Shown here piece after piece: positions 1 to 61,280 of a stretch of DNA of 61,280 nt. The notes beneath the pieces were generated by a model. It searched no databases. It saw only the letters and a program-made list of their open reading frames with translations, and was not told the origin of the DNA. The DNA is from Candidatus Endomicrobium macrotermitis (GTDB lineage: Bacteria > Elusimicrobiota > Endomicrobiia > Endomicrobiales > Endomicrobiaceae). The position numbers and the translations under genes were made by a program. The DNA is taken from positions 1 through 61,280 of the forward strand of contig JAISVT010000051.1 in NCBI GenBank assembly GCA_031271405.1, in the 5' to 3' direction. Every line of letters starts with the position of its first letter. The stretch's first letter is position 1.

Positions 1-2
1 CG

Positions 3-428
3 GAAGCTTTGTCTATGGCTCAGGCAAAGGGTTTGGATGTGGTGGAAATTTCGCCGCAGGCAAACCCGCCGGTATGCAAAATAGTCAACTTTTCCAAGTT
101 TAAGTACGAAACGGAAAAGAAAGAAAAAGAAGCCAGAAAAAAGCAAAAAATCTCGCATATTAAAGAAGTCAGAATAAGGCCCAGAATAGGCGAACACGAT
201 TTGGAAGTGAAAATAAAACATGCCAGAGAATTTATAGAAAAAGGCGATAAAGTGCAGCTTACCGCCATGTTTTCGGGCAGGGAGATGCAGCATAAAGATC
301 TCGGCATAAAAATAATGGACAGGATAAAAGACTCTTTGGCCGACATTGCCGAACCGGAAGGCAGAACGTCTTCAATGGGAACAAGAGTATTTTTAACTTT
401 GTCTCCAAAGAAAAAACTTACAAAATAA
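3..428 (+). CDS. infC: Translation initiation factor IF-3 (5' end outside window)
   Basis: IF-3 binds the 30S subunit, keeps it apart from 50S and checks start codon selection. The frame is open from base 3 and reads straight into the family motif around LDVVEISP and the following PPVCKI(V)..FSKFKYE, so the N-terminal part of the N domain lies upstream of the window. The basic linker ([11 protein letters not shown]) and the C domain ([20 protein letters not shown]) are all present. It heads the conserved infC-rpmI-rplT order. A TTG at 9 could be taken as a start but is only an internal codon. Confidence 0.95.
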
Positions 429-450
429 AATAAATATCGGAGGATTTGCG

Positions 451-651
451 ATGCCTAAAATGAAAACGCACAGCGGTGCGAAAAAACGCTTTAAAGTTAC
501 GGGTTCGGGAAAAGTCAAATATAAAAAGCCCGGACAAAGACATTTGCTTACCGGAGATTCCGGAAACCAAAACAGAAAATCCAGAAAAGCCTCAATAGTC
601 GATAAGGCTGACATGAATGCAATGAAGAAGTTTTTGCCGTACAATTTCTAA
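451..651 (+). CDS. rpmI: 50S ribosomal protein L35
   Basis: Small basic component of the large ribosomal subunit, 66 residues, the normal family length. The start [20 protein letters not shown] and the internal KPGQRHLLT segment are typical of L35. A strong GGAGG Shine-Dalgarno sits at 439-443, eight bases before the ATG. It follows infC by 22 bases and precedes rplT by 40, which is the usual ribosomal cluster order. In several bacteria this cluster is autoregulated by L20 through the leader upstream of rpmI; the short gap here shows no obvious structure for that. Confidence 0.97.
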
Positions 652-691
652 AGAAAAATTAACATAAATCCTAGAAGGGGTAAAGTATAAA

Positions 692-1039
692 ATGCGTACG
701 AAAAGTGCAGTATATACCAGACAAAGAAAGAAAAAATATTTAAGAATAGCAAAAGGCTCTTACGCCACGAAGAAAAACCGCTGGAGAATGGTAATGCAGC
801 AGGTTGAGAGATCCCTCAACTATGCGTATGTCGGCAGAAAAGACAATAAAGCCAACTTCAGGACTCTCTGGATAATCCGTTTGAACGCGGCGGTAAGGGA
901 AGAAGGAATGTCGTATAACAGATTTATTTCAGGCCTTAAAAAGGCCAATGTTGCCATCGACAGAAAAATGCTTGCGGATATTGCGGTAAATGACAGCGCT
1001 TCTTTCAAACAGCTTGTCGAAACGGCTAAATCTGCATAA
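692..1039 (+). CDS. rplT: 50S ribosomal protein L20
   Basis: L20 binds 23S rRNA early in large-subunit assembly and, in other bacteria, represses its own operon. The product is 115 residues, close to the usual length, with the basic N-terminal tail (RQRKKKYLRIAKG, KKNRWRM) that threads into rRNA and the C-terminal globular domain (LWIIRLNAAVRE, SYNRFISGLKKA, DRKMLADIAV). An AAGGGG ribosome binding site lies 5' of the ATG. It is the last of the three translation genes and is followed after nine bases by a potassium transporter gene. Confidence 0.97.
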   Translation: MRTKSAVYTRQRKKKYLRIAKGSYATKKNRWRMVMQQVERSLNYAYVGRKDNKANFRTLWIIRLNAAVREEGMSYNRFISGLKKANVAIDRKMLADIAVNDSASFKQLVETAKSA

Positions 1040-1048
1040 AAATAATAA

Positions 1049-2377
1049 ATGAATTATTCGCCGGCAAAAACGTTAATACTGTTTTTTCTTGCTCTTATAA
1101 CCGCGGGAACGGCATTATTGCTGCTGCCTGTTTCAAGAAATCCGGGGTTTGATTTTTCCGTATTGACGTGTTTGTTTACTTCCGTTTCGGCGGTAAGCGT
1201 AACCGGCCTTTCGGTCGTTTCCATCGGCGAATATTTTTCTCTTTTCGGGCAGATTGTAATCCTGTTTTTGATGCAGATAGGCGGTTTGGGGTATATGTTT
1301 GTTTCGACCGCCGCCACTTTGCTCATAGGCAAAATGGCTTTGAAAGACAGGCGCATGATGCAGGAAATTTTCGACATTTCGTCTTTCAGCGATTTGAAAA
1401 GGCTCCTTTATAAAGCGATGTTTTTCATATTTGCCATAGAGTTTGCCGGAACCGTGATTCTTACGGCGTTTTTTGCGGGGCATTTTTCTTTTCTGAAATC
1501 TTTTTATCTGGGAATATTTCATTCCGTCTCGGCTTTTTGCAGCGGCGGCTTCAGTTTGTTCTCTGACAGTCTGACAGGCTATGCCTCATCTCCGGTTTTG
1601 CTTTATACGATGTCGCTGCTTATGCTGCTCGGCGGTTTGGGATTCTTTGTAATTGTGGATTTATACGATACTTATAAGTATAAGCGGCTGCACTTATCGA
1701 CAAATACGAAAGTTATTCTCTTGGTTTACGCCTCAATCATCGTTTTCGGTTTCGTATTTTTCTTTTTGTCCGAAAAAATGTACGTTTCCGGTCTTTTGAA
1801 TAATACGGGCATTTTTGAAGCCGTCAATAATTCCCTGTTTCAGGCTATAAGCGCGTGTACTGCCGGTTTTAATTCCGTTCCTACCGAACAGTTTAACGAC
1901 TTTACCAAAGCGGTTCTGTCTTTTCTTATGTCCATAGGAGCCGCTCCTGGCAGCACGGCGGGCGGTCTTAAGGTCACCACGCTCGCGCTTGTTTTTGTTT
2001 TTGTCAGAAGCACTATCGAATCTCAGGAAGATTATGTCATTTTCAAAAGAAGAATTCCCTGGGACTTGGTAAAGAAAGCGCTGGCGATCTTTATAATATA
2101 TTTTGCGGCAATGGCGCTTTTTTCTGCCGCTCTCGTTATGATTGAAACGTCCGCAGCGCATGCCATAGATGTTGTTTTTGAGGCAGTGTCCGCTTTCGGC
2201 ACTCTGGGTTTATCCGCGGGCATTACGCCTATGCTGTCGTCTTTGGGCAAAATTATTGTCATAGCGGCTATGGTGATCGGGCGAATCGGAATTTTGACGG
2301 TTTTGATTTTAATGGCTACTTCTGCCGTGGGAAAAAAGAATATAAAGTATCCTGAAGCAAGAATACTTGTAGGGTAG
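1049..2377 (+). CDS. Trk/Ktr-type potassium uptake channel subunit
   Basis: Membrane subunit of a potassium uptake system of the SKT superfamily (TrkH/KtrB). The 442-residue product is strongly hydrophobic and shows the four pore-loop repeats with their filter glycines: SVTGLSVV near residue 50, FCSGGFSLF, CTAGFNSV and FGTLGLSAG. The length is nearer KtrB than the longer TrkH. The cognate RCK regulatory subunit lies immediately downstream, so the two should form one transporter at the inner membrane. No good Shine-Dalgarno is seen before the ATG, which lies nine bases after rplT. KtrB and TrkH cannot be separated by eye, so no symbol is given. Confidence 0.9.
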   Translation: MNYSPAKTLILFFLALITAGTALLLLPVSRNPGFDFSVLTCLFTSVSAVSVTGLSVVSIGEYFSLFGQIVILFLMQIGGLGYMFVSTAATLLIGKMALKDRRMMQEIFDISSFSDLKRLLYKAMFFIFAIEFAGTVILTAFFAGHFSFLKSFYLGIFHSVSAFCSGGFSLFSDSLTGYASSPVLLYTMSLLMLLGGLGFFVIVDLYDTYKYKRLHLSTNTKVILLVYASIIVFGFVFFFLSEKMYVSGLLNNTGIFEAVNNSLFQAISACTAGFNSVPTEQFNDFTKAVLSFLMSIGAAPGSTAGGLKVTTLALVFVFVRSTIESQEDYVIFKRRIPWDLVKKALAIFIIYFAAMALFSAALVMIETSAAHAIDVVFEAVSAFGTLGLSAGITPMLSSLGKIIVIAAMVIGRIGILTVLILMATSAVGKKNIKYPEARILVG

Positions 2378-2381
2378 CGGG

Positions 2382-2447
2382 CAATTGTAAATTACGAATC
2401 AACGGCGAAAAAGTATCCCGTAAAGGCATGCGGTAAAAAATCGCCAT
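2382..2447. repeat. Dispersed intergenic repeat, one-armed copy
   Basis: This gap holds the left arm of the dispersed element seen at several other places in the window: AATTGTAAATTACGAATC followed by the core AACGGCGAAAAAG. No matching right arm is present. The element ends just before the GAGGTG ribosome binding site of the downstream gene at 2448-2453. Confidence 0.5.
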
Positions 2448-2459
2448 GAGGTGTAAAAT

Positions 2460-3161
2460 ATGAAAAAGAAACAATTCGGCGTTGTCGGGCTCGGTACTTT
2501 CGGCTATAACGTGGCTGTCGAACTTGCAAAAAAAGGCGTTCAGGTGCTTGCGCTGGATAATGACGCCGAAATAGTCAACAAAATAAGCGAACTTGTTACG
2601 CAGGCTTTGGTGGTTGACGCTACCGACGAAAAGGCCGTGCTTGACGCGGGAATCGCGGATTGCGACAGCGTCGTAATTGCCGTAGGCGGGATAGAGACCA
2701 GCATACTTGCGACGTTAATAGTGAAAGAACTTAAAGTTAAAAGCGTAATAGTAAAATGCACAAGTTTGTGGCATTCCAAAGTCGCGGCGAAACTCGGAGC
2801 CGATACCGTGGTTTATCCGGAATTTGAAATGGCAAAAAAACTTGTAGACGGCATAATCACGCCGAATATTTTGGAACAGATAGAGCTTTCTAAAGACCAC
2901 AGCCTTGCGGAAATAGTCGTTCCTAAAGAATTTGTCGGGAAAACAATCAGGAATTCGGGAATCAAAAGCGGTTACGGCTTGAACATTATAGCCGTAAGAA
3001 AACAGATACCGATTGTAGACGACGACGGGCAGACCGACATAAAGGAAGAAGTCAACATGGTTCCGGGAGCCGACGACGAAATACACCAGGGGGACGTGCT
3101 TGTGGTTGTGGGTTCTAAGGACAGCCTTGAAAAATTTAAGAAGGTAAAGGAAGTTAAATGA
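2460..3161 (+). CDS. Potassium uptake regulatory subunit, RCK/TrkA family
   Basis: Cytoplasmic nucleotide-binding gating subunit for the potassium channel encoded upstream. Residues 1-125 form a Rossmann-type RCK_N (TrkA_N) domain, with the dinucleotide motif GLGTFGYNVA near residue 10 and the acidic end of beta 2 (LALDND). Residues 140-233 form a TrkA_C domain. At 233 residues with one RCK repeat it resembles KtrA rather than the duplicated E. coli TrkA. GAGGTG at 2448-2453 is the ribosome binding site. Its stop overlaps the start of the next gene by four bases, which suggests translational coupling. Confidence 0.92.
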   Translation: MKKKQFGVVGLGTFGYNVAVELAKKGVQVLALDNDAEIVNKISELVTQALVVDATDEKAVLDAGIADCDSVVIAVGGIETSILATLIVKELKVKSVIVKCTSLWHSKVAAKLGADTVVYPEFEMAKKLVDGIITPNILEQIELSKDHSLAEIVVPKEFVGKTIRNSGIKSGYGLNIIAVRKQIPIVDDDGQTDIKEEVNMVPGADDEIHQGDVLVVVGSKDSLEKFKKVKEVK

Positions 3162-3436
3162 GCGAAAAAGATATTAAAAACGAAACGGATCATATGGAAG
3201 TCGGCAAGTTTTATTTTGTAAACAACAAATACGACGAGGCCGTGGCCGAGTTTAAAAAAGTTTTGGAAGTAAATCCGAACAATTCCGAGGCTTATTATAA
3301 CATAGGTTTGATATACGAAACTTCAAACAATATCGACGAAGCGAAAAAAATGTATTCAAAAGCCCTGGCCATAAATCCCGACTACAAAACGGCAAGGGAA
3401 AAACTGAACAAACTTATAGGACTCGGAGATGAATAA
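3158..3436 (+). CDS. Small tetratricopeptide repeat protein
   Basis: A 92-residue soluble protein made almost entirely of two TPR motifs (VGKFYFVNNKYDEAVAEFKK and AYYNIGLIYETSNNIDEAKK) plus a capping helix. TPRs are protein-interaction modules, so no enzymatic function is implied. It overlaps the potassium channel regulator by four bases and pheS by eight, so it is translated in the same transcript. Nothing in the sequence says which neighbour it serves. Its start ATG lies in an ATGA overlap. Confidence 0.85.
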   Translation: MSEKDIKNETDHMEVGKFYFVNNKYDEAVAEFKKVLEVNPNNSEAYYNIGLIYETSNNIDEAKKMYSKALAINPDYKTAREKLNKLIGLGDE

Positions 3437-4448
3437 TATAGACCAGATTATTTCGGAAGCCCTGCAAAAAATAAATAATTCGGACCCGGGCGCTCTCGAA
3501 CTTTTAAAAACCGAATATTTCGGCAAAAACGGCGTTATCACGCAGATTCTGAAGTCTCTTTCGCAGTATCCGGCGGATGAAAAGAAAAAAATAGGCGCTG
3601 ACGCGAACAGGGCGAAGAACGCTATTGAAACCGCCATAGAGCAAAAAAAAGAACTTTTGAAAAAAGCCGTTCTTGACGAAAAAATGGCTAAGGAAAAAGA
3701 GGATTTTTCACAGATTTTTTATTTTCCTTTTTCAAAGGGCGGCATTCATCCGGTTTTAAAAACGATAGAAGACATAAGCTCTGTCTTCAAATCTCTTGGT
3801 TTTGTGGTAGCCGAAGGGCCCGAGATCGAAACAGACTGGTACAATTTTGAAGCTTTGAATATTCCGTCCGACCATCCCGCAAGGGACACTCAGGATACGT
3901 TTTATCTTGAGGGGATGAAAAATCTGCTCAGGACGCATACGTCTCCCGGCCAGATACACGTTATGGAAAAACAAAAACCCCCGGTACGGGTCATTGTTCC
4001 CGGAAGGGTTTACAGAAACGAGGCTTCCGACGCTTCGCATTCTTCGACGTTCCATCAGATAGAAGGACTGGCGGTTGACGAAAACATCACTTTTGCCGAT
4101 CTGAAAAGCGTTCTTGCCGAATTTATCCATAAATTTTTCGGCCCGGATTTGGACATACGTTTCAGACCGTCTCATTTTCAGTTTACCGAGCCTTCCGCGG
4201 AAATGGATATGCAGTGTTTTTTCTGCAAAGGAAAAGGGTGCAGGGTATGCAAAAATTCCGGCTGGATAGAAACTCTCGGTTGCGGAATGGTGCATCCCAA
4301 CGTATTAAAAGCCGTAAAGTGCGACCCTGAAAAATACTCGGGTTTCGCTTTCGGCATGGGCGTGGAAAGAATAACGATGCTGAAGTACGGAATAGACGAC
4401 ATACGTTTGTTTTACGAAAACGATTTGAGGTTTTTGAAACAGTTCTGA
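3429..4448 (+). CDS. pheS: Phenylalanine-tRNA ligase alpha subunit
   Basis: Catalytic subunit of the alpha2-beta2 enzyme that charges tRNA-Phe. The 339-residue product has the N-terminal coiled-coil tRNA arm (residues 1-85) and the class II catalytic core, with motif 2 around RVYRNEASDASHSSTFHQIEG and motif 3 near GMGVERITMLKYGI. A Cys cluster (CFFC...CRVC) precedes the ETLGCGMV segment; a similar Cys-rich loop occurs in many bacterial PheS. The start ATG overlaps the upstream TPR gene by eight bases. pheT follows after about 115 bases containing a repeat element. Confidence 0.97.
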   Translation: MNNIDQIISEALQKINNSDPGALELLKTEYFGKNGVITQILKSLSQYPADEKKKIGADANRAKNAIETAIEQKKELLKKAVLDEKMAKEKEDFSQIFYFPFSKGGIHPVLKTIEDISSVFKSLGFVVAEGPEIETDWYNFEALNIPSDHPARDTQDTFYLEGMKNLLRTHTSPGQIHVMEKQKPPVRVIVPGRVYRNEASDASHSSTFHQIEGLAVDENITFADLKSVLAEFIHKFFGPDLDIRFRPSHFQFTEPSAEMDMQCFFCKGKGCRVCKNSGWIETLGCGMVHPNVLKAVKCDPEKYSGFAFGMGVERITMLKYGIDDIRLFYENDLRFLKQF

Positions 4449-4552
4449 CGGCAATGAGGAATTAGGAGCCGGGAGTTAGCAATAAACGCCATAAGGCTTT
4501 GGCGCCGTTGCGAGGCGGCAAAGACGCCGAAGTAATCCGGAAAATAATATTA
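4449..4552. repeat. Repeat-like spacer between pheS and pheT
   Basis: The spacer contains GAGGAATTAGGAGCCGGGAGTTAG, a heptamer-like run resembling the (GTYAGGA)n copies near 50925 and 51063. It is followed by a GC-rich inverted repeat around 4500-4530 (GGCGCCGTTG ... GGCAAAGACGCC). The frame of pheT is open backwards through this element, which gives a false longer N-terminus. Confidence 0.45.
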
Positions 4553-4564
4553 AGGACTCAAAAA

Positions 4565-6925
4565 ATGAAAGTATCATATAATTGGCTTAAAAAGTTTGTC
4601 GATTTTGACTTATCGCCCGAAGCGCTTTGTTCCATGCTTACGTCCATAGGAGTCGAAACGTCGGTCGTTTCGGGAGGCGGCGCGTGGACGGATGTTATAA
4701 CCGCCAAAGTTTTAACCAAAGAAAAGCATCCCAACGCCGACAAACTTTCTTTATGTACGCTTACGGACGGCATAAATAATTATTCCGTGGTTTGCGGGGC
4801 CAAAAACGTGGAGGCGGGGCAGATCGTACCTCTTGCAAAAATAGGCGCGGTTTTACCCGGCGGTTTTCAGATAAAAAAATCAAAAATAAGAAATGTCGAA
4901 TCCGAAGGAATGATATGCTCCGAGCAGGAACTGGGCCTTAAAGAAAGTTCCGAAGGCATTCTGGTCTTGGATGAAAATACGGAAATAGGGGTTCCTCTTG
5001 AGAGAGTTTTAGAATCCGATTCGGTTTTAAACGTGGAAATAACCACAAACAGGGGCGACTGCCTGAGCCATTTGGGCGTAGCAAGGGAAATAGGGGCAAA
5101 ACTTAAAAAAACTCCTCTTTTGCCGGCCGTAAAAACCCTGGACGTTGCGGAATTAAGCATTGTCAAAGTAGAGTCGGATTTATGCCCCCGCTACATAGGA
5201 GCGGTAATATCCGGAGTGAAAGTCGGCCCTTCGCCGAAATGGATGTCTGACGCGCTTGAAAAGTGCGGGGTAAGATCGATAAATAATATTGTAGATATCA
5301 CAAATTACGTTATGCTTGAACTCGGTCATCCGCTTCACGCTTTCGATATGTCGAAACTCTCTTCTAAAAAAGTCATAGTAAGGACTGCATCGGAAAACGA
5401 GCCTATGACTGCTCTTGACGGGAAAACATATAAATTGGATGCCGAAATGCTTGTGATTGCCGACGAAGCAAAACCCGTCGCGATAGCCGGCGTCATGGGC
5501 GGCGAATATTCGGGCATTGACGAAAACACCGAAACGATTTTTTTGGAAAGCGCGATATTTAAGCCGTCTTCCGTGAGGAAAACGTCTAAAAAACTAAATC
5601 TTTCAAGCGATTCGTCCTACAGGTTTGAAAGAGGCGCGGCTTGGGATATAGCCGAACTCGCGTCTTGGCGCGCGGCAAATTTAATATATGACATTGCCGG
5701 CGGACGCATAGAGACCAGAGAAGACATCAAAACCGCGGAATACGAAAAGACTAATATAGCTTTAAGGGTTCCGAGGGTGTCGAAACTTTTGGGTTATACT
5801 GTCGAAGAAAACAGAATAGCCGAGATTTTAAGGTTTTTGGGCATAGATTTAAAATCCGGAGGAAAAGAGATAATAATCTGTTCGATTCCTTCCTGGCGCA
5901 ACGATATAAAAGAAGAAGTGGATTTAATCGAGGAAATCGCCCGCATATACGGATATGACAATATACCGAACCCTCACGGGCAGGCGCTTCGGATTTCAAC
6001 GAAAAGCAATTCGTTTTTTCCGGAAATTGTCTCGGATTTCAGATCTAAACTTTCGGGCCTCGGTTTTTGCGAAGCGTTAAATTACAGTTTTTCCGAAATC
6101 AAAGATCTTGAATTTTTCGGATTAAAATATTTCCATAAAATAGCTAATCCGATATCCAAAGAAAACGAAGTTTTAAGGCCGTCGCTGCTGCCTTCTTTGT
6201 ACAGAAACCTTATGCTTAACGCAAGCCAGGGGGCGGATAGGGTCGCATTGTTCGAATACGGCAAAATTTACGCGGAAAACGGCGAAAGAAAAACTTTTGC
6301 GGCAATAATGTACGGAAATGTGTGGCAGGAATGGTGGAAGTGGGCTGAAAAAAAGATAAATCCCAAATATGATTTTTACTTCGGCGGCGGGATAATAAGA
6401 AATATTCTTCCCGACGGTTTTACGATAACCGAGAACCTTTCCCCGAAAAGTTATTTTCATCCCGGAAAAACGGCCGCCGCCGTGTACAGGGGAAAACCTG
6501 CCGGGCAATTCGGGATTTTAAAGCCGTCTTTAAACGGCGATTTGAAAGACGATATTTTTTATTTTGAAATAGACATAGAGTCTCTTGAAAGCGTTTACGG
6601 CGGCGAAGTTTCTTTGTACGGGCATTATTCGAAATTTCCTTCGGTAAAAAGAGATATTTCGGTTACGGCGGACAAATCGCTTCAGTTTGCGAAAATCGAA
6701 AAAGCCGTGAAAAACGTCATGAAAACCGGAAATATTTTGAAAGAGTATTCGCTGTTTTCCGTATATGACGACGAGTCAAAACTCGGAGCCGGAAAAATAA
6801 GCTATTCTTTCAGGCTTACATACAGAAATAACGACAGGACTTTGACTGACGAAGAAGTCAATTCGGATATGAACGCCCTTCTTGAAAAACTTGACGGCGA
6901 ACTCTCCGTAAAGCTGAGAACCTGA
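4565..6925 (+). CDS. pheT: Phenylalanine-tRNA ligase beta subunit
   Basis: Beta subunit of phenylalanyl-tRNA synthetase, responsible for tRNA binding and editing. From the ATG at 4565 the product is 786 residues, the normal length. It shows the tRNA-binding EMAP-like domain (residues 40-150), the B3/B4 editing domain (including NIVDITNYVMLELGHPLHAFD), the B5 domain and a C-terminal FDX-ACB anticodon-binding domain (HYSKFPSVKRDISV). This start is preferred because MKVSYNWLKKFVD is the usual beginning and an AAGGA lies upstream. The open frame back to 4499 runs through repeat DNA and gives non-family residues. Confidence 0.97.
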   Translation: MKVSYNWLKKFVDFDLSPEALCSMLTSIGVETSVVSGGGAWTDVITAKVLTKEKHPNADKLSLCTLTDGINNYSVVCGAKNVEAGQIVPLAKIGAVLPGGFQIKKSKIRNVESEGMICSEQELGLKESSEGILVLDENTEIGVPLERVLESDSVLNVEITTNRGDCLSHLGVAREIGAKLKKTPLLPAVKTLDVAELSIVKVESDLCPRYIGAVISGVKVGPSPKWMSDALEKCGVRSINNIVDITNYVMLELGHPLHAFDMSKLSSKKVIVRTASENEPMTALDGKTYKLDAEMLVIADEAKPVAIAGVMGGEYSGIDENTETIFLESAIFKPSSVRKTSKKLNLSSDSSYRFERGAAWDIAELASWRAANLIYDIAGGRIETREDIKTAEYEKTNIALRVPRVSKLLGYTVEENRIAEILRFLGIDLKSGGKEIIICSIPSWRNDIKEEVDLIEEIARIYGYDNIPNPHGQALRISTKSNSFFPEIVSDFRSKLSGLGFCEALNYSFSEIKDLEFFGLKYFHKIANPISKENEVLRPSLLPSLYRNLMLNASQGADRVALFEYGKIYAENGERKTFAAIMYGNVWQEWWKWAEKKINPKYDFYFGGGIIRNILPDGFTITENLSPKSYFHPGKTAAAVYRGKPAGQFGILKPSLNGDLKDDIFYFEIDIESLESVYGGEVSLYGHYSKFPSVKRDISVTADKSLQFAKIEKAVKNVMKTGNILKEYSLFSVYDDESKLGAGKISYSFRLTYRNNDRTLTDEEVNSDMNALLEKLDGELSVKLRT

Positions 6926-6950
6926 CCGGAACGGGCACAAAAGCATAAAA

Positions 6951-6992
6951 AACAAGCCGCTGATTTTGAAAATACAGCGGCTTGTTTTTTTT
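6951..6992. terminator. Bidirectional rho-independent terminator
   Basis: A perfect 12-base stem AACAAGCCGCTG / CAGCGGCTTGTT with a 12-base loop at 6951-6986, followed by a T run on the plus strand and preceded by an A-rich stretch that is a U run on the minus transcript. It lies between the convergent pheT (+) and the TIGR03545-like gene (-), so it can end both. Confidence 0.92.
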
Positions 6993-7001
6993 ATATAGAG
7001 A

Positions 7002-8903
7002 TTACTTTTTTAGAAGATTTGACGGTATGAGCGCGGCTGCGGCTTGCTTTTTCAGTTCGTTTTCTTTTTTTGATATTAAGCCTTTTATATCGTCAGTCTG
7101 TTTTTTAACGTCTTTAAGTTTAGCGTCAATTTCTTTTTGGAGTTTTGCCTTGTACTTATCGGCTTCGGACTGTAAAACTTTCTTTTGGCTTTCCACATAC
7201 AGAGTGATTTCTTTTTTTATCGTTTCTTTTACGTCGCCTATAGCCGCTTTTAAGATATTGTTGAATCGCCGTCCTAAAATTGTATCGATATCCGAAGAAA
7301 ACGCCAAATTCAAGCCGCTTTTTTCCAATATGTCTATTTTAGCGCTGACTTTTATTTCGTTTATGCCCTGCCACAGAGAGCCGGCATATTTCGATATGTT
7401 TTTATCCGCCTCGGGAAATTCTTTTGCGCCGCCGTATATCAGGCCGTAAATGTACAAATCCGATTTTGCGGAAAAATCGCTTCCTTTTAACGTAAACTCA
7501 GCGGTTGCCGAAGACTTTGCCTGCTCAAGCGAAGGGGTATAATCCGTTTCGGGAATGCCGAACCTTGCGGCGTCGGTACAGTTTATGGCAAATGCTATAG
7601 TATCTTCGGCAATACCGGTAAGCCTGTCGAATTTGCCGGATAAACCGATTTTTTGGCCGGCATCGTCTCCGGTAATTTCAAACGTCGTATTGCGCCCCGT
7701 AAGTTTTTGGTCGGAAGTTATGTTTTTGACGGATCCTTTAAACGCCAGCGGAACGTTTTCTTTGCCTTCTCCTCCGGTAGTGCCGCTGACGGATATATTT
7801 TCTATCAGCAATGACGGAAGCCCGCGCTTTAGGGGATAAATAACGTCTCTGCCTTTCATTCTCTCTTTCACTTCCGTTTTATTTTCGTCTTCTTTGCTTT
7901 TTTCAGGCATATATTTCCTGATAAACTCCATATAATAAAGAACTTTGCCTGCCCTGTTGACCCATGCGTCGCCGAAAAGCATTCTGCTTATGTTTTTGAA
8001 ATCAAGATTCGGGATTGAAAGTTTCGAGCAAATCGAGTCTACGTCCTGGTTTATAAGAGAAGAAATGTCTTTAAACATATTTTTTTGGTTTGTTATGTCT
8101 TTTGCGATGCTTGTCTGAACTGCCTTTAAATCGTTATAAGTTTTTTCAAGCTCTTTTCTTCCCGCGTCCAGATCCTGCAGATTTTTTTTAAGATTTGCCG
8201 CGTCTGCCGCCGTTTTTATGCTTGTCCCGGATATTTTTTCAGCCGCGGTTTTCATTGCGTTTATTTGCGTCTGAACGTCTATGGAATTTATCGTTTTTGC
8301 GTAGGAATCGTATTTGCCCATAATATCCACATAAGACGTCTGGATCTTGGAAACGGAGCGGATTCCCGCCATATCTACGACGCTTTGAGGGGAGAAATCT
8401 TTGATTTGTTTTTGTATTTCGTCGAATTTTTTTACTCCCGGAAAAGAGTTGAATTCCGCGATTGTCTGCTTTTGGGCTTCTTTTATGGTTTTTTCAAGAA
8501 AGTTTTCTTCGCGCGGATTTTTATCTTTTTTCTTTTTCGCGGGCAGCTTATTGGAGGTTTTTCTTGCGGTGTCCCATTTTAGCCCGTCTATGCTCATATT
8601 GTCTATTATGACCTTTTTTGAAAGAAGGGGAATAAACCGCGCTTTGAAATTTATATTGTCTATATCCAGAAAGTTTTTGAATTCGTTGTCTTTGTCGCCT
8701 ATTTTTAAAGCGTCGATGTTTAAGGAAAAATTCGTAAATTTGGTTTTCAGCGAACCTATTTCGACTTTGGCTCCGAACGCCGCTTCTCCCGCTGAAATAA
8801 AAGCTTTTTTAAGATAAACGTCTATATAAAAAATAAAAAAAACCGTTATCAACGCGGCTATTATCAGCGCCGGAATTACGAACGATGTCCTGAAAAATTT
8901 CAT
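7002..8903 (-). CDS. Large single-pass envelope protein, TIGR03545-like
   Basis: A 633-residue protein with one N-terminal membrane helix (residues 8-30) and a long soluble remainder. The opening after the helix (an AFGAKVEIGSL...NIDALKIGD pattern) is AsmA-like. It is followed by long helical, coiled-coil-prone Lys/Glu-rich stretches (around 120-270 and 560-630). This layout and the adjacent DUF2062-type partner match my memory of the uncharacterised pair TIGR03545/TIGR03546. A role in envelope lipid or protein transport is only a guess from the AsmA resemblance. It is separated from the upstream partner by 13 bases and ends ten bases before the terminator. Confidence 0.75.
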   Translation of the reverse strand: MKFFRTSFVIPALIIAALITVFFIFYIDVYLKKAFISAGEAAFGAKVEIGSLKTKFTNFSLNIDALKIGDKDNEFKNFLDIDNINFKARFIPLLSKKVIIDNMSIDGLKWDTARKTSNKLPAKKKKDKNPREENFLEKTIKEAQKQTIAEFNSFPGVKKFDEIQKQIKDFSPQSVVDMAGIRSVSKIQTSYVDIMGKYDSYAKTINSIDVQTQINAMKTAAEKISGTSIKTAADAANLKKNLQDLDAGRKELEKTYNDLKAVQTSIAKDITNQKNMFKDISSLINQDVDSICSKLSIPNLDFKNISRMLFGDAWVNRAGKVLYYMEFIRKYMPEKSKEDENKTEVKERMKGRDVIYPLKRGLPSLLIENISVSGTTGGEGKENVPLAFKGSVKNITSDQKLTGRNTTFEITGDDAGQKIGLSGKFDRLTGIAEDTIAFAINCTDAARFGIPETDYTPSLEQAKSSATAEFTLKGSDFSAKSDLYIYGLIYGGAKEFPEADKNISKYAGSLWQGINEIKVSAKIDILEKSGLNLAFSSDIDTILGRRFNNILKAAIGDVKETIKKEITLYVESQKKVLQSEADKYKAKLQKEIDAKLKDVKKQTDDIKGLISKKENELKKQAAAALIPSNLLKK

Positions 8904-8916
8904 TTTAGGGTCTCCG

Positions 8917-9417
8917 TTATTTTAAAATCGTGTGGGACAGTATTCCGGCCGTAAGGAGTTTCGTAACTCTCCATTTTATGACTTTATCGCGCCAGTGCGT
9001 TCTGTAATAGGATATGAATTTTTTCGACGCAAAAAATACCGGAGCAAAAAATATTATTCCCAAAACAATATTTCCCGCAACCAGCGAATTATTGAAATTT
9101 GTCAGGGGAATAATCTCCGCGTTATAAAGGTAAGTCCAAAACGGCACGAGGGAGTCCGCGTTTAAAATAAAAAAACCGATTTTGTCCGCCGCAGGGTCGA
9201 GCGCCAAACCGAGAACCCCGAATAATGTGCACGCGGCAAGCGCGGAACCGATATTTACGCGCAGCAGAAGAATCAAAAAGAAAAAGACGCATTTCATCGC
9301 AATCCCCGGAACAAGGCCGAGAAAAACGCCGACCGCCGCTCCGAAAGCTATTTGGTTCGGCGATATGTCCGTCTGCAGAATTTTTAAGATTTCTTTTATG
9401 AGTTTCGCGATAAACAC
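8917..9417 (-). CDS. Small membrane protein, TIGR03546/DUF2062-like
   Basis: A 166-residue inner-membrane protein with about three hydrophobic segments. An N-terminal cytoplasmic stretch leads into SPNQIAFGAAVGVFLGLVPG, typical of DUF2062-type proteins. The start is a GTG at 9417 preceded by an excellent AGGAGG. It is 13 bases ahead of the large envelope protein gene, the pairing expected for TIGR03546 with TIGR03545. The function of the pair is unknown; constant adjacency suggests they act together at the cytoplasmic membrane. Confidence 0.75.
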   Translation of the reverse strand: MFIAKLIKEILKILQTDISPNQIAFGAAVGVFLGLVPGIAMKCVFFFLILLLRVNIGSALAACTLFGVLGLALDPAADKIGFFILNADSLVPFWTYLYNAEIIPLTNFNNSLVAGNIVLGIIFFAPVFFASKKFISYYRTHWRDKVIKWRVTKLLTAGILSHTILK

Positions 9418-9423
9418 GGTTTC

Positions 9424-9540
9424 CTCCTGTTATTGACGGCCGATGATCGGCGGTTAACTTCAGACAGAGCTTTGCGTACCGGCCGATAAACAGGGCAAAG
9501 CCCTGAACAAACAAATAACAGTTAACCTTAGGGTTAACCG
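9424..9540. repeat. Intergenic inverted repeats
   Basis: Two short palindromes sit between the HAD gene and the membrane pair on the minus strand: GCCGATGATCGGC near 9439-9451, and AACAGTTAACC / GGTTAACCGTT with a TTAG loop near 9515-9540. The second could form a stem-loop after the HAD stop but has no clear U run. Confidence 0.4.
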
Positions 9541-10188
9541 TTATTCGACCAATTTTATTATTTCTTCGGGTTTTTCTGCTATGTAATCCGGTTTAAACTT
9601 ATTTATTTGTTTTATGTCGGAGTAACCGTATAAAACCGCTATTGACGCAATGCCCGCGGCTTTAGCGGCTTTAACGTCATTCTCTCCGTCTCCGATTAAA
9701 ACGGTTTTGCCGGGCTCGGCTTTAGCCTTTTTGATTAAATCCAGAACCGGTTTCGGGTCGGGTTTTTTTACTCCGGCCGTGTCTCCGCCCCAAACTTCGG
9801 TAAAATATTTTGAAAGACCGAGCCTTTTTATTATTTCCCGCGAGAAAATCTCGGTTTTGTTTGAAAGTACCGCCATCGTCTTTTTTTCAGCTTTGAGTTT
9901 TTTAAGAATTTTTTCTATTCCGGCATAGGCGGCGGTCGTGTCGGTAAGAGTCCGCCCGTAATGAAAATTGAAGCGTTCGAGAGCCTTTTTACGCGTTTTT
10001 TCGTCGTGTTCGGGAACGGTTTTGCCTACCAAAACTTTAACGCCGTTTCCGAGGAAAGAACGCACTTCTTTTACGGTAAGAGGTTCAAAACCGAATTCCC
10101 TTCGTACCAGATTTACGGCGGAACTGATGTCTTTTTGGGAATCTATGACCGTTCCGTCCAAATCGAAAATAAGAAAATCGTAGCCCAT
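9541..10188 (-). CDS. HAD-superfamily phosphatase, phosphoglycolate phosphatase-like
   Basis: Small-molecule phosphatase of the haloacid dehalogenase superfamily, 215 residues from the ATG at 10188. Motif I is DLDGTV with the nucleophile Asp near residue 9. Motif II is the Ser/Thr in VLSNKT, motif III the Lys in KKPDPKP, and motif IV the GDGENDVKAA acidic pair. The cap is helical (type C1). This pattern fits Gph/PGP-like enzymes that remove 2-phosphoglycolate, but substrate cannot be told from sequence. A TTG six codons upstream would also fit. It lies downstream of glgP in the same direction. Confidence 0.85.
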   Translation of the reverse strand: MGYDFLIFDLDGTVIDSQKDISSAVNLVRREFGFEPLTVKEVRSFLGNGVKVLVGKTVPEHDEKTRKKALERFNFHYGRTLTDTTAAYAGIEKILKKLKAEKKTMAVLSNKTEIFSREIIKRLGLSKYFTEVWGGDTAGVKKPDPKPVLDLIKKAKAEPGKTVLIGDGENDVKAAKAAGIASIAVLYGYSDIKQINKFKPDYIAEKPEEIIKLVE

Positions 10189-10223
10189 TTTAAAAACCGG
10201 AAACAAGAAAGACGGAATGTTGA

Positions 10224-10263
10224 GAAGCAGGGCAGTGCTTTTTCTTTGCTTTTGCCCTGCTTC
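10224..10263. repeat. Stem-loop between glgP and the HAD gene
   Basis: Eleven-base perfect arms GAAGCAGGGCA / TGCCCTGCTTC at 10224-10234 and 10253-10263, with outer GACGG/CCGTC pairing at 10211-10215 and 10264-10268. It lies just after the glgP stop on the minus strand. Without a solid U run it may be an attenuator, an mRNA-stabilising hairpin or a repeat element rather than a full terminator. Confidence 0.5.
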
Positions 10264-10292
10264 CCGTCATCTCATCTTCTTGTCTTCCGCCT

Positions 10293-12908
10293 CTATATGT
10301 TCTGCTGCCATTTTACGGCTCTGGGAATGTATTGTATTTCTCCGGAATATTGAGGCAAAACTCTTACCGTATATCCGCAATGTCCCACTTTGTCGGTCAA
10401 AACTTTGCCTTCATATATGTAAAAGTCGCCTTCTTTGGAAACAAGCCTCATTTCGTCTATTTCCTGTTCGCTTACGACTTGTTTGGAATCAAGATATCCG
10501 CTGTAAATCTGTACGCTTACGTCATCCGGAACCAGCAAACCGAGATCTACTTTTGCCTGTACGGTAAGAGTATTCGAAATTTTTATTTCGTCTTTGACAT
10601 TGTCGTCCGAAAAAACTATTTTTACGGAATCCCAGTTTTTACGGATATTTTCAGACCACACGGCTTTCTTTTTGGCTTCGGCGAAACCGTCTTTTTTGAG
10701 TTTTTCATGCGCCAGCGCCGTCGGTATGTAAAACTTTCTCACATATTCTTCGACCATTCTGTTTGTGTTAAAAACCGGCCCCAAAGTTTTCATCGAAAGC
10801 TTCATCTTTTTTATCCAGTCGCGCGGAATACCGTCCGTTCTTCTCGCGTAATACAGAGGTATGATTTCTTTTTCAAGAGTTTCGTAAATGGCTTTGCTTT
10901 CGACTTCGTCCTGATATTCTTTGTCCGGATAACGGTCTATGGAACCTATTGTCCAGCCGTTTTCGCCGTTGTAGCCTTCGCACCACCAGCCGTCCAAAAC
11001 GCTGAAATTGATAACGCCGTTAACTGCGGCTTTCATTCCGCTTGTTCCGGACGCTTCCTCGGGTCTTAAAGGATTGTTAAGCCATATGTCGGCGCCCTGT
11101 ACAAGATAATGCGCCACGTTCATATCGTAGTCTTCCAAAAATACCACTTTATAGCGCAGTTCCGGGTCGCTTGCCATATTGACGATCTTTTTTATTATTT
11201 CTTTTCCGATATTGTCCTGCGGATGAGATTTTCCGGCTATGATTATCTGCACGGGAAAATCTTTGTTTGTGAGAATTTTCTTTATTCTTTCCAAATCTTT
11301 GAAAATAAGATCTCCGCGCTTATAAGCCGCAAATCTTCTGGCAAAACCTATGGTAAGCGCTTCAGGGTCTAAAACTTCGTCGGCATAACTTATCATTTGT
11401 TGGGATGCTCCGCGTCTCTCAAGCTGCTGTCTGAGCCTTGCCCTTGCGAAAGACACAAGCCTTTCTTTTCTTCTTTCGTGGCTTCTCCATATTTCAGCGT
11501 CCGGAATCTGCGTTACTCTGTTCCACAGGGAATGGTCTGCGGGCTCGTCTTTCCATGAGGCTCCCAGGTATCTGTCGAAAAGTTCGGCAAACTCGTAAGA
11601 AATCCAGGTGTTTGTATGGATTCCGTTTGTAATATGCGTTATCGGCACTTCTTTTCTCGGTATTTCAGGCCATAATCCCGACCACATTTCTCTTGCTACC
11701 GTCGCATGCAGCCTGCTTACGCCGTTTGCTTTGTTAGACATTCTCAAAGCGAGAATCGTCATTGAAAAATTCGGCTGTTCGGCATTAACCGTAAGTTCTT
11801 TCACGGGGAAAGAGCCCAGCGCCAGAAAATTTTCTTTCTTAATTCCCATTTTTTTAGACATCGCCTCGAAATATTTCAAAAACAAATCGGTTGTGAACAT
11901 TTCGTTTCCCGCGGGAACCGGTGTATGCGTCGTGAAAACGCAGCCGTTTTTTACCATATGAAAAGCTTCTTCGGCCGAGAGACCGTTCTCTTCTATGTAT
12001 TCTTTCATTTTTTCAAAAAGCAGGAACGCGGAATGACCTTCGTTGATATGTATTATGTCCGGGTCAAGTTTCAGCGCTTTGAGCAGTTTTATCCCGCCCA
12101 TGCCAAGAATTATTTCCTGGAGTATGCGCATTTCTCTGTCGCCGCCGTACAATTGCCCGGTAATTTTTCTTACGTCTGCGGGGTTTTTGTTGAAATCGGT
12201 ATCTAAAAGATAAAGCGGCACTCTGCCTACCTGAAGTTTCCATACTCTTGCGTATATTTTTTGTTTAGGGGTGTCTATGTCTATAATCAGGTAAGTTCCG
12301 TCTTCGTTTTTTACCGGCTGCAAAGGCATCCGCGTAAAATGGTTTTCGCTGTATTCTTCCTGCTGCCAGCCGTCAAAAGTCAAATATTGTTTGAAATAAC
12401 CGTATCTGTACAGTATCCCTACTCCCACCAGAGGAAGCCCGAGGTCGCTTGCGGATTTAAGATGGTCCCCGGACAATACCCCGAGGCCTCCCGAATAAAT
12501 CGGAATACTTTCGTGAATTGCAAATTCCGTCGAGAAATATGCAAACTGCATGTTTTGGTGTTCCTTGCAGGAGTCCGCATACCATGTGTTCATATTCATA
12601 TATTTTTCAAGTTCGCTTTTTACTCTTTCCATGTGGGAAACGAAACTGTTGTCCTGTGAGAGCTCGATGAGTCTTTTCTGGTTTACCATGCCCAACATAG
12701 CTCTTGGATTATGGTAAGTTTCTTCCCATAAATCTCTGTCCATTCTCCTGAAAAGCTCTACGGCGTCGCTGTTCCAGCACCACCATAAATTGTTGGCTAT
12801 AGTAAGCAGCGGAGCAAGAATTTCCGGAAGATTAGGCACCACTACAAAAGGCTTTACGTTTTGCGCGAAAAAAGTCTCCTGTTTTTCGTTGAATAAATCG
12901 TTGTTCAT
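10293..12908 (-). CDS. glgP: Alpha-glucan (glycogen) phosphorylase
   Basis: Phosphorolyses alpha-1,4 glucan chains to glucose-1-phosphate in the cytoplasm. The product is 871 residues. The N-terminus (about 15-120, with NLWWCWNSDAVELFRR) is the DUF3417-type module of the shorter GlgP class (TIGR02094-like). The GT35 catalytic region follows, with the pyridoxal-phosphate site EASGTSGMKAAVNGV and the glucan site TNGIHTNTW. The start at 12908 has AAGGAGCG seven bases upstream; the frame extends eleven codons further but lacks a binding site there. A good promoter lies at 12954-12983. It implies glycogen storage and shares its direction with a HAD phosphatase. Confidence 0.95.
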   Translation of the reverse strand: MNNDLFNEKQETFFAQNVKPFVVVPNLPEILAPLLTIANNLWWCWNSDAVELFRRMDRDLWEETYHNPRAMLGMVNQKRLIELSQDNSFVSHMERVKSELEKYMNMNTWYADSCKEHQNMQFAYFSTEFAIHESIPIYSGGLGVLSGDHLKSASDLGLPLVGVGILYRYGYFKQYLTFDGWQQEEYSENHFTRMPLQPVKNEDGTYLIIDIDTPKQKIYARVWKLQVGRVPLYLLDTDFNKNPADVRKITGQLYGGDREMRILQEIILGMGGIKLLKALKLDPDIIHINEGHSAFLLFEKMKEYIEENGLSAEEAFHMVKNGCVFTTHTPVPAGNEMFTTDLFLKYFEAMSKKMGIKKENFLALGSFPVKELTVNAEQPNFSMTILALRMSNKANGVSRLHATVAREMWSGLWPEIPRKEVPITHITNGIHTNTWISYEFAELFDRYLGASWKDEPADHSLWNRVTQIPDAEIWRSHERRKERLVSFARARLRQQLERRGASQQMISYADEVLDPEALTIGFARRFAAYKRGDLIFKDLERIKKILTNKDFPVQIIIAGKSHPQDNIGKEIIKKIVNMASDPELRYKVVFLEDYDMNVAHYLVQGADIWLNNPLRPEEASGTSGMKAAVNGVINFSVLDGWWCEGYNGENGWTIGSIDRYPDKEYQDEVESKAIYETLEKEIIPLYYARRTDGIPRDWIKKMKLSMKTLGPVFNTNRMVEEYVRKFYIPTALAHEKLKKDGFAEAKKKAVWSENIRKNWDSVKIVFSDDNVKDEIKISNTLTVQAKVDLGLLVPDDVSVQIYSGYLDSKQVVSEQEIDEMRLVSKEGDFYIYEGKVLTDKVGHCGYTVRVLPQYSGEIQYIPRAVKWQQNI

Positions 12909-12953
12909 TATTCGCTCCTTAAATTTGCTGAAAATTATCAAAATATCCTCAAT

Positions 12954-12983
12954 ATGATATTAAACTTTAGCATTCTTTGTCAA
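12954..12983 (-). promoter_or_regulatory. Sigma-70-type promoter for glgP
   Basis: On the minus strand TTGACA (12978-12983) and TATCAT (12954-12959) are separated by 18 bases. The same -35/-10 pair with the same spacing occurs before lysA. Transcription would start about 40 bases before the glgP ATG. The remaining bases of the 12942-13121 gap hold only the terminator at 13072. Confidence 0.8.
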
Positions 12984-13071
12984 AAGCCGTTTTCGGGTTT
13001 TATTTATTCGATCGGTATTTAGTATTTAACGGAAAGTTTTAAGGGTCTGCGGCGGAAGATTTACGGAAATA

Positions 13072-13107
13072 AAAAAAGGGCAGAGTTTAAAAACTCTGCC
13101 CTTTTTT
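13072..13107 (-). terminator. Rho-independent terminator after the exported protein gene
   Basis: Near-perfect hairpin AAAAAAGGGCAGAGTTT / AAACTCTGCCCTTTTTT with a two-base loop. On the minus strand it ends in a U run 15 bases past the stop of the gene at 13122. It also insulates glgP. Confidence 0.93.
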
Positions 13108-13121
13108 GAAGGAAATAAAAC

Positions 13122-13721
13122 TTATTCGTAAATTATATCGTCAAGATATATTACGAATCCGTTGGAATTATCGTCTTTGGAAGCCGCCCAGCAGAAACCG
13201 CCGATGACGTGCGACAAATCTCTGCCTTTAAGATCGATCGTGTATTTCTGCCATTCTTTTTTAAGTTCGACGGGTCCGACGGCCATTGAGTCTGAATCCG
13301 GGAATTCTCCGGTGATTCCGCCCATTTTAAATTCGGCTATTTTTTCGCCGCCTACCGCTCCGCGCGCCCAGAAAGTAAGTTTCGTTGCGCCGGATAAATC
13401 ATATCCGCCTTTCTTTTCTCCCCAATTGTTTGCAGGCTGCTGCCAGTAAATTCCCGACCATCCCGCGCCCTGGGTCATCTTTGCGCTGTAAGTAATTTTG
13501 ATGCAATAACTTCCGCTTCTGGGGTTTTCGGTGCTGGCGAGATTAATCTTAATATCGCCGTAATCGCCCATCCATCCGGAAGGGGCAAAATGATTCTCTT
13601 TCGAGTTATGTTCGACATAAACTGCGAAAGGTTTGAACGCCGGGGCTTTTTGAGCCATTACTGCCGCTGAAATCGTTCCTACAAAGGCTGCCGCTAAAAC
13701 TAACGACATGATTTTTTTCAT
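13122..13721 (-). CDS. Exported protein with carbohydrate-binding-like fold
   Basis: A 199-residue protein with a clear Sec signal peptide (MKKIMSLVLAAAFVGTISAAVMAQ, cleavage probably after the Ala-Gln region near residue 24). The mature part looks like a jelly-roll galactose-binding-like domain of the CBM type: Trp-rich (SGWMGDYGD, GAGWSGIYWQQP), a LTFWARG strand, KKEWQKYTIDL, and a closing IYLDDIIYE strand. Such domains bind glycans or decorate secreted enzymes; no catalytic domain is attached. Its upstream region carries the same promoter motif as the neighbouring ECF sigma gene, so it is probably a sigma target. A terminator follows. Confidence 0.7.
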   Translation of the reverse strand: MKKIMSLVLAAAFVGTISAAVMAQKAPAFKPFAVYVEHNSKENHFAPSGWMGDYGDIKINLASTENPRSGSYCIKITYSAKMTQGAGWSGIYWQQPANNWGEKKGGYDLSGATKLTFWARGAVGGEKIAEFKMGGITGEFPDSDSMAVGPVELKKEWQKYTIDLKGRDLSHVIGGFCWAASKDDNSNGFVIYLDDIIYE

Positions 13722-13766
13722 GGTACTCTCCTTTTTAAATTGACGCCTTTTGGCATCATTAATATA

Positions 13767-13795
13767 TAAGACAGCTTAAAACCCCAAAATGTTAC
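13767..13795 (-). promoter_or_regulatory. Candidate ECF sigma promoter (exported protein)
   Basis: On the minus strand GTAACATTTT (complement of 13786-13795) is followed, 18 bases after GTAAC, by GTCTTA (complement of 13767-13772). It matches the site ahead of the ECF sigma gene at 15228-15255 in ten consecutive -35 bases and in GTCTwA of the -10. Confidence 0.6.
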
Positions 13796-13822
13796 AATCG
13801 TTTACCGGCCGGTAACGGAAAA

Positions 13823-14197
13823 CTATTCGGACTGTTCTCTGATTTGCCTTATTTCATGCTCTTTCAAGAGACTAATATATATAGTTTTTTGCTGTCCGTC
13901 AAGTATTCCTTTGATATTTTCTCTCATCATATGAAGCTGCATCTTTATTTTCGGATTAACCTCTTTCATAATATCGTCTATGGCGATTTTATTGTCGGCA
14001 AGAATATTGAATAGCAGGGCTTTTTGAACGTCGCTTAAACTTAAAGTCTGCGTAAGAGGTTCGAGCCTTTCGAATCTGTACTGAAAATTGTAGATTTCTT
14101 TGCTTTTTATCGCGCTTTTGACCATATAACCGCCGGCAAAACCCGCTGCAAATATCAGAAAGCACAATATTACGGCTTTAGTTTTAATCGAAAACAT
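13823..14197 (-). CDS. Spy/CpxP-like periplasmic protein
   Basis: A 124-residue protein with an N-terminal membrane anchor or uncleaved signal (residues 7-26) followed by an all-helical region. The LSLSDVQKALLFNIL segment resembles the LTxxQ motif of Spy/CpxP-type periplasmic chaperones and metal-resistance sensors; Met-rich QLHMMREN fits the class. It is the third gene of the sigma/anti-sigma cassette, four bases after the anti-sigma stop. This arrangement suggests a periplasmic sensor or modulator of the envelope stress response, as inferred from related cassettes. Identity is by pattern only. Confidence 0.65.
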   Translation of the reverse strand: MFSIKTKAVILCFLIFAAGFAGGYMVKSAIKSKEIYNFQYRFERLEPLTQTLSLSDVQKALLFNILADNKIAIDDIMKEVNPKIKMQLHMMRENIKGILDGQQKTIYISLLKEHEIRQIREQSE

Positions 14198-14201
14198 TTG
14201 T

Positions 14202-14633
14202 TTATCCCATTAAGTCCGAAATTATTTTATCGCAGGCCGACGCGTCTTTCAAAACGTATTTGTTTAAAGCGTCTATATTGTCGTAACTGTCTTTGGCGGA
14301 AACGTCAGGGGTAAGGAAATTGAAAGTCGCTATGACTCCGAGCAGGAATACCGCAGTAAGCAGAGAAACTTTTATCGTCTGAAAAAAAACGGGAATGAAG
14401 TTTGTCTCCTGAAATTTGTCTCCGATTTTTTGCATTATTACGCTTTCGAAATTGTCTCCCGCTTTTTGCGCAGGCAGGTTCGCAAGCGAAGACTTTAAAT
14501 TTTTAAGCAGAAAATATTCGTTTAAACATTCCTTGCACGATTTCAAATGATCCTCAAGCAAAATCCTTTCGTTTTGAGGAAGTTTGTCGTCTACATAAAG
14601 ACTCAACTTTAAAACAAAATCTTTACATTTCAT
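14202..14633 (-). CDS. Membrane-bound zinc-finger anti-sigma factor
   Basis: A 143-residue protein with the N-terminal zinc-binding anti-sigma signature HLKSCKEC (His29, Cys33, Cys36; an earlier Cys3 may complete the site). A membrane segment follows near residues 90-110, then a short periplasmic tail. Such ZAS proteins hold an ECF sigma factor inactive at the membrane until a signal releases it. It follows the sigma gene by 15 bases and has a GAGGG ribosome binding site overlapping that spacer, so the pair should be made together. The periplasmic Spy-like protein downstream is the likely sensory partner. Confidence 0.88.
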   Translation of the reverse strand: MKCKDFVLKLSLYVDDKLPQNERILLEDHLKSCKECLNEYFLLKNLKSSLANLPAQKAGDNFESVIMQKIGDKFQETNFIPVFFQTIKVSLLTAVFLLGVIATFNFLTPDVSAKDSYDNIDALNKYVLKDASACDKIISDLMG

Positions 14634-14648
14634 TTTTGTGCCCTCGTT

Positions 14649-15209
14649 TTAAATTTTAATAATGCTTTTTAATCTGCTTCTGGCCCTGAACAGCCAGACT
14701 TTTACTTTCGCGTCTGAAATTTCCATTATTTGCGCTATTTCTTCATACGAAATGTCTTCTATATCTCTCAGCGTCACAATCATTCTGTATTTTTCGGGCA
14801 GTTCCAGCAAAGCTTTTCTTATAATGCTTTGGGTTTCGGCCGAAAGGAAATTTTGTTCCACGTCGGATTTCGGGTCTGCCAACACTTCTTTGAGGGAGAG
14901 ATTGTCTTTGCCCGCCAGTTCCGTTTCTATGGAAACCGTATTGCTCTTTCTTTTGTTAAGGACATTATAACATTCGTTAACCGTAATTCTGTACAGCCAT
15001 GTCGAAAAAGCCGATTTTTCTTCGAAAGAATTCAAGTTAGAGTAAACTTTCAAAAAAACGTTTTGGGCTACGTCGTCGCTTTCGGAATGACTCGAAGTAA
15101 AAGAAAAAGCAATGTTAAAAACTTTGTCTTTATACCTTGTTATAATGGATTCAAAAGCGTTTAAATGGCCGTCTTTTGCAAGTTTTACAAGCTGAATGTC
15201 GCTTAACAT
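14649..15209 (-). CDS. ECF RNA polymerase sigma factor
   Basis: A 186-residue group 4 sigma factor. Region 2 (residues about 20-90, including the DDVAQNVFLKVY and SAFSTWLYRI segments) recognises and melts the -10. Region 4 (about 130-180, LPEKYRMIVTLRDIEDISYEEIA and a helix-turn-helix ending in KVWLFRARSRLK) binds the -35. The ATG at 15209 is preferred over a TTG two codons earlier. The next gene is a zinc-finger anti-sigma factor, so activity should be controlled by release at the membrane. A motif likely to be its own promoter lies upstream and recurs ahead of the exported protein gene at 13721. Confidence 0.93.
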   Translation of the reverse strand: MLSDIQLVKLAKDGHLNAFESIITRYKDKVFNIAFSFTSSHSESDDVAQNVFLKVYSNLNSFEEKSAFSTWLYRITVNECYNVLNKRKSNTVSIETELAGKDNLSLKEVLADPKSDVEQNFLSAETQSIIRKALLELPEKYRMIVTLRDIEDISYEEIAQIMEISDAKVKVWLFRARSRLKSIIKI

Positions 15210-15227
15210 TAACAAACTCTCAATAAA

Positions 15228-15255
15228 TTAGACTGTTTTTTCTCTAAAATGTTAC
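15228..15255 (-). promoter_or_regulatory. Candidate autoregulated ECF sigma promoter
   Basis: On the minus strand GTAACATTTT (complement of 15246-15255) and GTCTAA (complement of 15228-15233), with 17 bases between GTAAC and GTCTAA. The spacing and the GTAAC/GTC elements are typical of ECF promoters. The site is placed to start transcription about 12 bases ahead of the sigma ATG. Confidence 0.62.
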
Positions 15256-15302
15256 GTTTTACAAATTTTTTTCAAAAATTAAGAAAATTATTATCGGAAA
15301 AT

Positions 15303-16058
15303 TTAAAATCTCTTTGAAAATTCATACATAATTACGGATGAAGCTATTGCGGCGTTCAGGGACTCCGCATTCCCGGGCATTTTTATTCTTATAAGCAAAT
15401 CCGCAAGTTTTTCGGTTTCCGGTTTTAATCCTTTCGACTCGTTCCCTATAATTAAGGCGGTTTTGTCTTTAAAAATGTCTTTATCAGGGTTTTTACCGCC
15501 TTCAAGCGATGCCGCTGTTATAAAAACGGATTCATTTTTCATAATATTTACCGTTTCAGCTATATCCGTATTGTCTAAAACCGGTATATGAAATATAGAA
15601 CCCATTGAAGACCTGACGGTTTTATCGGAATATATATCCGCGCTTTCTTTTGAAACGAAAACGGCTTTTGCGCCGAAAGCGTGGGCGGAGCGTATTATCG
15701 TTCCGAGGTTTCCGGGATCCTGTATGTTTTCCAAAATAACGTACAATCCGTTTTGTTTAATGATTTTTTCTGCGGCATATTTCTTTTTTTCAACGACGGC
15801 TATTATTCCCTGCGGAGTCTGCGCGGATGAAATTTTTTCGAAAAGACGCTGCGAAAATACCAGAGTTTTTGCGTTTTTTGTTATGCCGTTTGAAAATTCT
15901 TCCGAAACCGCGATTTCTCTTATGTTCCATCCGCCGGGAATTTCATTGACCTGTTTTTTCCCTTCGACAATAAAAAAACCGCTTTTATCGCGTTCTTTTT
16001 TTGTTTTAAGCGCTAAAATTTCTTTATAATTGTTGTTTTGCAAACTTTCTATAACCAT
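15303..16058 (-). CDS. TrmH/SpoU-family RNA 2'-O-methyltransferase
   Basis: SAM-dependent methyltransferase with a knotted SPOUT fold, 251 residues. The N-terminal part is the SpoU substrate-binding domain (FIVEGKKQVNE). The C-terminal half carries the three SpoU motifs: NIQDPGNLGTIIRSAHAFGA, LIIGNESKGL and IRIKMPGNAESLNAAIASSV. It is closest in layout to the RlmB/TsnR group that methylates 23S rRNA or tRNA ribose; the exact target cannot be read. It is a single gene, divergent from lysA. A TATAGT lies only four bases before its ATG, without a clear -35 partner. Confidence 0.9.
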   Translation of the reverse strand: MVIESLQNNNYKEILALKTKKERDKSGFFIVEGKKQVNEIPGGWNIREIAVSEEFSNGITKNAKTLVFSQRLFEKISSAQTPQGIIAVVEKKKYAAEKIIKQNGLYVILENIQDPGNLGTIIRSAHAFGAKAVFVSKESADIYSDKTVRSSMGSIFHIPVLDNTDIAETVNIMKNESVFITAASLEGGKNPDKDIFKDKTALIIGNESKGLKPETEKLADLLIRIKMPGNAESLNAAIASSVIMYEFSKRF

Positions 16059-16159
16059 AAAGACTATAATTTACCACTTATTGACAAAAAAAACAACCCG
16101 AAGCGGCAATTTTTTCCCGTGCATCTATACGTCCGGTACTTCAGGCTTTCCGCGTTCCT

Positions 16160-16189
16160 TTGACACTGCAGACAGTATTTTTGTATCAT
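16160..16189 (+). promoter_or_regulatory. Sigma-70-type promoter for lysA
   Basis: TTGACA at 16160-16165 and TATCAT at 16184-16189, 18 bases apart, identical in elements and spacing to the glgP promoter. The start codon follows at 16221 after an AGGGG. The rest of the 16059-16220 divergent gap shows nothing further that I can support. Confidence 0.8.
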
Positions 16190-16220
16190 TACGAAATTAA
16201 TCGGTAAAAAAGGGGTTCGG

Positions 16221-17453
16221 ATGTTACGCTATATCAAAAACGATTTGTATATTGAAAACGTGAAACTTGAAACTGCTGCGGAAAAGTTCGGCACCGCGGC
16301 TTTTATCTATTCCAAAAAACAGCTCACTGACAATTTTTTAGCCTATAAAGAAGCCTTGGGAAACAAAGAAGGCTTGATTTGTTTTGCCTGCAAAACTAAT
16401 TCGAGCGGCCGTATTTTAAAAATTCTTTCAAAACTCGGAGCGGGCGCAGACACTACTTCCGGAGGCGAAATATACAGATGCCTTAAAGCGGGTTTCGAGC
16501 CCTCGAAAATAGTTTACGCGGGCGTCGGCAAAACAAACGAAGAAATAGAATATGCCCTTAAAAATAAAATTTTAATGTTTAACGCCGAGTCTTTTGAAGA
16601 ACTTTACGCAATCGATAAAATAGCCGGCAGGCTGAAAACCAAAGCGAAAATCGCTTTCAGGATTAATCCTAACGTCGATCCCGACACGCATTCTTATATC
16701 GTTACCGGCAAAGAAGGCACAAAATTCGGCATACCTTACGAAGACGCGGTAAAAGCCTATTTGACGGCCAAAAAAATGAAAAATATAGTTTTGGCGGGGA
16801 TACATTCGCATATCGGCTCTCAGATTTTGGATATCGAGCCGTTTGAGATTGCCGCAAAAAAGATTAAAAAAATCGTGGACGAAGTTGAGAAAAACGGCAT
16901 AAAGCTGGAATATATAAACTGCGGCGGCGGGCTTGGCATCGAATACTCTAAATCCGATAAAGCCAAAACGCCGAAGCAGCTTCTTTCTAAAATATTTCCG
17001 GTTTTCGGAAAAGACAAAAAATTTATTTTCGAGCCGGGACGTTCTATTGTCGGAAACGCCGGGCATTTGATCGCAAAAGTTCTTTACAGAAAAAAGTCCG
17101 GAGGGAAAAGTTTTCTTATCACTGACGCCGGAATGAACGATTTGATAAGGCCTACTTTGTACGGCGCGTATCACGATATAATTCCCGTAAAAAAGACTAA
17201 ATCTAAAACGGTTAAAACCGACGTTGTCGGCCCTATTTGCGAAAGCGGAGATTTTATGGGCAAAGACAGGCATCTGCCTGTTTTGCCCCAAGACGGGTAT
17301 TTGCTGATAAAGTGCGCCGGCGCTTACGGGGCGGCAATGTCTTCGGAATATAATTCCAGGACGCTTCTTCCTGAAATTTTAGTCGACGGCTCCAAAGCGG
17401 AACTTATAAGAAAAAGAGCTGCCTACGGGCATTTGCTGCTGAATGAGATTTAA
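16221..17453 (+). CDS. lysA: Diaminopimelate decarboxylase
   Basis: Pyridoxal-phosphate enzyme that decarboxylates meso-diaminopimelate to lysine, the last step of the pathway. The 410-residue product is a fold III (alanine racemase-like) decarboxylase. FACKTNSSG contains the PLP lysine near residue 60, GIHSHIGSQ and CGGGLGIEY bind the cofactor, EPGRSIVG follows, and the C-terminal catalytic CESGDFMGKDR and AGAYGAAMSSEYNSR segments come from the partner-facing barrel. It leads lysA-dapF-dapA, so the local cluster makes both lysine and peptidoglycan DAP. Confidence 0.96.
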   Translation: MLRYIKNDLYIENVKLETAAEKFGTAAFIYSKKQLTDNFLAYKEALGNKEGLICFACKTNSSGRILKILSKLGAGADTTSGGEIYRCLKAGFEPSKIVYAGVGKTNEEIEYALKNKILMFNAESFEELYAIDKIAGRLKTKAKIAFRINPNVDPDTHSYIVTGKEGTKFGIPYEDAVKAYLTAKKMKNIVLAGIHSHIGSQILDIEPFEIAAKKIKKIVDEVEKNGIKLEYINCGGGLGIEYSKSDKAKTPKQLLSKIFPVFGKDKKFIFEPGRSIVGNAGHLIAKVLYRKKSGGKSFLITDAGMNDLIRPTLYGAYHDIIPVKKTKSKTVKTDVVGPICESGDFMGKDRHLPVLPQDGYLLIKCAGAYGAAMSSEYNSRTLLPEILVDGSKAELIRKRAAYGHLLLNEI

Positions 17454-17503
17454 CGGCTTTGCCGTCTGAAAGAATCTTGCGGAAACTATTATACGGAGTT
17501 AAA

Positions 17504-18316
17504 ATGGATGTCAACTTTTCAAAACTTACCGCTGCGGGAAACGACTTTGTCCTTATAGACAACAGAGACAATATAATAGATAAAAAAGACTATCAAAGCC
17601 TTGCGGTAAAACTGTGCGACCGGAAATATTCCGTGGGCGCGGACGGCATTATTTTTCTTGAAAAAAGCGCCGAAAAAGATTTTAAAATGAAATATTTGAA
17701 TTCCGACGGTTCTCACGCTTCAATGTGCGGAAACGGCGGGCGTTCCATAGCGATGTTTGCCTACGAAATAGGAGCGGCAAAAGAAAAAATGATTTTTGAA
17801 ACCGACGCGGGAATAATTAACGCCGAAATTATGCCGGGAAGCAGGGTGAAACTTGATTTATACGATCCCAAAGATTTGAAAAGAGATATTAAACTTGAGG
17901 CCGAAAGTCAAAAGTTTGACGCTGATTTTATAAATACCGGCGTTCCTCACATTGTGATATTTGTTGACGATATAGAGAAAACGGACGTTTTTAAATACGG
18001 CCGGGCTATAAGAAACCATAAAGAATTTTCGCCGTCCGGGACAAACGTGAATTTCGTTCAGGCTGTAAAAGACAATACGCTTTTAGTGCGCACTTACGAA
18101 AGGGGCGTTGAGAACGAAACCCTTGCCTGCGGCACCGGCATTACGGCTTCTGCAATAATTGCGGGGCTTAAAGGGTTGGCCAAGTCTCCGGTTAATGCCG
18201 TTGCAAGAGGCGGAGACAAACTTTCTGTATCGTTTAAAGCGGACGGCGAAAAAATAACGGACGTTATTTTAGAAGGCCCTGCGGTAATAGCGTTTAAGGG
18301 AACCGTAACTATATAG
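17504..18316 (+). CDS. dapF: Diaminopimelate epimerase
   Basis: Converts LL- to meso-diaminopimelate without a cofactor, using two cysteines. From the ATG at 17504 the product is 270 residues. Both catalytic Cys are visible, in the MCGNGGRS segment near residue 73 and in LACGTGITAS near residue 208. The start MDVNFSKLTAAGNDFVLID is the family beginning, with GGAG nine bases upstream; a longer frame to 17459 crosses the intergenic hairpin ACGGCTTTGCCGT and is not used. It lies 50 bases after lysA and is co-directional with dapA. Confidence 0.96.
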   Translation: MDVNFSKLTAAGNDFVLIDNRDNIIDKKDYQSLAVKLCDRKYSVGADGIIFLEKSAEKDFKMKYLNSDGSHASMCGNGGRSIAMFAYEIGAAKEKMIFETDAGIINAEIMPGSRVKLDLYDPKDLKRDIKLEAESQKFDADFINTGVPHIVIFVDDIEKTDVFKYGRAIRNHKEFSPSGTNVNFVQAVKDNTLLVRTYERGVENETLACGTGITASAIIAGLKGLAKSPVNAVARGGDKLSVSFKADGEKITDVILEGPAVIAFKGTVTI

Positions 18317-18406
18317 AGTTAAGAGTTAAAAGAGAAGAGTGAAGATTACGGAAAAGTCAGTCGTATCTTCGCTCTTAACTCTCCAAACTCCGCTCTGTTT
18401 TTAACT
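18316..18406. repeat. Palindromic heptamer-like intergenic repeat
   Basis: A GAGTTAAGAGTTAAAAG left side followed by AGAGTGAAGAT is mirrored by ATCTTCGCTCTTAACTC on the right, giving a long imperfect hairpin between dapF and dapA. The 7-base periodicity (GAGTTAA GAGTTAA) links it to the heptamer repeats near 50925 and 51063. The dapA ribosome binding site follows immediately. Confidence 0.6.
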
Positions 18407-18415
18407 GGGGGAAGC

Positions 18416-19288
18416 ATGTTTCAGGGAGTTTTTACGGCGCTGATTACGCCGTTTAAGAATGACAAAATCGATTTTGACGCTTTGGGCGCTGTAATCGAAA
18501 ACCAGAAAAAGCACGGAGTTGACGGGATAGTGCCGTGCGGAACTACCGGCGAATCGCCTACTTTGTCTTATGAAGAGCACGAAGCGGTTATAGAATTTTG
18601 CGTTAAAAACGCCAAAGGCAAAATGAAAATTCTTGCCGGCACGGGTTCTAATTCTACCGACGAGGCCGTGCATTTTACAAGTTTCGCGAAAAAAATCGGC
18701 TGCGACGGCGCTTTAATGGTTTCCCCGTATTACAACAAGCCCACGCAAAAAGGTTTATACCTGCACTATAAAAAAGTTGCCGACACAGTGGATATTCCCA
18801 TAGTGCTTTATAATATCGCGGGAAGAACTGCCGTAAACATAGAAACCGCGACCATGGCCAGATTGTTCAAAGACTGCAAAAATATCGTAGGCGTGAAAGA
18901 GGCGTCGGGTTCGCTTGACCAGATGAGTTCGGTAAAATCCGCAATACCGGAAATAGAGCTTATTTCAGGAGACGACGTTCTTACTCTTCCTCTGCTTTCC
19001 ATAGGCGGCTGCGGAGTGATTTCTGTTCTTTCCAATATCGTTCCCGGGGAAGTCGTGTCTTTGGTAAGGACTTTTGAAAAAGGAAACTTAAAAGAAGCGG
19101 AAAAAATACATTATAAGCTTTTGCCGCTTGCAAAATCTATGTTTGTAGAGACAAACCCAATACCCGTAAAAACGGCGGCTTCGATGCTCGGGATGTGTTC
19201 GCCGGAGTTAAGGCTTCCGATGTGCGAAATGGACGATACGAATAAATCTAAACTTGAAAAGGCCTTGAAAGATTTCGGGCTTCTTTAA
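18416..19288 (+). CDS. dapA: 4-hydroxy-tetrahydrodipicolinate synthase
   Basis: Condenses pyruvate with aspartate semialdehyde, the first committed step to DAP and lysine. The product is 290 residues, the usual length of this (beta/alpha)8 class I aldolase. GTTGESPTLS forms the pyruvate pocket, the Schiff-base Lys is in GVKEASG (near residue 161), and the Tyr of SPYYNKPTQ (near 133) completes the triad. A GGGGGAAG ribosome binding site precedes the ATG. It sits after dapF, separated by a palindromic repeat that could affect the mRNA. Confidence 0.97.
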   Translation: MFQGVFTALITPFKNDKIDFDALGAVIENQKKHGVDGIVPCGTTGESPTLSYEEHEAVIEFCVKNAKGKMKILAGTGSNSTDEAVHFTSFAKKIGCDGALMVSPYYNKPTQKGLYLHYKKVADTVDIPIVLYNIAGRTAVNIETATMARLFKDCKNIVGVKEASGSLDQMSSVKSAIPEIELISGDDVLTLPLLSIGGCGVISVLSNIVPGEVVSLVRTFEKGNLKEAEKIHYKLLPLAKSMFVETNPIPVKTAASMLGMCSPELRLPMCEMDDTNKSKLEKALKDFGLL

Positions 19289-19309
19289 ATCCGCGTTAAA
19301 GGATCGAAT

Positions 19310-19822
19310 GTGAAGAAACTGTTATTGTCTGCCGCGGTTTTGTTTTTGTTGTCCGCGGACGTTTGCGCGACAAAATTCGTTAAAATAGTGGGAAACCAGG
19401 GCGGAGTCCAGATAAGGACGCCCGAGGGCTATTTGCATTCGTACGGAGCGGGGGAAAAACTTCCGGAGCTTTCATACGGCTCAAGAATAATTGCCGGGAC
19501 AAAACCCGTGTCCGTCAGGTTTTTTAAAAACGCGTTTGTTGTTTTGGAAAGGCATCAGGGGATATTTTTCTCAAAAGACCCTATCGGCGGAACAATAGAA
19601 GTTCACAAGCTTGAAACTAAAAGTAAAAACCAAAGAATAAAAGTCGCGCTGCCGGGCAATATAACCGCGTATTTCGGCGCGGATACGAAGATTACGCTGA
19701 ATGAAAATTTGAAAAATGCATATCTTGGAGTTAAAACCGGTTATGCTACGATCAGAGAATCCGACGGGTCGTCTCACAAGCTTTTAAGCGGCGAAGAATA
19801 CGTGGCAAAAAAGAAATTATAA
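19310..19822 (+). CDS. Exported FecR-like domain protein
   Basis: A 170-residue protein starting at GTG 19310 (AAGGATCG upstream), with a signal peptide ending near residue 20 (FLLSADVCA). The mature region is beta-rich, with strands such as YGAGEKLPELSYGSRIIAGTKPVSVRFF, NAFVVLERHQGIFF and YLGVKTGYATIRESDG, resembling a FecR-type periplasmic domain (threshold-and-asymmetry pattern) without a membrane anti-sigma portion. Function unknown; the FecR assignment rests on fold-like pattern only. Its stop directly abuts the rfbC start. Confidence 0.6.
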   Translation: MKKLLLSAAVLFLLSADVCATKFVKIVGNQGGVQIRTPEGYLHSYGAGEKLPELSYGSRIIAGTKPVSVRFFKNAFVVLERHQGIFFSKDPIGGTIEVHKLETKSKNQRIKVALPGNITAYFGADTKITLNENLKNAYLGVKTGYATIRESDGSSHKLLSGEEYVAKKKL

Positions 19823-20371
19823 ATGGCTTTTAAATTTACAAAATTATCCATTCCCGAAGTCGTTTTGATTGAATCCGAAAAATATGAGGATTCAAGGGGT
19901 TTTTTTGCCGAATTGTATCAGGAAAATAAGTTCAAAGAATTCGGTATAGACAAACCCGTAAAGCAGATAAACCTTTCAAAATCCTCAAAAGGCGTTTTGA
20001 GGGGGCTTCATTATCAGCTTAATCCTTTTGCCCAGGGCAAAATCGTAAGGGTCGTTGCGGGAAGCATTTTCGACGTGGCCGTGGACTTGAGAAAAGGTTC
20101 GCGGTTTTTCGGCAAATGGGCCGGAGTGAATTTGAAATCCGAAAATTTAAGCATGCTTTACATTCCCGAAGGTTTTGCGCACGGATTCGAAGTTCTTTCC
20201 GATACGGCGGAATTCGAATATCTTTGCACCCAAACGTATTCGCCGCAGCATGAAAGAGGGATCAGATACGACGACCCGTCGCTTAACATATCCTGGTCTT
20301 CAAAAACTCCCGTTATTTCGGAAAAAGACCTGAAACATCCGTTTCTTAAAGACGCCGAGATAAATTTTTAA
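19823..20371 (+). CDS. rfbC: dTDP-4-dehydrorhamnose 3,5-epimerase
   Basis: Cupin epimerase of the dTDP-L-rhamnose pathway that supplies O-antigen or other surface glycans. The 182-residue product shows the family core: SRGFFAELYQ near residue 25, LRGLHYQ with the catalytic His near 63, KIVRVVAGSIFDVAVDLR, and IPEGFAHGFEVLS. It starts immediately after the upstream stop and ends two bases before the next gene. A second gene of the same pathway, rfbB, lies at 34708; the intervening steps are not in the window. Confidence 0.95.
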   Translation: MAFKFTKLSIPEVVLIESEKYEDSRGFFAELYQENKFKEFGIDKPVKQINLSKSSKGVLRGLHYQLNPFAQGKIVRVVAGSIFDVAVDLRKGSRFFGKWAGVNLKSENLSMLYIPEGFAHGFEVLSDTAEFEYLCTQTYSPQHERGIRYDDPSLNISWSSKTPVISEKDLKHPFLKDAEINF

Positions 20372-20372
20372 A

Positions 20373-20876
20373 ATGGCTCGCAATATTTCAATCCCTTTAA
20401 TCTGCGCGGTTAGCTATGAAGACGGCGAACGGTTTCATTCGTTTATAAAAGATTTTAAAACCCGCATTGACGTTTTTGAACGTTATGCGGATTTATTATG
20501 CGAAAAGACAGTTTCGGATAAAGGTTTTTTTGAGAGTTTTGATTTTTTTGTTTATATGCCTTCTTTAAGCCCGGATAGAATAAATTATTCTTTAAAACTT
20601 GCCGAATATGTTTCAGAAAAGCTTAATAAACCCCTCCGCTGCGGAGTTTTGGAAAAAATAAAACCCACAAAAGAGATTAAAATGCTTCCGAAAGAAGAAA
20701 GGGCTGAAGAAATAGCAAATTCTTTCCGCGCCAAACTTTCCGGTAATGAAAAAATCTGTATTATTGACGACGTTTGCGCTTCGGGAGCCACGCTGAACGA
20801 GGCTTCAAGAACGCTGAAATCCGCCGGAGCGTCTTTTGTTTGCTCCGCCGTAGCCGCCGTATATCTTATTGCGTAA
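20373..20876 (+). CDS. Phosphoribosyltransferase-like protein
   Basis: A 167-residue protein with the PRTase signature IIDDVCASGATLNEA near residues 129-143: two acidic residues preceded by hydrophobics and followed by a Thr-containing PRPP-binding loop, as in ComF and type I PRTases. The rest is divergent, with no recognisable substrate hood and no Cys cluster of full ComF. It may be a degenerate ComF-type competence protein or a specialised PRTase; the sequence does not settle it. It begins two bases after rfbC. Confidence 0.6.
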   Translation: MARNISIPLICAVSYEDGERFHSFIKDFKTRIDVFERYADLLCEKTVSDKGFFESFDFFVYMPSLSPDRINYSLKLAEYVSEKLNKPLRCGVLEKIKPTKEIKMLPKEERAEEIANSFRAKLSGNEKICIIDDVCASGATLNEASRTLKSAGASFVCSAVAAVYLIA

Positions 20877-20942
20877 CTCTTTTGCCCGGAGCTGCCGCTT
20901 AACTTACAAACATCATAATAATCCTGTCTTTTGCCGTTCCGT

Positions 20943-20972
20943 TTGCCTGAAACCTTTGATTTTTTGTATAAT
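20943..20972 (+). promoter_or_regulatory. Promoter directly upstream of hisD
   Basis: TTGCCT (20943-20948) and a perfect TATAAT (20967-20972) with an 18-base spacer. Only seven bases separate the -10 from the hisD ATG at 20980, so the transcript would start at or next to the start codon. Confidence 0.6.
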
Positions 20973-20979
20973 TTTGCGA

Positions 20980-22155
20980 ATGAACGGAAAACGGCTGGGC
21001 AACTACGTATCTGACATAATTGAAGATATAAAAGAAAACGGCGATAAAGCCGTTTATAAGTATCTCAAAAAATTTGACGGCGTTGATTTATCGGAAAAAG
21101 GGTATAAAGTCTCCCGAAAAACGATAGACGATGCCGCCAAACGCGTTTCTTACGGTTTAAAAGCGGCTATAAAGTCTTCGTATATAAACGTTTTGGAATA
21201 CCACAAATACGAATATTCGCAAATCAAAAAAAATTGGGTAAGAAACAAAAACGGCGTTAAAACCGGGCAGTTTTATTCCGCGGTCGAGTCTGCGGGGATA
21301 TATGTTCCGGGGGGCAGATTTCCTTATCCGTCAACGGTTATAATGGCTGCGGTCCCGGCGAAAGCCGCGGGCGTAAAAAGAATAGTTATGGTTACTCCGC
21401 CCAATAAGATGAGCGCCGAAACTCTTTTTGCCGCCAAACTCTGCGGCATTACGGAAATTTACAGCGTAGGCGGGATTATGGCGGTTGCCGCTCTTGCCTG
21501 CGGCACGAAAACAATTAAAAAAGTAGATATTATAGCAGGCCCCGGAAACGCCTATGTGAATGAAGCCAAGAGGCAGGTTTTCGGACAGGTCGCAATAGAT
21601 TCTCTTGCCGGGCCCAGCGAAGTCGCGATAATAGCCGATAAAGGCGTTCCGGTAAAATACGCGGCTGCCGACATTATGGCGCAGGTCGAACACGACTCTA
21701 TGGCCAAAGCTTATCTGTTTTGCGAAAGCAGAGACAAAATCTCGCAGATAAAAAAAGAATTGCCGAAAGAAGCGTTAAAACAGGTTGAAATCGAGTTTTG
21801 CGCTTTGGATAAAGCGGTTGAAAAAGTAAATAAAATCGCGCCGGAACATTTAGAACTGCTCGTTAAAAATTATTCGAAAATAGTAAAAAATATCAAAAAC
21901 GCGGGCGCTGTGTTTGCCGGATACCAAACTCCTACCGCTGCCGGCGATTATTGGGCCGGCCCGTCTCACGTTTTGCCTACAAACGCTTCCGCAAAATTTT
22001 CAAGCGGTTTGTCGGTTATGACCTTTTTGAAAAGAACGACGTATATCGAGATGAACAAAAAGAACGCGAAGGCTTATAAAGAAATCGCGGATTTTGCCGG
22101 CTCCGAAGGGATGGAATACCACAAAAAATCCGCCGAAATAAGGAATATCCGATGA
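20980..22155 (+). CDS. hisD: Histidinol dehydrogenase
   Basis: Zinc-dependent NAD enzyme that oxidises histidinol to histidine in the last two steps of the pathway. From the ATG at 20980 the product is 391 residues, slightly shorter than the usual ~430, mainly at the N-terminus. Family motifs are intact: VPGGRFPYPST, AGPGNAYVNEAKRQVFG, DSLAGPSEVA, the metal and catalytic Glu-His region APEHLELL, and GDYWAGPSHVLPT. The frame is open 37 codons further upstream, but those residues are Cys/His-rich and non-family. No Shine-Dalgarno precedes this ATG, which fits a leaderless mRNA. Confidence 0.94.
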   Translation: MNGKRLGNYVSDIIEDIKENGDKAVYKYLKKFDGVDLSEKGYKVSRKTIDDAAKRVSYGLKAAIKSSYINVLEYHKYEYSQIKKNWVRNKNGVKTGQFYSAVESAGIYVPGGRFPYPSTVIMAAVPAKAAGVKRIVMVTPPNKMSAETLFAAKLCGITEIYSVGGIMAVAALACGTKTIKKVDIIAGPGNAYVNEAKRQVFGQVAIDSLAGPSEVAIIADKGVPVKYAAADIMAQVEHDSMAKAYLFCESRDKISQIKKELPKEALKQVEIEFCALDKAVEKVNKIAPEHLELLVKNYSKIVKNIKNAGAVFAGYQTPTAAGDYWAGPSHVLPTNASAKFSSGLSVMTFLKRTTYIEMNKKNAKAYKEIADFAGSEGMEYHKKSAEIRNIR

Positions 22156-22361
22156 AAATAGATTTAAGCTGGAAAGAAGTCGGCTATCTTTTGTATCTGA
22201 TAAACGAGTCCGCGTCCAAAAAATCCGGAAGCGGGGCAAATTATCACGAATACAGCGTTGACGATATAGAACTTATGGACAAGCTTGAATCGGCTATGAA
22301 ATTTTTTGAAATTGAAAGATTCGGTCTGGGCAAAGCCGCAAAAAACCAGACGCTTAATTGA
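22152..22361 (+). CDS. Small uncharacterised protein in the his operon
   Basis: A 69-residue, mostly helical, charged protein that overlaps the hisD stop by four bases and ends seven bases before hisB. I do not recognise it. It has no signal peptide or membrane segment; the N-terminal KIDLSWKEVGYLLYLINES and the acidic YSVDDIELMDKLESAMKFF helix are the main features. Translational coupling on both sides suggests it is a genuine gene, and its position between hisD and hisB hints at but does not prove a link to histidine metabolism. Confidence 0.65.
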   Translation: MKIDLSWKEVGYLLYLINESASKKSGSGANYHEYSVDDIELMDKLESAMKFFEIERFGLGKAAKNQTLN

Positions 22362-22368
22362 GAAAATT

Positions 22369-22956
22369 ATGAAACAAAGAACAGCCAAAATCAAAAGAAC
22401 AACAAAAGAGACGGATATTTCGGTAGAATTAAACCTTGACAAATCTTCCAAGCCCGAAATTTCCACGACAATCGGTTTTTTAGACCATATGCTTGAACTT
22501 TTTGCTTCTCACGCGGGCATTGCTTTGAAAGTGAAAGCAAAAGGCGATACGCACATCGACGACCATCATCTGGTTGAAGACGCAGGAATAACGATCGGTC
22601 AGGCCTTAAAGACCGCTCTCGGGGATAAAAAAGGCATAGCGCGCTACGGGCATTTTCTGCTGCCGATGGACGAATCTTTGAGTTATACCGCTTTGGACTT
22701 GTCGGGACGGTTTTATTTGAGTTACGAGGCTTCCATCCTGTTTCAGAAAACCGGTTTTAACTACGATTTGCTGGAAGAGTTTTTTTACGCTCTTGCAAGC
22801 AACGCCGGCATAACTTTGCATATAAAAATGATTAAAGGAAGAAACAACCACCATATAGCCGAATCGATTTTTAAATCTTTCGGACATTCTTTGAGGCAGG
22901 CTATAACGCTTGCCAAAGGCAAAAAAACAATTCCTTCGACAAAAGGCGTTTTATAA
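22369..22956 (+). CDS. hisB: Imidazoleglycerol-phosphate dehydratase
   Basis: Manganese enzyme of histidine synthesis that dehydrates imidazoleglycerol phosphate. The 195-residue product is a monofunctional IGPD without the HisB phosphatase domain. It has the paired His-rich metal motifs GFLDHMLELFASHAG and DTHIDDHHLVEDAGI in the first half, and the duplicated DLSGR ... NNHHIAESIFKSFGHSLR in the second. The ATG at 22369 is chosen because the family start (KIKRTTKETDISVEL) follows; an upstream in-frame ATG at 22306 lies inside the preceding gene. hisA follows after 24 bases, with no hisH between them. Confidence 0.96.
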   Translation: MKQRTAKIKRTTKETDISVELNLDKSSKPEISTTIGFLDHMLELFASHAGIALKVKAKGDTHIDDHHLVEDAGITIGQALKTALGDKKGIARYGHFLLPMDESLSYTALDLSGRFYLSYEASILFQKTGFNYDLLEEFFYALASNAGITLHIKMIKGRNNHHIAESIFKSFGHSLRQAITLAKGKKTIPSTKGVL

Positions 22957-22980
22957 AATCAAAACTCGGGTGAGGCAAAT

Positions 22981-23706
22981 ATGATAGTAATTCCGGCAAT
23001 AGATATAAGGCAGGGAAATTCCGTAAGGCTTAAACAGGGTAAAATAGACGCAGAGACGGTTCATTCGACAGACCCCGTTTTTATCGCAAAACTTTGGAAA
23101 GCAAAAGGCGCGAAGAGGATTCATGTAGTTGACTTGGACGGAGCTTTCAGCGGTTTAAACAGCAATGAAGAAATTATAAAAAAAATATGCGCTTCCGTGG
23201 ATATTCCGGTCGAAGTCGGAGGCGGAATAAGAACTATGGAAAGAATAAAAGAAGTTTTCAGTATCGGCGCGTCTCACGCAATTTTGGGTACAGTCGCGGT
23301 ATATAATCCGGAAATAGTGCGTAAAGCAATCGATAAATACGGCCCCGAAAAAATCATAGTCGCTATCGACGCAAAAGACGGTAAAGTCGCGATCAGCGGC
23401 TGGAAAGACGTTACGCCCGTAGATATGTTCGAACTTGCGGAAAAGTTGAAAGAGTCCGGCGTGAAAGAAATTTTGTATACCGACGTTTCAAGAGACGGTA
23501 TGCTTACCGGGCCGGATTTTGACGGGCTTGAAAAAATCGCCAAAACCGGAATGAAAATAATAGCTTCGGGCGGCGTGAAAACCGTTGACGACATATTAAA
23601 GCTTAAAGAGCTTGAAAAAGACGGCGTTTTTGCCGCGATAGTCGGAGCGGCTTTATATACCGACGATTTCAACCTTGAGGAAGCAATTAAAAGGGCGGAA
23701 GGTTAG
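22981..23706 (+). CDS. hisA: ProFAR isomerase
   Basis: Isomerises ProFAR to PRFAR in the fourth step of histidine synthesis. The product is a 241-residue (beta/alpha)8 barrel. The catalytic Asp in IPAIDIRQG (near residue 8) and in the second half ([13 protein letters not shown], near residue 166) are present, as are both phosphate-binding Gly loops (EVGGGIR, IASGGVK). It lies in the order hisB-hisA-hisF; the glutaminase gene hisH that usually precedes hisA is absent. Confidence 0.96.
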
Positions 23707-23774
23707 ACGCGTAGAAGCGCGGACATGCGGTAAGGCAAATTCCGCTGCCGCAATCAGTTTATCCGACACGTCAA
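23707..23774. repeat. GC-rich spacer between hisA and hisF
   Basis: Contains ACGCGTAGAAGCGCGGACATGCGG and GCGGTAAGGCAAATTCCGCTGCCGC, an imperfect stem. Fragments resemble the spacers at 53350-53385 (ACGCTTCTACGG) and 57663-57720 (GACGCACGGATGC), suggesting another family of dispersed repeats. hisF's AGAGGTG follows. Confidence 0.35.
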
Positions 23775-23786
23775 AGAGGTGTTTAT

Positions 23787-24539
23787 ATGTCATACGTAAA
23801 AGTTATTCCCTGCCTGGACACGAATAAGGGACGCGTCGTAAAAGGCACAAAATTCGTAAATTTAAGAGATGCGGGCGATCCCGTTGAAATTGCCGAAAGG
23901 TATAACTCCGAAGGCGCGGATGAACTCGTTTTTTTGGATATTACCGCAACAAACGAAGACAGAAACACTACCGTTGAATTGGCAAAAAAGACAGCCGAAA
24001 AAGTGTCAATGCCTTTTACGGTAGGCGGCGGAATAAGAACTTTGGAAGACATACAAAAAATTTTAGACGCGGGAGCCGATAAAGTTTCTTTAAATTCCGC
24101 GGCTGTAAAAAATCCGGAAATAATTAAGCAGGCAAGCGGTAAGTTCGGAAGCGGGAGGATAGTTTCGGCCATAGACGTAAAAAAAATATCCGCCGGAAAA
24201 TGGAGCGTTTTGATAAACGGCGGGCAGACGGACACAGGCGTTGACGCGGTAGAATGGGCTAAAAAAGCCGAGTCGCTCGGCGCCGGCGAAATCCTGCTTA
24301 CAAGCATGGACAGAGACGGCACTAAAGACGGCTATGACAACGAACTTTTAAAAGCGGTTACGGACGCGGTTAAAATTCCGGTTACGGCTTCCGGCGGCGC
24401 GGGGAAACTTGAGCATTTTTACGAAGCCTGCATAAACGGTGCGTCGGCGGTCCTTGCGGCGTCTTTGTTTCACTTCAGGGAAATTACCGTAAAAGAAGTT
24501 AAAGATTATTTGAAGTCGAAAAATATACCGGTAAGGTAA
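23787..24539 (+). CDS. hisF: Imidazole glycerol phosphate synthase, cyclase subunit
   Basis: Cyclase half of IGP synthase; joins PRFAR and ammonia to give IGP and AICAR. The 250-residue barrel has the catalytic Asp pair in [14 protein letters not shown] (Asp11) and [14 protein letters not shown] (near 130), and the phosphate loops VGGGIR and TASGGAG. In most bacteria ammonia comes from the HisH glutaminase through the barrel; no hisH lies in this cluster, so either it is elsewhere or free ammonia is used. Followed by an unrelated SPFH gene and then hisI. Confidence 0.97.
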
Positions 24540-24564
24540 ACGGTTAAACGAAGGGACGGGTACA

Positions 24565-25980
24565 ATGGAAATTGACGATAAGGTTATCGGACTTTTGGTT
24601 GTCGGCTGTTTAACGGGTTCTATTTTGTTTGTACTTTTCATCAAATGGATACTCAGTTTGAGAAGGGTCGTTCCCACCAATATGGTTGATATCGTTCAGA
24701 GGCGTTCGCAAACCGTTTCCTACGGAAAAAATTCCGGAAACGGAAATACGTATTACAGATTTCCGTCGTGGATTCCCTTTATAGGCGTTACCACAATCAG
24801 CCTGCCTACTTCCGTTTTTGACATAGACCTGAACAATTATGAAGCTTATGATCAGGAAAGGCTTCCTTTTGTGGTCGACGTTAAAGCTTTTTACAGAATT
24901 GAAGATTCCAATATCGCCGCAAACAGAATTTCCACGTTTCCCGAGCTTCTCGTACAGCTTACCGATATTACGCGGGGCGTAGTGAGAAGTTTGCTTGCGA
25001 AGTCCAACCTTGAAAACATAATGTCGGAAAGAAGCACGTACGGCGCTCTTTTTACGACCGCCGTCCAGGAGCAGCTTCAAGCGTGGGGCGTGACTCCGGT
25101 AAAAAACATAGAACTTATGGATATCCGCGATACCAGAGACGGGAAGGTCATTTCGGATATTATGAATAAGAAAAAATCCAAAATTGAAATGGAGTCCAGA
25201 ACCGAAGTCGCGGAAAATATGAGAAAAGCGCAGGAAGCCGAAATCGAAGCCGGTAAAGAGGTCGCGCTGAAAAAAGAGCAGGCCACGCAGGAAGTCGGAC
25301 AGAAAAAAGCGGCGGTTATGAAAGAAGTCGGCATAGCCGATGAAAAGGCCAAGCAGGAAGTTCAGGAGCAGGCTAAAACGACGGCTGAAAAGATAATGGC
25401 CGTTGAAAAAGTCAATCAGGTTAAACTTGCGGAAATCAAGAAGGAAGCCAATATAGTCAAAGCCGAAGAAGAAAAGAGCGTTAAGATCATTTCTTCCGAA
25501 GCTTACAGAGAATCTTTGGCTATCAATGCCGAGGGAGTCAGAAAGCAGCTCGAGCTGGAGGCTGAAGGCAAACTTTATTCCAAAACGAAAGAATCGGAAG
25601 GTATTCATCTTGAAGGCGCGGCAAGAGCCGACGCGGAAAAGAAGATGCAGCTTGCTTCGGTCGAAGCGCAGATAACGCTGGCTGCAAAAATCGGTGAAAA
25701 TAAAGGATATCAGGAATATCTTATCAACATAAGGACCGTTGAGGCGCAGGAAACTGTCGGCGTCGAGCAGGCGAAGAATTTGGGAAGAGCCGACATCAAA
25801 GTTATCGCAAATGCGGGCGACGTAAATACCGGCGTTAAGTCGGCAATGGATTTGTTTTCTTCCAAAGGCGGAACGGCAGTCGGCGGTATGCTTGAAGCTT
25901 TAAAAAATACCTCAACGGGAAAAGCCGTTTTGGAAAAAATAACGGGAAAAGAAACCGAACACAATCATAATAAAAAATAA
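24565..25980 (+). CDS. SPFH/flotillin-like membrane protein
   Basis: A 471-residue protein with one N-terminal membrane helix (residues 7-30), a Band 7/SPFH domain (about 35-210, starting RRVVPTNMVDIVQR), and a long Ala/Glu/Lys coiled coil (about 215-400) of the flotillin type (repeats of EAEIEAGKEVALKKEQA character). A Gly-rich tail follows. Flotillins assemble into membrane scaffolds; the cargo is unknown. Its place between hisF and hisI, 25 bases after the former and 28 before the latter, is unexpected for this family. Confidence 0.87.
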   Translation: MEIDDKVIGLLVVGCLTGSILFVLFIKWILSLRRVVPTNMVDIVQRRSQTVSYGKNSGNGNTYYRFPSWIPFIGVTTISLPTSVFDIDLNNYEAYDQERLPFVVDVKAFYRIEDSNIAANRISTFPELLVQLTDITRGVVRSLLAKSNLENIMSERSTYGALFTTAVQEQLQAWGVTPVKNIELMDIRDTRDGKVISDIMNKKKSKIEMESRTEVAENMRKAQEAEIEAGKEVALKKEQATQEVGQKKAAVMKEVGIADEKAKQEVQEQAKTTAEKIMAVEKVNQVKLAEIKKEANIVKAEEEKSVKIISSEAYRESLAINAEGVRKQLELEAEGKLYSKTKESEGIHLEGAARADAEKKMQLASVEAQITLAAKIGENKGYQEYLINIRTVEAQETVGVEQAKNLGRADIKVIANAGDVNTGVKSAMDLFSSKGGTAVGGMLEALKNTSTGKAVLEKITGKETEHNHNKK

Positions 25981-26008
25981 ACATGTTTTATCCGGGGGGA
26001 GTATTTAA

Positions 26009-26401
26009 GTGGAAAAAGTAATAAAAGCTTTGAAATTTGACGAAAAAGGTTTAATACCGGCAGTAGTGCAGGACTGGAAAGACGGCGCCGTTTTGATGGT
26101 AGCTTATATGAATAAAGAGGCCGTTAAAAGAACGTTGAAAACGAAAAAAGCGACTTTTTGGAGCCGTTCGAGGCAGTCTTTCTGGGTAAAAGGCGAAAGT
26201 TCGGGAAATATACAGAAAGTCAAAGAATTTTACTATGACTGCGACGGCGACTGCATACTTTTAAAAGTCAACCAGATCGGCGGGGCGGCTTGCCATACGG
26301 GGCACAGAAGCTGTTTTTTTACGAAAGTTACTTCAACGGGCAATACTAAAACCGTCGGCAAAAAATTGTTTGACCCGGAAAAAGTTTACAAAAGCAAATA
26401 A
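26009..26401 (+). CDS. hisI: Phosphoribosyl-AMP cyclohydrolase
   Basis: Zinc hydrolase that opens the adenine ring of PR-AMP in histidine synthesis. The 130-residue protein has only the PRA-CH domain, without the fused HisE pyrophosphohydrolase found in many species. Signature: [32 protein letters not shown], and the metal site DCDGDC with the later CHTGHRSCF. The start is a GTG with a strong GGGGGAG upstream. hisE, hisG and hisC are not in the window. Confidence 0.95.
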
Positions 26402-26414
26402 CATCGGCATACGG

Positions 26415-26455
26415 CGATAAATATTTTTTAATTGTAAATTGTTAATTGGAGTTTA
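26415..26455. repeat. Partial dispersed repeat upstream of trpF
   Basis: TTTAATTGTAAATTGTTAATTGGAG resembles the right arm of the AATTACGAATT family and ends in the GGAG ribosome binding site of trpF. Confidence 0.4.
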
Positions 26456-26457
26456 GT

Positions 26458-27084
26458 ATGGCTAAAGTTAAAATATGCGGGCTTGCAAATTATAACGACG
26501 CTTTGGACGCTACGAATTTAGGCGCGGATTTTTTAGGCTTTCATTTTATAAAAGAATCTCCGAAAAAAGTTTCTGAAAAAATGGTTTCGGAAATCGTTTC
26601 AAAACTTCCTCCCTTTGTTGCTGCCGTCGGAGTTTTTGCGGACGAAGATCTGAAAGCCGTGTCAAAAACCGTAAAAAAATGTTCGCTTAAAAACGTTCAG
26701 TTTAACGGAAACGAAACTCCCGGGTTTTGCAAAACCGTACGTGACGAACTCGGCGTAAAAGTTTTTAAGTTTTTCAGGCTTGAAAACGACGAATCGCTTT
26801 TGCCTCTTGAAAGTTACGCGGGAAACGCGGATTATTTCGTGTTTGACGCGTCTTTTGCCGACGGTGAAACGATGAAACAAAATTACGCGCTTGCCGCGAA
26901 AGCCGGAAATTTGAAAGTCCCTTTTTTTATGTCGGGACAGATAAAGCCCGAAGATATCGCGCAAGTCCTTGAAGCGGCGGTTCCGTTCGGCATAGACGGC
27001 GATTCCGGGATAGAAAGGCTTCCGAAAAGAAAAGATTACGGAAAAATGAACGCTTTTATAAGATATGCGCACGGTCTCAAATAA
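26458..27084 (+). CDS. trpF: Phosphoribosylanthranilate isomerase
   Basis: Amadori rearrangement of PRA to CdRP in tryptophan synthesis, a small (beta/alpha)8 barrel. From the ATG at 26458 it is 208 residues, beginning MAKVKICGLANYNDA with the catalytic Cys in KICG; the general acid Asp lies in the YFVFDASF segment. SGQIKPEDI and IDGDSGIE form the phosphate site. GGAG at 26447-26450 supports this start over the TTG at 26446. Some residues of the canonical GGTG loop are replaced, but the overall pattern is clear. No other trp genes are nearby. Confidence 0.88.
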   Translation: MAKVKICGLANYNDALDATNLGADFLGFHFIKESPKKVSEKMVSEIVSKLPPFVAAVGVFADEDLKAVSKTVKKCSLKNVQFNGNETPGFCKTVRDELGVKVFKFFRLENDESLLPLESYAGNADYFVFDASFADGETMKQNYALAAKAGNLKVPFFMSGQIKPEDIAQVLEAAVPFGIDGDSGIERLPKRKDYGKMNAFIRYAHGLK

Positions 27085-27128
27085 AAGCCGATTAAAAATT
27101 ACGGATTACGTTTTGGAGATACCCACAA

Positions 27129-28091
27129 ATGAATGATTTTAGAATAGCCAAAGAAACTCTTGAGGCAGAGGCGCAAGCCGTCGAGCGGCAGATTAAGCAT
27201 CTCGACTCCGGTTTTTTAAAAGCCGCGCGTTTGATAAAAAACTGCAAAGGCCGCGTTTTGGTTATGGGTCTCGGCAAATCGGGGCTTATAGGCCGCAAAA
27301 TATCTGCTACGATGTCTTCGGTGGGGATACCCTCCGCTTTTATACACCCGTCTGAAAGCCTTCACGGGGATATCGGAATGGTTATGAAAGGCGATGCCGT
27401 GATAATGCTTTCGTATTCCGGCGAAACTGACGAAATCAAAAAAGTTCTTCCTGTTCTGCGTAAAATGAAAACGGACGTTATAGTAATGACCGGAAAAACA
27501 AAAGCCGCGGTATGGCAGGACTGCAAGTACATAATAGACTGCAGCGTTGAAAAAGAGGCGTGCCCTTATAATCTGGCACCGACCGCTTCCACCACGGCAA
27601 TGCTTGCCATGGGCGACGCTTTGGCGCTGACCGTTTCCGATTTAAAAGGCTTCAAAAAAGAAAATCTGGCTTTGTTTCATCCTCTGGGCGCGATCGGCAA
27701 AAAACTTACCATGCAGGTAAAAGATATTATGAGAAAAGGCAGCGCTAACCCCGTGGTAAAGGAAAACGCAGCCGTGGAAGACGCGCTTTTGGTGATGACC
27801 GGAACAAGGGTCGGAGCGACAAGCGTTATAGATAAAAACGGAAAGATAACGGGTTTTTTTACCGACGGCGATTTAAGAAGGCACTTGCAGCGCGACGGGA
27901 AAATACTTAAAAGGAAAATTTCCGAAGTTATGACGAAAGTTCCGAGGACAATCACGCCCGATATGATGGCGGTTGACGCGGCAAGAATTTTAAAAGAATA
28001 CAATATAGACAATATCCCGGTGGTAAGCAAAAACAATAAGCCTTTGGGCATTTTAGACCAGGGCGATTTGCTTGCCGAGGGAATTTCTTAA
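27129..28091 (+). CDS. kdsD: Arabinose-5-phosphate isomerase, SIS plus CBS domains
   Basis: Interconverts ribulose-5-phosphate and arabinose-5-phosphate, the entry to Kdo for LPS. The 320-residue protein has an N-terminal SIS sugar-isomerase domain (residues 30-180, GLGKSGLIGRKISATMSS, HPSESLHGDIGM, SYSGETDE) and two CBS modules at the C-terminus (MRKGSANPVV, MTKVPRTITP). This matches the KpsF/KdsD/GutQ family. GGAG lies ten bases before the ATG. Together with lptD it supports an LPS outer membrane. Confidence 0.94.
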   Translation: MNDFRIAKETLEAEAQAVERQIKHLDSGFLKAARLIKNCKGRVLVMGLGKSGLIGRKISATMSSVGIPSAFIHPSESLHGDIGMVMKGDAVIMLSYSGETDEIKKVLPVLRKMKTDVIVMTGKTKAAVWQDCKYIIDCSVEKEACPYNLAPTASTTAMLAMGDALALTVSDLKGFKKENLALFHPLGAIGKKLTMQVKDIMRKGSANPVVKENAAVEDALLVMTGTRVGATSVIDKNGKITGFFTDGDLRRHLQRDGKILKRKISEVMTKVPRTITPDMMAVDAARILKEYNIDNIPVVSKNNKPLGILDQGDLLAEGIS

Positions 28092-28096
28092 ACGTT

Positions 28097-28207
28097 GATT
28101 ACGGGTTACAAATTACGAATTGCGAATAAAAGACTAAAAAGCTTTTTGCCGTTGATTTGTAGTCGGGACAAAGTCCGGGTAATTCGTAAAGTTTGAATTG
28201 TAGTTAT
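28097..28207. repeat. Dispersed palindromic repeat upstream of accD
   Basis: Left arm TTACAAATTACGAATTGCGAAT and right arm carrying GGTAATTCGTAAAGTTTGAATTGTAG, with the core CTTTTTGCCGTTGATTTGTAG between them. The right end touches the GGAGG ribosome binding site of accD. Confidence 0.65.
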
Positions 28208-28221
28208 TCGGAGGAATAAAA

Positions 28222-29028
28222 ATGCTGACAAAGCAGGCAAAGACGTCTGATAAAAAGGGCCTTCCGGCCGGAATCTGGACAAAATGCAAAAAATGCGATC
28301 AAATACTTCTTCAGAAAGATTTCGAAGAAAATCTTATGGTGTGTCCCAAATGCGGGTATTACGCCAGGCTTAACGCGCGCAAAAGAATAGAATTTATGAC
28401 GGATGCCGGAAGTTTTAAAGAAACGGACAAAGACATTAAGCCCGTGGATTTTTTAAATTTTCCGGGATATACCGATAAAATCAGCAAATCCGCAGTGAAC
28501 GACGCGGTAGTGACAGGCGAAGCGAAAATCGGCGGGCACGGCGTCATGGTTGCCGTTATGGATTTTGAGTTTATGGGCGGAAGCATGGGGTCTGTCGTAG
28601 GCGAAAAAATCGTCCGCGCAGTCGAGGCCGCCATAGCTAAAAAATTCCCGGTGGTGATAGTTTCGGCTTCCGGCGGGGCAAGAATGCAGGAAGGAATAAT
28701 TTCTCTTATGCAGATGGGCAAAACAAGCGCCGCTTTGGCAAGGCTTGCCGACAACGGGCTTGCTTACGTTTCCGTTTTAACGGATCCGACAACCGGCGGA
28801 GTCGCGGCAAGCTACGCGATGCTTGGCGACGTGAATATTGCCGAGAAAAAAGCGCTGATAGGTTTTGCCGGACCGCGCGTGATCGAGCAGACCATAAGGC
28901 AGCAGCTGCCGGAAGGGTTTCAGATGTCGGAGTTTCTTGAAAAACACGGAATGGTTGACATTGTCGCCGAAAGAAAAGATTTGAAAGATACGTTGGCCAA
29001 AGTTTTGAAGTTTTTGTCTAAGAAATAG
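28222..29028 (+). CDS. accD: Acetyl-CoA carboxylase carboxyltransferase beta subunit
   Basis: Carboxyltransferase subunit for malonyl-CoA production in fatty acid synthesis. The 268-residue product has the N-terminal four-Cys zinc ribbon (WTKCKKCDQ ... MVCPKCGYY) and the crotonase-like core, with [35 protein letters not shown] and [17 protein letters not shown] ribosome binding site precedes the ATG. The partner accA is not in the window. Downstream, folC begins after 19 bases, so accD-folC can be one transcript as in E. coli. Confidence 0.96.
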
Positions 29029-29047
29029 TTTTTTAGGGATATTTTCA

Positions 29048-30340
29048 ATGTTCTTTGAATCGTTAAAAGAATACGAAGGTATGAAACCCGGGCTTTCAAG
29101 AATAAAAAAGTTTTTTGATATGACCGGAAACCCGCAGAACAAACTTAATTGCGTTCATATAGCCGGAACGAACGGCAAAGGCTCGACAGCGGCTTTTTTG
29201 GAAGCGGTCTTAAGAGAAAACGGTTATAAAACCGCTCTTTACACCTCTCCTCATTTGGCCGATATTACCGAACGCATAAAAGTGAACGGTAAAAGTATTC
29301 CTAAAAACGAGTTTAACGCCATAGCGGGAAAATATATAAAATACGCAAGACAATGCAGGCTTTCTTATTTTGAATATCTTACCGCTATAGCTTTTATGTA
29401 TTTTGCCGGGCAAAAAACCGATATTGCCGTAATAGAGACCGGGCTCGGCGGAAGATTTGACGCCACGAACGTTATTGAAAAACCTTTGGTTTCGGTAATT
29501 ACCTCGATATCTTTGGATCATTGTGAAATTTTGGGAAATACGGTTGAAAAAATAGCTTTTGAAAAAGCGGGAATCATAAAAAAAGGAACTTTTGCGGTTT
29601 GTTCCGAAGTTCCGCCGAAGGCTTTAAAAGTAATTCAAGACAAAGCGCTCGGAGTTTCAGGCAGGCTTTTTGTTTTAGGCGGAGATTTTTTTGTAAAACA
29701 CGCATCCGGCAGTAAATTCGATTACCGCGGCATCGGGAGAGAGATAAACGGCATAAAAATACCGCTTGCCGGCAGACATCAGCTTAATAACGCCGCGTCG
29801 GCGCTTTGCGCCGTTGAACTTTTGGCAAAATCCGGTTATGTTTTTGAAGATAAAAAAATAAAAAAAGCTTTGTCCCGCGCGGTTTGGGCGGCAAGGTTTG
29901 ACGTAAGAAAAGTAACGCTTAACGGCAAAAAATTCGAGCTTGTCATAGACGGCGCTCACAATGAAGAAGGAATAGACGCGTTTATCGAAACCTGGAATTC
30001 GCAAAAGTATTCCGAAAAAAAACGAAGTTTTATTTTTGCGGCAATGAAAGAAAAAGATTATAATGGTACCGTGAAGAAGGTAGCTTGTCTGGCGGACAGG
30101 GTAATTCTGCCGGATTTGAAAAATCCCAGAGCAGTGCCTCAAAGCGTTTTGAAAGCGGAGTTTATAAAATATATCGGCGAAAATAAGGTTTACTGCGCCG
30201 GTTCGGCAAAAGAAGCGCTGGATATGATAAAAAGCCGCGATAAAGCGGCGGCAATAGGCTCGCTTTACCTTGCGGGCGAGATTTTGAAAAATATAAAACG
30301 GGGAAAAAAATGTCAAAACAACAATTTTATCTCGGGATAG
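29048..30340 (+). CDS. folC: Folylpolyglutamate / dihydrofolate synthase
   Basis: Mur-ligase-type enzyme that adds glutamate to folates. The 430-residue product carries the P-loop GTNGKGSTAAFLEAVL near residue 40, the central ETGLGGRFDATNVI and SISLDHCEILG segments, a HQLNNAASALCA stretch and the C-terminal domain with IDGAHNEEG. The accD-folC order is common in bacteria. Its 3' end overlaps the next gene by 31 bases, so the last ten residues share DNA with the ROK kinase start. Confidence 0.95.
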   Translation: MFFESLKEYEGMKPGLSRIKKFFDMTGNPQNKLNCVHIAGTNGKGSTAAFLEAVLRENGYKTALYTSPHLADITERIKVNGKSIPKNEFNAIAGKYIKYARQCRLSYFEYLTAIAFMYFAGQKTDIAVIETGLGGRFDATNVIEKPLVSVITSISLDHCEILGNTVEKIAFEKAGIIKKGTFAVCSEVPPKALKVIQDKALGVSGRLFVLGGDFFVKHASGSKFDYRGIGREINGIKIPLAGRHQLNNAASALCAVELLAKSGYVFEDKKIKKALSRAVWAARFDVRKVTLNGKKFELVIDGAHNEEGIDAFIETWNSQKYSEKKRSFIFAAMKEKDYNGTVKKVACLADRVILPDLKNPRAVPQSVLKAEFIKYIGENKVYCAGSAKEALDMIKSRDKAAAIGSLYLAGEILKNIKRGKKCQNNNFISG

Positions 30341-31257
30341 ACATGGGCGGCACCAATATTAAAATCGCCATCGTAAATTCTTCCGGCAGCGTGGTCGAAG
30401 AAACCGTTTTGGAGACGGACATAAAAGCAAAACCGGCCGACGTTATAAAATCCATAGTATCTAAATCTTCAAAGCTTAAAAATTATCATAAAGTCAAAAG
30501 CATAGGCATAGGGATAGCCGGCGATATAAACTTTCTCGACGGCAGCGTGCGTTTCTCCCCGAATCTTCCGATGTGGAAAAACGTCGCGTTGAAAGGAATT
30601 ACGGAAAAACTTACGAAAAAGAAGGTTTTTGTCGATAACGACGCAAATACCGCGGCCATAGGCGCTTTTTGGCTCGACGCTAAAGGCAAGGCGGTGAATC
30701 TCGTGTGCGTTACTCTGGGGACGGGCGTCGGAGGCGGCTTGATTTTTGATAAGAAAGTTTACAGGGGCTCAAGCTACACCGCCGGAGAGATCGGGCACAT
30801 TACTATTGAGCCTCACGGAATCAAGTGCAAATGCGGAAACAGGGGATGCATCGAAACGTTTGTCGGCGCGAAATATATTTCAGAGTACGCCAAGCAGTAT
30901 TTAAAGAAAAACAAATCCGCCGCGATAAATAAACTTACAAACGGCAGCCATTGCGGGATTACTCCAAAAATTTTATCCATGGCCGCGGCTGAAGGCGATA
31001 AAGCGGCAATAGCCGTATGGAAATATGTCGGTGAAAAACTGGGAATATTGCTTGCCGACGTGCTCAATTTTATAAATCCGGATACGATTGTTTTGTGCGG
31101 CGGCGTAAGCCTTGCCGGAAAATATCTTGTCGAACCCGTCAAACGCGAAATAAAATCGAGAGCCTTTGCTTCCGCGGTGAAAGAATGCAAAATAATCGTT
31201 TCAAAATACACAAGCAAACTCGGAGTGGTCGGCGCGGCGATGCTTCCGAAACAGTAA
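30310..31257 (+). CDS. ROK-family sugar kinase, probable glucokinase
   Basis: Phosphorylates glucose or a related sugar with ATP. The 315-residue protein shows the ROK layout: phosphate-binding GIDMGGTNIKIA at the N-terminus, DNDANTAAIGAFW with the catalytic Asp, TLGTGVGGG, and the zinc motif GIKCKCGNRGCIE with a His upstream (GEIGHITIEPHG). Together these are typical of bacterial glucokinases. Substrate specificity is inferred. It starts inside the folC end and its stop overlaps the lptD ATG by one base. Confidence 0.9.
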   Translation: MSKQQFYLGIDMGGTNIKIAIVNSSGSVVEETVLETDIKAKPADVIKSIVSKSSKLKNYHKVKSIGIGIAGDINFLDGSVRFSPNLPMWKNVALKGITEKLTKKKVFVDNDANTAAIGAFWLDAKGKAVNLVCVTLGTGVGGGLIFDKKVYRGSSYTAGEIGHITIEPHGIKCKCGNRGCIETFVGAKYISEYAKQYLKKNKSAAINKLTNGSHCGITPKILSMAAAEGDKAAIAVWKYVGEKLGILLADVLNFINPDTIVLCGGVSLAGKYLVEPVKREIKSRAFASAVKECKIIVSKYTSKLGVVGAAMLPKQ

Positions 31258-33302
31258 TGAAAAAAAAGCTCTTTTTTATTTTTATTTTTCTGTCGTTTAA
31301 TGCCGCGCTTTTTGCCCACGAAGTCGACATTAACGCCGACAATCTCGAGTACGACCAAGACTGCGGAAAAATTTCGGCAAGCGGAAATGTCGTTCTTGTC
31401 TGGCAGGGAAAGACGGTAAAGGCGGACTACGCGGAGTTTGAGGTTGCCGAAAAAAATATGGACGCTTACGGCAACGTTAAAGTGGAAGAAGACGGCAACG
31501 CTTTTTTTGCCGACAGCGTAAACTACAGTTTCTCCGGCGAAAGCGGGGAAATAAAAGAAACTTTCGCGGCTTCGTCGGTAATATTTATGCGCGCCGAAAG
31601 CATGGTGCGCCGTGACAAAGACACTTACGCCGTTAACGGCATAAAACTTTCAACCTGCGATTTAAACCATCCTCACACTTATTTCAAAGCAAAAAGAGGC
31701 AAATTCGTTGTCGGAAAAAGAATCACTATATACAATCCGATATTATATATCGGAAAAATCCCCGTTTTTTATCTTCCCGTAGTCACAAAATCGCTTGAAG
31801 GCGGAAAAGGCGCGGCTTCAAAACTGAAATACGAATTTGAGCCCGGATATACGAACGACGGCGGATTTTCCCTTAAAAATATTTTAAGATACAGATTCAG
31901 CGATCAGTTTTCTGTCGGGGCGCTTGCCGATTATTACGGCGCGAGAGGGCTCGGATACGGCACGGAAATCGACTATTTTTCGCAGAATGCAAAAGCCTCT
32001 CTTTACGCTTATAACATAAACGATTTGTCAGTAGGAATGGAACGCTGGACGGTGCGTCCGTATTATTGGCACAAACTCGGCGACAGATGGACAATACAGT
32101 CGCAGGCCGAGTTTATGAGCGACAGCAGTTTTAACAATTATTACAATCAGGGCGATTGGAACAGGACTATGAATTCGCTCCATTCATACGCGTCGATCAC
32201 AAGGCAGGGGCAAAACAGCAATTTGATGGTAGTTACCGAACGCTACGACAATTACGACAGCTTTAGCGGCGAATATGTAACTACGTCGATAACTCTTCCG
32301 CAGGTAAACTTCACGTATTATCCGAAAAAGATTTTCTGGGGTATAACCAACAGCTTCAATTTGATATATAACAATAATTACAGACAGTGGAATTATTCCG
32401 ACCATGACGGCTTTTTTTATAAAAATACGGCAACATTCAATTATTCTTTGACTAAAGATTTCAGATTCGGCAGGCGTATTACTTTGAAACCTACACTCGG
32501 GTTTTCCGAGGAATGGTATGATAAAAATGACGTTAAAGAAACGGAAAACGCGCTATTGACCAGATACTCCGCGGGCTTAAATTCCAGATTCAGGGCGACA
32601 AGCTGGATGGACTGGAACATAAATTATTCCGCGGTTTTAAGATCGCAAAAAGATTCTTTGCAGGCGGACTCTTCGGCGAACGATTACGGGATAGAAACCA
32701 ATCTTCTTTCATATACCAATTATATGTATATAGGCAGCAGAACTACCGTGAGAAATTATCTTTCTTACAATTTAAGAGAAGACCGATTTTACGCGCCGCA
32801 GAGATGGTCGCCTTTTATTACCGAAATCATATACACGCCCAAATATTACATAACCGCTTATATAAGGCAGTCGCAGCTTTTGGATCCTTTTAAGTTCCAG
32901 GCGATGCAAATCGATCTTACCGTAGGAGAACACGAAAAAGCCTATTTGAATTTCGGCGCGTTTTACCAGAATTACGAAAACAACGCTGCCCTGATTTACC
33001 GCTCGCACGAAATCGACAATACTTTGGGCTTCGGATTGTGGATTACCCCGAAATGGCGGCTGGATTACAATATAAGAACGACGGCAAAGCTGGATTTTAC
33101 GTATATAAGAATGAACGAGCACGAATTCAGGCTTTACAGGGATCTGCACTGCTATAATTTCGGCGTGACATGGCGCATCAGAGGCATATACCACGAAGTA
33201 TTTTTCAAATTCGATTTGAAAACGAATATGCCGTTCAGCAGAACGCCGCAGGGACAGCAGGAATACAGAGGGGAAGAACAGATATTTTATCCGTGGCGGT
33301 AA
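31257..33302 (+). CDS. lptD: LPS-assembly outer membrane protein LptD
   Basis: Outer membrane beta-barrel that inserts LPS into the outer leaflet. From the ATG at 31257 it is 681 residues, with a signal peptide ending near residue 19 (FNAALFAHE). An LptA/OstA-like beta-jellyroll follows at about 22-140 (NADNLEYDQDCGKISASGNV), then a long barrel rich in alternating aromatic strands (YWHKLGDRWTIQSQAEF and the like). It ends in a short tail after the last strands. The frame is open 54 codons upstream but those residues lie inside the kinase gene. lptE is not seen. Confidence 0.92.
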   Translation: MKKKLFFIFIFLSFNAALFAHEVDINADNLEYDQDCGKISASGNVVLVWQGKTVKADYAEFEVAEKNMDAYGNVKVEEDGNAFFADSVNYSFSGESGEIKETFAASSVIFMRAESMVRRDKDTYAVNGIKLSTCDLNHPHTYFKAKRGKFVVGKRITIYNPILYIGKIPVFYLPVVTKSLEGGKGAASKLKYEFEPGYTNDGGFSLKNILRYRFSDQFSVGALADYYGARGLGYGTEIDYFSQNAKASLYAYNINDLSVGMERWTVRPYYWHKLGDRWTIQSQAEFMSDSSFNNYYNQGDWNRTMNSLHSYASITRQGQNSNLMVVTERYDNYDSFSGEYVTTSITLPQVNFTYYPKKIFWGITNSFNLIYNNNYRQWNYSDHDGFFYKNTATFNYSLTKDFRFGRRITLKPTLGFSEEWYDKNDVKETENALLTRYSAGLNSRFRATSWMDWNINYSAVLRSQKDSLQADSSANDYGIETNLLSYTNYMYIGSRTTVRNYLSYNLREDRFYAPQRWSPFITEIIYTPKYYITAYIRQSQLLDPFKFQAMQIDLTVGEHEKAYLNFGAFYQNYENNAALIYRSHEIDNTLGFGLWITPKWRLDYNIRTTAKLDFTYIRMNEHEFRLYRDLHCYNFGVTWRIRGIYHEVFFKFDLKTNMPFSRTPQGQQEYRGEEQIFYPWR

Positions 33303-33326
33303 ATAAAACAATTGTCAATCCGTAAT

Positions 33327-33356
33327 TGTCGTTTAATGTCCTTTTTTGGTATAATT
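33327..33356 (+). promoter_or_regulatory. Promoter for the PHP phosphoesterase gene
   Basis: TTGTCG (33327-33332) and a perfect TATAAT (33351-33356) with an 18-base spacer, 23 bases before the ATG at 33379, with a GGGGAG ribosome binding site between. The -35 lies in a fragment (CAATTGTCAATCCGTAATTG) resembling the dispersed repeat arms. Confidence 0.7.
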
Positions 33357-33378
33357 TCCGAATTACGGGGAGCCGAAA

Positions 33379-34026
33379 ATGATAGATTTGCATATGCACA
33401 CTTTTTACTCGGACGGGGTTTTGGTTCCTTCCGAACTCGTGTACAGGGCTAAGTATAAAGGTTATTCAGCCATGGCGATTACCGACCATATAGATTTTTC
33501 AAATATGGATTTTGTGATACCCAGAATATTAAAAACCGCAAAAATCCTTACCGAAAATTACGGCATAACGGTTTTGCCGGGCGCGGAACTGACCTATGTG
33601 CCTCCGAAACTCATAAAAGACGCGGCTGCGGAATGCAGAAAACTCGGCGCGAAAGTTATTGTGGTTCACGGCGAAACAGTAGCCGAAACCGTTCCTCCCG
33701 GGACAAACCTTTACGCGGTTGAAGCCGGAATAGACATACTTGCCCATCCGGGGCATTTGTCTTTTGACGATGCCGCAGCAGCAGCCAAAAACGGCGTTAA
33801 CATTGAAATTACTACCAGAAAAGGGCATAGCGTTACAAATAAAACGGTCGCGGAAACCGCTCTTAAGGCCGGAGCCAGGCTGGTTTTAAATACCGATACC
33901 CACACGCCTGAAAATATTCTTACCGCCGAGATTATAGAAAAAACTCTTTCGGAATCCGGGCTTCCTGCGGATTATTACGGGATAATGCGGCAAAATTCTT
34001 TGGAAATAGTCTCAAAGTATATATAA
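33379..34026 (+). CDS. PHP-domain metal-dependent phosphoesterase
   Basis: A 215-residue stand-alone PHP domain, the fold of histidinol phosphatase (HisK) and the polymerase-associated PHP. Metal-binding motifs are in order: DLHMHTFYSDG near the start, AITDHIDFS, GAELTYVPP, VVHGE, AHPGHLSF and LNTDTHTP. It could be the missing histidinol-phosphatase of this histidine maker or a nucleotide phosphoesterase; the sequence does not decide. It has its own promoter, and a TPR gene follows by 11 bases. Confidence 0.85.
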   Translation: MIDLHMHTFYSDGVLVPSELVYRAKYKGYSAMAITDHIDFSNMDFVIPRILKTAKILTENYGITVLPGAELTYVPPKLIKDAAAECRKLGAKVIVVHGETVAETVPPGTNLYAVEAGIDILAHPGHLSFDDAAAAAKNGVNIEITTRKGHSVTNKTVAETALKAGARLVLNTDTHTPENILTAEIIEKTLSESGLPADYYGIMRQNSLEIVSKYI

Positions 34027-34037
34027 AGGAGCGTAAA

Positions 34038-34688
34038 ATGCGCGGAGTATCTCAAAATACCGGCAAATCGGGAAAAATTGTAAATTTTGTGCTTAACCAG
34101 ATTAAAAACAACAGAACCGGATTTTTTACGGTGGTTGGGTTCGTTTTTGGGTTTTTATTTTTGGGATTATACGTTTATTCAAGAACATTGTCTTTTGCCG
34201 AAGACGCTTCCGACAGACTGTCGGCGGCTTATATTCATTTCGGCGGCGGAGATATGAAAAAAGGCGAGGCTCTTCTTGACGAAACCATTAACGTTTTTCC
34301 GAAAACGGCGGCGGCTTACCAGGCGCGCCTTGTTAAAGCCGATATGCTGACCGATCAAGGGAAATATGACGAAGCTTTAGGATTTCTTTTCGAAGTTTCC
34401 GGAAATGCAAAGCCGGAAACTCTTAAGCCTTTTTCGGCGGCAAGAATTATATCCGTTTATGAAAAACAAAAAGACTATGAGAACGCTATAAAATATTCGA
34501 ACGAATTTATCAATAAATACAAATCGAATTTTCTTGCGAAGAATATTCATTTGAATTTGGCAGGGTTTTATGCGGCAGCCGGTTTGGCGGACGAAGCCGC
34601 AAGAGTATATAATGACATCCTTATAGGTTATCCCGCCACAGAAGAAGCCGCGACGGCGGAAAAAGCTCTTAAAGACCTGAAAAAATAA
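34038..34688 (+). CDS. Membrane-anchored TPR protein
   Basis: A 216-residue protein with a short cytoplasmic N-terminus, one membrane helix at about 34-53 (FFTVVGFVFGFLFLGLYVY), and a periplasmic region of TPR-like repeats (around 63-205). The topology resembles YfgM or BamD-like scaffolds, which help protein folding or outer-membrane assembly, but similarity is architectural only. AAAGGAG precedes the ATG. It sits between the PHP gene and rfbB with tight spacing on both sides. Confidence 0.75.
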   Translation: MRGVSQNTGKSGKIVNFVLNQIKNNRTGFFTVVGFVFGFLFLGLYVYSRTLSFAEDASDRLSAAYIHFGGGDMKKGEALLDETINVFPKTAAAYQARLVKADMLTDQGKYDEALGFLFEVSGNAKPETLKPFSAARIISVYEKQKDYENAIKYSNEFINKYKSNFLAKNIHLNLAGFYAAAGLADEAARVYNDILIGYPATEEAATAEKALKDLKK

Positions 34689-34707
34689 AAACAACCGGAG
34701 CTGTATA

Positions 34708-35664
34708 ATGAAACTGTTTGTGACGGGCGGGGCTGGTTTTATAGGTTCTAATTTTATAAGGTATATATTAAAGAAATATCCGAAATATAAAATAGTCAAT
34801 TACGATAAGCTTACCTATGCCGGAAACCCCGACAACCTTAGAGACATAGAGAAAAATACAAGATACAAATTCATAAAAGGCGACATATGCGATTTTAAAC
34901 GCGTCGAGAAAAGCATAAAAGGCGCTGACGCTGTCATACATTTTGCGGCGGAAACGCACGTTGACCGCTCTATAGCAAGCGGCGGCGAGTTTATCAAAAC
35001 GAATGTCAACGGCACTTATTCGCTTTTGGAAGCCGCAAGGCAAAACAAAATAAAAAAATTCGTTCACGTTTCCACGGACGAAGTTTACGGCAGCATTCTA
35101 AAAGGCTCGTTTACCGAAAAATCTCCTTTAAGCCCCAACAGCCCTTATTCGGCTTCAAAAGCTTCTTCGGATCTGCTGGTGCGCTCTTATTTCATTACTT
35201 ACGGTTTTCCGGCGGTAATTACAAGGTGCTCGAACAATTACGGCCCTTACCAGTATCCGGAAAAAGTCGTTCCTCTGTTTGTGACCAACGCTTTGCAGAA
35301 TAAATCTCTTCCTCTTTACGGAGACGGAAAAAATGTCCGCGACTGGCTTTACGTCGAAGATCATTGTCTCGGAATAGACATAGCTTTGCATAAAGGCAAA
35401 GCCGGCGAAGTTTACAATATAGGCGGCGGCGTTGAAATGACAAATATCGAGCTTACCAAAACCATATTGAAAATTATGGGCAGGCCCGAAACGCTTATAA
35501 AACGCGTAGCCGACAGGCTCGGGCATGACAGGCGTTATGCCATAAACTGCTCAAAAATTGCAAAGCTCGGATATAAACCTAAATTTTCATTTGCAAAAGC
35601 CATAGAAAATACCGTAAAATGGTACGTTGAAAACGAAAAAATCTGGCGGAAACTGGTAAAATAA
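34708..35664 (+). CDS. rfbB: dTDP-glucose 4,6-dehydratase
   Basis: Second step of dTDP-rhamnose synthesis; removes water from dTDP-glucose using bound NAD. The 318-residue SDR protein has the GGAGFIGSNFIRYIL dinucleotide site, the TDEVYG catalytic Thr/Asp/Glu motif, and the Tyr/Lys of NSPYSASKASSD, plus the NNYGPYQYPEKV substrate segment. Its length and motifs fit RmlB rather than a general epimerase. The epimerase rfbC lies 14 kb upstream. Confidence 0.92.
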   Translation: MKLFVTGGAGFIGSNFIRYILKKYPKYKIVNYDKLTYAGNPDNLRDIEKNTRYKFIKGDICDFKRVEKSIKGADAVIHFAAETHVDRSIASGGEFIKTNVNGTYSLLEAARQNKIKKFVHVSTDEVYGSILKGSFTEKSPLSPNSPYSASKASSDLLVRSYFITYGFPAVITRCSNNYGPYQYPEKVVPLFVTNALQNKSLPLYGDGKNVRDWLYVEDHCLGIDIALHKGKAGEVYNIGGGVEMTNIELTKTILKIMGRPETLIKRVADRLGHDRRYAINCSKIAKLGYKPKFSFAKAIENTVKWYVENEKIWRKLVK

Positions 35665-35670
35665 TAAAAG

Positions 35671-35769
35671 CAATTACGAATTACGAATTGCAAATCACAA
35701 GTGAAAATAAAAATGCGGTTTAGCTTTTGCCTTTGATTAGTAATTCGTAATTTTGAATTTGTAATTATT
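35671..35769. repeat. Dispersed palindromic repeat between rfbB and the Tad locus
   Basis: Left arm AATTACGAATTACGAATTGC with a 10-base period, core ATGCGGTTTAGCTTTTGCC, right arm TTGATTAGTAATTCGTAATT followed by TTGAATTTGTAATTA, nearly the reverse complement of the left. It lies directly ahead of the pilus gene at 35776. Confidence 0.7.
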
Positions 35770-35775
35770 TAAAAT

Positions 35776-36318
35776 ATGTCCTCGTCAAATAAACTAAAAA
35801 AATCCGGCGGTCAGGCTTTGGTTGAAGCGGCGTTAATCGCGCCGCTTATAATTTTTTTCCTTTTTACTATAATTTGGTTCGCGCGCATTATGCTTACGTG
35901 GCAGCAAATTACAGGCGCGGCCAGATACGGAACGGATCTTATAGCTTATACGCCTTACAGCGAAAGATTTATAAAAAAAGACATAAGGCATTATCTGTGC
36001 CACGGAAACAATATAGGCAGGACTTTGGATTCGAATCCGGAAATACTGGATATCAACGTTAAAATTCACGACGCTCCGAGGTCGGATTTCAGCCTGAGCG
36101 TTAAAAATATCTCAAATTTCAACCCTTTGGATATGATTCAAAGCGTAAAAGGCTTGTCTCCCGCAGGGGTAGAAAAGTCTTCCGTGGAAATAAAATACAA
36201 ATATAAAATCCCGAGGCTTTTGAGAATAGCCGGCAGAGAATATCTTACTATAAAATCCAAAAGCGAAGTGTTGTCCGGAGACGCGAGCGCTGGATATAAA
36301 AAACGCAGGGGAAGCTGA
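35776..36318 (+). CDS. TadE-like minor pilin / assembly protein
   Basis: A 180-residue bitopic protein with the type IV prepilin-like start GGQALVEAALIAPLIIFFLF: a Gly cleavage site, Glu at +5, and a hydrophobic helix (residues 13-35). This is the TadE-type arrangement. The remainder is periplasmic. TadE-like pseudopilins help Flp pilus assembly. It opens the Tad locus and is separated from the Flp pilin gene by a repeat element. Prepilin peptidase is not in the window. Confidence 0.8.
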   Translation: MSSSNKLKKSGGQALVEAALIAPLIIFFLFTIIWFARIMLTWQQITGAARYGTDLIAYTPYSERFIKKDIRHYLCHGNNIGRTLDSNPEILDINVKIHDAPRSDFSLSVKNISNFNPLDMIQSVKGLSPAGVEKSSVEIKYKYKIPRLLRIAGREYLTIKSKSEVLSGDASAGYKKRRGS

Positions 36319-36337
36319 ATACACAATAAAATAATGC

Positions 36338-36414
36338 TGATTACAAGTTACGAATGGCGAATGAAAAACAAGGCGGAAAACATAGTTGTTTGTAATTGAT
36401 TCGTAATTGTCATT
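36338..36414. repeat. Dispersed palindromic repeat in the Tad locus
   Basis: Left arm TGATTACAAGTTACGAATGGCGAAT, core AAGGCGGAAAACATAG, right arm TTGTAATTGATTCGTAATTGTC. It lies between the TadE-like gene and the pilin gene and ends next to the pilin AGGAGAAAGGA ribosome binding site. Confidence 0.6.
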
Positions 36415-36432
36415 AAAAAAAGGAGAAAGGAA

Positions 36433-36636
36433 ATGTTGAACTTCGGCTGGCTTAAAAGAAACAAGGGACAGGGCATGGTTGAGTACATTTTGATTGTCGC
36501 GGTCGTTGTAGGTATCGTGTTCGGGGCTTATAAAATTATGGGCGGGAACGTAAAAGACAAATTCGTAGATGCAGGAAATAAAGTAACTACGGCAGATGTC
36601 GATGATGTAAGCAGCAATCGTAGCGTAGGTAACTAA
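36433..36636 (+). CDS. Flp-type type IVb pilin
   Basis: A 67-residue major pilin of the Flp/Fap family. A basic leader ends in Gly12, followed by QGMVEYILIVAVVVGIVF with the Glu at +5 of the mature chain, the class signature for TadV-type prepilin peptidase. The mature protein would be about 55 residues, with a hydrophobic N-helix and a short polar tail. A strong AGGAGAAAGGA sits upstream. Very high expression is expected but not shown. cpaB and the ATPase follow. Confidence 0.9.
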   Translation: MLNFGWLKRNKGQGMVEYILIVAVVVGIVFGAYKIMGGNVKDKFVDAGNKVTTADVDDVSSNRSVGN

Positions 36637-36642
36637 ATAGTC

Positions 36643-37482
36643 ATGAAAAAAACAATATTGTTGTCCGTTATCTTTGCCGTTATGGCGGCATTTTTTGCTT
36701 ATGCGTATCTTTCGGATTTGGAAATAACGTATAAAAAAATGGCGGAGCCTGTGAAGGTTGTCGCAGCCGCGCAGCGGATTACGCAGGGTTCCGTCATACA
36801 GAAAAATATGCTTGCGGAAAAAAGCGTCCCTAAAGAATACGCGCAGCCTAAAGCGTTTGAAGCCGCAGGAAATCTTTTTACAAAAGACGGGTCTCCCGTT
36901 TATATAGCGTTGAATACCATTGAGCCGGGCGAGCAGATACTTTCTACGAAAGTTTCAAAAACCAATGAGGATACGGGAATATCTAACATTATCCCCGAAG
37001 GGCAAAAGGCTTTGGCCGTAAATTTCGATTCGGACAGCTCTCTTGTAATAAGTCCCGGAAGCAGAATAGACGTTTTGAGCATAATTGAGTATTCCGACAA
37101 TAATAAGCAGTTTCATCAGTCGGTTTTTCCGGTCGCTCAAAACATTCTTGTTTTGGCCGTGGGAAATAATTATCTCGGCTCGGTAAAAAAAGACGGGGAA
37201 GATTTTTCGCAGGGAAAAGGAATGCTTACCCTGGCGGTAAACGTAGTAGAGGCGCAGGCTATACTGCTTGCCGGCGAAAAGGGAATTTTAAAATACATAA
37301 TCCGCCCCGCGGGCGACGAAACTTTAACGGACATAAAACCTTTGAAAATGTCGGATATAGTAAAAGATATTTCAAAAACTTCATATCAGCCGGATATTAA
37401 AACGTCCGCCGCGGCAAAAGATTTAAGCCGGCGCCAAAAAGAAGCGCTGGAAATGATAAACAAATACGCAAAAGGTGAATAA
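36643..37482 (+). CDS. cpaB: Flp pilus assembly protein CpaB
   Basis: Periplasmic, membrane-anchored component of the Tad pilus. The 279-residue product has an N-terminal membrane helix (residues 4-24) and an SAF domain (about 36-105, VKVVAAAQRITQGSVIQKNML), the fold shared with antifreeze proteins and CpaB/RcpC. A second domain covers 110-230. It starts six bases after the pilin stop, and its stop overlaps the next start by one base. RcpC/CpaB is thought to aid pilus passage near the secretin, though no secretin gene is seen here. Confidence 0.87.
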   Translation: MKKTILLSVIFAVMAAFFAYAYLSDLEITYKKMAEPVKVVAAAQRITQGSVIQKNMLAEKSVPKEYAQPKAFEAAGNLFTKDGSPVYIALNTIEPGEQILSTKVSKTNEDTGISNIIPEGQKALAVNFDSDSSLVISPGSRIDVLSIIEYSDNNKQFHQSVFPVAQNILVLAVGNNYLGSVKKDGEDFSQGKGMLTLAVNVVEAQAILLAGEKGILKYIIRPAGDETLTDIKPLKMSDIVKDISKTSYQPDIKTSAAAKDLSRRQKEALEMINKYAKGE

Positions 37483-39482
37483 TGCTTGCCATAGCTCCCA
37501 GCTGCGACTGCCTTAAAAGAGCGTTAATCGCCAACGCTTTATCTTCGATATCTTCTAACGCGAAAGAAGAAAACATAATTGTAGATTTTTCCGTTCCTGC
37601 AACGGAAGCCTTTTGGTCGCTGTATAAAAGCGGAATAAAATATGTCGAGGATATTATAGGCGTTTTGCCCGGCATTAATCTGAAAATGCTTAAAAGTTTT
37701 TTGTCCCCTTCGGGAACAAACCTCGTTTTGGGGCTGAAAAATAAAAAACTTTCCGAAATTCCGCCGGCGGATATCGAGTATCTGCTGGATATGCTCGATA
37801 AAAATTACAAACGCGTTTTCGTGATTTTGCCGGATGAAAACAGCGGGCATTCTTTTGAAATTATAAAAAAATCTCAATGCGTCCTAATGCCTTTTGTTTC
37901 CGACGCGGTGTCGGTTCAAAACGCGGTAATGCTTGCAAATCTCTATTCTTCGGAAACCGCGCATGATTTCAGGCCTCTGCCTTTAAAACTGAAATTAGAT
38001 TACGAGTTTCATTCCGACAAAATTTTAAATTCCAATGAAATTTTTAAAAATGCTTTGTCGGCCGGGTTTACGGCAGATTTTGAACGCCGGATTTTTTCTC
38101 CGCAGTATTCGTACAGGGACAAAACTTCGGAATTTACCCTTGCTTTGGAAAAAGCGCTGGACTATTGCGGTTTGGCTGCGCAAACCGGCGGTTCTGCGGA
38201 CGATATTTCTAAAAAATATTATGCCGGCGAAAGCGTTTACAGGAATTTGAAAAATAAAGTTTACGGCGAACTTATTGAAGAAATGAAACTTTTTGCCGAT
38301 GAGACCGATGAAAAACGTTTGAAAGAGCTTGTGGCGGAGAAAGTCGGCGCGATATTGAAAAAACTTGATTTGAATCTGCCGGTCGCGCTTTCGGAAAGGA
38401 TTTTTAAAGAGTTGTCCGACGACGTGGCGGGTCTGGGAGCCATCGAGGATTTTATAAAGGAACCCGGGATTACGGAAATAATGGTCAACGGGTACAACAA
38501 TATTTATATCGAAAAATCCGGCAGGCTTTTTAAATCCGAAGCGGAGTTTTCGGATGAAAAACAGCTGAGGACGGTAATCGACAGAATTGTGGCGCAAACG
38601 GGAAGGCATATAGACGAGGCATCTCCTATAGTTGACGCAAGGTTAAAGGACGGTTCGCGCGTAAACGCCGTTATAAAGCCGATAGCTTTAAACGGTTCGG
38701 TTTTAACGATAAGAAAATTCTTAAAAAATAAACTTTCGGTCGAATCTTTAATATCTTCCGCAAGCATAAGCAAAGAAATGTCCGAATTTTTAAAGATTGC
38801 GGTGCTTTTAAAGAAAAATATTATAATTTCCGGCGGAACAGGCACCGGAAAAACGACTTTATTAAACGCCGTATCGTCTTTTATACCTGAAAACGAAAGA
38901 CTGATAACGATTGAAGATTCGGCGGAGCTGCAGCTTCGGCAAAAGCACGTTGTCCGTCTTGAAAGCCGTCCCAAATCTACGGAAGGTTCGGGCGAAATAA
39001 GCATAAAGCGCCTTGTTGTAAACGCTTTAAGAATGAGGCCGGACAGGATTATAGTCGGCGAGTGCCGTTCGGGAGAAGCGTTCGATATGCTTCAGGCTAT
39101 GAATACCGGGCATGAGGGAAGCATGTCAACGGTTCACGCAAATACCGAAGCCGACGCGGTTTCAAGGCTGGCCGCTATGGTGTTAATGTCAGGGATAGAT
39201 TTTCCCGAACGTTCGATAATTTCGCAGATAGCGTCGGCGGTGCACGTTATAGTCCAGCTTACGCGCTACGGCGACGGCACCAGAAAAATATCTTCGATAT
39301 CGTGTTTGAATAAAACCGATGACGTGAAAATATTTGAAATAAATCCGGTTTTTAAGTTTAATCCTAAAGGGATCGAAAACGGAGTTCAAAAAGGGGAATT
39401 CAGCGCTTCCGGTTTTGTGCCCGATTTTATAAAAAACGCTTCGGACAGCGGAATAAACGTCGATATGGGAATTTTTAAATGA
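37482..39482 (+). CDS. Tad pilus ATPase with fused CpaE-like domain
   Basis: Secretion ATPase powering Flp pilus extension. The 666-residue protein is longer than usual CpaF/TadA (about 450). Residues 1-190 resemble the MinD/ParA-type half of CpaE/TadZ: NIIVDFS strand, a DIIGVLPGIN region, VFVILPD and a VQNAVMLANLY helix. Its Walker A is lost (residues 4-12 show no GK). Residues 200-650 are CpaF-like: hairpin domain, then Walker A GGTGTGKTT at 451-459, ITIEDSAEL, Walker B RPDRIIVGECR and the MSTVHANT His box. The stop overlaps tadB by four bases. The fusion is unusual; see findings. Confidence 0.88.
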   Translation: MLAIAPSCDCLKRALIANALSSISSNAKEENIIVDFSVPATEAFWSLYKSGIKYVEDIIGVLPGINLKMLKSFLSPSGTNLVLGLKNKKLSEIPPADIEYLLDMLDKNYKRVFVILPDENSGHSFEIIKKSQCVLMPFVSDAVSVQNAVMLANLYSSETAHDFRPLPLKLKLDYEFHSDKILNSNEIFKNALSAGFTADFERRIFSPQYSYRDKTSEFTLALEKALDYCGLAAQTGGSADDISKKYYAGESVYRNLKNKVYGELIEEMKLFADETDEKRLKELVAEKVGAILKKLDLNLPVALSERIFKELSDDVAGLGAIEDFIKEPGITEIMVNGYNNIYIEKSGRLFKSEAEFSDEKQLRTVIDRIVAQTGRHIDEASPIVDARLKDGSRVNAVIKPIALNGSVLTIRKFLKNKLSVESLISSASISKEMSEFLKIAVLLKKNIIISGGTGTGKTTLLNAVSSFIPENERLITIEDSAELQLRQKHVVRLESRPKSTEGSGEISIKRLVVNALRMRPDRIIVGECRSGEAFDMLQAMNTGHEGSMSTVHANTEADAVSRLAAMVLMSGIDFPERSIISQIASAVHVIVQLTRYGDGTRKISSISCLNKTDDVKIFEINPVFKFNPKGIENGVQKGEFSASGFVPDFIKNASDSGINVDMGIFK

Positions 39483-40285
39483 TGAATCTGGTATTTTTTG
39501 TCATATGCGCGTTCTTTGCGGTATTTTTGTTTGCGTTTTCTTTGATAAAAGGCAAATCCGGAAAAAACGAAAAGAAAAAAATATCGTTTAAAGGCATGAG
39601 CGCGGGCAGAAAACGGGCAATTATTGCGTCTACGGTTTTTTTAGCCGCCGCAGTTATTTTGCAAAATATAATTTTTGCTTTTATTTTTTGCGGATTGTAT
39701 TTGTATTTTGACTGGTATTTCAGGGATAAAAAAGCTAAAGAAGCCGCGGCATTGATAGACAGGCAGGTCATAGAAGCTTTGAGCATTATTAAAAACGCCG
39801 TGCAGTCCGGACAATCTCTTGTAAACGCGGTCAATACGGCTTGCGCAGAACTTAAAGAACCGATTAAAAGCGAGTTCGTAAACATTTCCGAAAAAGCCGC
39901 TTTAGGCGTAAATTTCGATAAGATACTGTCCGAGACTTCAGAGCAGTCTCCAAGCAAAGAGTTCCGCCTTATGATCGATACGATAAGGATTTCGAAAGAT
40001 TCGGGCGCAAGCCTTGCCGGCATTTTTGACAGAATAACCGACGCTGCGGTTCAAAGAGTCGCGATTCAGGCGAAGGTCAATGCTTTGACCGCTCAGGGAA
40101 GGATGTCCGGAAATATTGTCAGCGTTATTCCTTTTGTCGTCATTTTAATGATGTATGCCATAGAACCCGGTATGATGAGTTCTCTTTTTACCACGATAGC
40201 GGGAAACATTCTGCTTTTGATTGTGGTAATAATGGTGCTTACGGGTTCTTTTGTAATCAGGAAACTGACGGAAATAGACTTTTAA
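39479..40285 (+). CDS. tadB: Type II/IV secretion inner-membrane protein TadB
   Basis: Polytopic platform protein of the Tad pilus with a T2SF (GspF-like) domain. The 268-residue product has N-terminal membrane helices (residues 2-22, 42-72), the cytoplasmic T2SF helices (around 95-215, with QSGQSLVNAVNTACAELKEP), and two C-terminal membrane segments. It starts in an ATGATG overlapping the ATPase stop. Together with TadC it forms the membrane platform that the ATPase drives. Confidence 0.86.
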   Translation: MMNLVFFVICAFFAVFLFAFSLIKGKSGKNEKKKISFKGMSAGRKRAIIASTVFLAAAVILQNIIFAFIFCGLYLYFDWYFRDKKAKEAAALIDRQVIEALSIIKNAVQSGQSLVNAVNTACAELKEPIKSEFVNISEKAALGVNFDKILSETSEQSPSKEFRLMIDTIRISKDSGASLAGIFDRITDAAVQRVAIQAKVNALTAQGRMSGNIVSVIPFVVILMMYAIEPGMMSSLFTTIAGNILLLIVVIMVLTGSFVIRKLTEIDF

Positions 40286-40362
40286 CAGAGGCATTGATGC
40301 GCTGATGTATGACAGCGCCGTTTGTTTTTACCGTGCGTCTGATCTTCTTAAATGAGGATTTT

Positions 40363-41247
40363 ATGTATTTAATGCTATTTTGCGTATTTTTAGCTTTCAG
40401 TCTGTTCTTTTTCGCGAACTTTTTGCTTGGCGGAGTTTCCCGCGCCGAAACGGAGGGGAAAGTCCACAACGCGCTTGAAAAAGAAAAAAGTAAAAGTTTT
40501 CTTATGCCCGTTATTTTAAAAAGGGCAGATAATTTCGGAAAACTTTTATCAAAAATAAACAATAAAAAATTCCGCGGGTATGCCGAAAAAACCGGCGCCG
40601 ACTTAAAAACTCTCGGCGGAAATTATTCCAAATATAACGCTTATCAGTATATGGCTTTGCAGTTTTTTGCCGCTGCCGCGGGCATTGCTTTTTGCTCTTT
40701 GTTTATAAGCGCCGACTTATTCTTTTTATTTATCGCAGGGCTTTTATTTTTCTTTTTGCCTTTAATTAAGGTCAAAGAAGAAGTAAAAAAACGCAGAGAT
40801 ACGATACTCAGGCAAATACCGGACATGGCCGATTTGCTTTCGATAATGCTTGAGTCGGGCTCCGATTTTTTCGGCGCGGCCGGCAAAGCGTCGGATATTT
40901 TAAAAGGCCCCCTTTCAGACGAATTTAAAGACGTTTTGTCAAAAATATCTCTCGGTTACGATAAGAAAAAAGCTCTCAACGAAATGGTTCAAAAAACCGG
41001 AGTCGAGCAGTTGGGATTTTTCGTGAGAACGATAAATATGGCTTTGGAGTCCGGCGCGGGTATGGCCGACACTTTAAAAAGGCTTGCGGCGCAAACAAGA
41101 AACGAACGCGCGTCCATGGCGGAAAAAAAAGCGCAGGAAGCTCCGGTAAAAATGCTTATCCCTTTGGTTCTTTTCATATTTCCGACAATCTTTATAGTGA
41201 TATTCGGACCGATAGTAATAAACTTCGTCACGACCGGCGGATTCTAA
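40363..41247 (+). CDS. tadC: Type II/IV secretion inner-membrane protein TadC
   Basis: Partner of TadB in the pilus platform, also a T2SF-domain protein. From the ATG at 40363 (GAGG seven bases upstream) it is 294 residues, with a membrane helix at the N-terminus, two in the middle (AAAGIAFCSLFISADLFFLF region) and one at the C-terminus. The T2SF segment includes QIPDMADLLSIMLESGSDF. An 18-codon longer frame lacks a ribosome binding site. It ends the visible Tad cluster; prepilin peptidase and secretin are not in the window. Confidence 0.85.
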   Translation: MYLMLFCVFLAFSLFFFANFLLGGVSRAETEGKVHNALEKEKSKSFLMPVILKRADNFGKLLSKINNKKFRGYAEKTGADLKTLGGNYSKYNAYQYMALQFFAAAAGIAFCSLFISADLFFLFIAGLLFFFLPLIKVKEEVKKRRDTILRQIPDMADLLSIMLESGSDFFGAAGKASDILKGPLSDEFKDVLSKISLGYDKKKALNEMVQKTGVEQLGFFVRTINMALESGAGMADTLKRLAAQTRNERASMAEKKAQEAPVKMLIPLVLFIFPTIFIVIFGPIVINFVTTGGF

Positions 41248-41296
41248 GTTGCTGCGGATAAACAACCTGCCTGCCATTGCTCCCTAAAAATAATGT

Positions 41297-41325
41297 TTGA
41301 CAAAAAAAATTATTTTTTCTATATT
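41297..41325 (+). promoter_or_regulatory. Strong promoter for the tRNA pair
   Basis: Consensus TTGACA at 41297-41302, then 17 bases to TATATT at 41320-41325 (TATTAT at 41322-41327 is an alternative at 19). It lies 70-95 bases before tRNA-Lys and can drive both tRNAs. Confidence 0.72.
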
Positions 41326-41393
41326 ATACAGGTTGTTAAAATTAGACACTCTCTTCCCAGCGAAGTCCGACGTCTAATCTTTTAAAAATCAAA

Positions 41394-41466
41394 GGGCCCG
41401 TAGCTCAGCCGGTAGAGCACCTCACTTTTAATGAGGTTGTCGTGCGTTCGAGCCGCACCGGGCTCA
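41394..41466 (+). tRNA. tRNA-Lys (anticodon UUU)
   Basis: A 73-base cloverleaf. The acceptor GGGCCCG pairs with CGGGCTC with one G-U, followed by discriminator A. The D arm (GCTCagccggtaGAGC), the anticodon stem CCTCA/TGAGG with loop CTTTTAA giving anticodon TTT, and the T arm with GTTCGAGCC are all visible. CCA is not encoded. Confidence 0.95.
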
Positions 41467-41478
41467 TTTTTAAGTTAA

Positions 41479-41551
41479 GCTCCCATCGTCTAGGGGTCTA
41501 GGACACATGATTTTCAATCATGCGACCGGGGTTCAAATCCCCGTGGGAGCG
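41479..41551 (+). tRNA. tRNA-Glu (anticodon UUC)
   Basis: A 73-base cloverleaf. The acceptor GCTCCCA/TGGGAGC is perfect, with discriminator G. The anticodon stem CATGA/TCATG has loop TTTTCAA giving anticodon TTC. The T arm is CCGGGGTTCAAATCCCCG. It begins 12 bases after tRNA-Lys. CCA is not encoded. Confidence 0.95.
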
Positions 41552-41744
41552 TTTTAGCTTCGTCTTTTAAGTTTATACTGCGTCAGAGGCTCGCTCATTT
41601 ACCGTTTCCCGTGAACTTCGTTCGCCTCTTCCTTGTCTAAACATAAAATACTTCGCTAAACCAAGGTAAGCGCCGTAAAAAATTCAAAATTCTTGTAAAA
41701 ATACAAAGTATTTCTCTGAAAATGCTAAAATAACATTCAAATAC

Positions 41745-43086
<1,342 letters not shown>

Positions 43087-43092
43087 AAACGG

Positions 43093-43173
43093 CAATTCAA
43101 AAATACGAGTAACAAATTACGAATCAAAGACAAAAAGTATTGCGGTTTATTCGTAATTTGTAATTAGTAATTG
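43093..43173. repeat. Dispersed palindromic repeat between purA and thyX
   Basis: ACAAATTACGAAT (left) is the reverse complement of ATTCGTAATTTGT (right), with AAAGACAAAAAGTATTGCGG between. Outer arms CAATTC/TAATTG extend it. It ends just before the AGGA ribosome binding site of thyX. Confidence 0.7.
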
Positions 43174-43189
43174 TTTCCTAGGATTTATT

Positions 43190-43870
43190 GTGAAAGTAAA
43201 GCTGCTGAAGTTTACCAAAGATCCCGAAAAAACATGCGCCATAGCCGCCAGGCTTTGCTACAGCGCGGCGGGCATAGACGAAATTACCGAAAAATTGACC
43301 AAAGAAAAAGTTAAAGAACTTCTCGGGAAAGTCATTTCGTCGGGTCATCATTCCGTTTTGGAACACGCGTCGTTTTCTTTCGGCATAGAAGGCGTTTCGC
43401 GCGCTTTGCTTGCCCAGCTTACAAGGCACAGAATAGCGTCTTTTTCGGTGCAAAGCCAAAGATACGTGAAATTTAAAGACGGCGTGGAGTTTGTTACTCC
43501 CGAAACGATAAAAAAACGGAAAGATTTGTTTTTAAAATACGGTAATTTTTTAAAAGAGACGGAAAAACTTTACAAATATTTTCTGGAATCCGGAATTCCC
43601 GCCGAAGACGCAAGATACATTTTGCCCAATGCTTCCTCGACAAAAATAATAATAACCATGAACGCAAGAGAGTTAAGGCATTTTTTCGCTTTAAGATGCT
43701 GCAACAGGGCGCAGTGGGAAATAAGGGATATGGCCTGCAGAATGCTGAACCTTGCCCGCAAAGAAGCCCCGGTCCTTTTTTACGATGCCGGCCCCGACTG
43801 CGTAAGAGACGGCTGTCATGAAGCGTTCCCCTGCGGCAAGCCGTGGAAAAAAATCCGGATTTTGTCATAA
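43190..43870 (+). CDS. thyX: Flavin-dependent thymidylate synthase
   Basis: Makes dTMP from dUMP using FAD and methylene-tetrahydrofolate, unrelated to ThyA. The 226-residue product has the ThyX motif as RHRIASFSVQSQRY near residue 80, with the NADPH/FAD region HHSVLEHASFSFGIEG before it and LRHFFALRCCNRAQWEIR in the second half. The start is a GTG with AGGA upstream. It fits with nrdJ and dcd in the window as a deoxynucleotide set typical of some anaerobes. Confidence 0.95.
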   Translation: MKVKLLKFTKDPEKTCAIAARLCYSAAGIDEITEKLTKEKVKELLGKVISSGHHSVLEHASFSFGIEGVSRALLAQLTRHRIASFSVQSQRYVKFKDGVEFVTPETIKKRKDLFLKYGNFLKETEKLYKYFLESGIPAEDARYILPNASSTKIIITMNARELRHFFALRCCNRAQWEIRDMACRMLNLARKEAPVLFYDAGPDCVRDGCHEAFPCGKPWKKIRILS

Positions 43871-43886
43871 AATTCTCGCTATAGAA

Positions 43887-45995
43887 ATGAAAAAACATCA
43901 AATATTTTTACTGATTGCTTTGTTTTTTGTTACGGTTTTTGTATTTTATCCCGTCTTGAAGGCAGATTTTATTGAGCTTGACGATAAATTGCTTGTTGTA
44001 AACAATTGGAAAATCAAATCATTTTCTTTTGAAAATTTAAAAGAACTTTTATTTAAACCTCATTACAGTCTTTACCATCCTTTGGTTAACTTGTCTTTCG
44101 CTGCCGAATACAGTTTTTTCGGTCAAGAACCGTATTTTTATCATGCCGATAATTTAATCCTTCATCTTTTAAACATTTTGCTGGTCTTTTTTATTTTTCG
44201 TATCATTACGCGCAATAATTTTCCAATTTCTTTTATTACCGCATTAATTTTTGCCTGTCATCCTATGCATGTCGAACCTGTGGCATGGGCCAGTTCAAGA
44301 AAAGACGTTCTATACGCTTTTTTCTTCCTGTTATCGCTGCTTTTTTATTTAAAAGCCCGGGATGACGAAAAATATAAAAACAGGTTTTACCTGTTTTCGC
44401 TTGTTTTTTTCTGTTTTTCATGCCTTTCAAAATCCATGGCAGTTACTTTGCCGGCGGTTTTGGTTTTAACGGATTGGCTTTTAGGCAGGAAATTCGATAA
44501 AAAAAGCATATTGTTTTATATTCCTTACTTTTTAGTTGCCGTATTATTTTCGGCGCTGACGTATTCCATATATTATGATCCGTCAATGAAGACGCAGTTT
44601 AACCCGTACGGGCTCTTCGTAAATTTTGTATCCGCTCATTTCAACTTTTTATTCTATTTGTATAAATTTTTAATTCCGTCTAAACTTGCGGTAATGTACC
44701 CTTTTTTCTTTCCGAAAAACGAACTTATGCCGAACTTTATAATGATGTCTCCGGCGCTTGTTTATTCGTCGTTTATTTTAGTTCTGTACAGTTTGCGGCG
44801 TACTAAAGTTATCTTTTTTGCGGCTGCATTTTTTCTTATTACTATTTTACCTGTGATAAATATTTTGCCTGCCGGTTCGTCTCCGGTTGCCGACCGGTAT
44901 ACATATATTCCTTTTATAGGTTTGGGATATGTTTTCTCGGTTTGCATAGTTTTTATATACGGCAAATTAAATTTAAAATATTTAAAATATTCATTCGGTT
45001 TATTAATATCCGCGGTTTTGATTTTAATGTGTTTTGCTTCAAATATAAGAGCCGGGCAGTGGCTCAACACGAAAACGCTTTTTGACAGCCAGATAAAAAC
45101 TTATCCCGGGCAGGTTTCAAAGGCTTATACAACAAGGGCTTTGTATTTTTTAAACGATAAAAATATGCGTAAAGAATTCGAAAGGGACATAGAAACGGCT
45201 TTTTCAATTGATCCTTCAGAATCTCTCGCCAAATTGTTATTAGCCGGAATTAACGGGGAAAGCGGCAGATACGGCGAAGCTTTGTCATTGTATGCCCGTT
45301 TTTCCAAATACGAATTTTCTTATATTACGGCATGTATTAACCGCATAAGACTTCTGGATATAACCGGTAAAGCAGACGAAGCGGAGTTATTGTTAAAAAC
45401 GATATTGGAAGATCCTCAAAAGGACGTTATTTTGGGATACGAGTCTATTTATGCGGCAGCAGGCGAATATTATATGCGCGAAGGCGAATACGATAAGGCG
45501 CTTGGGTTTTACGAACAAGCGGAAAAGTATTTTCCTGCCGATGAAAAAATATATGTTTCAATCGGAAGTATTTATGAAAAACAAGGCGATTTTGAGTCTG
45601 CCGCAAAGATTTATGAAGAAGGGATATCGCATTGCGGGGAGAGAGAAATCCTGCTTAAGCAGCTTGCCGGCGCATACTTCAATTTTCACCGTTTTGACAA
45701 TTGCGAAAAAACTTTAAAAAGGGCAATGGAACTTTTTCCAGAAGCTTACGAATGTTATGATATGCTTGGAAACATATATGCTTTAAAAAATGACTATACA
45801 ACCGCTTTAAAATGTTTTACAATGGCGGTATTGATTAAAAACGATTTCGGCCAGGCGTATTTTCACAGGGCGGTTTTGTATTTTAAAATTAAAAAATACG
45901 ATAAAGCAAAAGACGATATTGAAAAAGCTCAAAAATCAGGATTTGACGTCCCGAAAGACTTTTTAGAACTTTTAAACGAGATAAAGGATAATTGA
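43887..45995 (+). CDS. Multispanning membrane protein with TPR domain, TMTC-like
   Basis: A 702-residue protein. The first ~400 residues hold about ten membrane segments in the style of GT-C glycosyltransferases: an Asp-Asp pair in the first periplasmic loop (IELDDKLLV) and CHPMHVEPVAWASSRKDVLY, a motif seen in TMTC/PMT-like proteins. The last ~260 residues form six or so TPRs. Eukaryotic TMTC proteins O-mannosylate; the bacterial relatives are mostly uncharacterised, so protein glycosylation is a plausible inference only. The ATG at 43887 opens the first membrane helix; a longer frame overlaps thyX. Confidence 0.78.
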   Translation: MKKHQIFLLIALFFVTVFVFYPVLKADFIELDDKLLVVNNWKIKSFSFENLKELLFKPHYSLYHPLVNLSFAAEYSFFGQEPYFYHADNLILHLLNILLVFFIFRIITRNNFPISFITALIFACHPMHVEPVAWASSRKDVLYAFFFLLSLLFYLKARDDEKYKNRFYLFSLVFFCFSCLSKSMAVTLPAVLVLTDWLLGRKFDKKSILFYIPYFLVAVLFSALTYSIYYDPSMKTQFNPYGLFVNFVSAHFNFLFYLYKFLIPSKLAVMYPFFFPKNELMPNFIMMSPALVYSSFILVLYSLRRTKVIFFAAAFFLITILPVINILPAGSSPVADRYTYIPFIGLGYVFSVCIVFIYGKLNLKYLKYSFGLLISAVLILMCFASNIRAGQWLNTKTLFDSQIKTYPGQVSKAYTTRALYFLNDKNMRKEFERDIETAFSIDPSESLAKLLLAGINGESGRYGEALSLYARFSKYEFSYITACINRIRLLDITGKADEAELLLKTILEDPQKDVILGYESIYAAAGEYYMREGEYDKALGFYEQAEKYFPADEKIYVSIGSIYEKQGDFESAAKIYEEGISHCGEREILLKQLAGAYFNFHRFDNCEKTLKRAMELFPEAYECYDMLGNIYALKNDYTTALKCFTMAVLIKNDFGQAYFHRAVLYFKIKKYDKAKDDIEKAQKSGFDVPKDFLELLNEIKDN

Positions 45996-45996
45996 A

Positions 45997-47187
45997 ATGC
46001 ACGAAATTTATTCATTTTTAACCGCTATTGCCGTTATACTTGTCGCCGCAAAGATTTTCGGCGAAGTTGCCGTGCGGTTCGGACAGAGCGCCATAGTCGG
46101 AGAACTTCTTGCAGGCGTTATAATAGGCCCGAGCGTTTTGGGGCTTGTGTCCGAAACTCCGGTTTTGGCAAGCATTTCGGAGCTCGGAGCCATTATTTTG
46201 CTTTTTGAAGTAGGCCTTTCTTCAGACATAAAAGAATTTGTCAAAGCGGGCGGATGGGCAGCGGCCGTTGCGTTTGTCGGTGTAATTCTGCCTTATTTCT
46301 TCGGCTATTACGTGTTTTTGTATTTCGGTTTGACTGCTACGCAGGCGATTTTTGCCGGCGCCGTTCTTACCGCTACTTCCGTCGGCATAACCGCCAGAGT
46401 TTTCATGGACTTAAAAAGAATAGAAACACAGGAAGCCAAAATAGTTTTGGGAGCCGCGGTTATAGACGACGTAATAGGCCTTGTTATACTTGCCGTGGTT
46501 TTAAAGCTTGTTTCCGGCGGAGCGGTTACCGCGGGAACGGTTGCGCAGGTGAGCGCGGCCGCGATATTATTTTTGGTTTTATCCGTCGGTGCCGGGCTGC
46601 TTATAGCGCCGACTTTGTTTAAATACGTTTCAAAAATGAAGCAGGAAAAGTCAGTTTTTGTAATAGGAGTGGCTTTTTGCCTGATAATATCGGCATTGGC
46701 GTCTAAAGTCGGACTTGCTCCGATAGTCGGAGCGTTTGCGGCCGGGCTTGTACTTTCTTCTACAAAGCATAAAGAGGAAATAAAAAAAAGCGTCGCGCCT
46801 CTGTACGTATTTTTTGTTCCCGTATTTTTTGTTTTGATGGGAACGCAGGTTGATTTGGGCGTTTTCAATCCGTTTGAAGAGTCTAACCGAACGATACTTC
46901 TGCTTACCGCGATACTTTTTGCGGTTGCGTTTATAGGAAAAGCAGCCGCCGGTTTTGTAGTTTTCAAAAAAGGAATCAACAGGCTTTTGATCGGCGTTTC
47001 TATGGTGCCGCGCGGGGAAGTCGGTTTGATTTTTGCCGGAATAGGATTGAAGAACGGGGTTTTCGGTTCGGATGATTACAGCGCTCTTGTCGCGGTTATA
47101 ATGCTCACCACTTTCGTTACGCCTTTTATTTTGAAGTATTTGATTTCCAAGGATACGGAAAAAAGTTCAAAGGAGACAAAATCGTGA
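45997..47187 (+). CDS. Monovalent cation:proton antiporter, CPA2/Kef type
   Basis: Inner-membrane Na+/H+ or K+/H+ antiporter, 396 residues with about 12 membrane helices. GELLAGVIIGPSVLG near residue 35, TATSVGITARVFMDL, the ion-binding AAVIDDVIGLVILAVV with the Asp-Asp pair near residue 160, and MVPRGEVGLIFAGIGLK near the end identify CPA2. There is no RCK/TrkA_N domain, so it is the transporter core only. It starts one base after the TMTC-like stop. Its stop overlaps the next gene by four bases. Confidence 0.9.
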   Translation: MHEIYSFLTAIAVILVAAKIFGEVAVRFGQSAIVGELLAGVIIGPSVLGLVSETPVLASISELGAIILLFEVGLSSDIKEFVKAGGWAAAVAFVGVILPYFFGYYVFLYFGLTATQAIFAGAVLTATSVGITARVFMDLKRIETQEAKIVLGAAVIDDVIGLVILAVVLKLVSGGAVTAGTVAQVSAAAILFLVLSVGAGLLIAPTLFKYVSKMKQEKSVFVIGVAFCLIISALASKVGLAPIVGAFAAGLVLSSTKHKEEIKKSVAPLYVFFVPVFFVLMGTQVDLGVFNPFEESNRTILLLTAILFAVAFIGKAAAGFVVFKKGINRLLIGVSMVPRGEVGLIFAGIGLKNGVFGSDDYSALVAVIMLTTFVTPFILKYLISKDTEKSSKETKS

Positions 47188-47852
47188 AACGGTATTTCTT
47201 TGTTGCGGTAAGTTTGCTGTTTGCTGCGATTATTTGCGTTCCGGATTTTTTGCATGCGGAAGATAAAAGCGGCCTCATTTACAGCATCGATGAGAAAAAA
47301 ACAACGGCTTCCGAAGAATTCAAGGTTATAAACGAGGAAGACAGCCGTACGGCGTCCGCAAACGAAGACGAAAACGATTTTACATATGTAGGCGACGAGA
47401 GAAAAAGCAAGAAGCAATTTGATTCCGAAATAGCGCGGGCAGCTTCCGTTAAAGGCGGTCAAAATGTCTCCGCAACGCAAGTTATCGTTACCGAACCGGA
47501 GGTTAAAACAAATTCTGCCGAAACAGTCAAAAAAGCGGCTAAGCCTTCGGCGGCTTCTAAAACCGGAGCTTCCGCGCACGAGCCCATGTTTGCCAAAGCG
47601 ATACGGGAAAATTATAATACGCTTAAAGCCAACCCGAAAGTTAAAAAAATCATATCGTTTGTTTCAGACGGCTGGAAAGAAGTAAAGGCCTTTGTCGTTG
47701 AGCTTCCCGGCATAAGCCATTATTTAAACTCCAAATATTCAAACGAAAACTACAAAAAAGAAATGGGCGGCATGTCAAAAGAATACAGCCCTCACCTCAA
47801 GAGCAACAGCGCCGGAGTTCAAAAAGTCAAGCAGGGCGCAAAAAAGTTTTAA
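47184..47852 (+). CDS. Uncharacterised exported protein
   Basis: A 222-residue protein, GTG start with AAGGAG upstream, signal peptide ending near residue 25 (PDFLHAED). The mature chain is hydrophilic, low-complexity and Lys/Glu/Ser-rich at first (KKTTASEEF, NEDENDFTYVGDER). It then has a more ordered helical portion from about 130 (MFAKAIRENYNTLKANPKVKKIISFV). I do not recognise a family. Overlap with the antiporter suggests coupled expression; a shared function is only a guess. Confidence 0.65.
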   Translation: MKRYFFVAVSLLFAAIICVPDFLHAEDKSGLIYSIDEKKTTASEEFKVINEEDSRTASANEDENDFTYVGDERKSKKQFDSEIARAASVKGGQNVSATQVIVTEPEVKTNSAETVKKAAKPSAASKTGASAHEPMFAKAIRENYNTLKANPKVKKIISFVSDGWKEVKAFVVELPGISHYLNSKYSNENYKKEMGGMSKEYSPHLKSNSAGVQKVKQGAKKF

Positions 47853-47943
47853 TTGCCTCCGCAGCCCAACCCGTAGTTTTGCAGCGAACCGAAAACCGAA
47901 CCGGTAGAACACATTCCTCCGAAAAAGATTTAAGAAGAAGCCA

Positions 47944-48001
47944 TTGACAAATCTACGCGTATGTTGTAGTATTGTGGTCACTACAACCGGTAGTTTTGCA
48001 G
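47944..48001 (+). promoter_or_regulatory. nrdR-nrdJ promoter with overlapping palindromes
   Basis: TTGACA (47944-47949), 17 bases, TAGTAT (47967-47972). Over the -10 and start lies the inverted repeat TTGTAGT (47964-47970) / ACTACAA (47980-47986), and ACTAC also pairs with GTAGT at 47990-47994. A GTAGTTTTGCAG copy at 47990-48001 repeats exactly at 47873-47884, and ACCGGTAG recurs near 47900. These are good candidates for an NrdR-type operator. The rest of the 47853-48039 gap shows nothing more. Confidence 0.6.
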
Positions 48002-48039
48002 TCCGGCGCAATTAACTAATAAAATTTAAGAGCAATCAA

Positions 48040-48522
48040 ATGAAATGTCCTTTTTGCGGAAGTTTTGAAGATCAGGTGCTTGATTCCCGCCCGATTGAAC
48101 ATTTATCTGCCGTAAGACGCCGCAGGGAATGCTCCGCATGCAAAAAAAGATACACGACTTTCGAAAGGCCGGAAGAAATAAGCCTTATGGTCGTTAAATC
48201 CGACCAAAGCCGCCAGCCTTTTGACAGAAAAAAGATTTGGGACGGCATAGACAGGGCATGCCGCAAGCGCCCTATTTCGGTTGAAACCATAGACAGAATA
48301 GTAAGCGAAATAGAAAACGAATTGACCGGGGAATACGTTATGGAAATCCCGTCAAGCGTTATAGGGCAGAAAATTCTGGATAAACTTTGGGACATAGATC
48401 TCGTGGCTTATATAAGGTTTGCTTCCGTTTACAGAAAGTTCGGCGATATAGAAACTTTCATGGCGGAGCTTAAAAAGCTTAAAAAAGAAAATATAAAAAG
48501 ACAATTAAAAGTTAAGAAATAA
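48040..48522 (+). CDS. nrdR: Ribonucleotide reductase repressor NrdR
   Basis: Zinc-finger/ATP-cone regulator that senses dATP/ATP and represses nrd genes. The 160-residue protein starts MKCPFCGS with four ribbon cysteines (Cys3, Cys6, then CSACKK), continues KRYTTFERPE, and has an ATP-cone from residue 46 (VVKSDQSRQPFDRKKIWDGI). It lies directly ahead of nrdJ, its natural target. The palindromic upstream region would allow autoregulation. Confidence 0.95.
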   Translation: MKCPFCGSFEDQVLDSRPIEHLSAVRRRRECSACKKRYTTFERPEEISLMVVKSDQSRQPFDRKKIWDGIDRACRKRPISVETIDRIVSEIENELTGEYVMEIPSSVIGQKILDKLWDIDLVAYIRFASVYRKFGDIETFMAELKKLKKENIKRQLKVKK

Positions 48523-48589
48523 TAATGAGAAGCCGTGAACGCGCAGGGCATTATTATCTTCTTAACTTTTATTAACCGGAGGCTTGAAA

Positions 48590-50908
48590 ATGGCACAAAA
48601 CGCTAAAGAAGAACTGATTTCCGAAAACGGAGCGAAACTTGAGAAAAACGCGCTTACGGTTTTGCAGAAAAGATATTTAAAAAAAGACGGCGGCGGCAAT
48701 ATAATCGAAGAACCGGAAGATTTATTTTACAGAGTTGCCGAAAATATTGCCCAGGCCGATAAAATATACGATAAAGACGCGGATTTGGCGCCTTTGATCA
48801 AAGAATTTTACGTTGCGATGTCGTCTCTTGATTTTTTGCCGAATTCTCCGACTTTGATGAACGCCGGCAGGCATTTGCAGCAGCTTTCCGCTTGTTTTGT
48901 GCTTCCTATAGAGGACTCTATGGACTCCATATTTGAAACGCTCAAAAATACGGCCCTCATACATAAATCCGGCGGCGGAACCGGCTTTTCTTTTTCAAGG
49001 CTCCGCCCGAAACAGGACACCGTAAAAACCACAAGCGGCGTGTCTTCGGGCCCCGTGTCTTTTATGCAGGTTTTTAACGCCGCGACCGAAGCCATCAAAC
49101 AGGGCGGAACAAGGCGCGGCGCAAATATGGGCATGCTTCGCATAGACCATCCGGACATTTTGGATTTTATTACCTGCAAAGATAAAAATGACAGCCTCAA
49201 TAATTTCAACATTTCCGTAGCGGTGACAAAAGAGTTTATGGACGCTTTGGAAGAAGAAACGGACTATAACCTTTATAATCCGCGCACCAGGGAAGTTGCC
49301 GGAAAGCTTAACGCAAAGGAAGTTTTCAACAAAATAGTCGATCAGGCGTGGAAAAACGGCGAACCCGGAATAGTTTTTATAGACAGAATGAACGACGCCA
49401 ACCCTACGCCGGAGGCCGGACTTATAGAATCCACAAACCCCTGCGGAGAGCAGCCGCTTCTCCCTTACGAGTCCTGCAATCTGGGTTCGATAAATTTGAG
49501 CCGGTTCATAAAAGACGGACAGGTTGACTGGGAAAGGCTTGAAAGCATTATCAAAACGGCCGTTCATTTTTTGGATAATGTAATAGATATGAACAATTAT
49601 CCGATACAAAAAATAGGAGAAACGACCCGTTCCAACAGAAAAATCGGTCTCGGCGTTATGGGCTGGGCGGATATGCTTTTAAATTTGGGCATACCGTACG
49701 GTTCGCACGATTCTTTGATGCTTGCCGAAAAACTTATGGGTTTTATACAGTCAAAGTCGCATGAAATTTCAGAAGAACTCGCTCTTAAAAGGGGCGCTTT
49801 CCCGAATTTTAAGCAAAGCATATACGGCAAAGGAAACCCCATAAGAAACGCTACCACTACTACGATTGCCCCTACCGGAACGATCGGCATTATCGCGTCC
49901 GCTTCGGGCGGCATAGAGCCGATTTTTGCGCTTGTATATAAAAGGGCAAATTGTTTGGACGATGCGGAAATGTACGAAGTGAATCCTTATTTTGAAAAAC
50001 TCGCGAAAGAACAGGGTTTTTATTCGGCCGAGCTTATGGATAAAATCGCGGAAAAAGGCAGCGTTCTGGGACTTAAAGAAGTTCCTGAAAAAATAAAGAA
50101 AGTTTTTGTTACGGCGCAGGACATTACGCCCGAAGATCATATAAGAATGCAGGCGGCTTTCCAGAAATTTACGGATAATGCCGTGTCGAAAACCGTAAAT
50201 TTTCCTAATGCCGCGACTAAAGAAGACGTTAAAAAAGTTTATATACTTTCGTATAAGATGGGCTGCAAAGGCGTGACTGTTTACCGCGACGGCAGCAGGG
50301 ATTTGCAGGTTTTAAACCTCGCAAACAAGAAAGAAGCCGTTCCGGTACAGGAAGAAGTTAAAGAAAAAAAGCCAAGAACCAGGCCTAAAAAAACCACGGG
50401 TTTTACTTTCTTGATGCATACGGGATGCGGAAAAATGTACGTTACGATAAACGAAGACGAACAGGGCGCGTGCGAACTGTTTACGCAGCTCGGGAAATCC
50501 GGCGGCTGCACGTCTTCCCAGTCCGAAGCCGTAGCGCGTATGGTTTCTTTGGCATTGCGTTCGGGCGTCAACCAGCAGGACATTATAAACCAGCTGAAAG
50601 GCATAAGATGCCCGTCTCCGACTTTGGCCGAAGGCGGAGCGATACTTTCTTGCGCGGACGCCGTTGCAAAAGCTCTTGAAGCTTATGCGAAAGAAAAACA
50701 GACTCCGGCTCTTTTTGTAGAAGAAGTCGTAAATTCGGAGCCGTACGTTCAGGTTGCGCAGGATATACGCCCCTCCGCGCAGTATTCTTCTGACAGCAGC
50801 AATAATTTTTCGGGTTCGTGCCCGGAATGTCCCGAGTGCGGTTCGATGCTCACGTTTGCCGAAGGATGCGTTGTCTGCCGCGATTGCGGATATAGTAAGT
50901 GCTGGTAG
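48590..50908 (+). CDS. nrdJ: Adenosylcobalamin-dependent ribonucleotide reductase (class II)
   Basis: Reduces ribonucleotides to deoxyribonucleotides with B12, independent of oxygen. From the ATG at 48590 (GGAGG at 48578-48582) it is 772 residues. Signature segments: PNSPTLMNAG, KSGGGTGFSFSRLRP, the catalytic Cys in ESTNPCGEQPLLPYESCNLG, and ATTTIAPTGTIG. A C-terminal TSCPD-type region and Cys cluster (CPECPECG ... CRDCGYSKCW) follow. No cobalamin riboswitch is apparent upstream. It pairs with nrdR and precedes dcd. Confidence 0.96.
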   Translation: MAQNAKEELISENGAKLEKNALTVLQKRYLKKDGGGNIIEEPEDLFYRVAENIAQADKIYDKDADLAPLIKEFYVAMSSLDFLPNSPTLMNAGRHLQQLSACFVLPIEDSMDSIFETLKNTALIHKSGGGTGFSFSRLRPKQDTVKTTSGVSSGPVSFMQVFNAATEAIKQGGTRRGANMGMLRIDHPDILDFITCKDKNDSLNNFNISVAVTKEFMDALEEETDYNLYNPRTREVAGKLNAKEVFNKIVDQAWKNGEPGIVFIDRMNDANPTPEAGLIESTNPCGEQPLLPYESCNLGSINLSRFIKDGQVDWERLESIIKTAVHFLDNVIDMNNYPIQKIGETTRSNRKIGLGVMGWADMLLNLGIPYGSHDSLMLAEKLMGFIQSKSHEISEELALKRGAFPNFKQSIYGKGNPIRNATTTTIAPTGTIGIIASASGGIEPIFALVYKRANCLDDAEMYEVNPYFEKLAKEQGFYSAELMDKIAEKGSVLGLKEVPEKIKKVFVTAQDITPEDHIRMQAAFQKFTDNAVSKTVNFPNAATKEDVKKVYILSYKMGCKGVTVYRDGSRDLQVLNLANKKEAVPVQEEVKEKKPRTRPKKTTGFTFLMHTGCGKMYVTINEDEQGACELFTQLGKSGGCTSSQSEAVARMVSLALRSGVNQQDIINQLKGIRCPSPTLAEGGAILSCADAVAKALEAYAKEKQTPALFVEEVVNSEPYVQVAQDIRPSAQYSSDSSNNFSGSCPECPECGSMLTFAEGCVVCRDCGYSKCW

Positions 50909-50919
50909 TTTTAAAGACG

Positions 50920-50976
50920 GTTAGGAGTTAACGGCAAAAGCGGGAGAAGGTGCCGCAAAGCGGCAGGAGAGGGGTT
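50920..50976. repeat. Heptamer-type repeat between nrdJ and dcd
   Basis: GTTAGGAGTTAACGGCAAAAGCGG. The GTTAGGA unit and the following (GGA)GTTAACGGC are repeated, in expanded form, inside dcd at 51063-51100. The dcd GGAGAGGGG ribosome binding site follows. Confidence 0.6.
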
Positions 50977-50979
50977 TTA

Positions 50980-51642
50980 GTGGTTAAAAGCGACAGATGG
51001 ATAATTAAGAATGCTATTGAGAATAAAATTATAGAGCCGTTTGAGCCGGGACAGATAAAAGAGTTAGGAGTGAGGAGTCAGGAGTCAGGAATTAACGGCG
51101 GCAGTTCTTTAAAGAAAGTAATTTCTTACGGAACTTCTTCGTACGGCTACGATATGCGTTTGTCCGATGAGTTTTTGGTTATGAAAACAGCATCCCGGCG
51201 GATGCATGAAGACGGCATAAGTAACGCTGCCGTAAGCAGTTGCCGAACTTCCGAAAATATTTTAGATCCCAAGCAATCGGCTGAAAACTTATTTGAACCC
51301 GTAAAAGTAAAAGATTACATAATAATCCCGCCTAATTCGGTCGTTTTGGGAAAAACGATAGAGTATTTCAGGATACCGAGGGATGTCGTCACAATAGCAT
51401 TCGGAAAATCTACTTACGCAAGGTGCGGAATTTTTGTAAATGTCACTCCTTTTGAGCCCGAATGGGAGGGTTATGTGACCCTTTCAATAGCAAACACTAC
51501 GGCATTGCCGGTAAAAGTGTATGCAAACGAAGGCATAGCGCAGGTTCTTTTTCTCGGAGCGGACGAAGTCTGTGAAGTTTCTTACGCGGACAGAAAAGGA
51601 AAATATCAGGCTCAAAAAAATATAACTTCCGCGAAAATTTAG
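50980..51642 (+). CDS. dcd: dCTP deaminase, with in-frame insertions
   Basis: Converts dCTP to dUTP, feeding dTMP synthesis by ThyX. From the GTG at 50980 (GGAGAGGGG upstream) it is 220 residues; close relatives are about 190. Core motifs are intact: [60 protein letters not shown] with the catalytic Glu further on, [20 protein letters not shown], and [12 protein letters not shown]. Two extra stretches at residues 28-45 and 70-92 do not match the family; the first is encoded by a tandem heptamer (51063-51090). The longer GTG at 50950 has no binding site. Confidence 0.93.
51063..51100. repeat. Tandem heptamer (GTYAGGA) inside dcd
   Basis: Four units GTTAGGA GTGAGGA GTCAGGA GTCAGGA at 51063-51090, then ATTAACGGCGGCAG. 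The same unit and tail occur in the gap at 50925. Read in the dcd frame it gives the non-family residues [15 protein letters not shown]. Confidence 0.8.
51187..51255. repeat. Second insertion-like stretch in dcd
   Basis: Contains GCATCCCGGCGGATGC, a 6-base stem, and GACGGCATAAGTAACGCTGCCGTAAGCAG. It encodes residues 70-92, which have no counterpart in typical Dcd. Pieces resemble spacers at 23707 and 57663. Confidence 0.45.
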
Positions 51643-51648
51643 TATAAT
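51643..51648 (+). promoter_or_regulatory. Candidate -10 for the DUF805 gene
   Basis: Perfect TATAAT overlapping the dcd end, 32 bases before the next ATG with AACGGGGGAA between. No convincing -35 is seen. Confidence 0.4.
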
Positions 51649-51679
51649 ATTGCGGTAAAATCCGTAACGGGGGAACAGC

Positions 51680-52075
51680 ATGGACAAATTTATGGAATGG
51701 TTTAAGGTTTATTTTTGGAGCGTCGTGACAAAACAGTATGCTAATTTCAGCGGACGCGCCACCAGAGAGCAATTTTGGTATTTCGTTTTGGTGAGTTTTG
51801 CAATCAGTACCGTTTTGGGCATTATTTCAGGCGGGATTTTAAGTTTTTTAGTATCGCTGATATTGCTTCTTCCTTCTCTCGGAATTACAGCCAGAAGGCT
51901 TCACGATATCAATCAAAGCGGCTGGCTGCAGCTGGTAGCCGTAATTCCTGCTTTAGGATTGCTTGTTCTTATCGTTTTATGCGCTTTACCTCCTGCAGAA
52001 CCTAACAAATACGGCAGCACCGCAGCTCTAAAAGAGGAAAAAGTTGTCGAAACCACCTCTTCGGAAGTAAAATAA
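51680..52075 (+). CDS. DUF805 inner-membrane protein
   Basis: A 131-residue protein of the DUF805 family: N-terminal WFKVYFWSVVTKQYANFSGRATREQFWYF, then three or so membrane helices (VSFAISTVLGIIS, SLILLLPSLG, VAVIPALGLLVLIVL), with the ARRLHDINQSGWLQL motif between. The function of the family is not known. A CGGGGGAAC ribosome binding site precedes the ATG. guaA starts immediately after its stop, so the two are probably co-transcribed from a promoter near 51643. Confidence 0.88.
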   Translation: MDKFMEWFKVYFWSVVTKQYANFSGRATREQFWYFVLVSFAISTVLGIISGGILSFLVSLILLLPSLGITARRLHDINQSGWLQLVAVIPALGLLVLIVLCALPPAEPNKYGSTAALKEEKVVETTSSEVK

Positions 52076-53314
52076 ATGATTTTAATATTGGATTTCGGTT
52101 CTGAAAACACCCGGCTTATTGCAAAAAGAGTCAGGGAAGAGAAGGTTTATTGCGAAATTTATCCCGGAAATAAACCCGCTTCGGAGTTTGGCGGGCTTAA
52201 AAATTTAAAGGGCGTAATTTTATCCGGTAAGGCTAAAGGCGCGTTTCGCCCTGACGCCAAAATCTTCAAATCGGGCATTCCTGTTTGTTCGGAAGATAAA
52301 CTTTTGTCCGGCAAAAACCTTAAAAACTTTATTTTCAACGTTTGTAAAGAAAAGCGCGACTGGACGATGAAGGCTTACATTGCCGAAGAAGTTAAACGGG
52401 TCAAAGAGCAGATCGGAAACGGTAAGGTATTATGCGCGCTTTCCGGCGGAGTTGATTCTTCTGTGGCTGCGGTTTTGCTTCACAAAGCAATAGGGAAAAA
52501 ATTGTTTTGCGTGTATGTCGACCACGGTTTGCAAAAACTCGGAGAAACGGAAAGGGTAAAAAAGATTTTCGGCAAAAAATTCGGCAAAAATCTGACTATC
52601 GTCGACGCTAAAAAGATTTTTCTCGGAAAACTTAAAGGCGTTACCGATCCCGAGCGGAAAAGAAAAATAATAGGGCATACGTTTATAGAGGTTTTTGACA
52701 GGGAAGCAAAAAAATTAAAAGGCATAGATTTTCTTCTTCAGGGCACGATTTACCCGGACGTAATAGAGAGCGTTTCGGTAAAAGGGTCTAAAACTCCCGT
52801 AAAAAGCCATCATAACGTAGGCGGTTTGCCCGAGAAAATGAAAATGAAGCTCGTTGAGCCGCTGAAATTTTTGTTTAAAGACGAAGTAAGGGCTTTGGGC
52901 AGGGAACTCGGAATGCCCGAAGAAATTATATCGAGGCAGCCTTTGCCCGGTCCCGGTCTTGCCGTGCGCTGTATCGGCGATATTACGGAAGAAAAACTGA
53001 GAATATTGAAAGAAGCCGATTACATAGTAACGCAGGAAATAAGAAAAGCGGGACTCTATGAAAAAATATGGCAGTCTTTTGCAATAATTTTGCCCGTAAA
53101 AACAGTAGGAGTTAAGTCCGGCGCGAGAACTTACGAACACGTGATAGTTGTAAGGGCAGTAAATTCCCAAGACGCCATGACTGCGGAGTGGGTAAAACTT
53201 CCTTATGAGCTGCTTGACACCATATCTTCAAGAGTCATAAACGAAGTAAACGGCGCTAACAGGGTAGTTTACGACATCTCGAACAAGCCGCCGGCTACTA
53301 TCGAATGGGAATAA
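52076..53314 (+). CDS. guaA: GMP synthase lacking the glutaminase core
   Basis: Converts XMP to GMP. The 412-residue product is about 100 shorter than normal. Residues 1-70 keep the beginning of the class I glutaminase domain (ILILDFGSENTRLIAKRVRE, GVILSG, PDAKIFKSGIPV). The following nucleophile-elbow Cys and the His-Glu pair are missing: residue 71 jumps to a sequence matching the domain end (LKNFIFNVCKEKRDWT). The ATP pyrophosphatase domain is complete, with LSGGVDSS at 122-129, and the dimerisation domain ends PPATIEWE. It should work only with free ammonia or a separate glutaminase subunit. Confidence 0.93.
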   Translation: MILILDFGSENTRLIAKRVREEKVYCEIYPGNKPASEFGGLKNLKGVILSGKAKGAFRPDAKIFKSGIPVCSEDKLLSGKNLKNFIFNVCKEKRDWTMKAYIAEEVKRVKEQIGNGKVLCALSGGVDSSVAAVLLHKAIGKKLFCVYVDHGLQKLGETERVKKIFGKKFGKNLTIVDAKKIFLGKLKGVTDPERKRKIIGHTFIEVFDREAKKLKGIDFLLQGTIYPDVIESVSVKGSKTPVKSHHNVGGLPEKMKMKLVEPLKFLFKDEVRALGRELGMPEEIISRQPLPGPGLAVRCIGDITEEKLRILKEADYIVTQEIRKAGLYEKIWQSFAIILPVKTVGVKSGARTYEHVIVVRAVNSQDAMTAEWVKLPYELLDTISSRVINEVNGANRVVYDISNKPPATIEWE

Positions 53315-53385
53315 GACGTATAGGCCGGGTTTTTTGTGCCTGCTGTGCCGCCTAAACGCAAAAGGACTACGCTTCTACGGATGCT

Positions 53386-54249
53386 ATGAAGAAAAAGAAA
53401 ATTAAGCGATATAGAGCCGGTAAGTCAAAATTGCAAAGTCTTATTTCCGAAACAAATCCTGTTTATGATAATGACGCTTTGAATGTAAATGGCAGCGATG
53501 TTAATGTTGATTCTCTTTGGCTTATAAAAGAACGGGATAAGAGCGGAAAACATAAAAATGTTTATCACGGCAATTTTATTCCTCAAATTCCAAACCAGCT
53601 TATACGCCGCTATACAAACGAAAACGATGTTGTTTTAGAGCCGTTTGCCGGTTCCGGGACTACGCTTTTTGAATGCGAGCGGTTAAATCGCAAGTATGTC
53701 GGATTTGACATAAACTCCGAAATAGTAGATTATGTTAAAGGCGAAATGTCTGAAAGCGCGTATAAAAATTACGCTTTATGCTATGGCGATGTTTTGGACA
53801 AAGACAAGATAGAAAACGATTATTCGGCGGCTAAAAAGAAATTAAAATTTGACTCGGCGCAGTTTGTGATTATGCATCCGCCGTATATGGATATAGTGAA
53901 GTTTACGCAGAATAAGAATGATTTGTCGCAAATAGGCGATATTAAACTGTTTGTTGAAAAATTCAAAATGGTATGTCAAAATATTTTGCCGTTTTTAGAG
54001 ACAAACAAGTATTTTGCTCTGGTAATCGGCGATGTTTATAAAAAAAGCGAAGTTGTGCCGTTGAGTTTTTACTGCATGGATATGCTCAAACGCAACTTTA
54101 AGATAAAATTAAAGGGCATAATTGTAAAGAATATCGAAGGCAATCGAGGGAAATTGGGACAAGCCGGAATTTGGAAATACAGAGCGTTGAAAAGCGACTA
54201 CTTTTTGTTTAAACATGAATATGTTTTTGTTTTCAAAAAGGAATTTTAG
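53386..54249 (+). CDS. DNA methyltransferase (N4/N6 amino type) of an R-M cassette
   Basis: A 287-residue SAM-dependent methyltransferase. Motif X-like IPNQLIRRY leads into motif I EPFAGSGTTLFEC (near residue 87), and motif IV appears as MHPPYMD (near residue 165), an HPPY version of the N4-cytosine/N6-adenine class. The order X-I-IV is the gamma-like arrangement. It starts a three-gene cassette with an HNH-type nuclease and a second methyltransferase. The cassette has more A/T-ending codons than its neighbours, suggesting transfer. Confidence 0.85.
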   Translation: MKKKKIKRYRAGKSKLQSLISETNPVYDNDALNVNGSDVNVDSLWLIKERDKSGKHKNVYHGNFIPQIPNQLIRRYTNENDVVLEPFAGSGTTLFECERLNRKYVGFDINSEIVDYVKGEMSESAYKNYALCYGDVLDKDKIENDYSAAKKKLKFDSAQFVIMHPPYMDIVKFTQNKNDLSQIGDIKLFVEKFKMVCQNILPFLETNKYFALVIGDVYKKSEVVPLSFYCMDMLKRNFKIKLKGIIVKNIEGNRGKLGQAGIWKYRALKSDYFLFKHEYVFVFKKEF

Positions 54250-54251
54250 AC

Positions 54252-54914
54252 ATGACAAAAACAGAATTGTTTTTAGAACTTGCAAAACCCGATAAAAACG
54301 GAAAAAGCCGCTGGGTAAACGTTTCTGAATTTACCGGTAAATATAGCGGTTTGCAGCTTAGCAACGGTTTGGATTTCGGGAGAGGCAGTTCGCCGCTGGC
54401 AAAGAAATACATAGTAGAAAAGCAAAAGAAAGGTTCTAAAATTACGGCTATCCGTTTAAGCGGATTTAACGAAGTGAAAATATTCAATCAAAATATTCGC
54501 CAAGATATCAAAGAGTATTACAGAACAAAAAATTGCGTAATGCTTGGGATTAACGGAAAATCCGAAAATACAAAAATAGAGATTGATCATAAAGAAGGCA
54601 GAAAAGATAACGCACGGGTATCAAATTTAGCGACTCAAAAGCGCGAAGACTTTCAGCCTCTCTGTAAGGCGGCAAACGACGTTAAGCGCCAAATTTGCAA
54701 ACAATGCAAGCAGACCGATAAACGCTGGGATGCAAAAAATATCAAAGGCAATCCGTATTCTTTTTATGACGGAGACAGTAAATACACGAAAGAACTCGGC
54801 TGCAAAGGTTGTTATCAGTACGACCCTGTCGAATACAGAAAAGAAAGTGTCAGGAAAATCAGCAAAGAAGCCGCCGATTATGTGTCTAAAAAATTATTTT
54901 CGGAAGAAAAATGA
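54252..54914 (+). CDS. HNH-type restriction endonuclease candidate
   Basis: A 220-residue protein. Residues about 110-160 contain an HNH/beta-beta-alpha-metal pattern: IEIDHKEGRKDNARVSN followed by DFQPLCKAANDVKRQICKQC. A further Cys pair, ELGCKGCYQYDP, lies near 180; the four Cys may bind structural zinc. The N-terminal part would recognise DNA. It lies between two methyltransferase genes, two bases after the first and overlapping the second by four, the standard context for a type II restriction enzyme. Its recognition sequence cannot be read. Confidence 0.75.
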   Translation: MTKTELFLELAKPDKNGKSRWVNVSEFTGKYSGLQLSNGLDFGRGSSPLAKKYIVEKQKKGSKITAIRLSGFNEVKIFNQNIRQDIKEYYRTKNCVMLGINGKSENTKIEIDHKEGRKDNARVSNLATQKREDFQPLCKAANDVKRQICKQCKQTDKRWDAKNIKGNPYSFYDGDSKYTKELGCKGCYQYDPVEYRKESVRKISKEAADYVSKKLFSEEK

Positions 54915-55915
54915 ACTACATCGGTTCAAAACTTAAATTGTCGCCGTTTATAAAAGAAACGATTTGCGCGGTTGCGGGCAAAGATTTGTCGCAAAAGGTT
55001 TTTTGCGATTTGTTTGCCGGTACGGGGATTGTCGGGCGTGTTTTTAAAAAGGAAGTTCGTCAGGTAATAAGCAACGACTGCGAATATTACAGCTATGTTT
55101 TAAATAAAAACTACATTGAAAATCATAAACGGTTGGATTTTCGAAAATACATTGACGGATTAAACGGCGTCAAACCTATAGAGACCGGATTTATCTATAA
55201 AAATTATTGTTTGGGAAGCGGCAGCAAAAGACAGTATTTTAGCGATGATAACGGCAAGAAAATAGACGCTGTAAGGCAAAAAATAGAAACTTGGTCGTCA
55301 AATAAAGAGATAAGTAAGAATTTATATTATTTTTTGCTTTCTTCGCTTCTTGAAGCCGCCGATAAAGTGGCGAATACGGCTTCTGTTTACGGCGCTTTTT
55401 TAAAAAAATTGAAAAAATCGGCGCAAAAAAAAATTTTTTTAGAGCCTGCTATGTTTGACTTAAATGCCAACGAACATAAAGTTTATAATAAGGACGCAAA
55501 CTCTTTAATCAAAACAATATCGGGCGACATTTTATACCTTGACCCGCCTTATAATGAGAGGCAATACGGGGCGAATTATCATCTGTTAAATACAATTGCA
55601 AAATATGACGATTTTATTCCGAAAGGAAAAACCGGATTAAGAGATTATGAACGTTCTTCTTACTGCGTTAAAAAAGGCGTTGCAAAAGAATTCGGCGATT
55701 TAATTGAAAATGCAAAGTTTAAATATATATTTTTAAGCTACAATAATGAAGGTTTAATGAGTCCGAAAGATATTAAGGCGATAATGTCAAAGTATGGGAA
55801 ATACGGCGTAGCCAAACAGCGGTATCAGAGATTTAAGGCGGATAAAACGGAGAATAGAAATCATACTGCGGTTTCAACGCAAGAGTATTTGCATATTTTA
55901 CAAAAAAACAAATAA
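54911..55915 (+). CDS. D12-class adenine DNA methyltransferase
   Basis: A 334-residue N6-adenine methyltransferase of the Dam-like D12 class. Motif X is MNYIGSKLKLSPFI, motif I FCDLFAGTGIVG, and motif IV DPPYNERQYGANYH (near residue 215). The DPPYNxRQY variant is typical of restriction-associated enzymes. It overlaps the nuclease gene by four bases. Together with the first, unrelated methyltransferase it suggests that each strand of an asymmetric site has its own enzyme. Its stop overlaps the pstS start by one base. Confidence 0.9.
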   Translation: MNYIGSKLKLSPFIKETICAVAGKDLSQKVFCDLFAGTGIVGRVFKKEVRQVISNDCEYYSYVLNKNYIENHKRLDFRKYIDGLNGVKPIETGFIYKNYCLGSGSKRQYFSDDNGKKIDAVRQKIETWSSNKEISKNLYYFLLSSLLEAADKVANTASVYGAFLKKLKKSAQKKIFLEPAMFDLNANEHKVYNKDANSLIKTISGDILYLDPPYNERQYGANYHLLNTIAKYDDFIPKGKTGLRDYERSSYCVKKGVAKEFGDLIENAKFKYIFLSYNNEGLMSPKDIKAIMSKYGKYGVAKQRYQRFKADKTENRNHTAVSTQEYLHILQKNK

Positions 55916-56796
55916 TGAGAATATCAAAAAGTTTACTATTATTTTTAGCGTGCTTCCTGTTTTTTTCCTGCTCCCGCCCCGGTGAAAAAGGCGGGGAGTA
56001 TGCGGCGTCAATACAAATAAAGGGCTCCGATACGATAGTCAATCTTATCCAGGTTTGGGCCGAAAAGTTTGTGGAAGAAAACCCTTCCTATAACATAGGC
56101 GTTACGGGCGGCGGTTCGGGAACCGGTTTTGCCGCTTTGATAAACGGAACCTGCGACATAGCGATGTCGTCAAGAAAAATAGAAGATAAAGAAACCGCGC
56201 AGGCTGCCGAAAAGAACGTAACCCCGGTTGAATTTATCGTAGGGCTCGACGGTTTGGCGATACTTATAAACAAAAATAATCCCGTGGACAAGCTGACTTT
56301 GGAACAGCTGCGGGATATTTTTATGGCAAAAATTACAAACTGGAAAGAAGTCGGCGGAGAAGACAGAAAAATAGTCATTCTTTCCCGCGAAAGCAATTCC
56401 GGCACGCATATGTTTTTCAAAGAACACGTTTTAAGGCATAACGATAAAAATGCAAAAGAAGAATTCGCGCCTGTCTCTCTGCTTATGCCGTCGTCTCAGG
56501 CCATATATGACGAAGTTTATCAGAATCCCAACGCTTTGGGCTATGTCGGAATGGGTTTTATAAACGATGAAGTCAAAGCGGTTTCTGTAGCAGTAAACGA
56601 AAACAGCGGGTATTTTTATCCGAATAACGACAATGTAATTGCCGGTAAATATCCGATATCAAGGCCTTTGTTTCTTTATACAAACGGCCTGCCGCGGGAT
56701 CTTGTCGAAAAATTCATAGACTACGCTTTATCGGACGAAGGGCAAAAAATCGTCGCGGAAACGGATTTCGTGCCGATAAATCAAAAAGGCGAATAA
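55915..56796 (+). CDS. pstS: Phosphate-binding lipoprotein PstS
   Basis: Periplasmic receptor of the high-affinity phosphate importer. The 293-residue protein has a lipoprotein signal with lipobox FFSC near residue 20, so it is anchored in the membrane. Mature features of PstS: KGSDTIVNLIQVWAEKF, GGGSGTGFAALINGTCDIAMSSR, and SNSGTHMFFKEHV. It starts exactly at the end of the restriction cassette, which must therefore lie just upstream of the pst promoter or be co-transcribed with it. pstC follows with a one-base overlap. Confidence 0.95.
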   Translation: MRISKSLLLFLACFLFFSCSRPGEKGGEYAASIQIKGSDTIVNLIQVWAEKFVEENPSYNIGVTGGGSGTGFAALINGTCDIAMSSRKIEDKETAQAAEKNVTPVEFIVGLDGLAILINKNNPVDKLTLEQLRDIFMAKITNWKEVGGEDRKIVILSRESNSGTHMFFKEHVLRHNDKNAKEEFAPVSLLMPSSQAIYDEVYQNPNALGYVGMGFINDEVKAVSVAVNENSGYFYPNNDNVIAGKYPISRPLFLYTNGLPRDLVEKFIDYALSDEGQKIVAETDFVPINQKGE

Positions 56797-57662
56797 TGAG
56801 AAAAACCATAGATTCCATAATAGAAACCATAATTTTTATATGCGGCATACTGTCTATAGTTTTTGTCGTGATGATATTCGGTTTTCTGCTTAAGGAAGGG
56901 TTTGCTTTCTTTAAAGAGTTCGGCGTTATAAGTTTTATAACCGGAAAATTGTGGTATCCTACCTCCGATCCGGCAAAATTCGGCATACTTTCCCTGATAA
57001 TCGGTTCGCTTTTGGTGACAGCGGGAGCGTGCGTAATAGCGGTACCCATAGGCATTATGTCGGCTTTGTATATTTCCGAAATTGCCCCTAGCGGCGTCAA
57101 GGACGTTTTAAAATCCTGCGTAGAGCTTATGGCCGCGGTGCCGAGCGTTGTTATAGGTTTTGTCGGTATGGTCACGTTTGTTCCGCTTGTGCGGGCTGTT
57201 TTTGATATTCCTACGGGGCTTACGGCTTTTTCGGGTTCTGTGATGCTTGCGTTTATGGCAATGCCTACCATTGTCACCATATCCGAAGACGCCATCCGTT
57301 CTGTTCCGTGGTCGTATAAAGAAGGAGCGCTGGCTTTGGGCGCGACAAAATGGCAGGCAATACGCCGGATAGTTTTAAAAGCCGCGATGCCGGGGATCAT
57401 AGCGGCGATAATGCTCGGAATCGGGCGCGTTGTCGGCGAAACCATGGCTGTTATGATGATAACCGGAAACGCAGCCCATATACCTCATTCTATTTTTGAG
57501 CCCGTCAGGACAATGACTGCGACGATAGCAGCGGAAATGGGCGAAACCGTGAGAGGCGGAATGCATTACAGATCATTGTTCGCCATAGGGCTCGTTTTGT
57601 TTGTCATTACGTTTATAGTGAATTTTATAGCAGACTTATTTTTGGGAAAAAGCAAGAAATGA
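56796..57662 (+). CDS. pstC: Phosphate ABC transporter permease PstC
   Basis: One of two membrane subunits of the phosphate importer. The 288-residue product has about six membrane segments. The cytoplasmic ABC-coupling (EAA-type) loop is SYKEGALALGATKWQAIRRIVLKAAMPGI, followed by GETMAVMMITGNA. The wider N-terminal half is as usual for PstC. It is paired with pstA, separated by a 76-base repeat-like spacer. The asymmetric membrane pair is normal; the ATPase pair downstream is not. Confidence 0.93.
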   Translation: MRKTIDSIIETIIFICGILSIVFVVMIFGFLLKEGFAFFKEFGVISFITGKLWYPTSDPAKFGILSLIIGSLLVTAGACVIAVPIGIMSALYISEIAPSGVKDVLKSCVELMAAVPSVVIGFVGMVTFVPLVRAVFDIPTGLTAFSGSVMLAFMAMPTIVTISEDAIRSVPWSYKEGALALGATKWQAIRRIVLKAAMPGIIAAIMLGIGRVVGETMAVMMITGNAAHIPHSIFEPVRTMTATIAAEMGETVRGGMHYRSLFAIGLVLFVITFIVNFIADLFLGKSKK

Positions 57663-57730
57663 TGCATGGAAGTTCAGACGCACGGATGCATAGCAGCGGC
57701 AAAAGCGGCTGAGTTGCCTGAAAAACGGAG
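57663..57730. repeat. GC-rich spacer between pstC and pstA
   Basis: Contains GACGCACGGATGCATAGCAGCGGCAAAAGCGGCTG. The CAGC...GCTG hairpin and the CGGCAAAAGC core resemble the core of the dispersed elements. The pstA GGAG follows. Confidence 0.35.
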
Positions 57731-57738
57731 TTTTTTCA

Positions 57739-58593
57739 TTGTTAAAACTAAATCCTAAACTGTCTCAGAAAATTTCATATTCTGTTTTGCTTTTTGCGAC
57801 GATACTTGCCATTATACCGGTATCGGTCATTGTTTTTATCATTATAAAAAACGGCGCTTCGGCGATAACCTGGGAATTTTTGACCGCCATGCCTAAAGAC
57901 GGAATGAGAGGCGGCGGGATTTTTCCCGCAATAATAGGCACGCTTTCGATAGTTTTGTGCGCGATAGCCGTCACTTTGCCTATAGGAGTGTGCGCGGCCA
58001 TATATTTAAACGAGTACGCAAAAGATAATCTGCTCACCAGAATTATAAAGCTTGCAATCGTAAACCTTGCCGGAGTCCCGTCAGTCGTTTACGGTTTGTT
58101 CGGGCTGGGGATTTTCGTAATGTTTTTAAAGCTCGGCGTTTCGATTATTGCCGGCGCTTTGACTTTGTCCATAATGGAATTGCCGGTAATTATAACTACG
58201 GCAAGAGGCGCGCTTAACAGCGTGCCGTATTCTTTCAGGGAAGCAAGTTTGTCTTTGGGCGTAAGCCGCTGGCAGACTATAAGGCATGTTGTTTTACCCA
58301 ACGCTTTGCCGGGTATTTTGACCGGCGCAATTTTGAGCATAGCAAGAATTTCTGGAGAAACCGCCCCTATAATGTTTACGGCCGCGGCTTTTTATGTTCC
58401 GCATCTTCCGAAATCCGCTTTTGACCAGGTTATGGCTTTGCCGTACCATCTGTATATTATTTCGACGCAGATACCCAATATGCCCAAAAACATAATTTTC
58501 GGCACAGCTTTGGTTTTATTGATGATGGTTCTGTCTATGAGCTTATTTGCGATAATCGCAAGAATATATTTCAGAAAACGCAGGAAATGGTGA
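57739..58593 (+). CDS. pstA: Phosphate ABC transporter permease PstA
   Basis: Second membrane subunit of the phosphate importer, 284 residues with about six membrane helices. The ABC-coupling loop is PYSFREASLSLGVSRWQTIRHVVLPNALPGI, followed by SGETAPIMFTAAAF. The start is a TTG with GGAG eight bases upstream. It is followed 62 bases later by the first ATPase gene. Confidence 0.93.
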   Translation: MLKLNPKLSQKISYSVLLFATILAIIPVSVIVFIIIKNGASAITWEFLTAMPKDGMRGGGIFPAIIGTLSIVLCAIAVTLPIGVCAAIYLNEYAKDNLLTRIIKLAIVNLAGVPSVVYGLFGLGIFVMFLKLGVSIIAGALTLSIMELPVIITTARGALNSVPYSFREASLSLGVSRWQTIRHVVLPNALPGILTGAILSIARISGETAPIMFTAAAFYVPHLPKSAFDQVMALPYHLYIISTQIPNMPKNIIFGTALVLLMMVLSMSLFAIIARIYFRKRRKW

Positions 58594-58655
58594 TAAAGGC
58601 AGAAGTCCGGCAAAGACTTTTGGCAGGGTGTTGCCGGGCTGCCGATAAGGAATAA

Positions 58656-59405
58656 ATGGATAAAATAAAAGTTGAAGATTTAAATTGTTTTTACGGCGGT
58701 CAGCGCGTTTTGGAATCGTTGAATATCAACGTTATAAAAAACGAGATATTGACGATTATAGGGCCCGCAAACAGCGGTAAAACCACTTTTTTGAGAACTC
58801 TTAACAGAATGAACGATCTGGATGCGAATTATTCACGTAAAGGTTCGGTGTTTCTTGACGAAGACAATATTTTCCATATGAATATGGAAAAGCTCAGAAG
58901 GCGCGTGGGAATGCTTTTTGCAATGCCGATACCGCTTCCCATGACGATTTATGAAAATATAGTGTACGCTCCCAAAAGGCTGGGAATCGCAAATAAAAAA
59001 AGCGATCAGGACGCGGTAGTGGAACAGGCGTTAAAAGACGCTTCTTTATGGAACGAAGTGAAAGACAGGCTCGATTCTTCCGCCATGAAACTTTCCGGCG
59101 GCCAGCAGCAGAGGCTTTGCATAGCAAGAATACTTGCCATAAACCCCGAAGTTATTTTGTTTGACGAGCCGAGTTCCGGGCTTGACCCTATTTCTACGGC
59201 GAAAGTCGAAGAATCTATGATTGAACTGAAAAAAAAATATACCATTGTTCTCGTTACAAACAATGTAAAACAGGCTTCAAGGGTGGGAGACAGAACCGCG
59301 TTTTTTCTTATGGGCAAACTCATAGAAATCGATAAAACCGGAACGATGTTCGTGTCCCCGAAACAGAAACAGACGGAAGATTATATAACCGGAAGGTTCG
59401 GATAA
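58656..59405 (+). CDS. PstB-like ATPase 1, lacking Q-loop Gln and H-loop His
   Basis: ABC ATPase of the phosphate importer, 249 residues. Walker A is GPANSGKTT (36-44), an unusual sequence that still fits GxxxxGKT. The signature LSGGQ (146-150) and Walker B ILFDEP with the catalytic Glu171 are intact. However, the Q-loop reads VGMLFAMP with Ala89 in place of Gln, and the H-loop reads VTNN with Asn202 in place of the switch His. PstB normally has both. These losses would disable its own hydrolytic half. A second pstB-like gene follows, keeping exactly these residues but losing the signature. Confidence 0.9.
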   Translation: MDKIKVEDLNCFYGGQRVLESLNINVIKNEILTIIGPANSGKTTFLRTLNRMNDLDANYSRKGSVFLDEDNIFHMNMEKLRRRVGMLFAMPIPLPMTIYENIVYAPKRLGIANKKSDQDAVVEQALKDASLWNEVKDRLDSSAMKLSGGQQQRLCIARILAINPEVILFDEPSSGLDPISTAKVEESMIELKKKYTIVLVTNNVKQASRVGDRTAFFLMGKLIEIDKTGTMFVSPKQKQTEDYITGRFG

Positions 59406-59409
59406 CGGA

Positions 59410-59490
59410 AGTTAACAAAGTACAAACAACAATTAAAAGGCGGAAAGTTTTTGCCGTTAATTGTTATTGATTATAATTTGTAATTTGGAG
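59410..59490. repeat. Dispersed palindromic repeat between the two pstB-like genes
   Basis: AACAATTAA (59428-59436) pairs with TTAATTGTT (59457-59465), with GGCGGAAAGTTTTTGCCG between; right arm TGATTATAATTTGTAATT. It ends in the GGAG ribosome binding site of the downstream gene. Confidence 0.7.
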
Positions 59491-59495
59491 TTTTT

Positions 59496-60254
59496 GTGGC
59501 AACAAAAATAGAAATAAAAAAATTTAATCTTTGGTATACCGATTTTCATGCGCTTAAAGACATAAGCATAAATATCGAAGAAAAGCGCATTACAGCGATG
59601 ATAGGCCCTTCGGGATGCGGGAAATCCACGCTTTTGCGTTCGATAAACAGAATAAACGATACTATCGAAGGCGTGCGTGTAAGCGGCGAAATCAATATCG
59701 GCGGAACAAATATTTACGACGATAAAACCGACGTTGATTTTTTGAGGAGGAACGTAGGGATGGTTTTCCAGCGCCCTAATCCTTTCCCGATTTCCATTTA
59801 TGAAAACGTCGCTTTCGGATTGAAAGTCAACAGAATAGCGTCTAAAAAAGGCGTTATTGACGAAACCGTTGAAGAAAGCCTTAAATCCGTGCTGCTTTGG
59901 GACGATATAAAAAATAAACTTAAAAAATCCGCACTTGAACTTACTTTGGAGCAGCAGCAAAGGCTTTGCATAGCAAGGGTCATAGCCGTGAAACCCGAAA
60001 TTATCCTTTTGGACGAGCCTTGTTCTTCTCTTGATCCGGTCGCGACGCAGAGGATAGAAGAATTGATGATGCAGCTTAAAGAGAAATACACGATAGTTAT
60101 CGTAACACACAATATGCATCAGGCGGCAAGAGTTTCGCACGATACCGCTTTTATGCTGCTGGGCAAGCTTATAGAGTTTGACGTAACCGAGAAAATATTT
60201 ACAAACCCCGCTCAAAAAGAAACGCACGATTATGTCAGCGGAAGGTTCGGATAA
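59496..60254 (+). CDS. PstB-like ATPase 2, with degenerate ABC signature
   Basis: ABC ATPase, 252 residues, GTG start with GGAG upstream. Walker A GPSGCGKST (37-45), Q-loop VGMVFQRP (Gln92), Walker B ILLDEP (Glu174) and H-loop VTHNM (His205) are all canonical. The signature, normally LSGGQ, is LTLEQ (149-153), encoded at 59940-59954. The residues around it (QQQRLCIARV) are normal, so this is a substitution and not a frameshift. With ATPase 1 it can build one fully canonical ATP site and one degenerate site; see findings. Confidence 0.92.
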   Translation: MATKIEIKKFNLWYTDFHALKDISINIEEKRITAMIGPSGCGKSTLLRSINRINDTIEGVRVSGEINIGGTNIYDDKTDVDFLRRNVGMVFQRPNPFPISIYENVAFGLKVNRIASKKGVIDETVEESLKSVLLWDDIKNKLKKSALELTLEQQQRLCIARVIAVKPEIILLDEPCSSLDPVATQRIEELMMQLKEKYTIVIVTHNMHQAARVSHDTAFMLLGKLIEFDVTEKIFTNPAQKETHDYVSGRFG

Positions 60255-60257
60255 AGA

Positions 60258-60344
60258 CAATTATAAATTACGGATTCAAAATTACGAATAAAAAACTGTG
60301 ATTTGGCCGTTGTCGTTGGTTCGTAATTTTGAATTCGTAATTGT
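60258..60344. repeat. Dispersed palindromic repeat upstream of phoU
   Basis: ATTCAAAATTACGAA on the left is matched exactly by the reverse complement TTCGTAATTTTGAAT on the right, with outer CAATTATAAATTAC/CGTAATTG arms and the core TTTGGCCGTTGTCG. It ends just before the phoU GGAGG. Confidence 0.75.
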
Positions 60345-60358
60345 ATTTGGAGGAATTT

Positions 60359-61051
60359 ATGAGACACTTTGAAGTAGAAATGAACGATTTGAAAATCCGC
60401 CTTATGGATATGGGCAGGCTTGTTCAGGATATGATAAAAACGACAATAGACGGCCTTGCCAAAAGAGATTCGAAATTGTCGGACGCGGTTTTTTGCCTGG
60501 AAAAAGAAGTCAATATTCAGGAAATAGTAGTTGACGACAAATGTTTAAAACTTATCGCTTTGAACCAGCCGGTCGGCTCGGATTTGCGTTTTCTCACGTC
60601 GGCTATGAAAATAAACAGCGATTTGGAAAGAATGGGCGACGAAGCGGTAAACATAAGCGAAAGAGCCATTGATTTGTTAAAGTATCCCGAGCTTAAGCCG
60701 CTTATAGACATTCCCAAAATGTCGGACATAGTCCAGCAGATGGTAACGGACAGCATAAAAGCGTTTAATGCTAACGACGTAGAGCTTGCCAAAGCCGTAC
60801 TTGTCAAAGACGACGAAGTTGATGAATTGAAAAACAGGGTTTTTTCCGATCTTAAAGATTATATGGTCAAGTCATCAGATTTTGAAACGATTCAAAGGGC
60901 TGTAGATTTGATATTTATCGCCAAAAGCATAGAAAGAATAGGCGACCACGCGACAAACATCAGCGAAGACGTAATTTTTATGGTTCACGGCAAAGACGTA
61001 AGGCACCCGAGAACGTGCCCCGCTTCGCCGGATGAAGAAAAGTCCGTCTGA
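60359..61051 (+). CDS. phoU: Phosphate signalling protein PhoU
   Basis: Helical metal-binding regulator that links Pst to phosphate signalling and limits uptake. From the ATG at 60359 (GGAGG at 60349-60353) it is 230 residues. Two PhoU repeats, each a three-helix bundle with E/DxxxD motifs, are visible: DLRFLTSAMKINSDLERMGDEAVNI in the first and LIFIAKSIERIGDHATNISEDV in the second. It closes the pst operon. PhoR/PhoB are not in the window. Confidence 0.95.
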   Translation: MRHFEVEMNDLKIRLMDMGRLVQDMIKTTIDGLAKRDSKLSDAVFCLEKEVNIQEIVVDDKCLKLIALNQPVGSDLRFLTSAMKINSDLERMGDEAVNISERAIDLLKYPELKPLIDIPKMSDIVQQMVTDSIKAFNANDVELAKAVLVKDDEVDELKNRVFSDLKDYMVKSSDFETIQRAVDLIFIAKSIERIGDHATNISEDVIFMVHGKDVRHPRTCPASPDEEKSV

Positions 61052-61115
61052 AGCGAAAAAAGGAAGTTTTATGCATCGTATAAAAATCTGTTTAAAAAAG
61101 GTTATGTGTAAAAAA

Positions 61116-61158
61116 GGCATTACGGATACGATTTCCGGAAATGCCAAGTGGGCTTTTT
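61116..61158 (+). terminator. Possible terminator after phoU
   Basis: GGCATT...AATGCC with inner CGGA...TCCG at 61116-61145, then GGGCTTTTTCC. The U run is interrupted, so it is weak. The rest of 61052-61260 holds only a 33-codon frame at 61071-61172 without family resemblance. Confidence 0.4.
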
Positions 61159-61260
61159 CCTATTTTCCATAGTTTTTTATTCCGGAACCTGCGTAAACAG
61201 TTTTAAGCAATATGCCGCGAATTTGCCGGCAAATATTTTAAATATAGGATTATAAAACAA

Positions 61261-61280
61261 ATGAACAGCTCTAAATTGGA
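61261..61280 (+). CDS. Possible start of the next gene, cut by the window end
   Basis: An ATG at 61261 opens a frame (MNSSKL...) that runs off the window. A TATAGGATTATAAAAC stretch just upstream could hold a -10. Too little is present to identify it. Confidence 0.25.

Follow-up and report, generated by a model that had tools for sequence, protein, structure and literature searches.

A small predicted ECF sigma factor regulon linking a sigma/anti-sigma/Spy-like operon to an exported jelly-roll protein in Candidatus Endomicrobium macrotermitis

Which genes are controlled by an ECF sigma factor that is encoded beside an exported protein resembling a carbohydrate-binding module (CBM), and does the response concern glycans or the state of the envelope? 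This question was raised by a locus in a 61,280-nucleotide stretch of the genome of the termite-gut bacterium Candidatus Endomicrobium macrotermitis (referred to here as the window). Four genes follow one another on its minus strand, encoding an ECF sigma factor, a zf-HC2 anti-sigma factor, a small helical protein anchored in the membrane and an exported protein of 199 aa (Table 1). The first three are separated by gaps of 15 and 4 bases, indicating that they form an operon, and the 101 bases before the jelly-roll gene hold a second predicted promoter.

Table 1. Features predicted at the sigma/jelly-roll locus (window coordinates)
Feature	Position	Strand	Basis or detail
ECF promoter of sigma operon	15228-15255	minus	GTAACATTTTAGAGAAAAAACAGTCTAA; -35 GTAAC 15251-15255, spacer 17, -10 GTCTAA 15228-15233
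ECF sigma factor, sigma-70 regions 2 and 4	14649-15209	minus	Pfam Sigma70_r2 6.8e-17, Sigma70_r4_2 1.7e-18; TIGR02937 4.8e-33
Zinc-finger anti-sigma factor (zf-HC2, HxxxCxxC)	14202-14633	minus	PF13490 5.5e-10; one probable TM helix, short outer tail
Membrane-anchored helical Spy/CpxP/CnrX-like protein, third operon gene	13823-14197	minus	Orthologues adjoin sigma in 10 genomes
ECF promoter of jelly-roll gene	13767-13795	minus	GTAACATTTTGGGGTTTTAAGCTGTCTTA; GTAAC, spacer 18, GTCTTA
5' leader stem-loop	13741-13758	minus	Starts at about predicted +1
Ribosome-binding site GGAGAG	13726-13731	minus	From sequence
Exported 199-aa jelly-roll (CBM-fold) protein, N-terminal signal sequence	13122-13721	minus	AlphaFold2 and Foldseek
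Intrinsic terminator directly 3' of jelly-roll gene	13072-13107	minus	16-bp stem, U-run; -23.1 kcal/mol, z -8.3

The sigma factor possesses only regions 2 and 4, as do ECF sigma factors in general, and its start was placed from orthologues at the ATG at 15209 rather than the TTG at 15215. Only one other sigma factor with PF08281 is encoded in the genome. Judged by sequence only, it shares an operon with its anti-sigma factor and has its own promoter. The canonical autoregulated ECF sigma factor is defined by AAC in the -35 box (PMC8103513), and GTAAC was present at every sigma orthologue read. CGT in the -10 box, an older requirement that later classifications have dropped (PMC8103513), was not found in the window, where the -10 elements GTCTAA and GTCTTA are nearer to the RpoE type. 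The anti-sigma factor (143 aa) has zf-HC2 as its only Pfam domain, and alignment showed the HxxxCxxC zinc motif in nine of 10 orthologues, the exception being that of genome G017. The outer tail carries a conserved YVL motif, kept even in G017 without the zinc-finger part, which may be a contact for the Spy-like protein or for a protease.

The third gene had been labelled Spy-like in a preliminary description of the window. This label is the less secure one: the window protein itself had no Pfam match, and its structure prediction from a six-sequence alignment was poor (pLDDT 47), but distant orthologues (that of genome G079 above the cut-off) and remote sigma targets in relatives match LTXXQ/Metal_resist. 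Its alignment contained one invariant His and no conserved His/Cys cluster.

A pattern search for GTAACATTTT-N12/13-GTCTWA identified exactly two sites in the 1,887,305-base assembly (1.89 Mb, 99.7 % complete), one ahead of the sigma gene and the other ahead of the jelly-roll gene, both on the minus strand, where a simple base-composition estimate gives about 0.014 sites per genome. Reversed-pattern controls gave none in the whole assembly, and the two sites in the window compared with none in 100 shuffles. Genome scans with the looser patterns GTAACWTTT-N10-16-GTCTWA and GTAACNTTT-N10-16-GTCTNA returned the same two sites and added none. With fixed spacers, no one-mismatch site was found in the whole genome, and two-mismatch sites (5 and 9) were not in excess of the control (19 and 14); 11 of the 14 two-mismatch sites fell within ORFs. 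A larger regulon in this genome was therefore rejected, as the relaxed and two-mismatch patterns yielded no further targets and most two-mismatch sites lay inside ORFs. The preliminary description had placed both elements at these minus-strand positions with 17–18 bases between GTAAC and GTCTWA, had seen no third copy, and had held that a motif common at random positions would count against it. Both elements were located there, with measured spacings of 17 (sigma) and 18 (jelly-roll), and the absence of a third copy proved true of the whole genome, the sigma and jelly-roll genes being the only ones preceded by the motif. A near-palindrome, GTTACCGGCCGGTAAAC, lies at window positions 13800-13817, after the stop codon of the Spy-like gene and before the promoter of the jelly-roll gene, and is not conserved in relatives.

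The four-gene order was kept in ten Endomicrobiaceae genomes (genera labelled g1, g13 and g2), including those of Endomicrobium proavitum Rsa215, E. labiotermitis, E. embiratermitis and E. neocapritermitis. Each of the 23 sigma orthologues read is preceded by GTAAC[A/T/C]TTT...[G/A]TCTAA, even where protein identity falls to 38 % and in other classes of the phylum. Upstream of the jelly-roll gene, GTAAC[A/T]TTTT...TCT[T/C]A was present in 10 of the 11 cluster copies, the exception being G017, in which only the -10 was clear and no -35 was recognisable. The spacer and leader sequences around both conserved promoters have diverged, and in genome G002, where the jelly-roll gene is duplicated in tandem, each copy has its own motif element. 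Sigma genes use TCTAA, mostly with a 17-base spacer, and jelly-roll genes usually TCTTA with 17–18 bases, perhaps reflecting a difference in promoter strength. Across the cluster genomes identity was highest for the jelly-roll protein (78–90 %), followed by the sigma factor (54–84 %), the Spy-like protein (54–70 %) and the anti-sigma factor (33–64 %). This footprinting upholds the earlier proposal of an autoregulated ECF sigma factor in an operon with its anti-sigma factor and a Spy-like gene, and of a second, separate target, the jelly-roll gene; the sigma factor very probably drives both transcription units. In genome G032, the jelly-roll promoter region (L037, about 305-390) contains repeated CAATGTAACATT units, which are multiplied -35-like elements.

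The motif was then counted over 90 genomes, giving 71 matches in the 33 genomes with a close sigma homologue compared with seven in the 57 without. At least one match was present in 29 of 33 sigma-positive and five of 57 sigma-negative genomes (Fisher p = 2.5e-14, indicative only, as the genomes are related and part of the excess is the sigma factor's own promoter). Three kinds of remote target recurred in relatives: a TolC-type outer-membrane efflux gene (Pfam OEP), followed in several genomes by an HlyD-type gene (Pfam HlyD), Spy/CpxP-like LTXXQ proteins, and small exported proteins rich in Lys or His. In genus g10 the sigma gene is remote, on another contig, yet the jelly-roll gene lies in a motif-headed unit (L229, L234, L238 and L243); in these four genomes the motif is followed by a small Lys-rich exported gene and then directly by the jelly-roll gene. 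The link between sigma factor and jelly roll thus occurs in two genomic arrangements, the cluster of ten genomes and the remote g10 units. Relatives in g7 and g11 possess the sigma factor and had no motif match at the jelly-roll gene. The sigma factor was not found at E 1e-30 in any of 19 genomes of genus g8, two of which are Endomicrobiellum, a genus of flagellate endosymbionts (PMC11257099). A TolC-HlyD operon was considered as a hidden target in the window genome and rejected, because the window-type genera sampled lack the orthologue (matches of only 21–26 %). Small exported His-rich proteins (HHKPHHKPHH...) are encoded downstream of this ECF motif in g10 and in g4 (L230, L233, L237, L240, L242, L245 and L252), and it is their Lys-rich sister that precedes the jelly-roll gene.

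Because the targets in relatives are Spy/CpxP-like chaperones and the TolC-HlyD efflux pair, the regulon is, by its predicted membership, of the envelope-stress type, and in the window genome it has retained a single target besides itself. The same gene set could also be read as a metal-stress system of the CnrYXH kind, in which metal would be sensed by the Spy/CnrX-like protein and the response would consist of metal-binding or efflux proteins. The joining of sigma factor, anti-sigma factor and CnrX-like protein in one operon would fit such a system, as would the Metal_resist matches and TolC-HlyD genes among the remote targets and the exported His-rich proteins that follow the motif in g10. 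It is nevertheless unlikely for the window: the Spy-like protein has no conserved His/Cys cluster, only the single invariant His noted above, the genome has no metal-efflux target, and no metal cluster is evident in the jelly-roll protein.

The jelly-roll gene forms a self-contained unit with an ECF promoter, a conserved 5' stem-loop, a ribosome site, a signal peptide, the jelly roll and a strong terminator, the last of which was missed by a consensus scan and found by folding. The leader stem-loop, of 5–7 bp, folded in all 11 cluster leaders (mean z -3.0), and its arms, paired by eye on the folds predicted, vary compensatorily between lineages (GATGCC/GGCGTC, AGATGC/GCATCT, CGGCGC/GCGCCG and GCGTAT/ATACGC). 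The hairpin is not general, as it was absent from the g10 units. The leader stem-loop probably protects or stabilizes the jelly-roll mRNA, as the 5' stem-loop of ompA and others like it do for their transcripts.

AlphaFold2 gave a confident jelly roll for the exported protein (pLDDT 90.5), and the best PDB fold matches found by Foldseek were CBM30, CBM8, CBM11 and CBM29, so that the predicted structure has the beta jelly-roll of solved CBMs and bears out the original CBM-like call. The protein was 52–89 % identical to 35 relatives, those at 52–65 % being in Omnitrophota and other Elusimicrobiota. Assignment to a known family was rejected: no Pfam family was found among the 36 members, NCBIfam matches were below the cut-off and a PDB sequence search gave no match of note. 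The chances that the protein binds a glycan are about even; its ligand, like the signal of the regulon, can be named only as a guess. In Omnitrophota loci (L176, L178, L181 and others) the domain is often doubled in one exported protein of approximately 385 aa.

Elsewhere in the genomes, jelly-roll paralogues are arrayed beside a 900-aa OmpA-domain protein, together with DUF5683 and Big-domain genes, and within the genus GH2/GH72-like TIM-barrel genes stand beside the array. On contig C46 of the window genome (L254:6857-13701), jelly-roll paralogues occur together with lipoproteins and a DUF5683-like protein next to a protein of 955 aa that is similar to the OmpA-domain proteins found in relatives, in an array conserved across Endomicrobiales that is possibly a surface-glycan locus. 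The jelly-roll gene of the sigma locus is derived from such an OmpA-linked array. In E. proavitum the array copy (L255:12089-12705) and the sigma-locus copy (L256:3318-3934) are 100 % identical over 617 bp, beginning 12 bases before the ATG, with different DNA upstream, and the two copies hence have different promoters. In the protein tree the two E. proavitum copies pair by genome, as do the two of G029; those of G023 do not. Gene conversion between array and sigma-locus copies is likely to have occurred in some lineages, the alternative being recent independent duplication. No close paralogue of the sigma-locus jelly roll was found in the arrays of the window genome and G003.

The preliminary description had taken the secreted jelly roll, an unusual output for a Spy-type envelope stress module, to suggest sensing linked to glycans or the surface. 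In a glycan-sensing loop the protein would bind an outside or own-surface glycan and feed back on the anti-sigma factor or the Spy-like protein, the sigma factor thereby reading glycan status. A fold closest to cellulose and beta-glucan modules, the TIM-barrel genes by the paralogue array and the animal-gut habitat speak for this. The jelly roll is, however, an output with its own promoter, the anti-sigma factor has no sugar-binding domain, the family regulon consists of Spy-like proteins and efflux, and the g7 and g11 relatives have the sigma factor without a motif match at the jelly-roll gene; a glycan-sensing loop is thus quite improbable, and general envelope stress is favoured over it. 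That the jelly-roll gene is instead read through from the sigma operon, with which it shares a strand at 101 bases from the Spy-like gene, its motif being a leftover, is scarcely credible given the near-constant retention of the motif, its duplication with the gene in G002, its presence before the remote g10 copy and the stem-loop at the predicted +1.

Under the envelope-stress reading, the membrane zinc-finger anti-sigma factor would hold the sigma factor in the resting cell, and the Spy/CnrX-like protein of the same operon may tune the response or sense the state of the envelope, a sensor role that we propose tentatively. A disturbance of the envelope would free the sigma factor, which would then read GTAAC[A/T]TTTT-N12/13-GTCTWA, amplify its own operon and switch on the separate monocistronic jelly-roll gene, whose 5' stem-loop probably stabilizes the mRNA. 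The exported product, one of the OmpA-linked set of surface proteins, would be abundant and most likely coats or cross-links a surface or periplasmic glycan, the ligand being a guess. The comparison behind this scheme covers the two sites and their conservation, gene order, the regulon of relatives, the leader stem-loop, the terminator and the fold. A broader possibility, put forward with rather less than even confidence, is that one near-invariant CBM-fold surface protein is supplied from two promoters, basally in the OmpA-linked array and under sigma control next to the ECF operon or within a distant sigma-headed unit, with gene conversion keeping the coding sequences alike and the promoters different. 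The window lineage would have lost the array copy, making supply wholly sigma-dependent, and the protein would give free-living gut lineages a glycan coat inducible by stress, the sigma factor having been lost from endosymbionts of flagellates.

The literature searched contained no account of an ECF regulon in Endomicrobia, and the main comparative-genomics paper on the group does not mention sigma factors (PMC11257099). Here such a regulon can be read off the sequence: it comes with a promoter code and a list of targets for the whole family, and in the genus of the cultured E. proavitum it has essentially one output. It also places a conserved, unnamed CBM-fold family common to Elusimicrobiota and Omnitrophota behind an inducible promoter, so that the function of the family can be tested, and the absence of the sigma factor from an endosymbiont genus gives a view of what the envelope response serves outside a host cell.

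In the RpoE/RseA regulon an AAC-type -35, a GTCTWA-like -10, a membrane anti-sigma factor and autoregulation are combined with envelope targets, and Spy and CpxP are outputs of CpxAR. The window locus and its relatives share these promoter elements, the membrane anti-sigma factor, predicted autoregulation and Spy-like and envelope genes as predicted targets; the window locus differs in its zinc-finger anti-sigma factor with a short outer tail, its Spy-like third gene, the very small size of the regulon and a CBM-fold protein as main output. The output resembles CBM30, CBM11 and CBM29 modules in fold (Foldseek E about 1e-6 to 1e-5, TM about 0.5–0.65), but is only 10–16 % identical to them, free-standing, exported and without a Pfam match. 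CnrYXH consists of an ECF sigma factor, an anti-sigma factor and a membrane sensor (PMC4803752), and the same three-gene logic of sigma factor, membrane anti-sigma factor and small, here putative, sensor protein recurs at the window locus; gene order differs, and the window genome has neither a metal-efflux output nor a visible conserved His/Cys metal site. In the SigI/RsgI systems of Clostridium thermocellum, sugar-binding domains on the anti-sigma factor act as sensors (PMC12203970, PMC4711584), a domain type that Pfam did not find on the window anti-sigma factor. Both systems tie an alternative sigma factor to carbohydrate-binding domains, but SigI belongs to a different sigma class and in the window the domain is a separate output.
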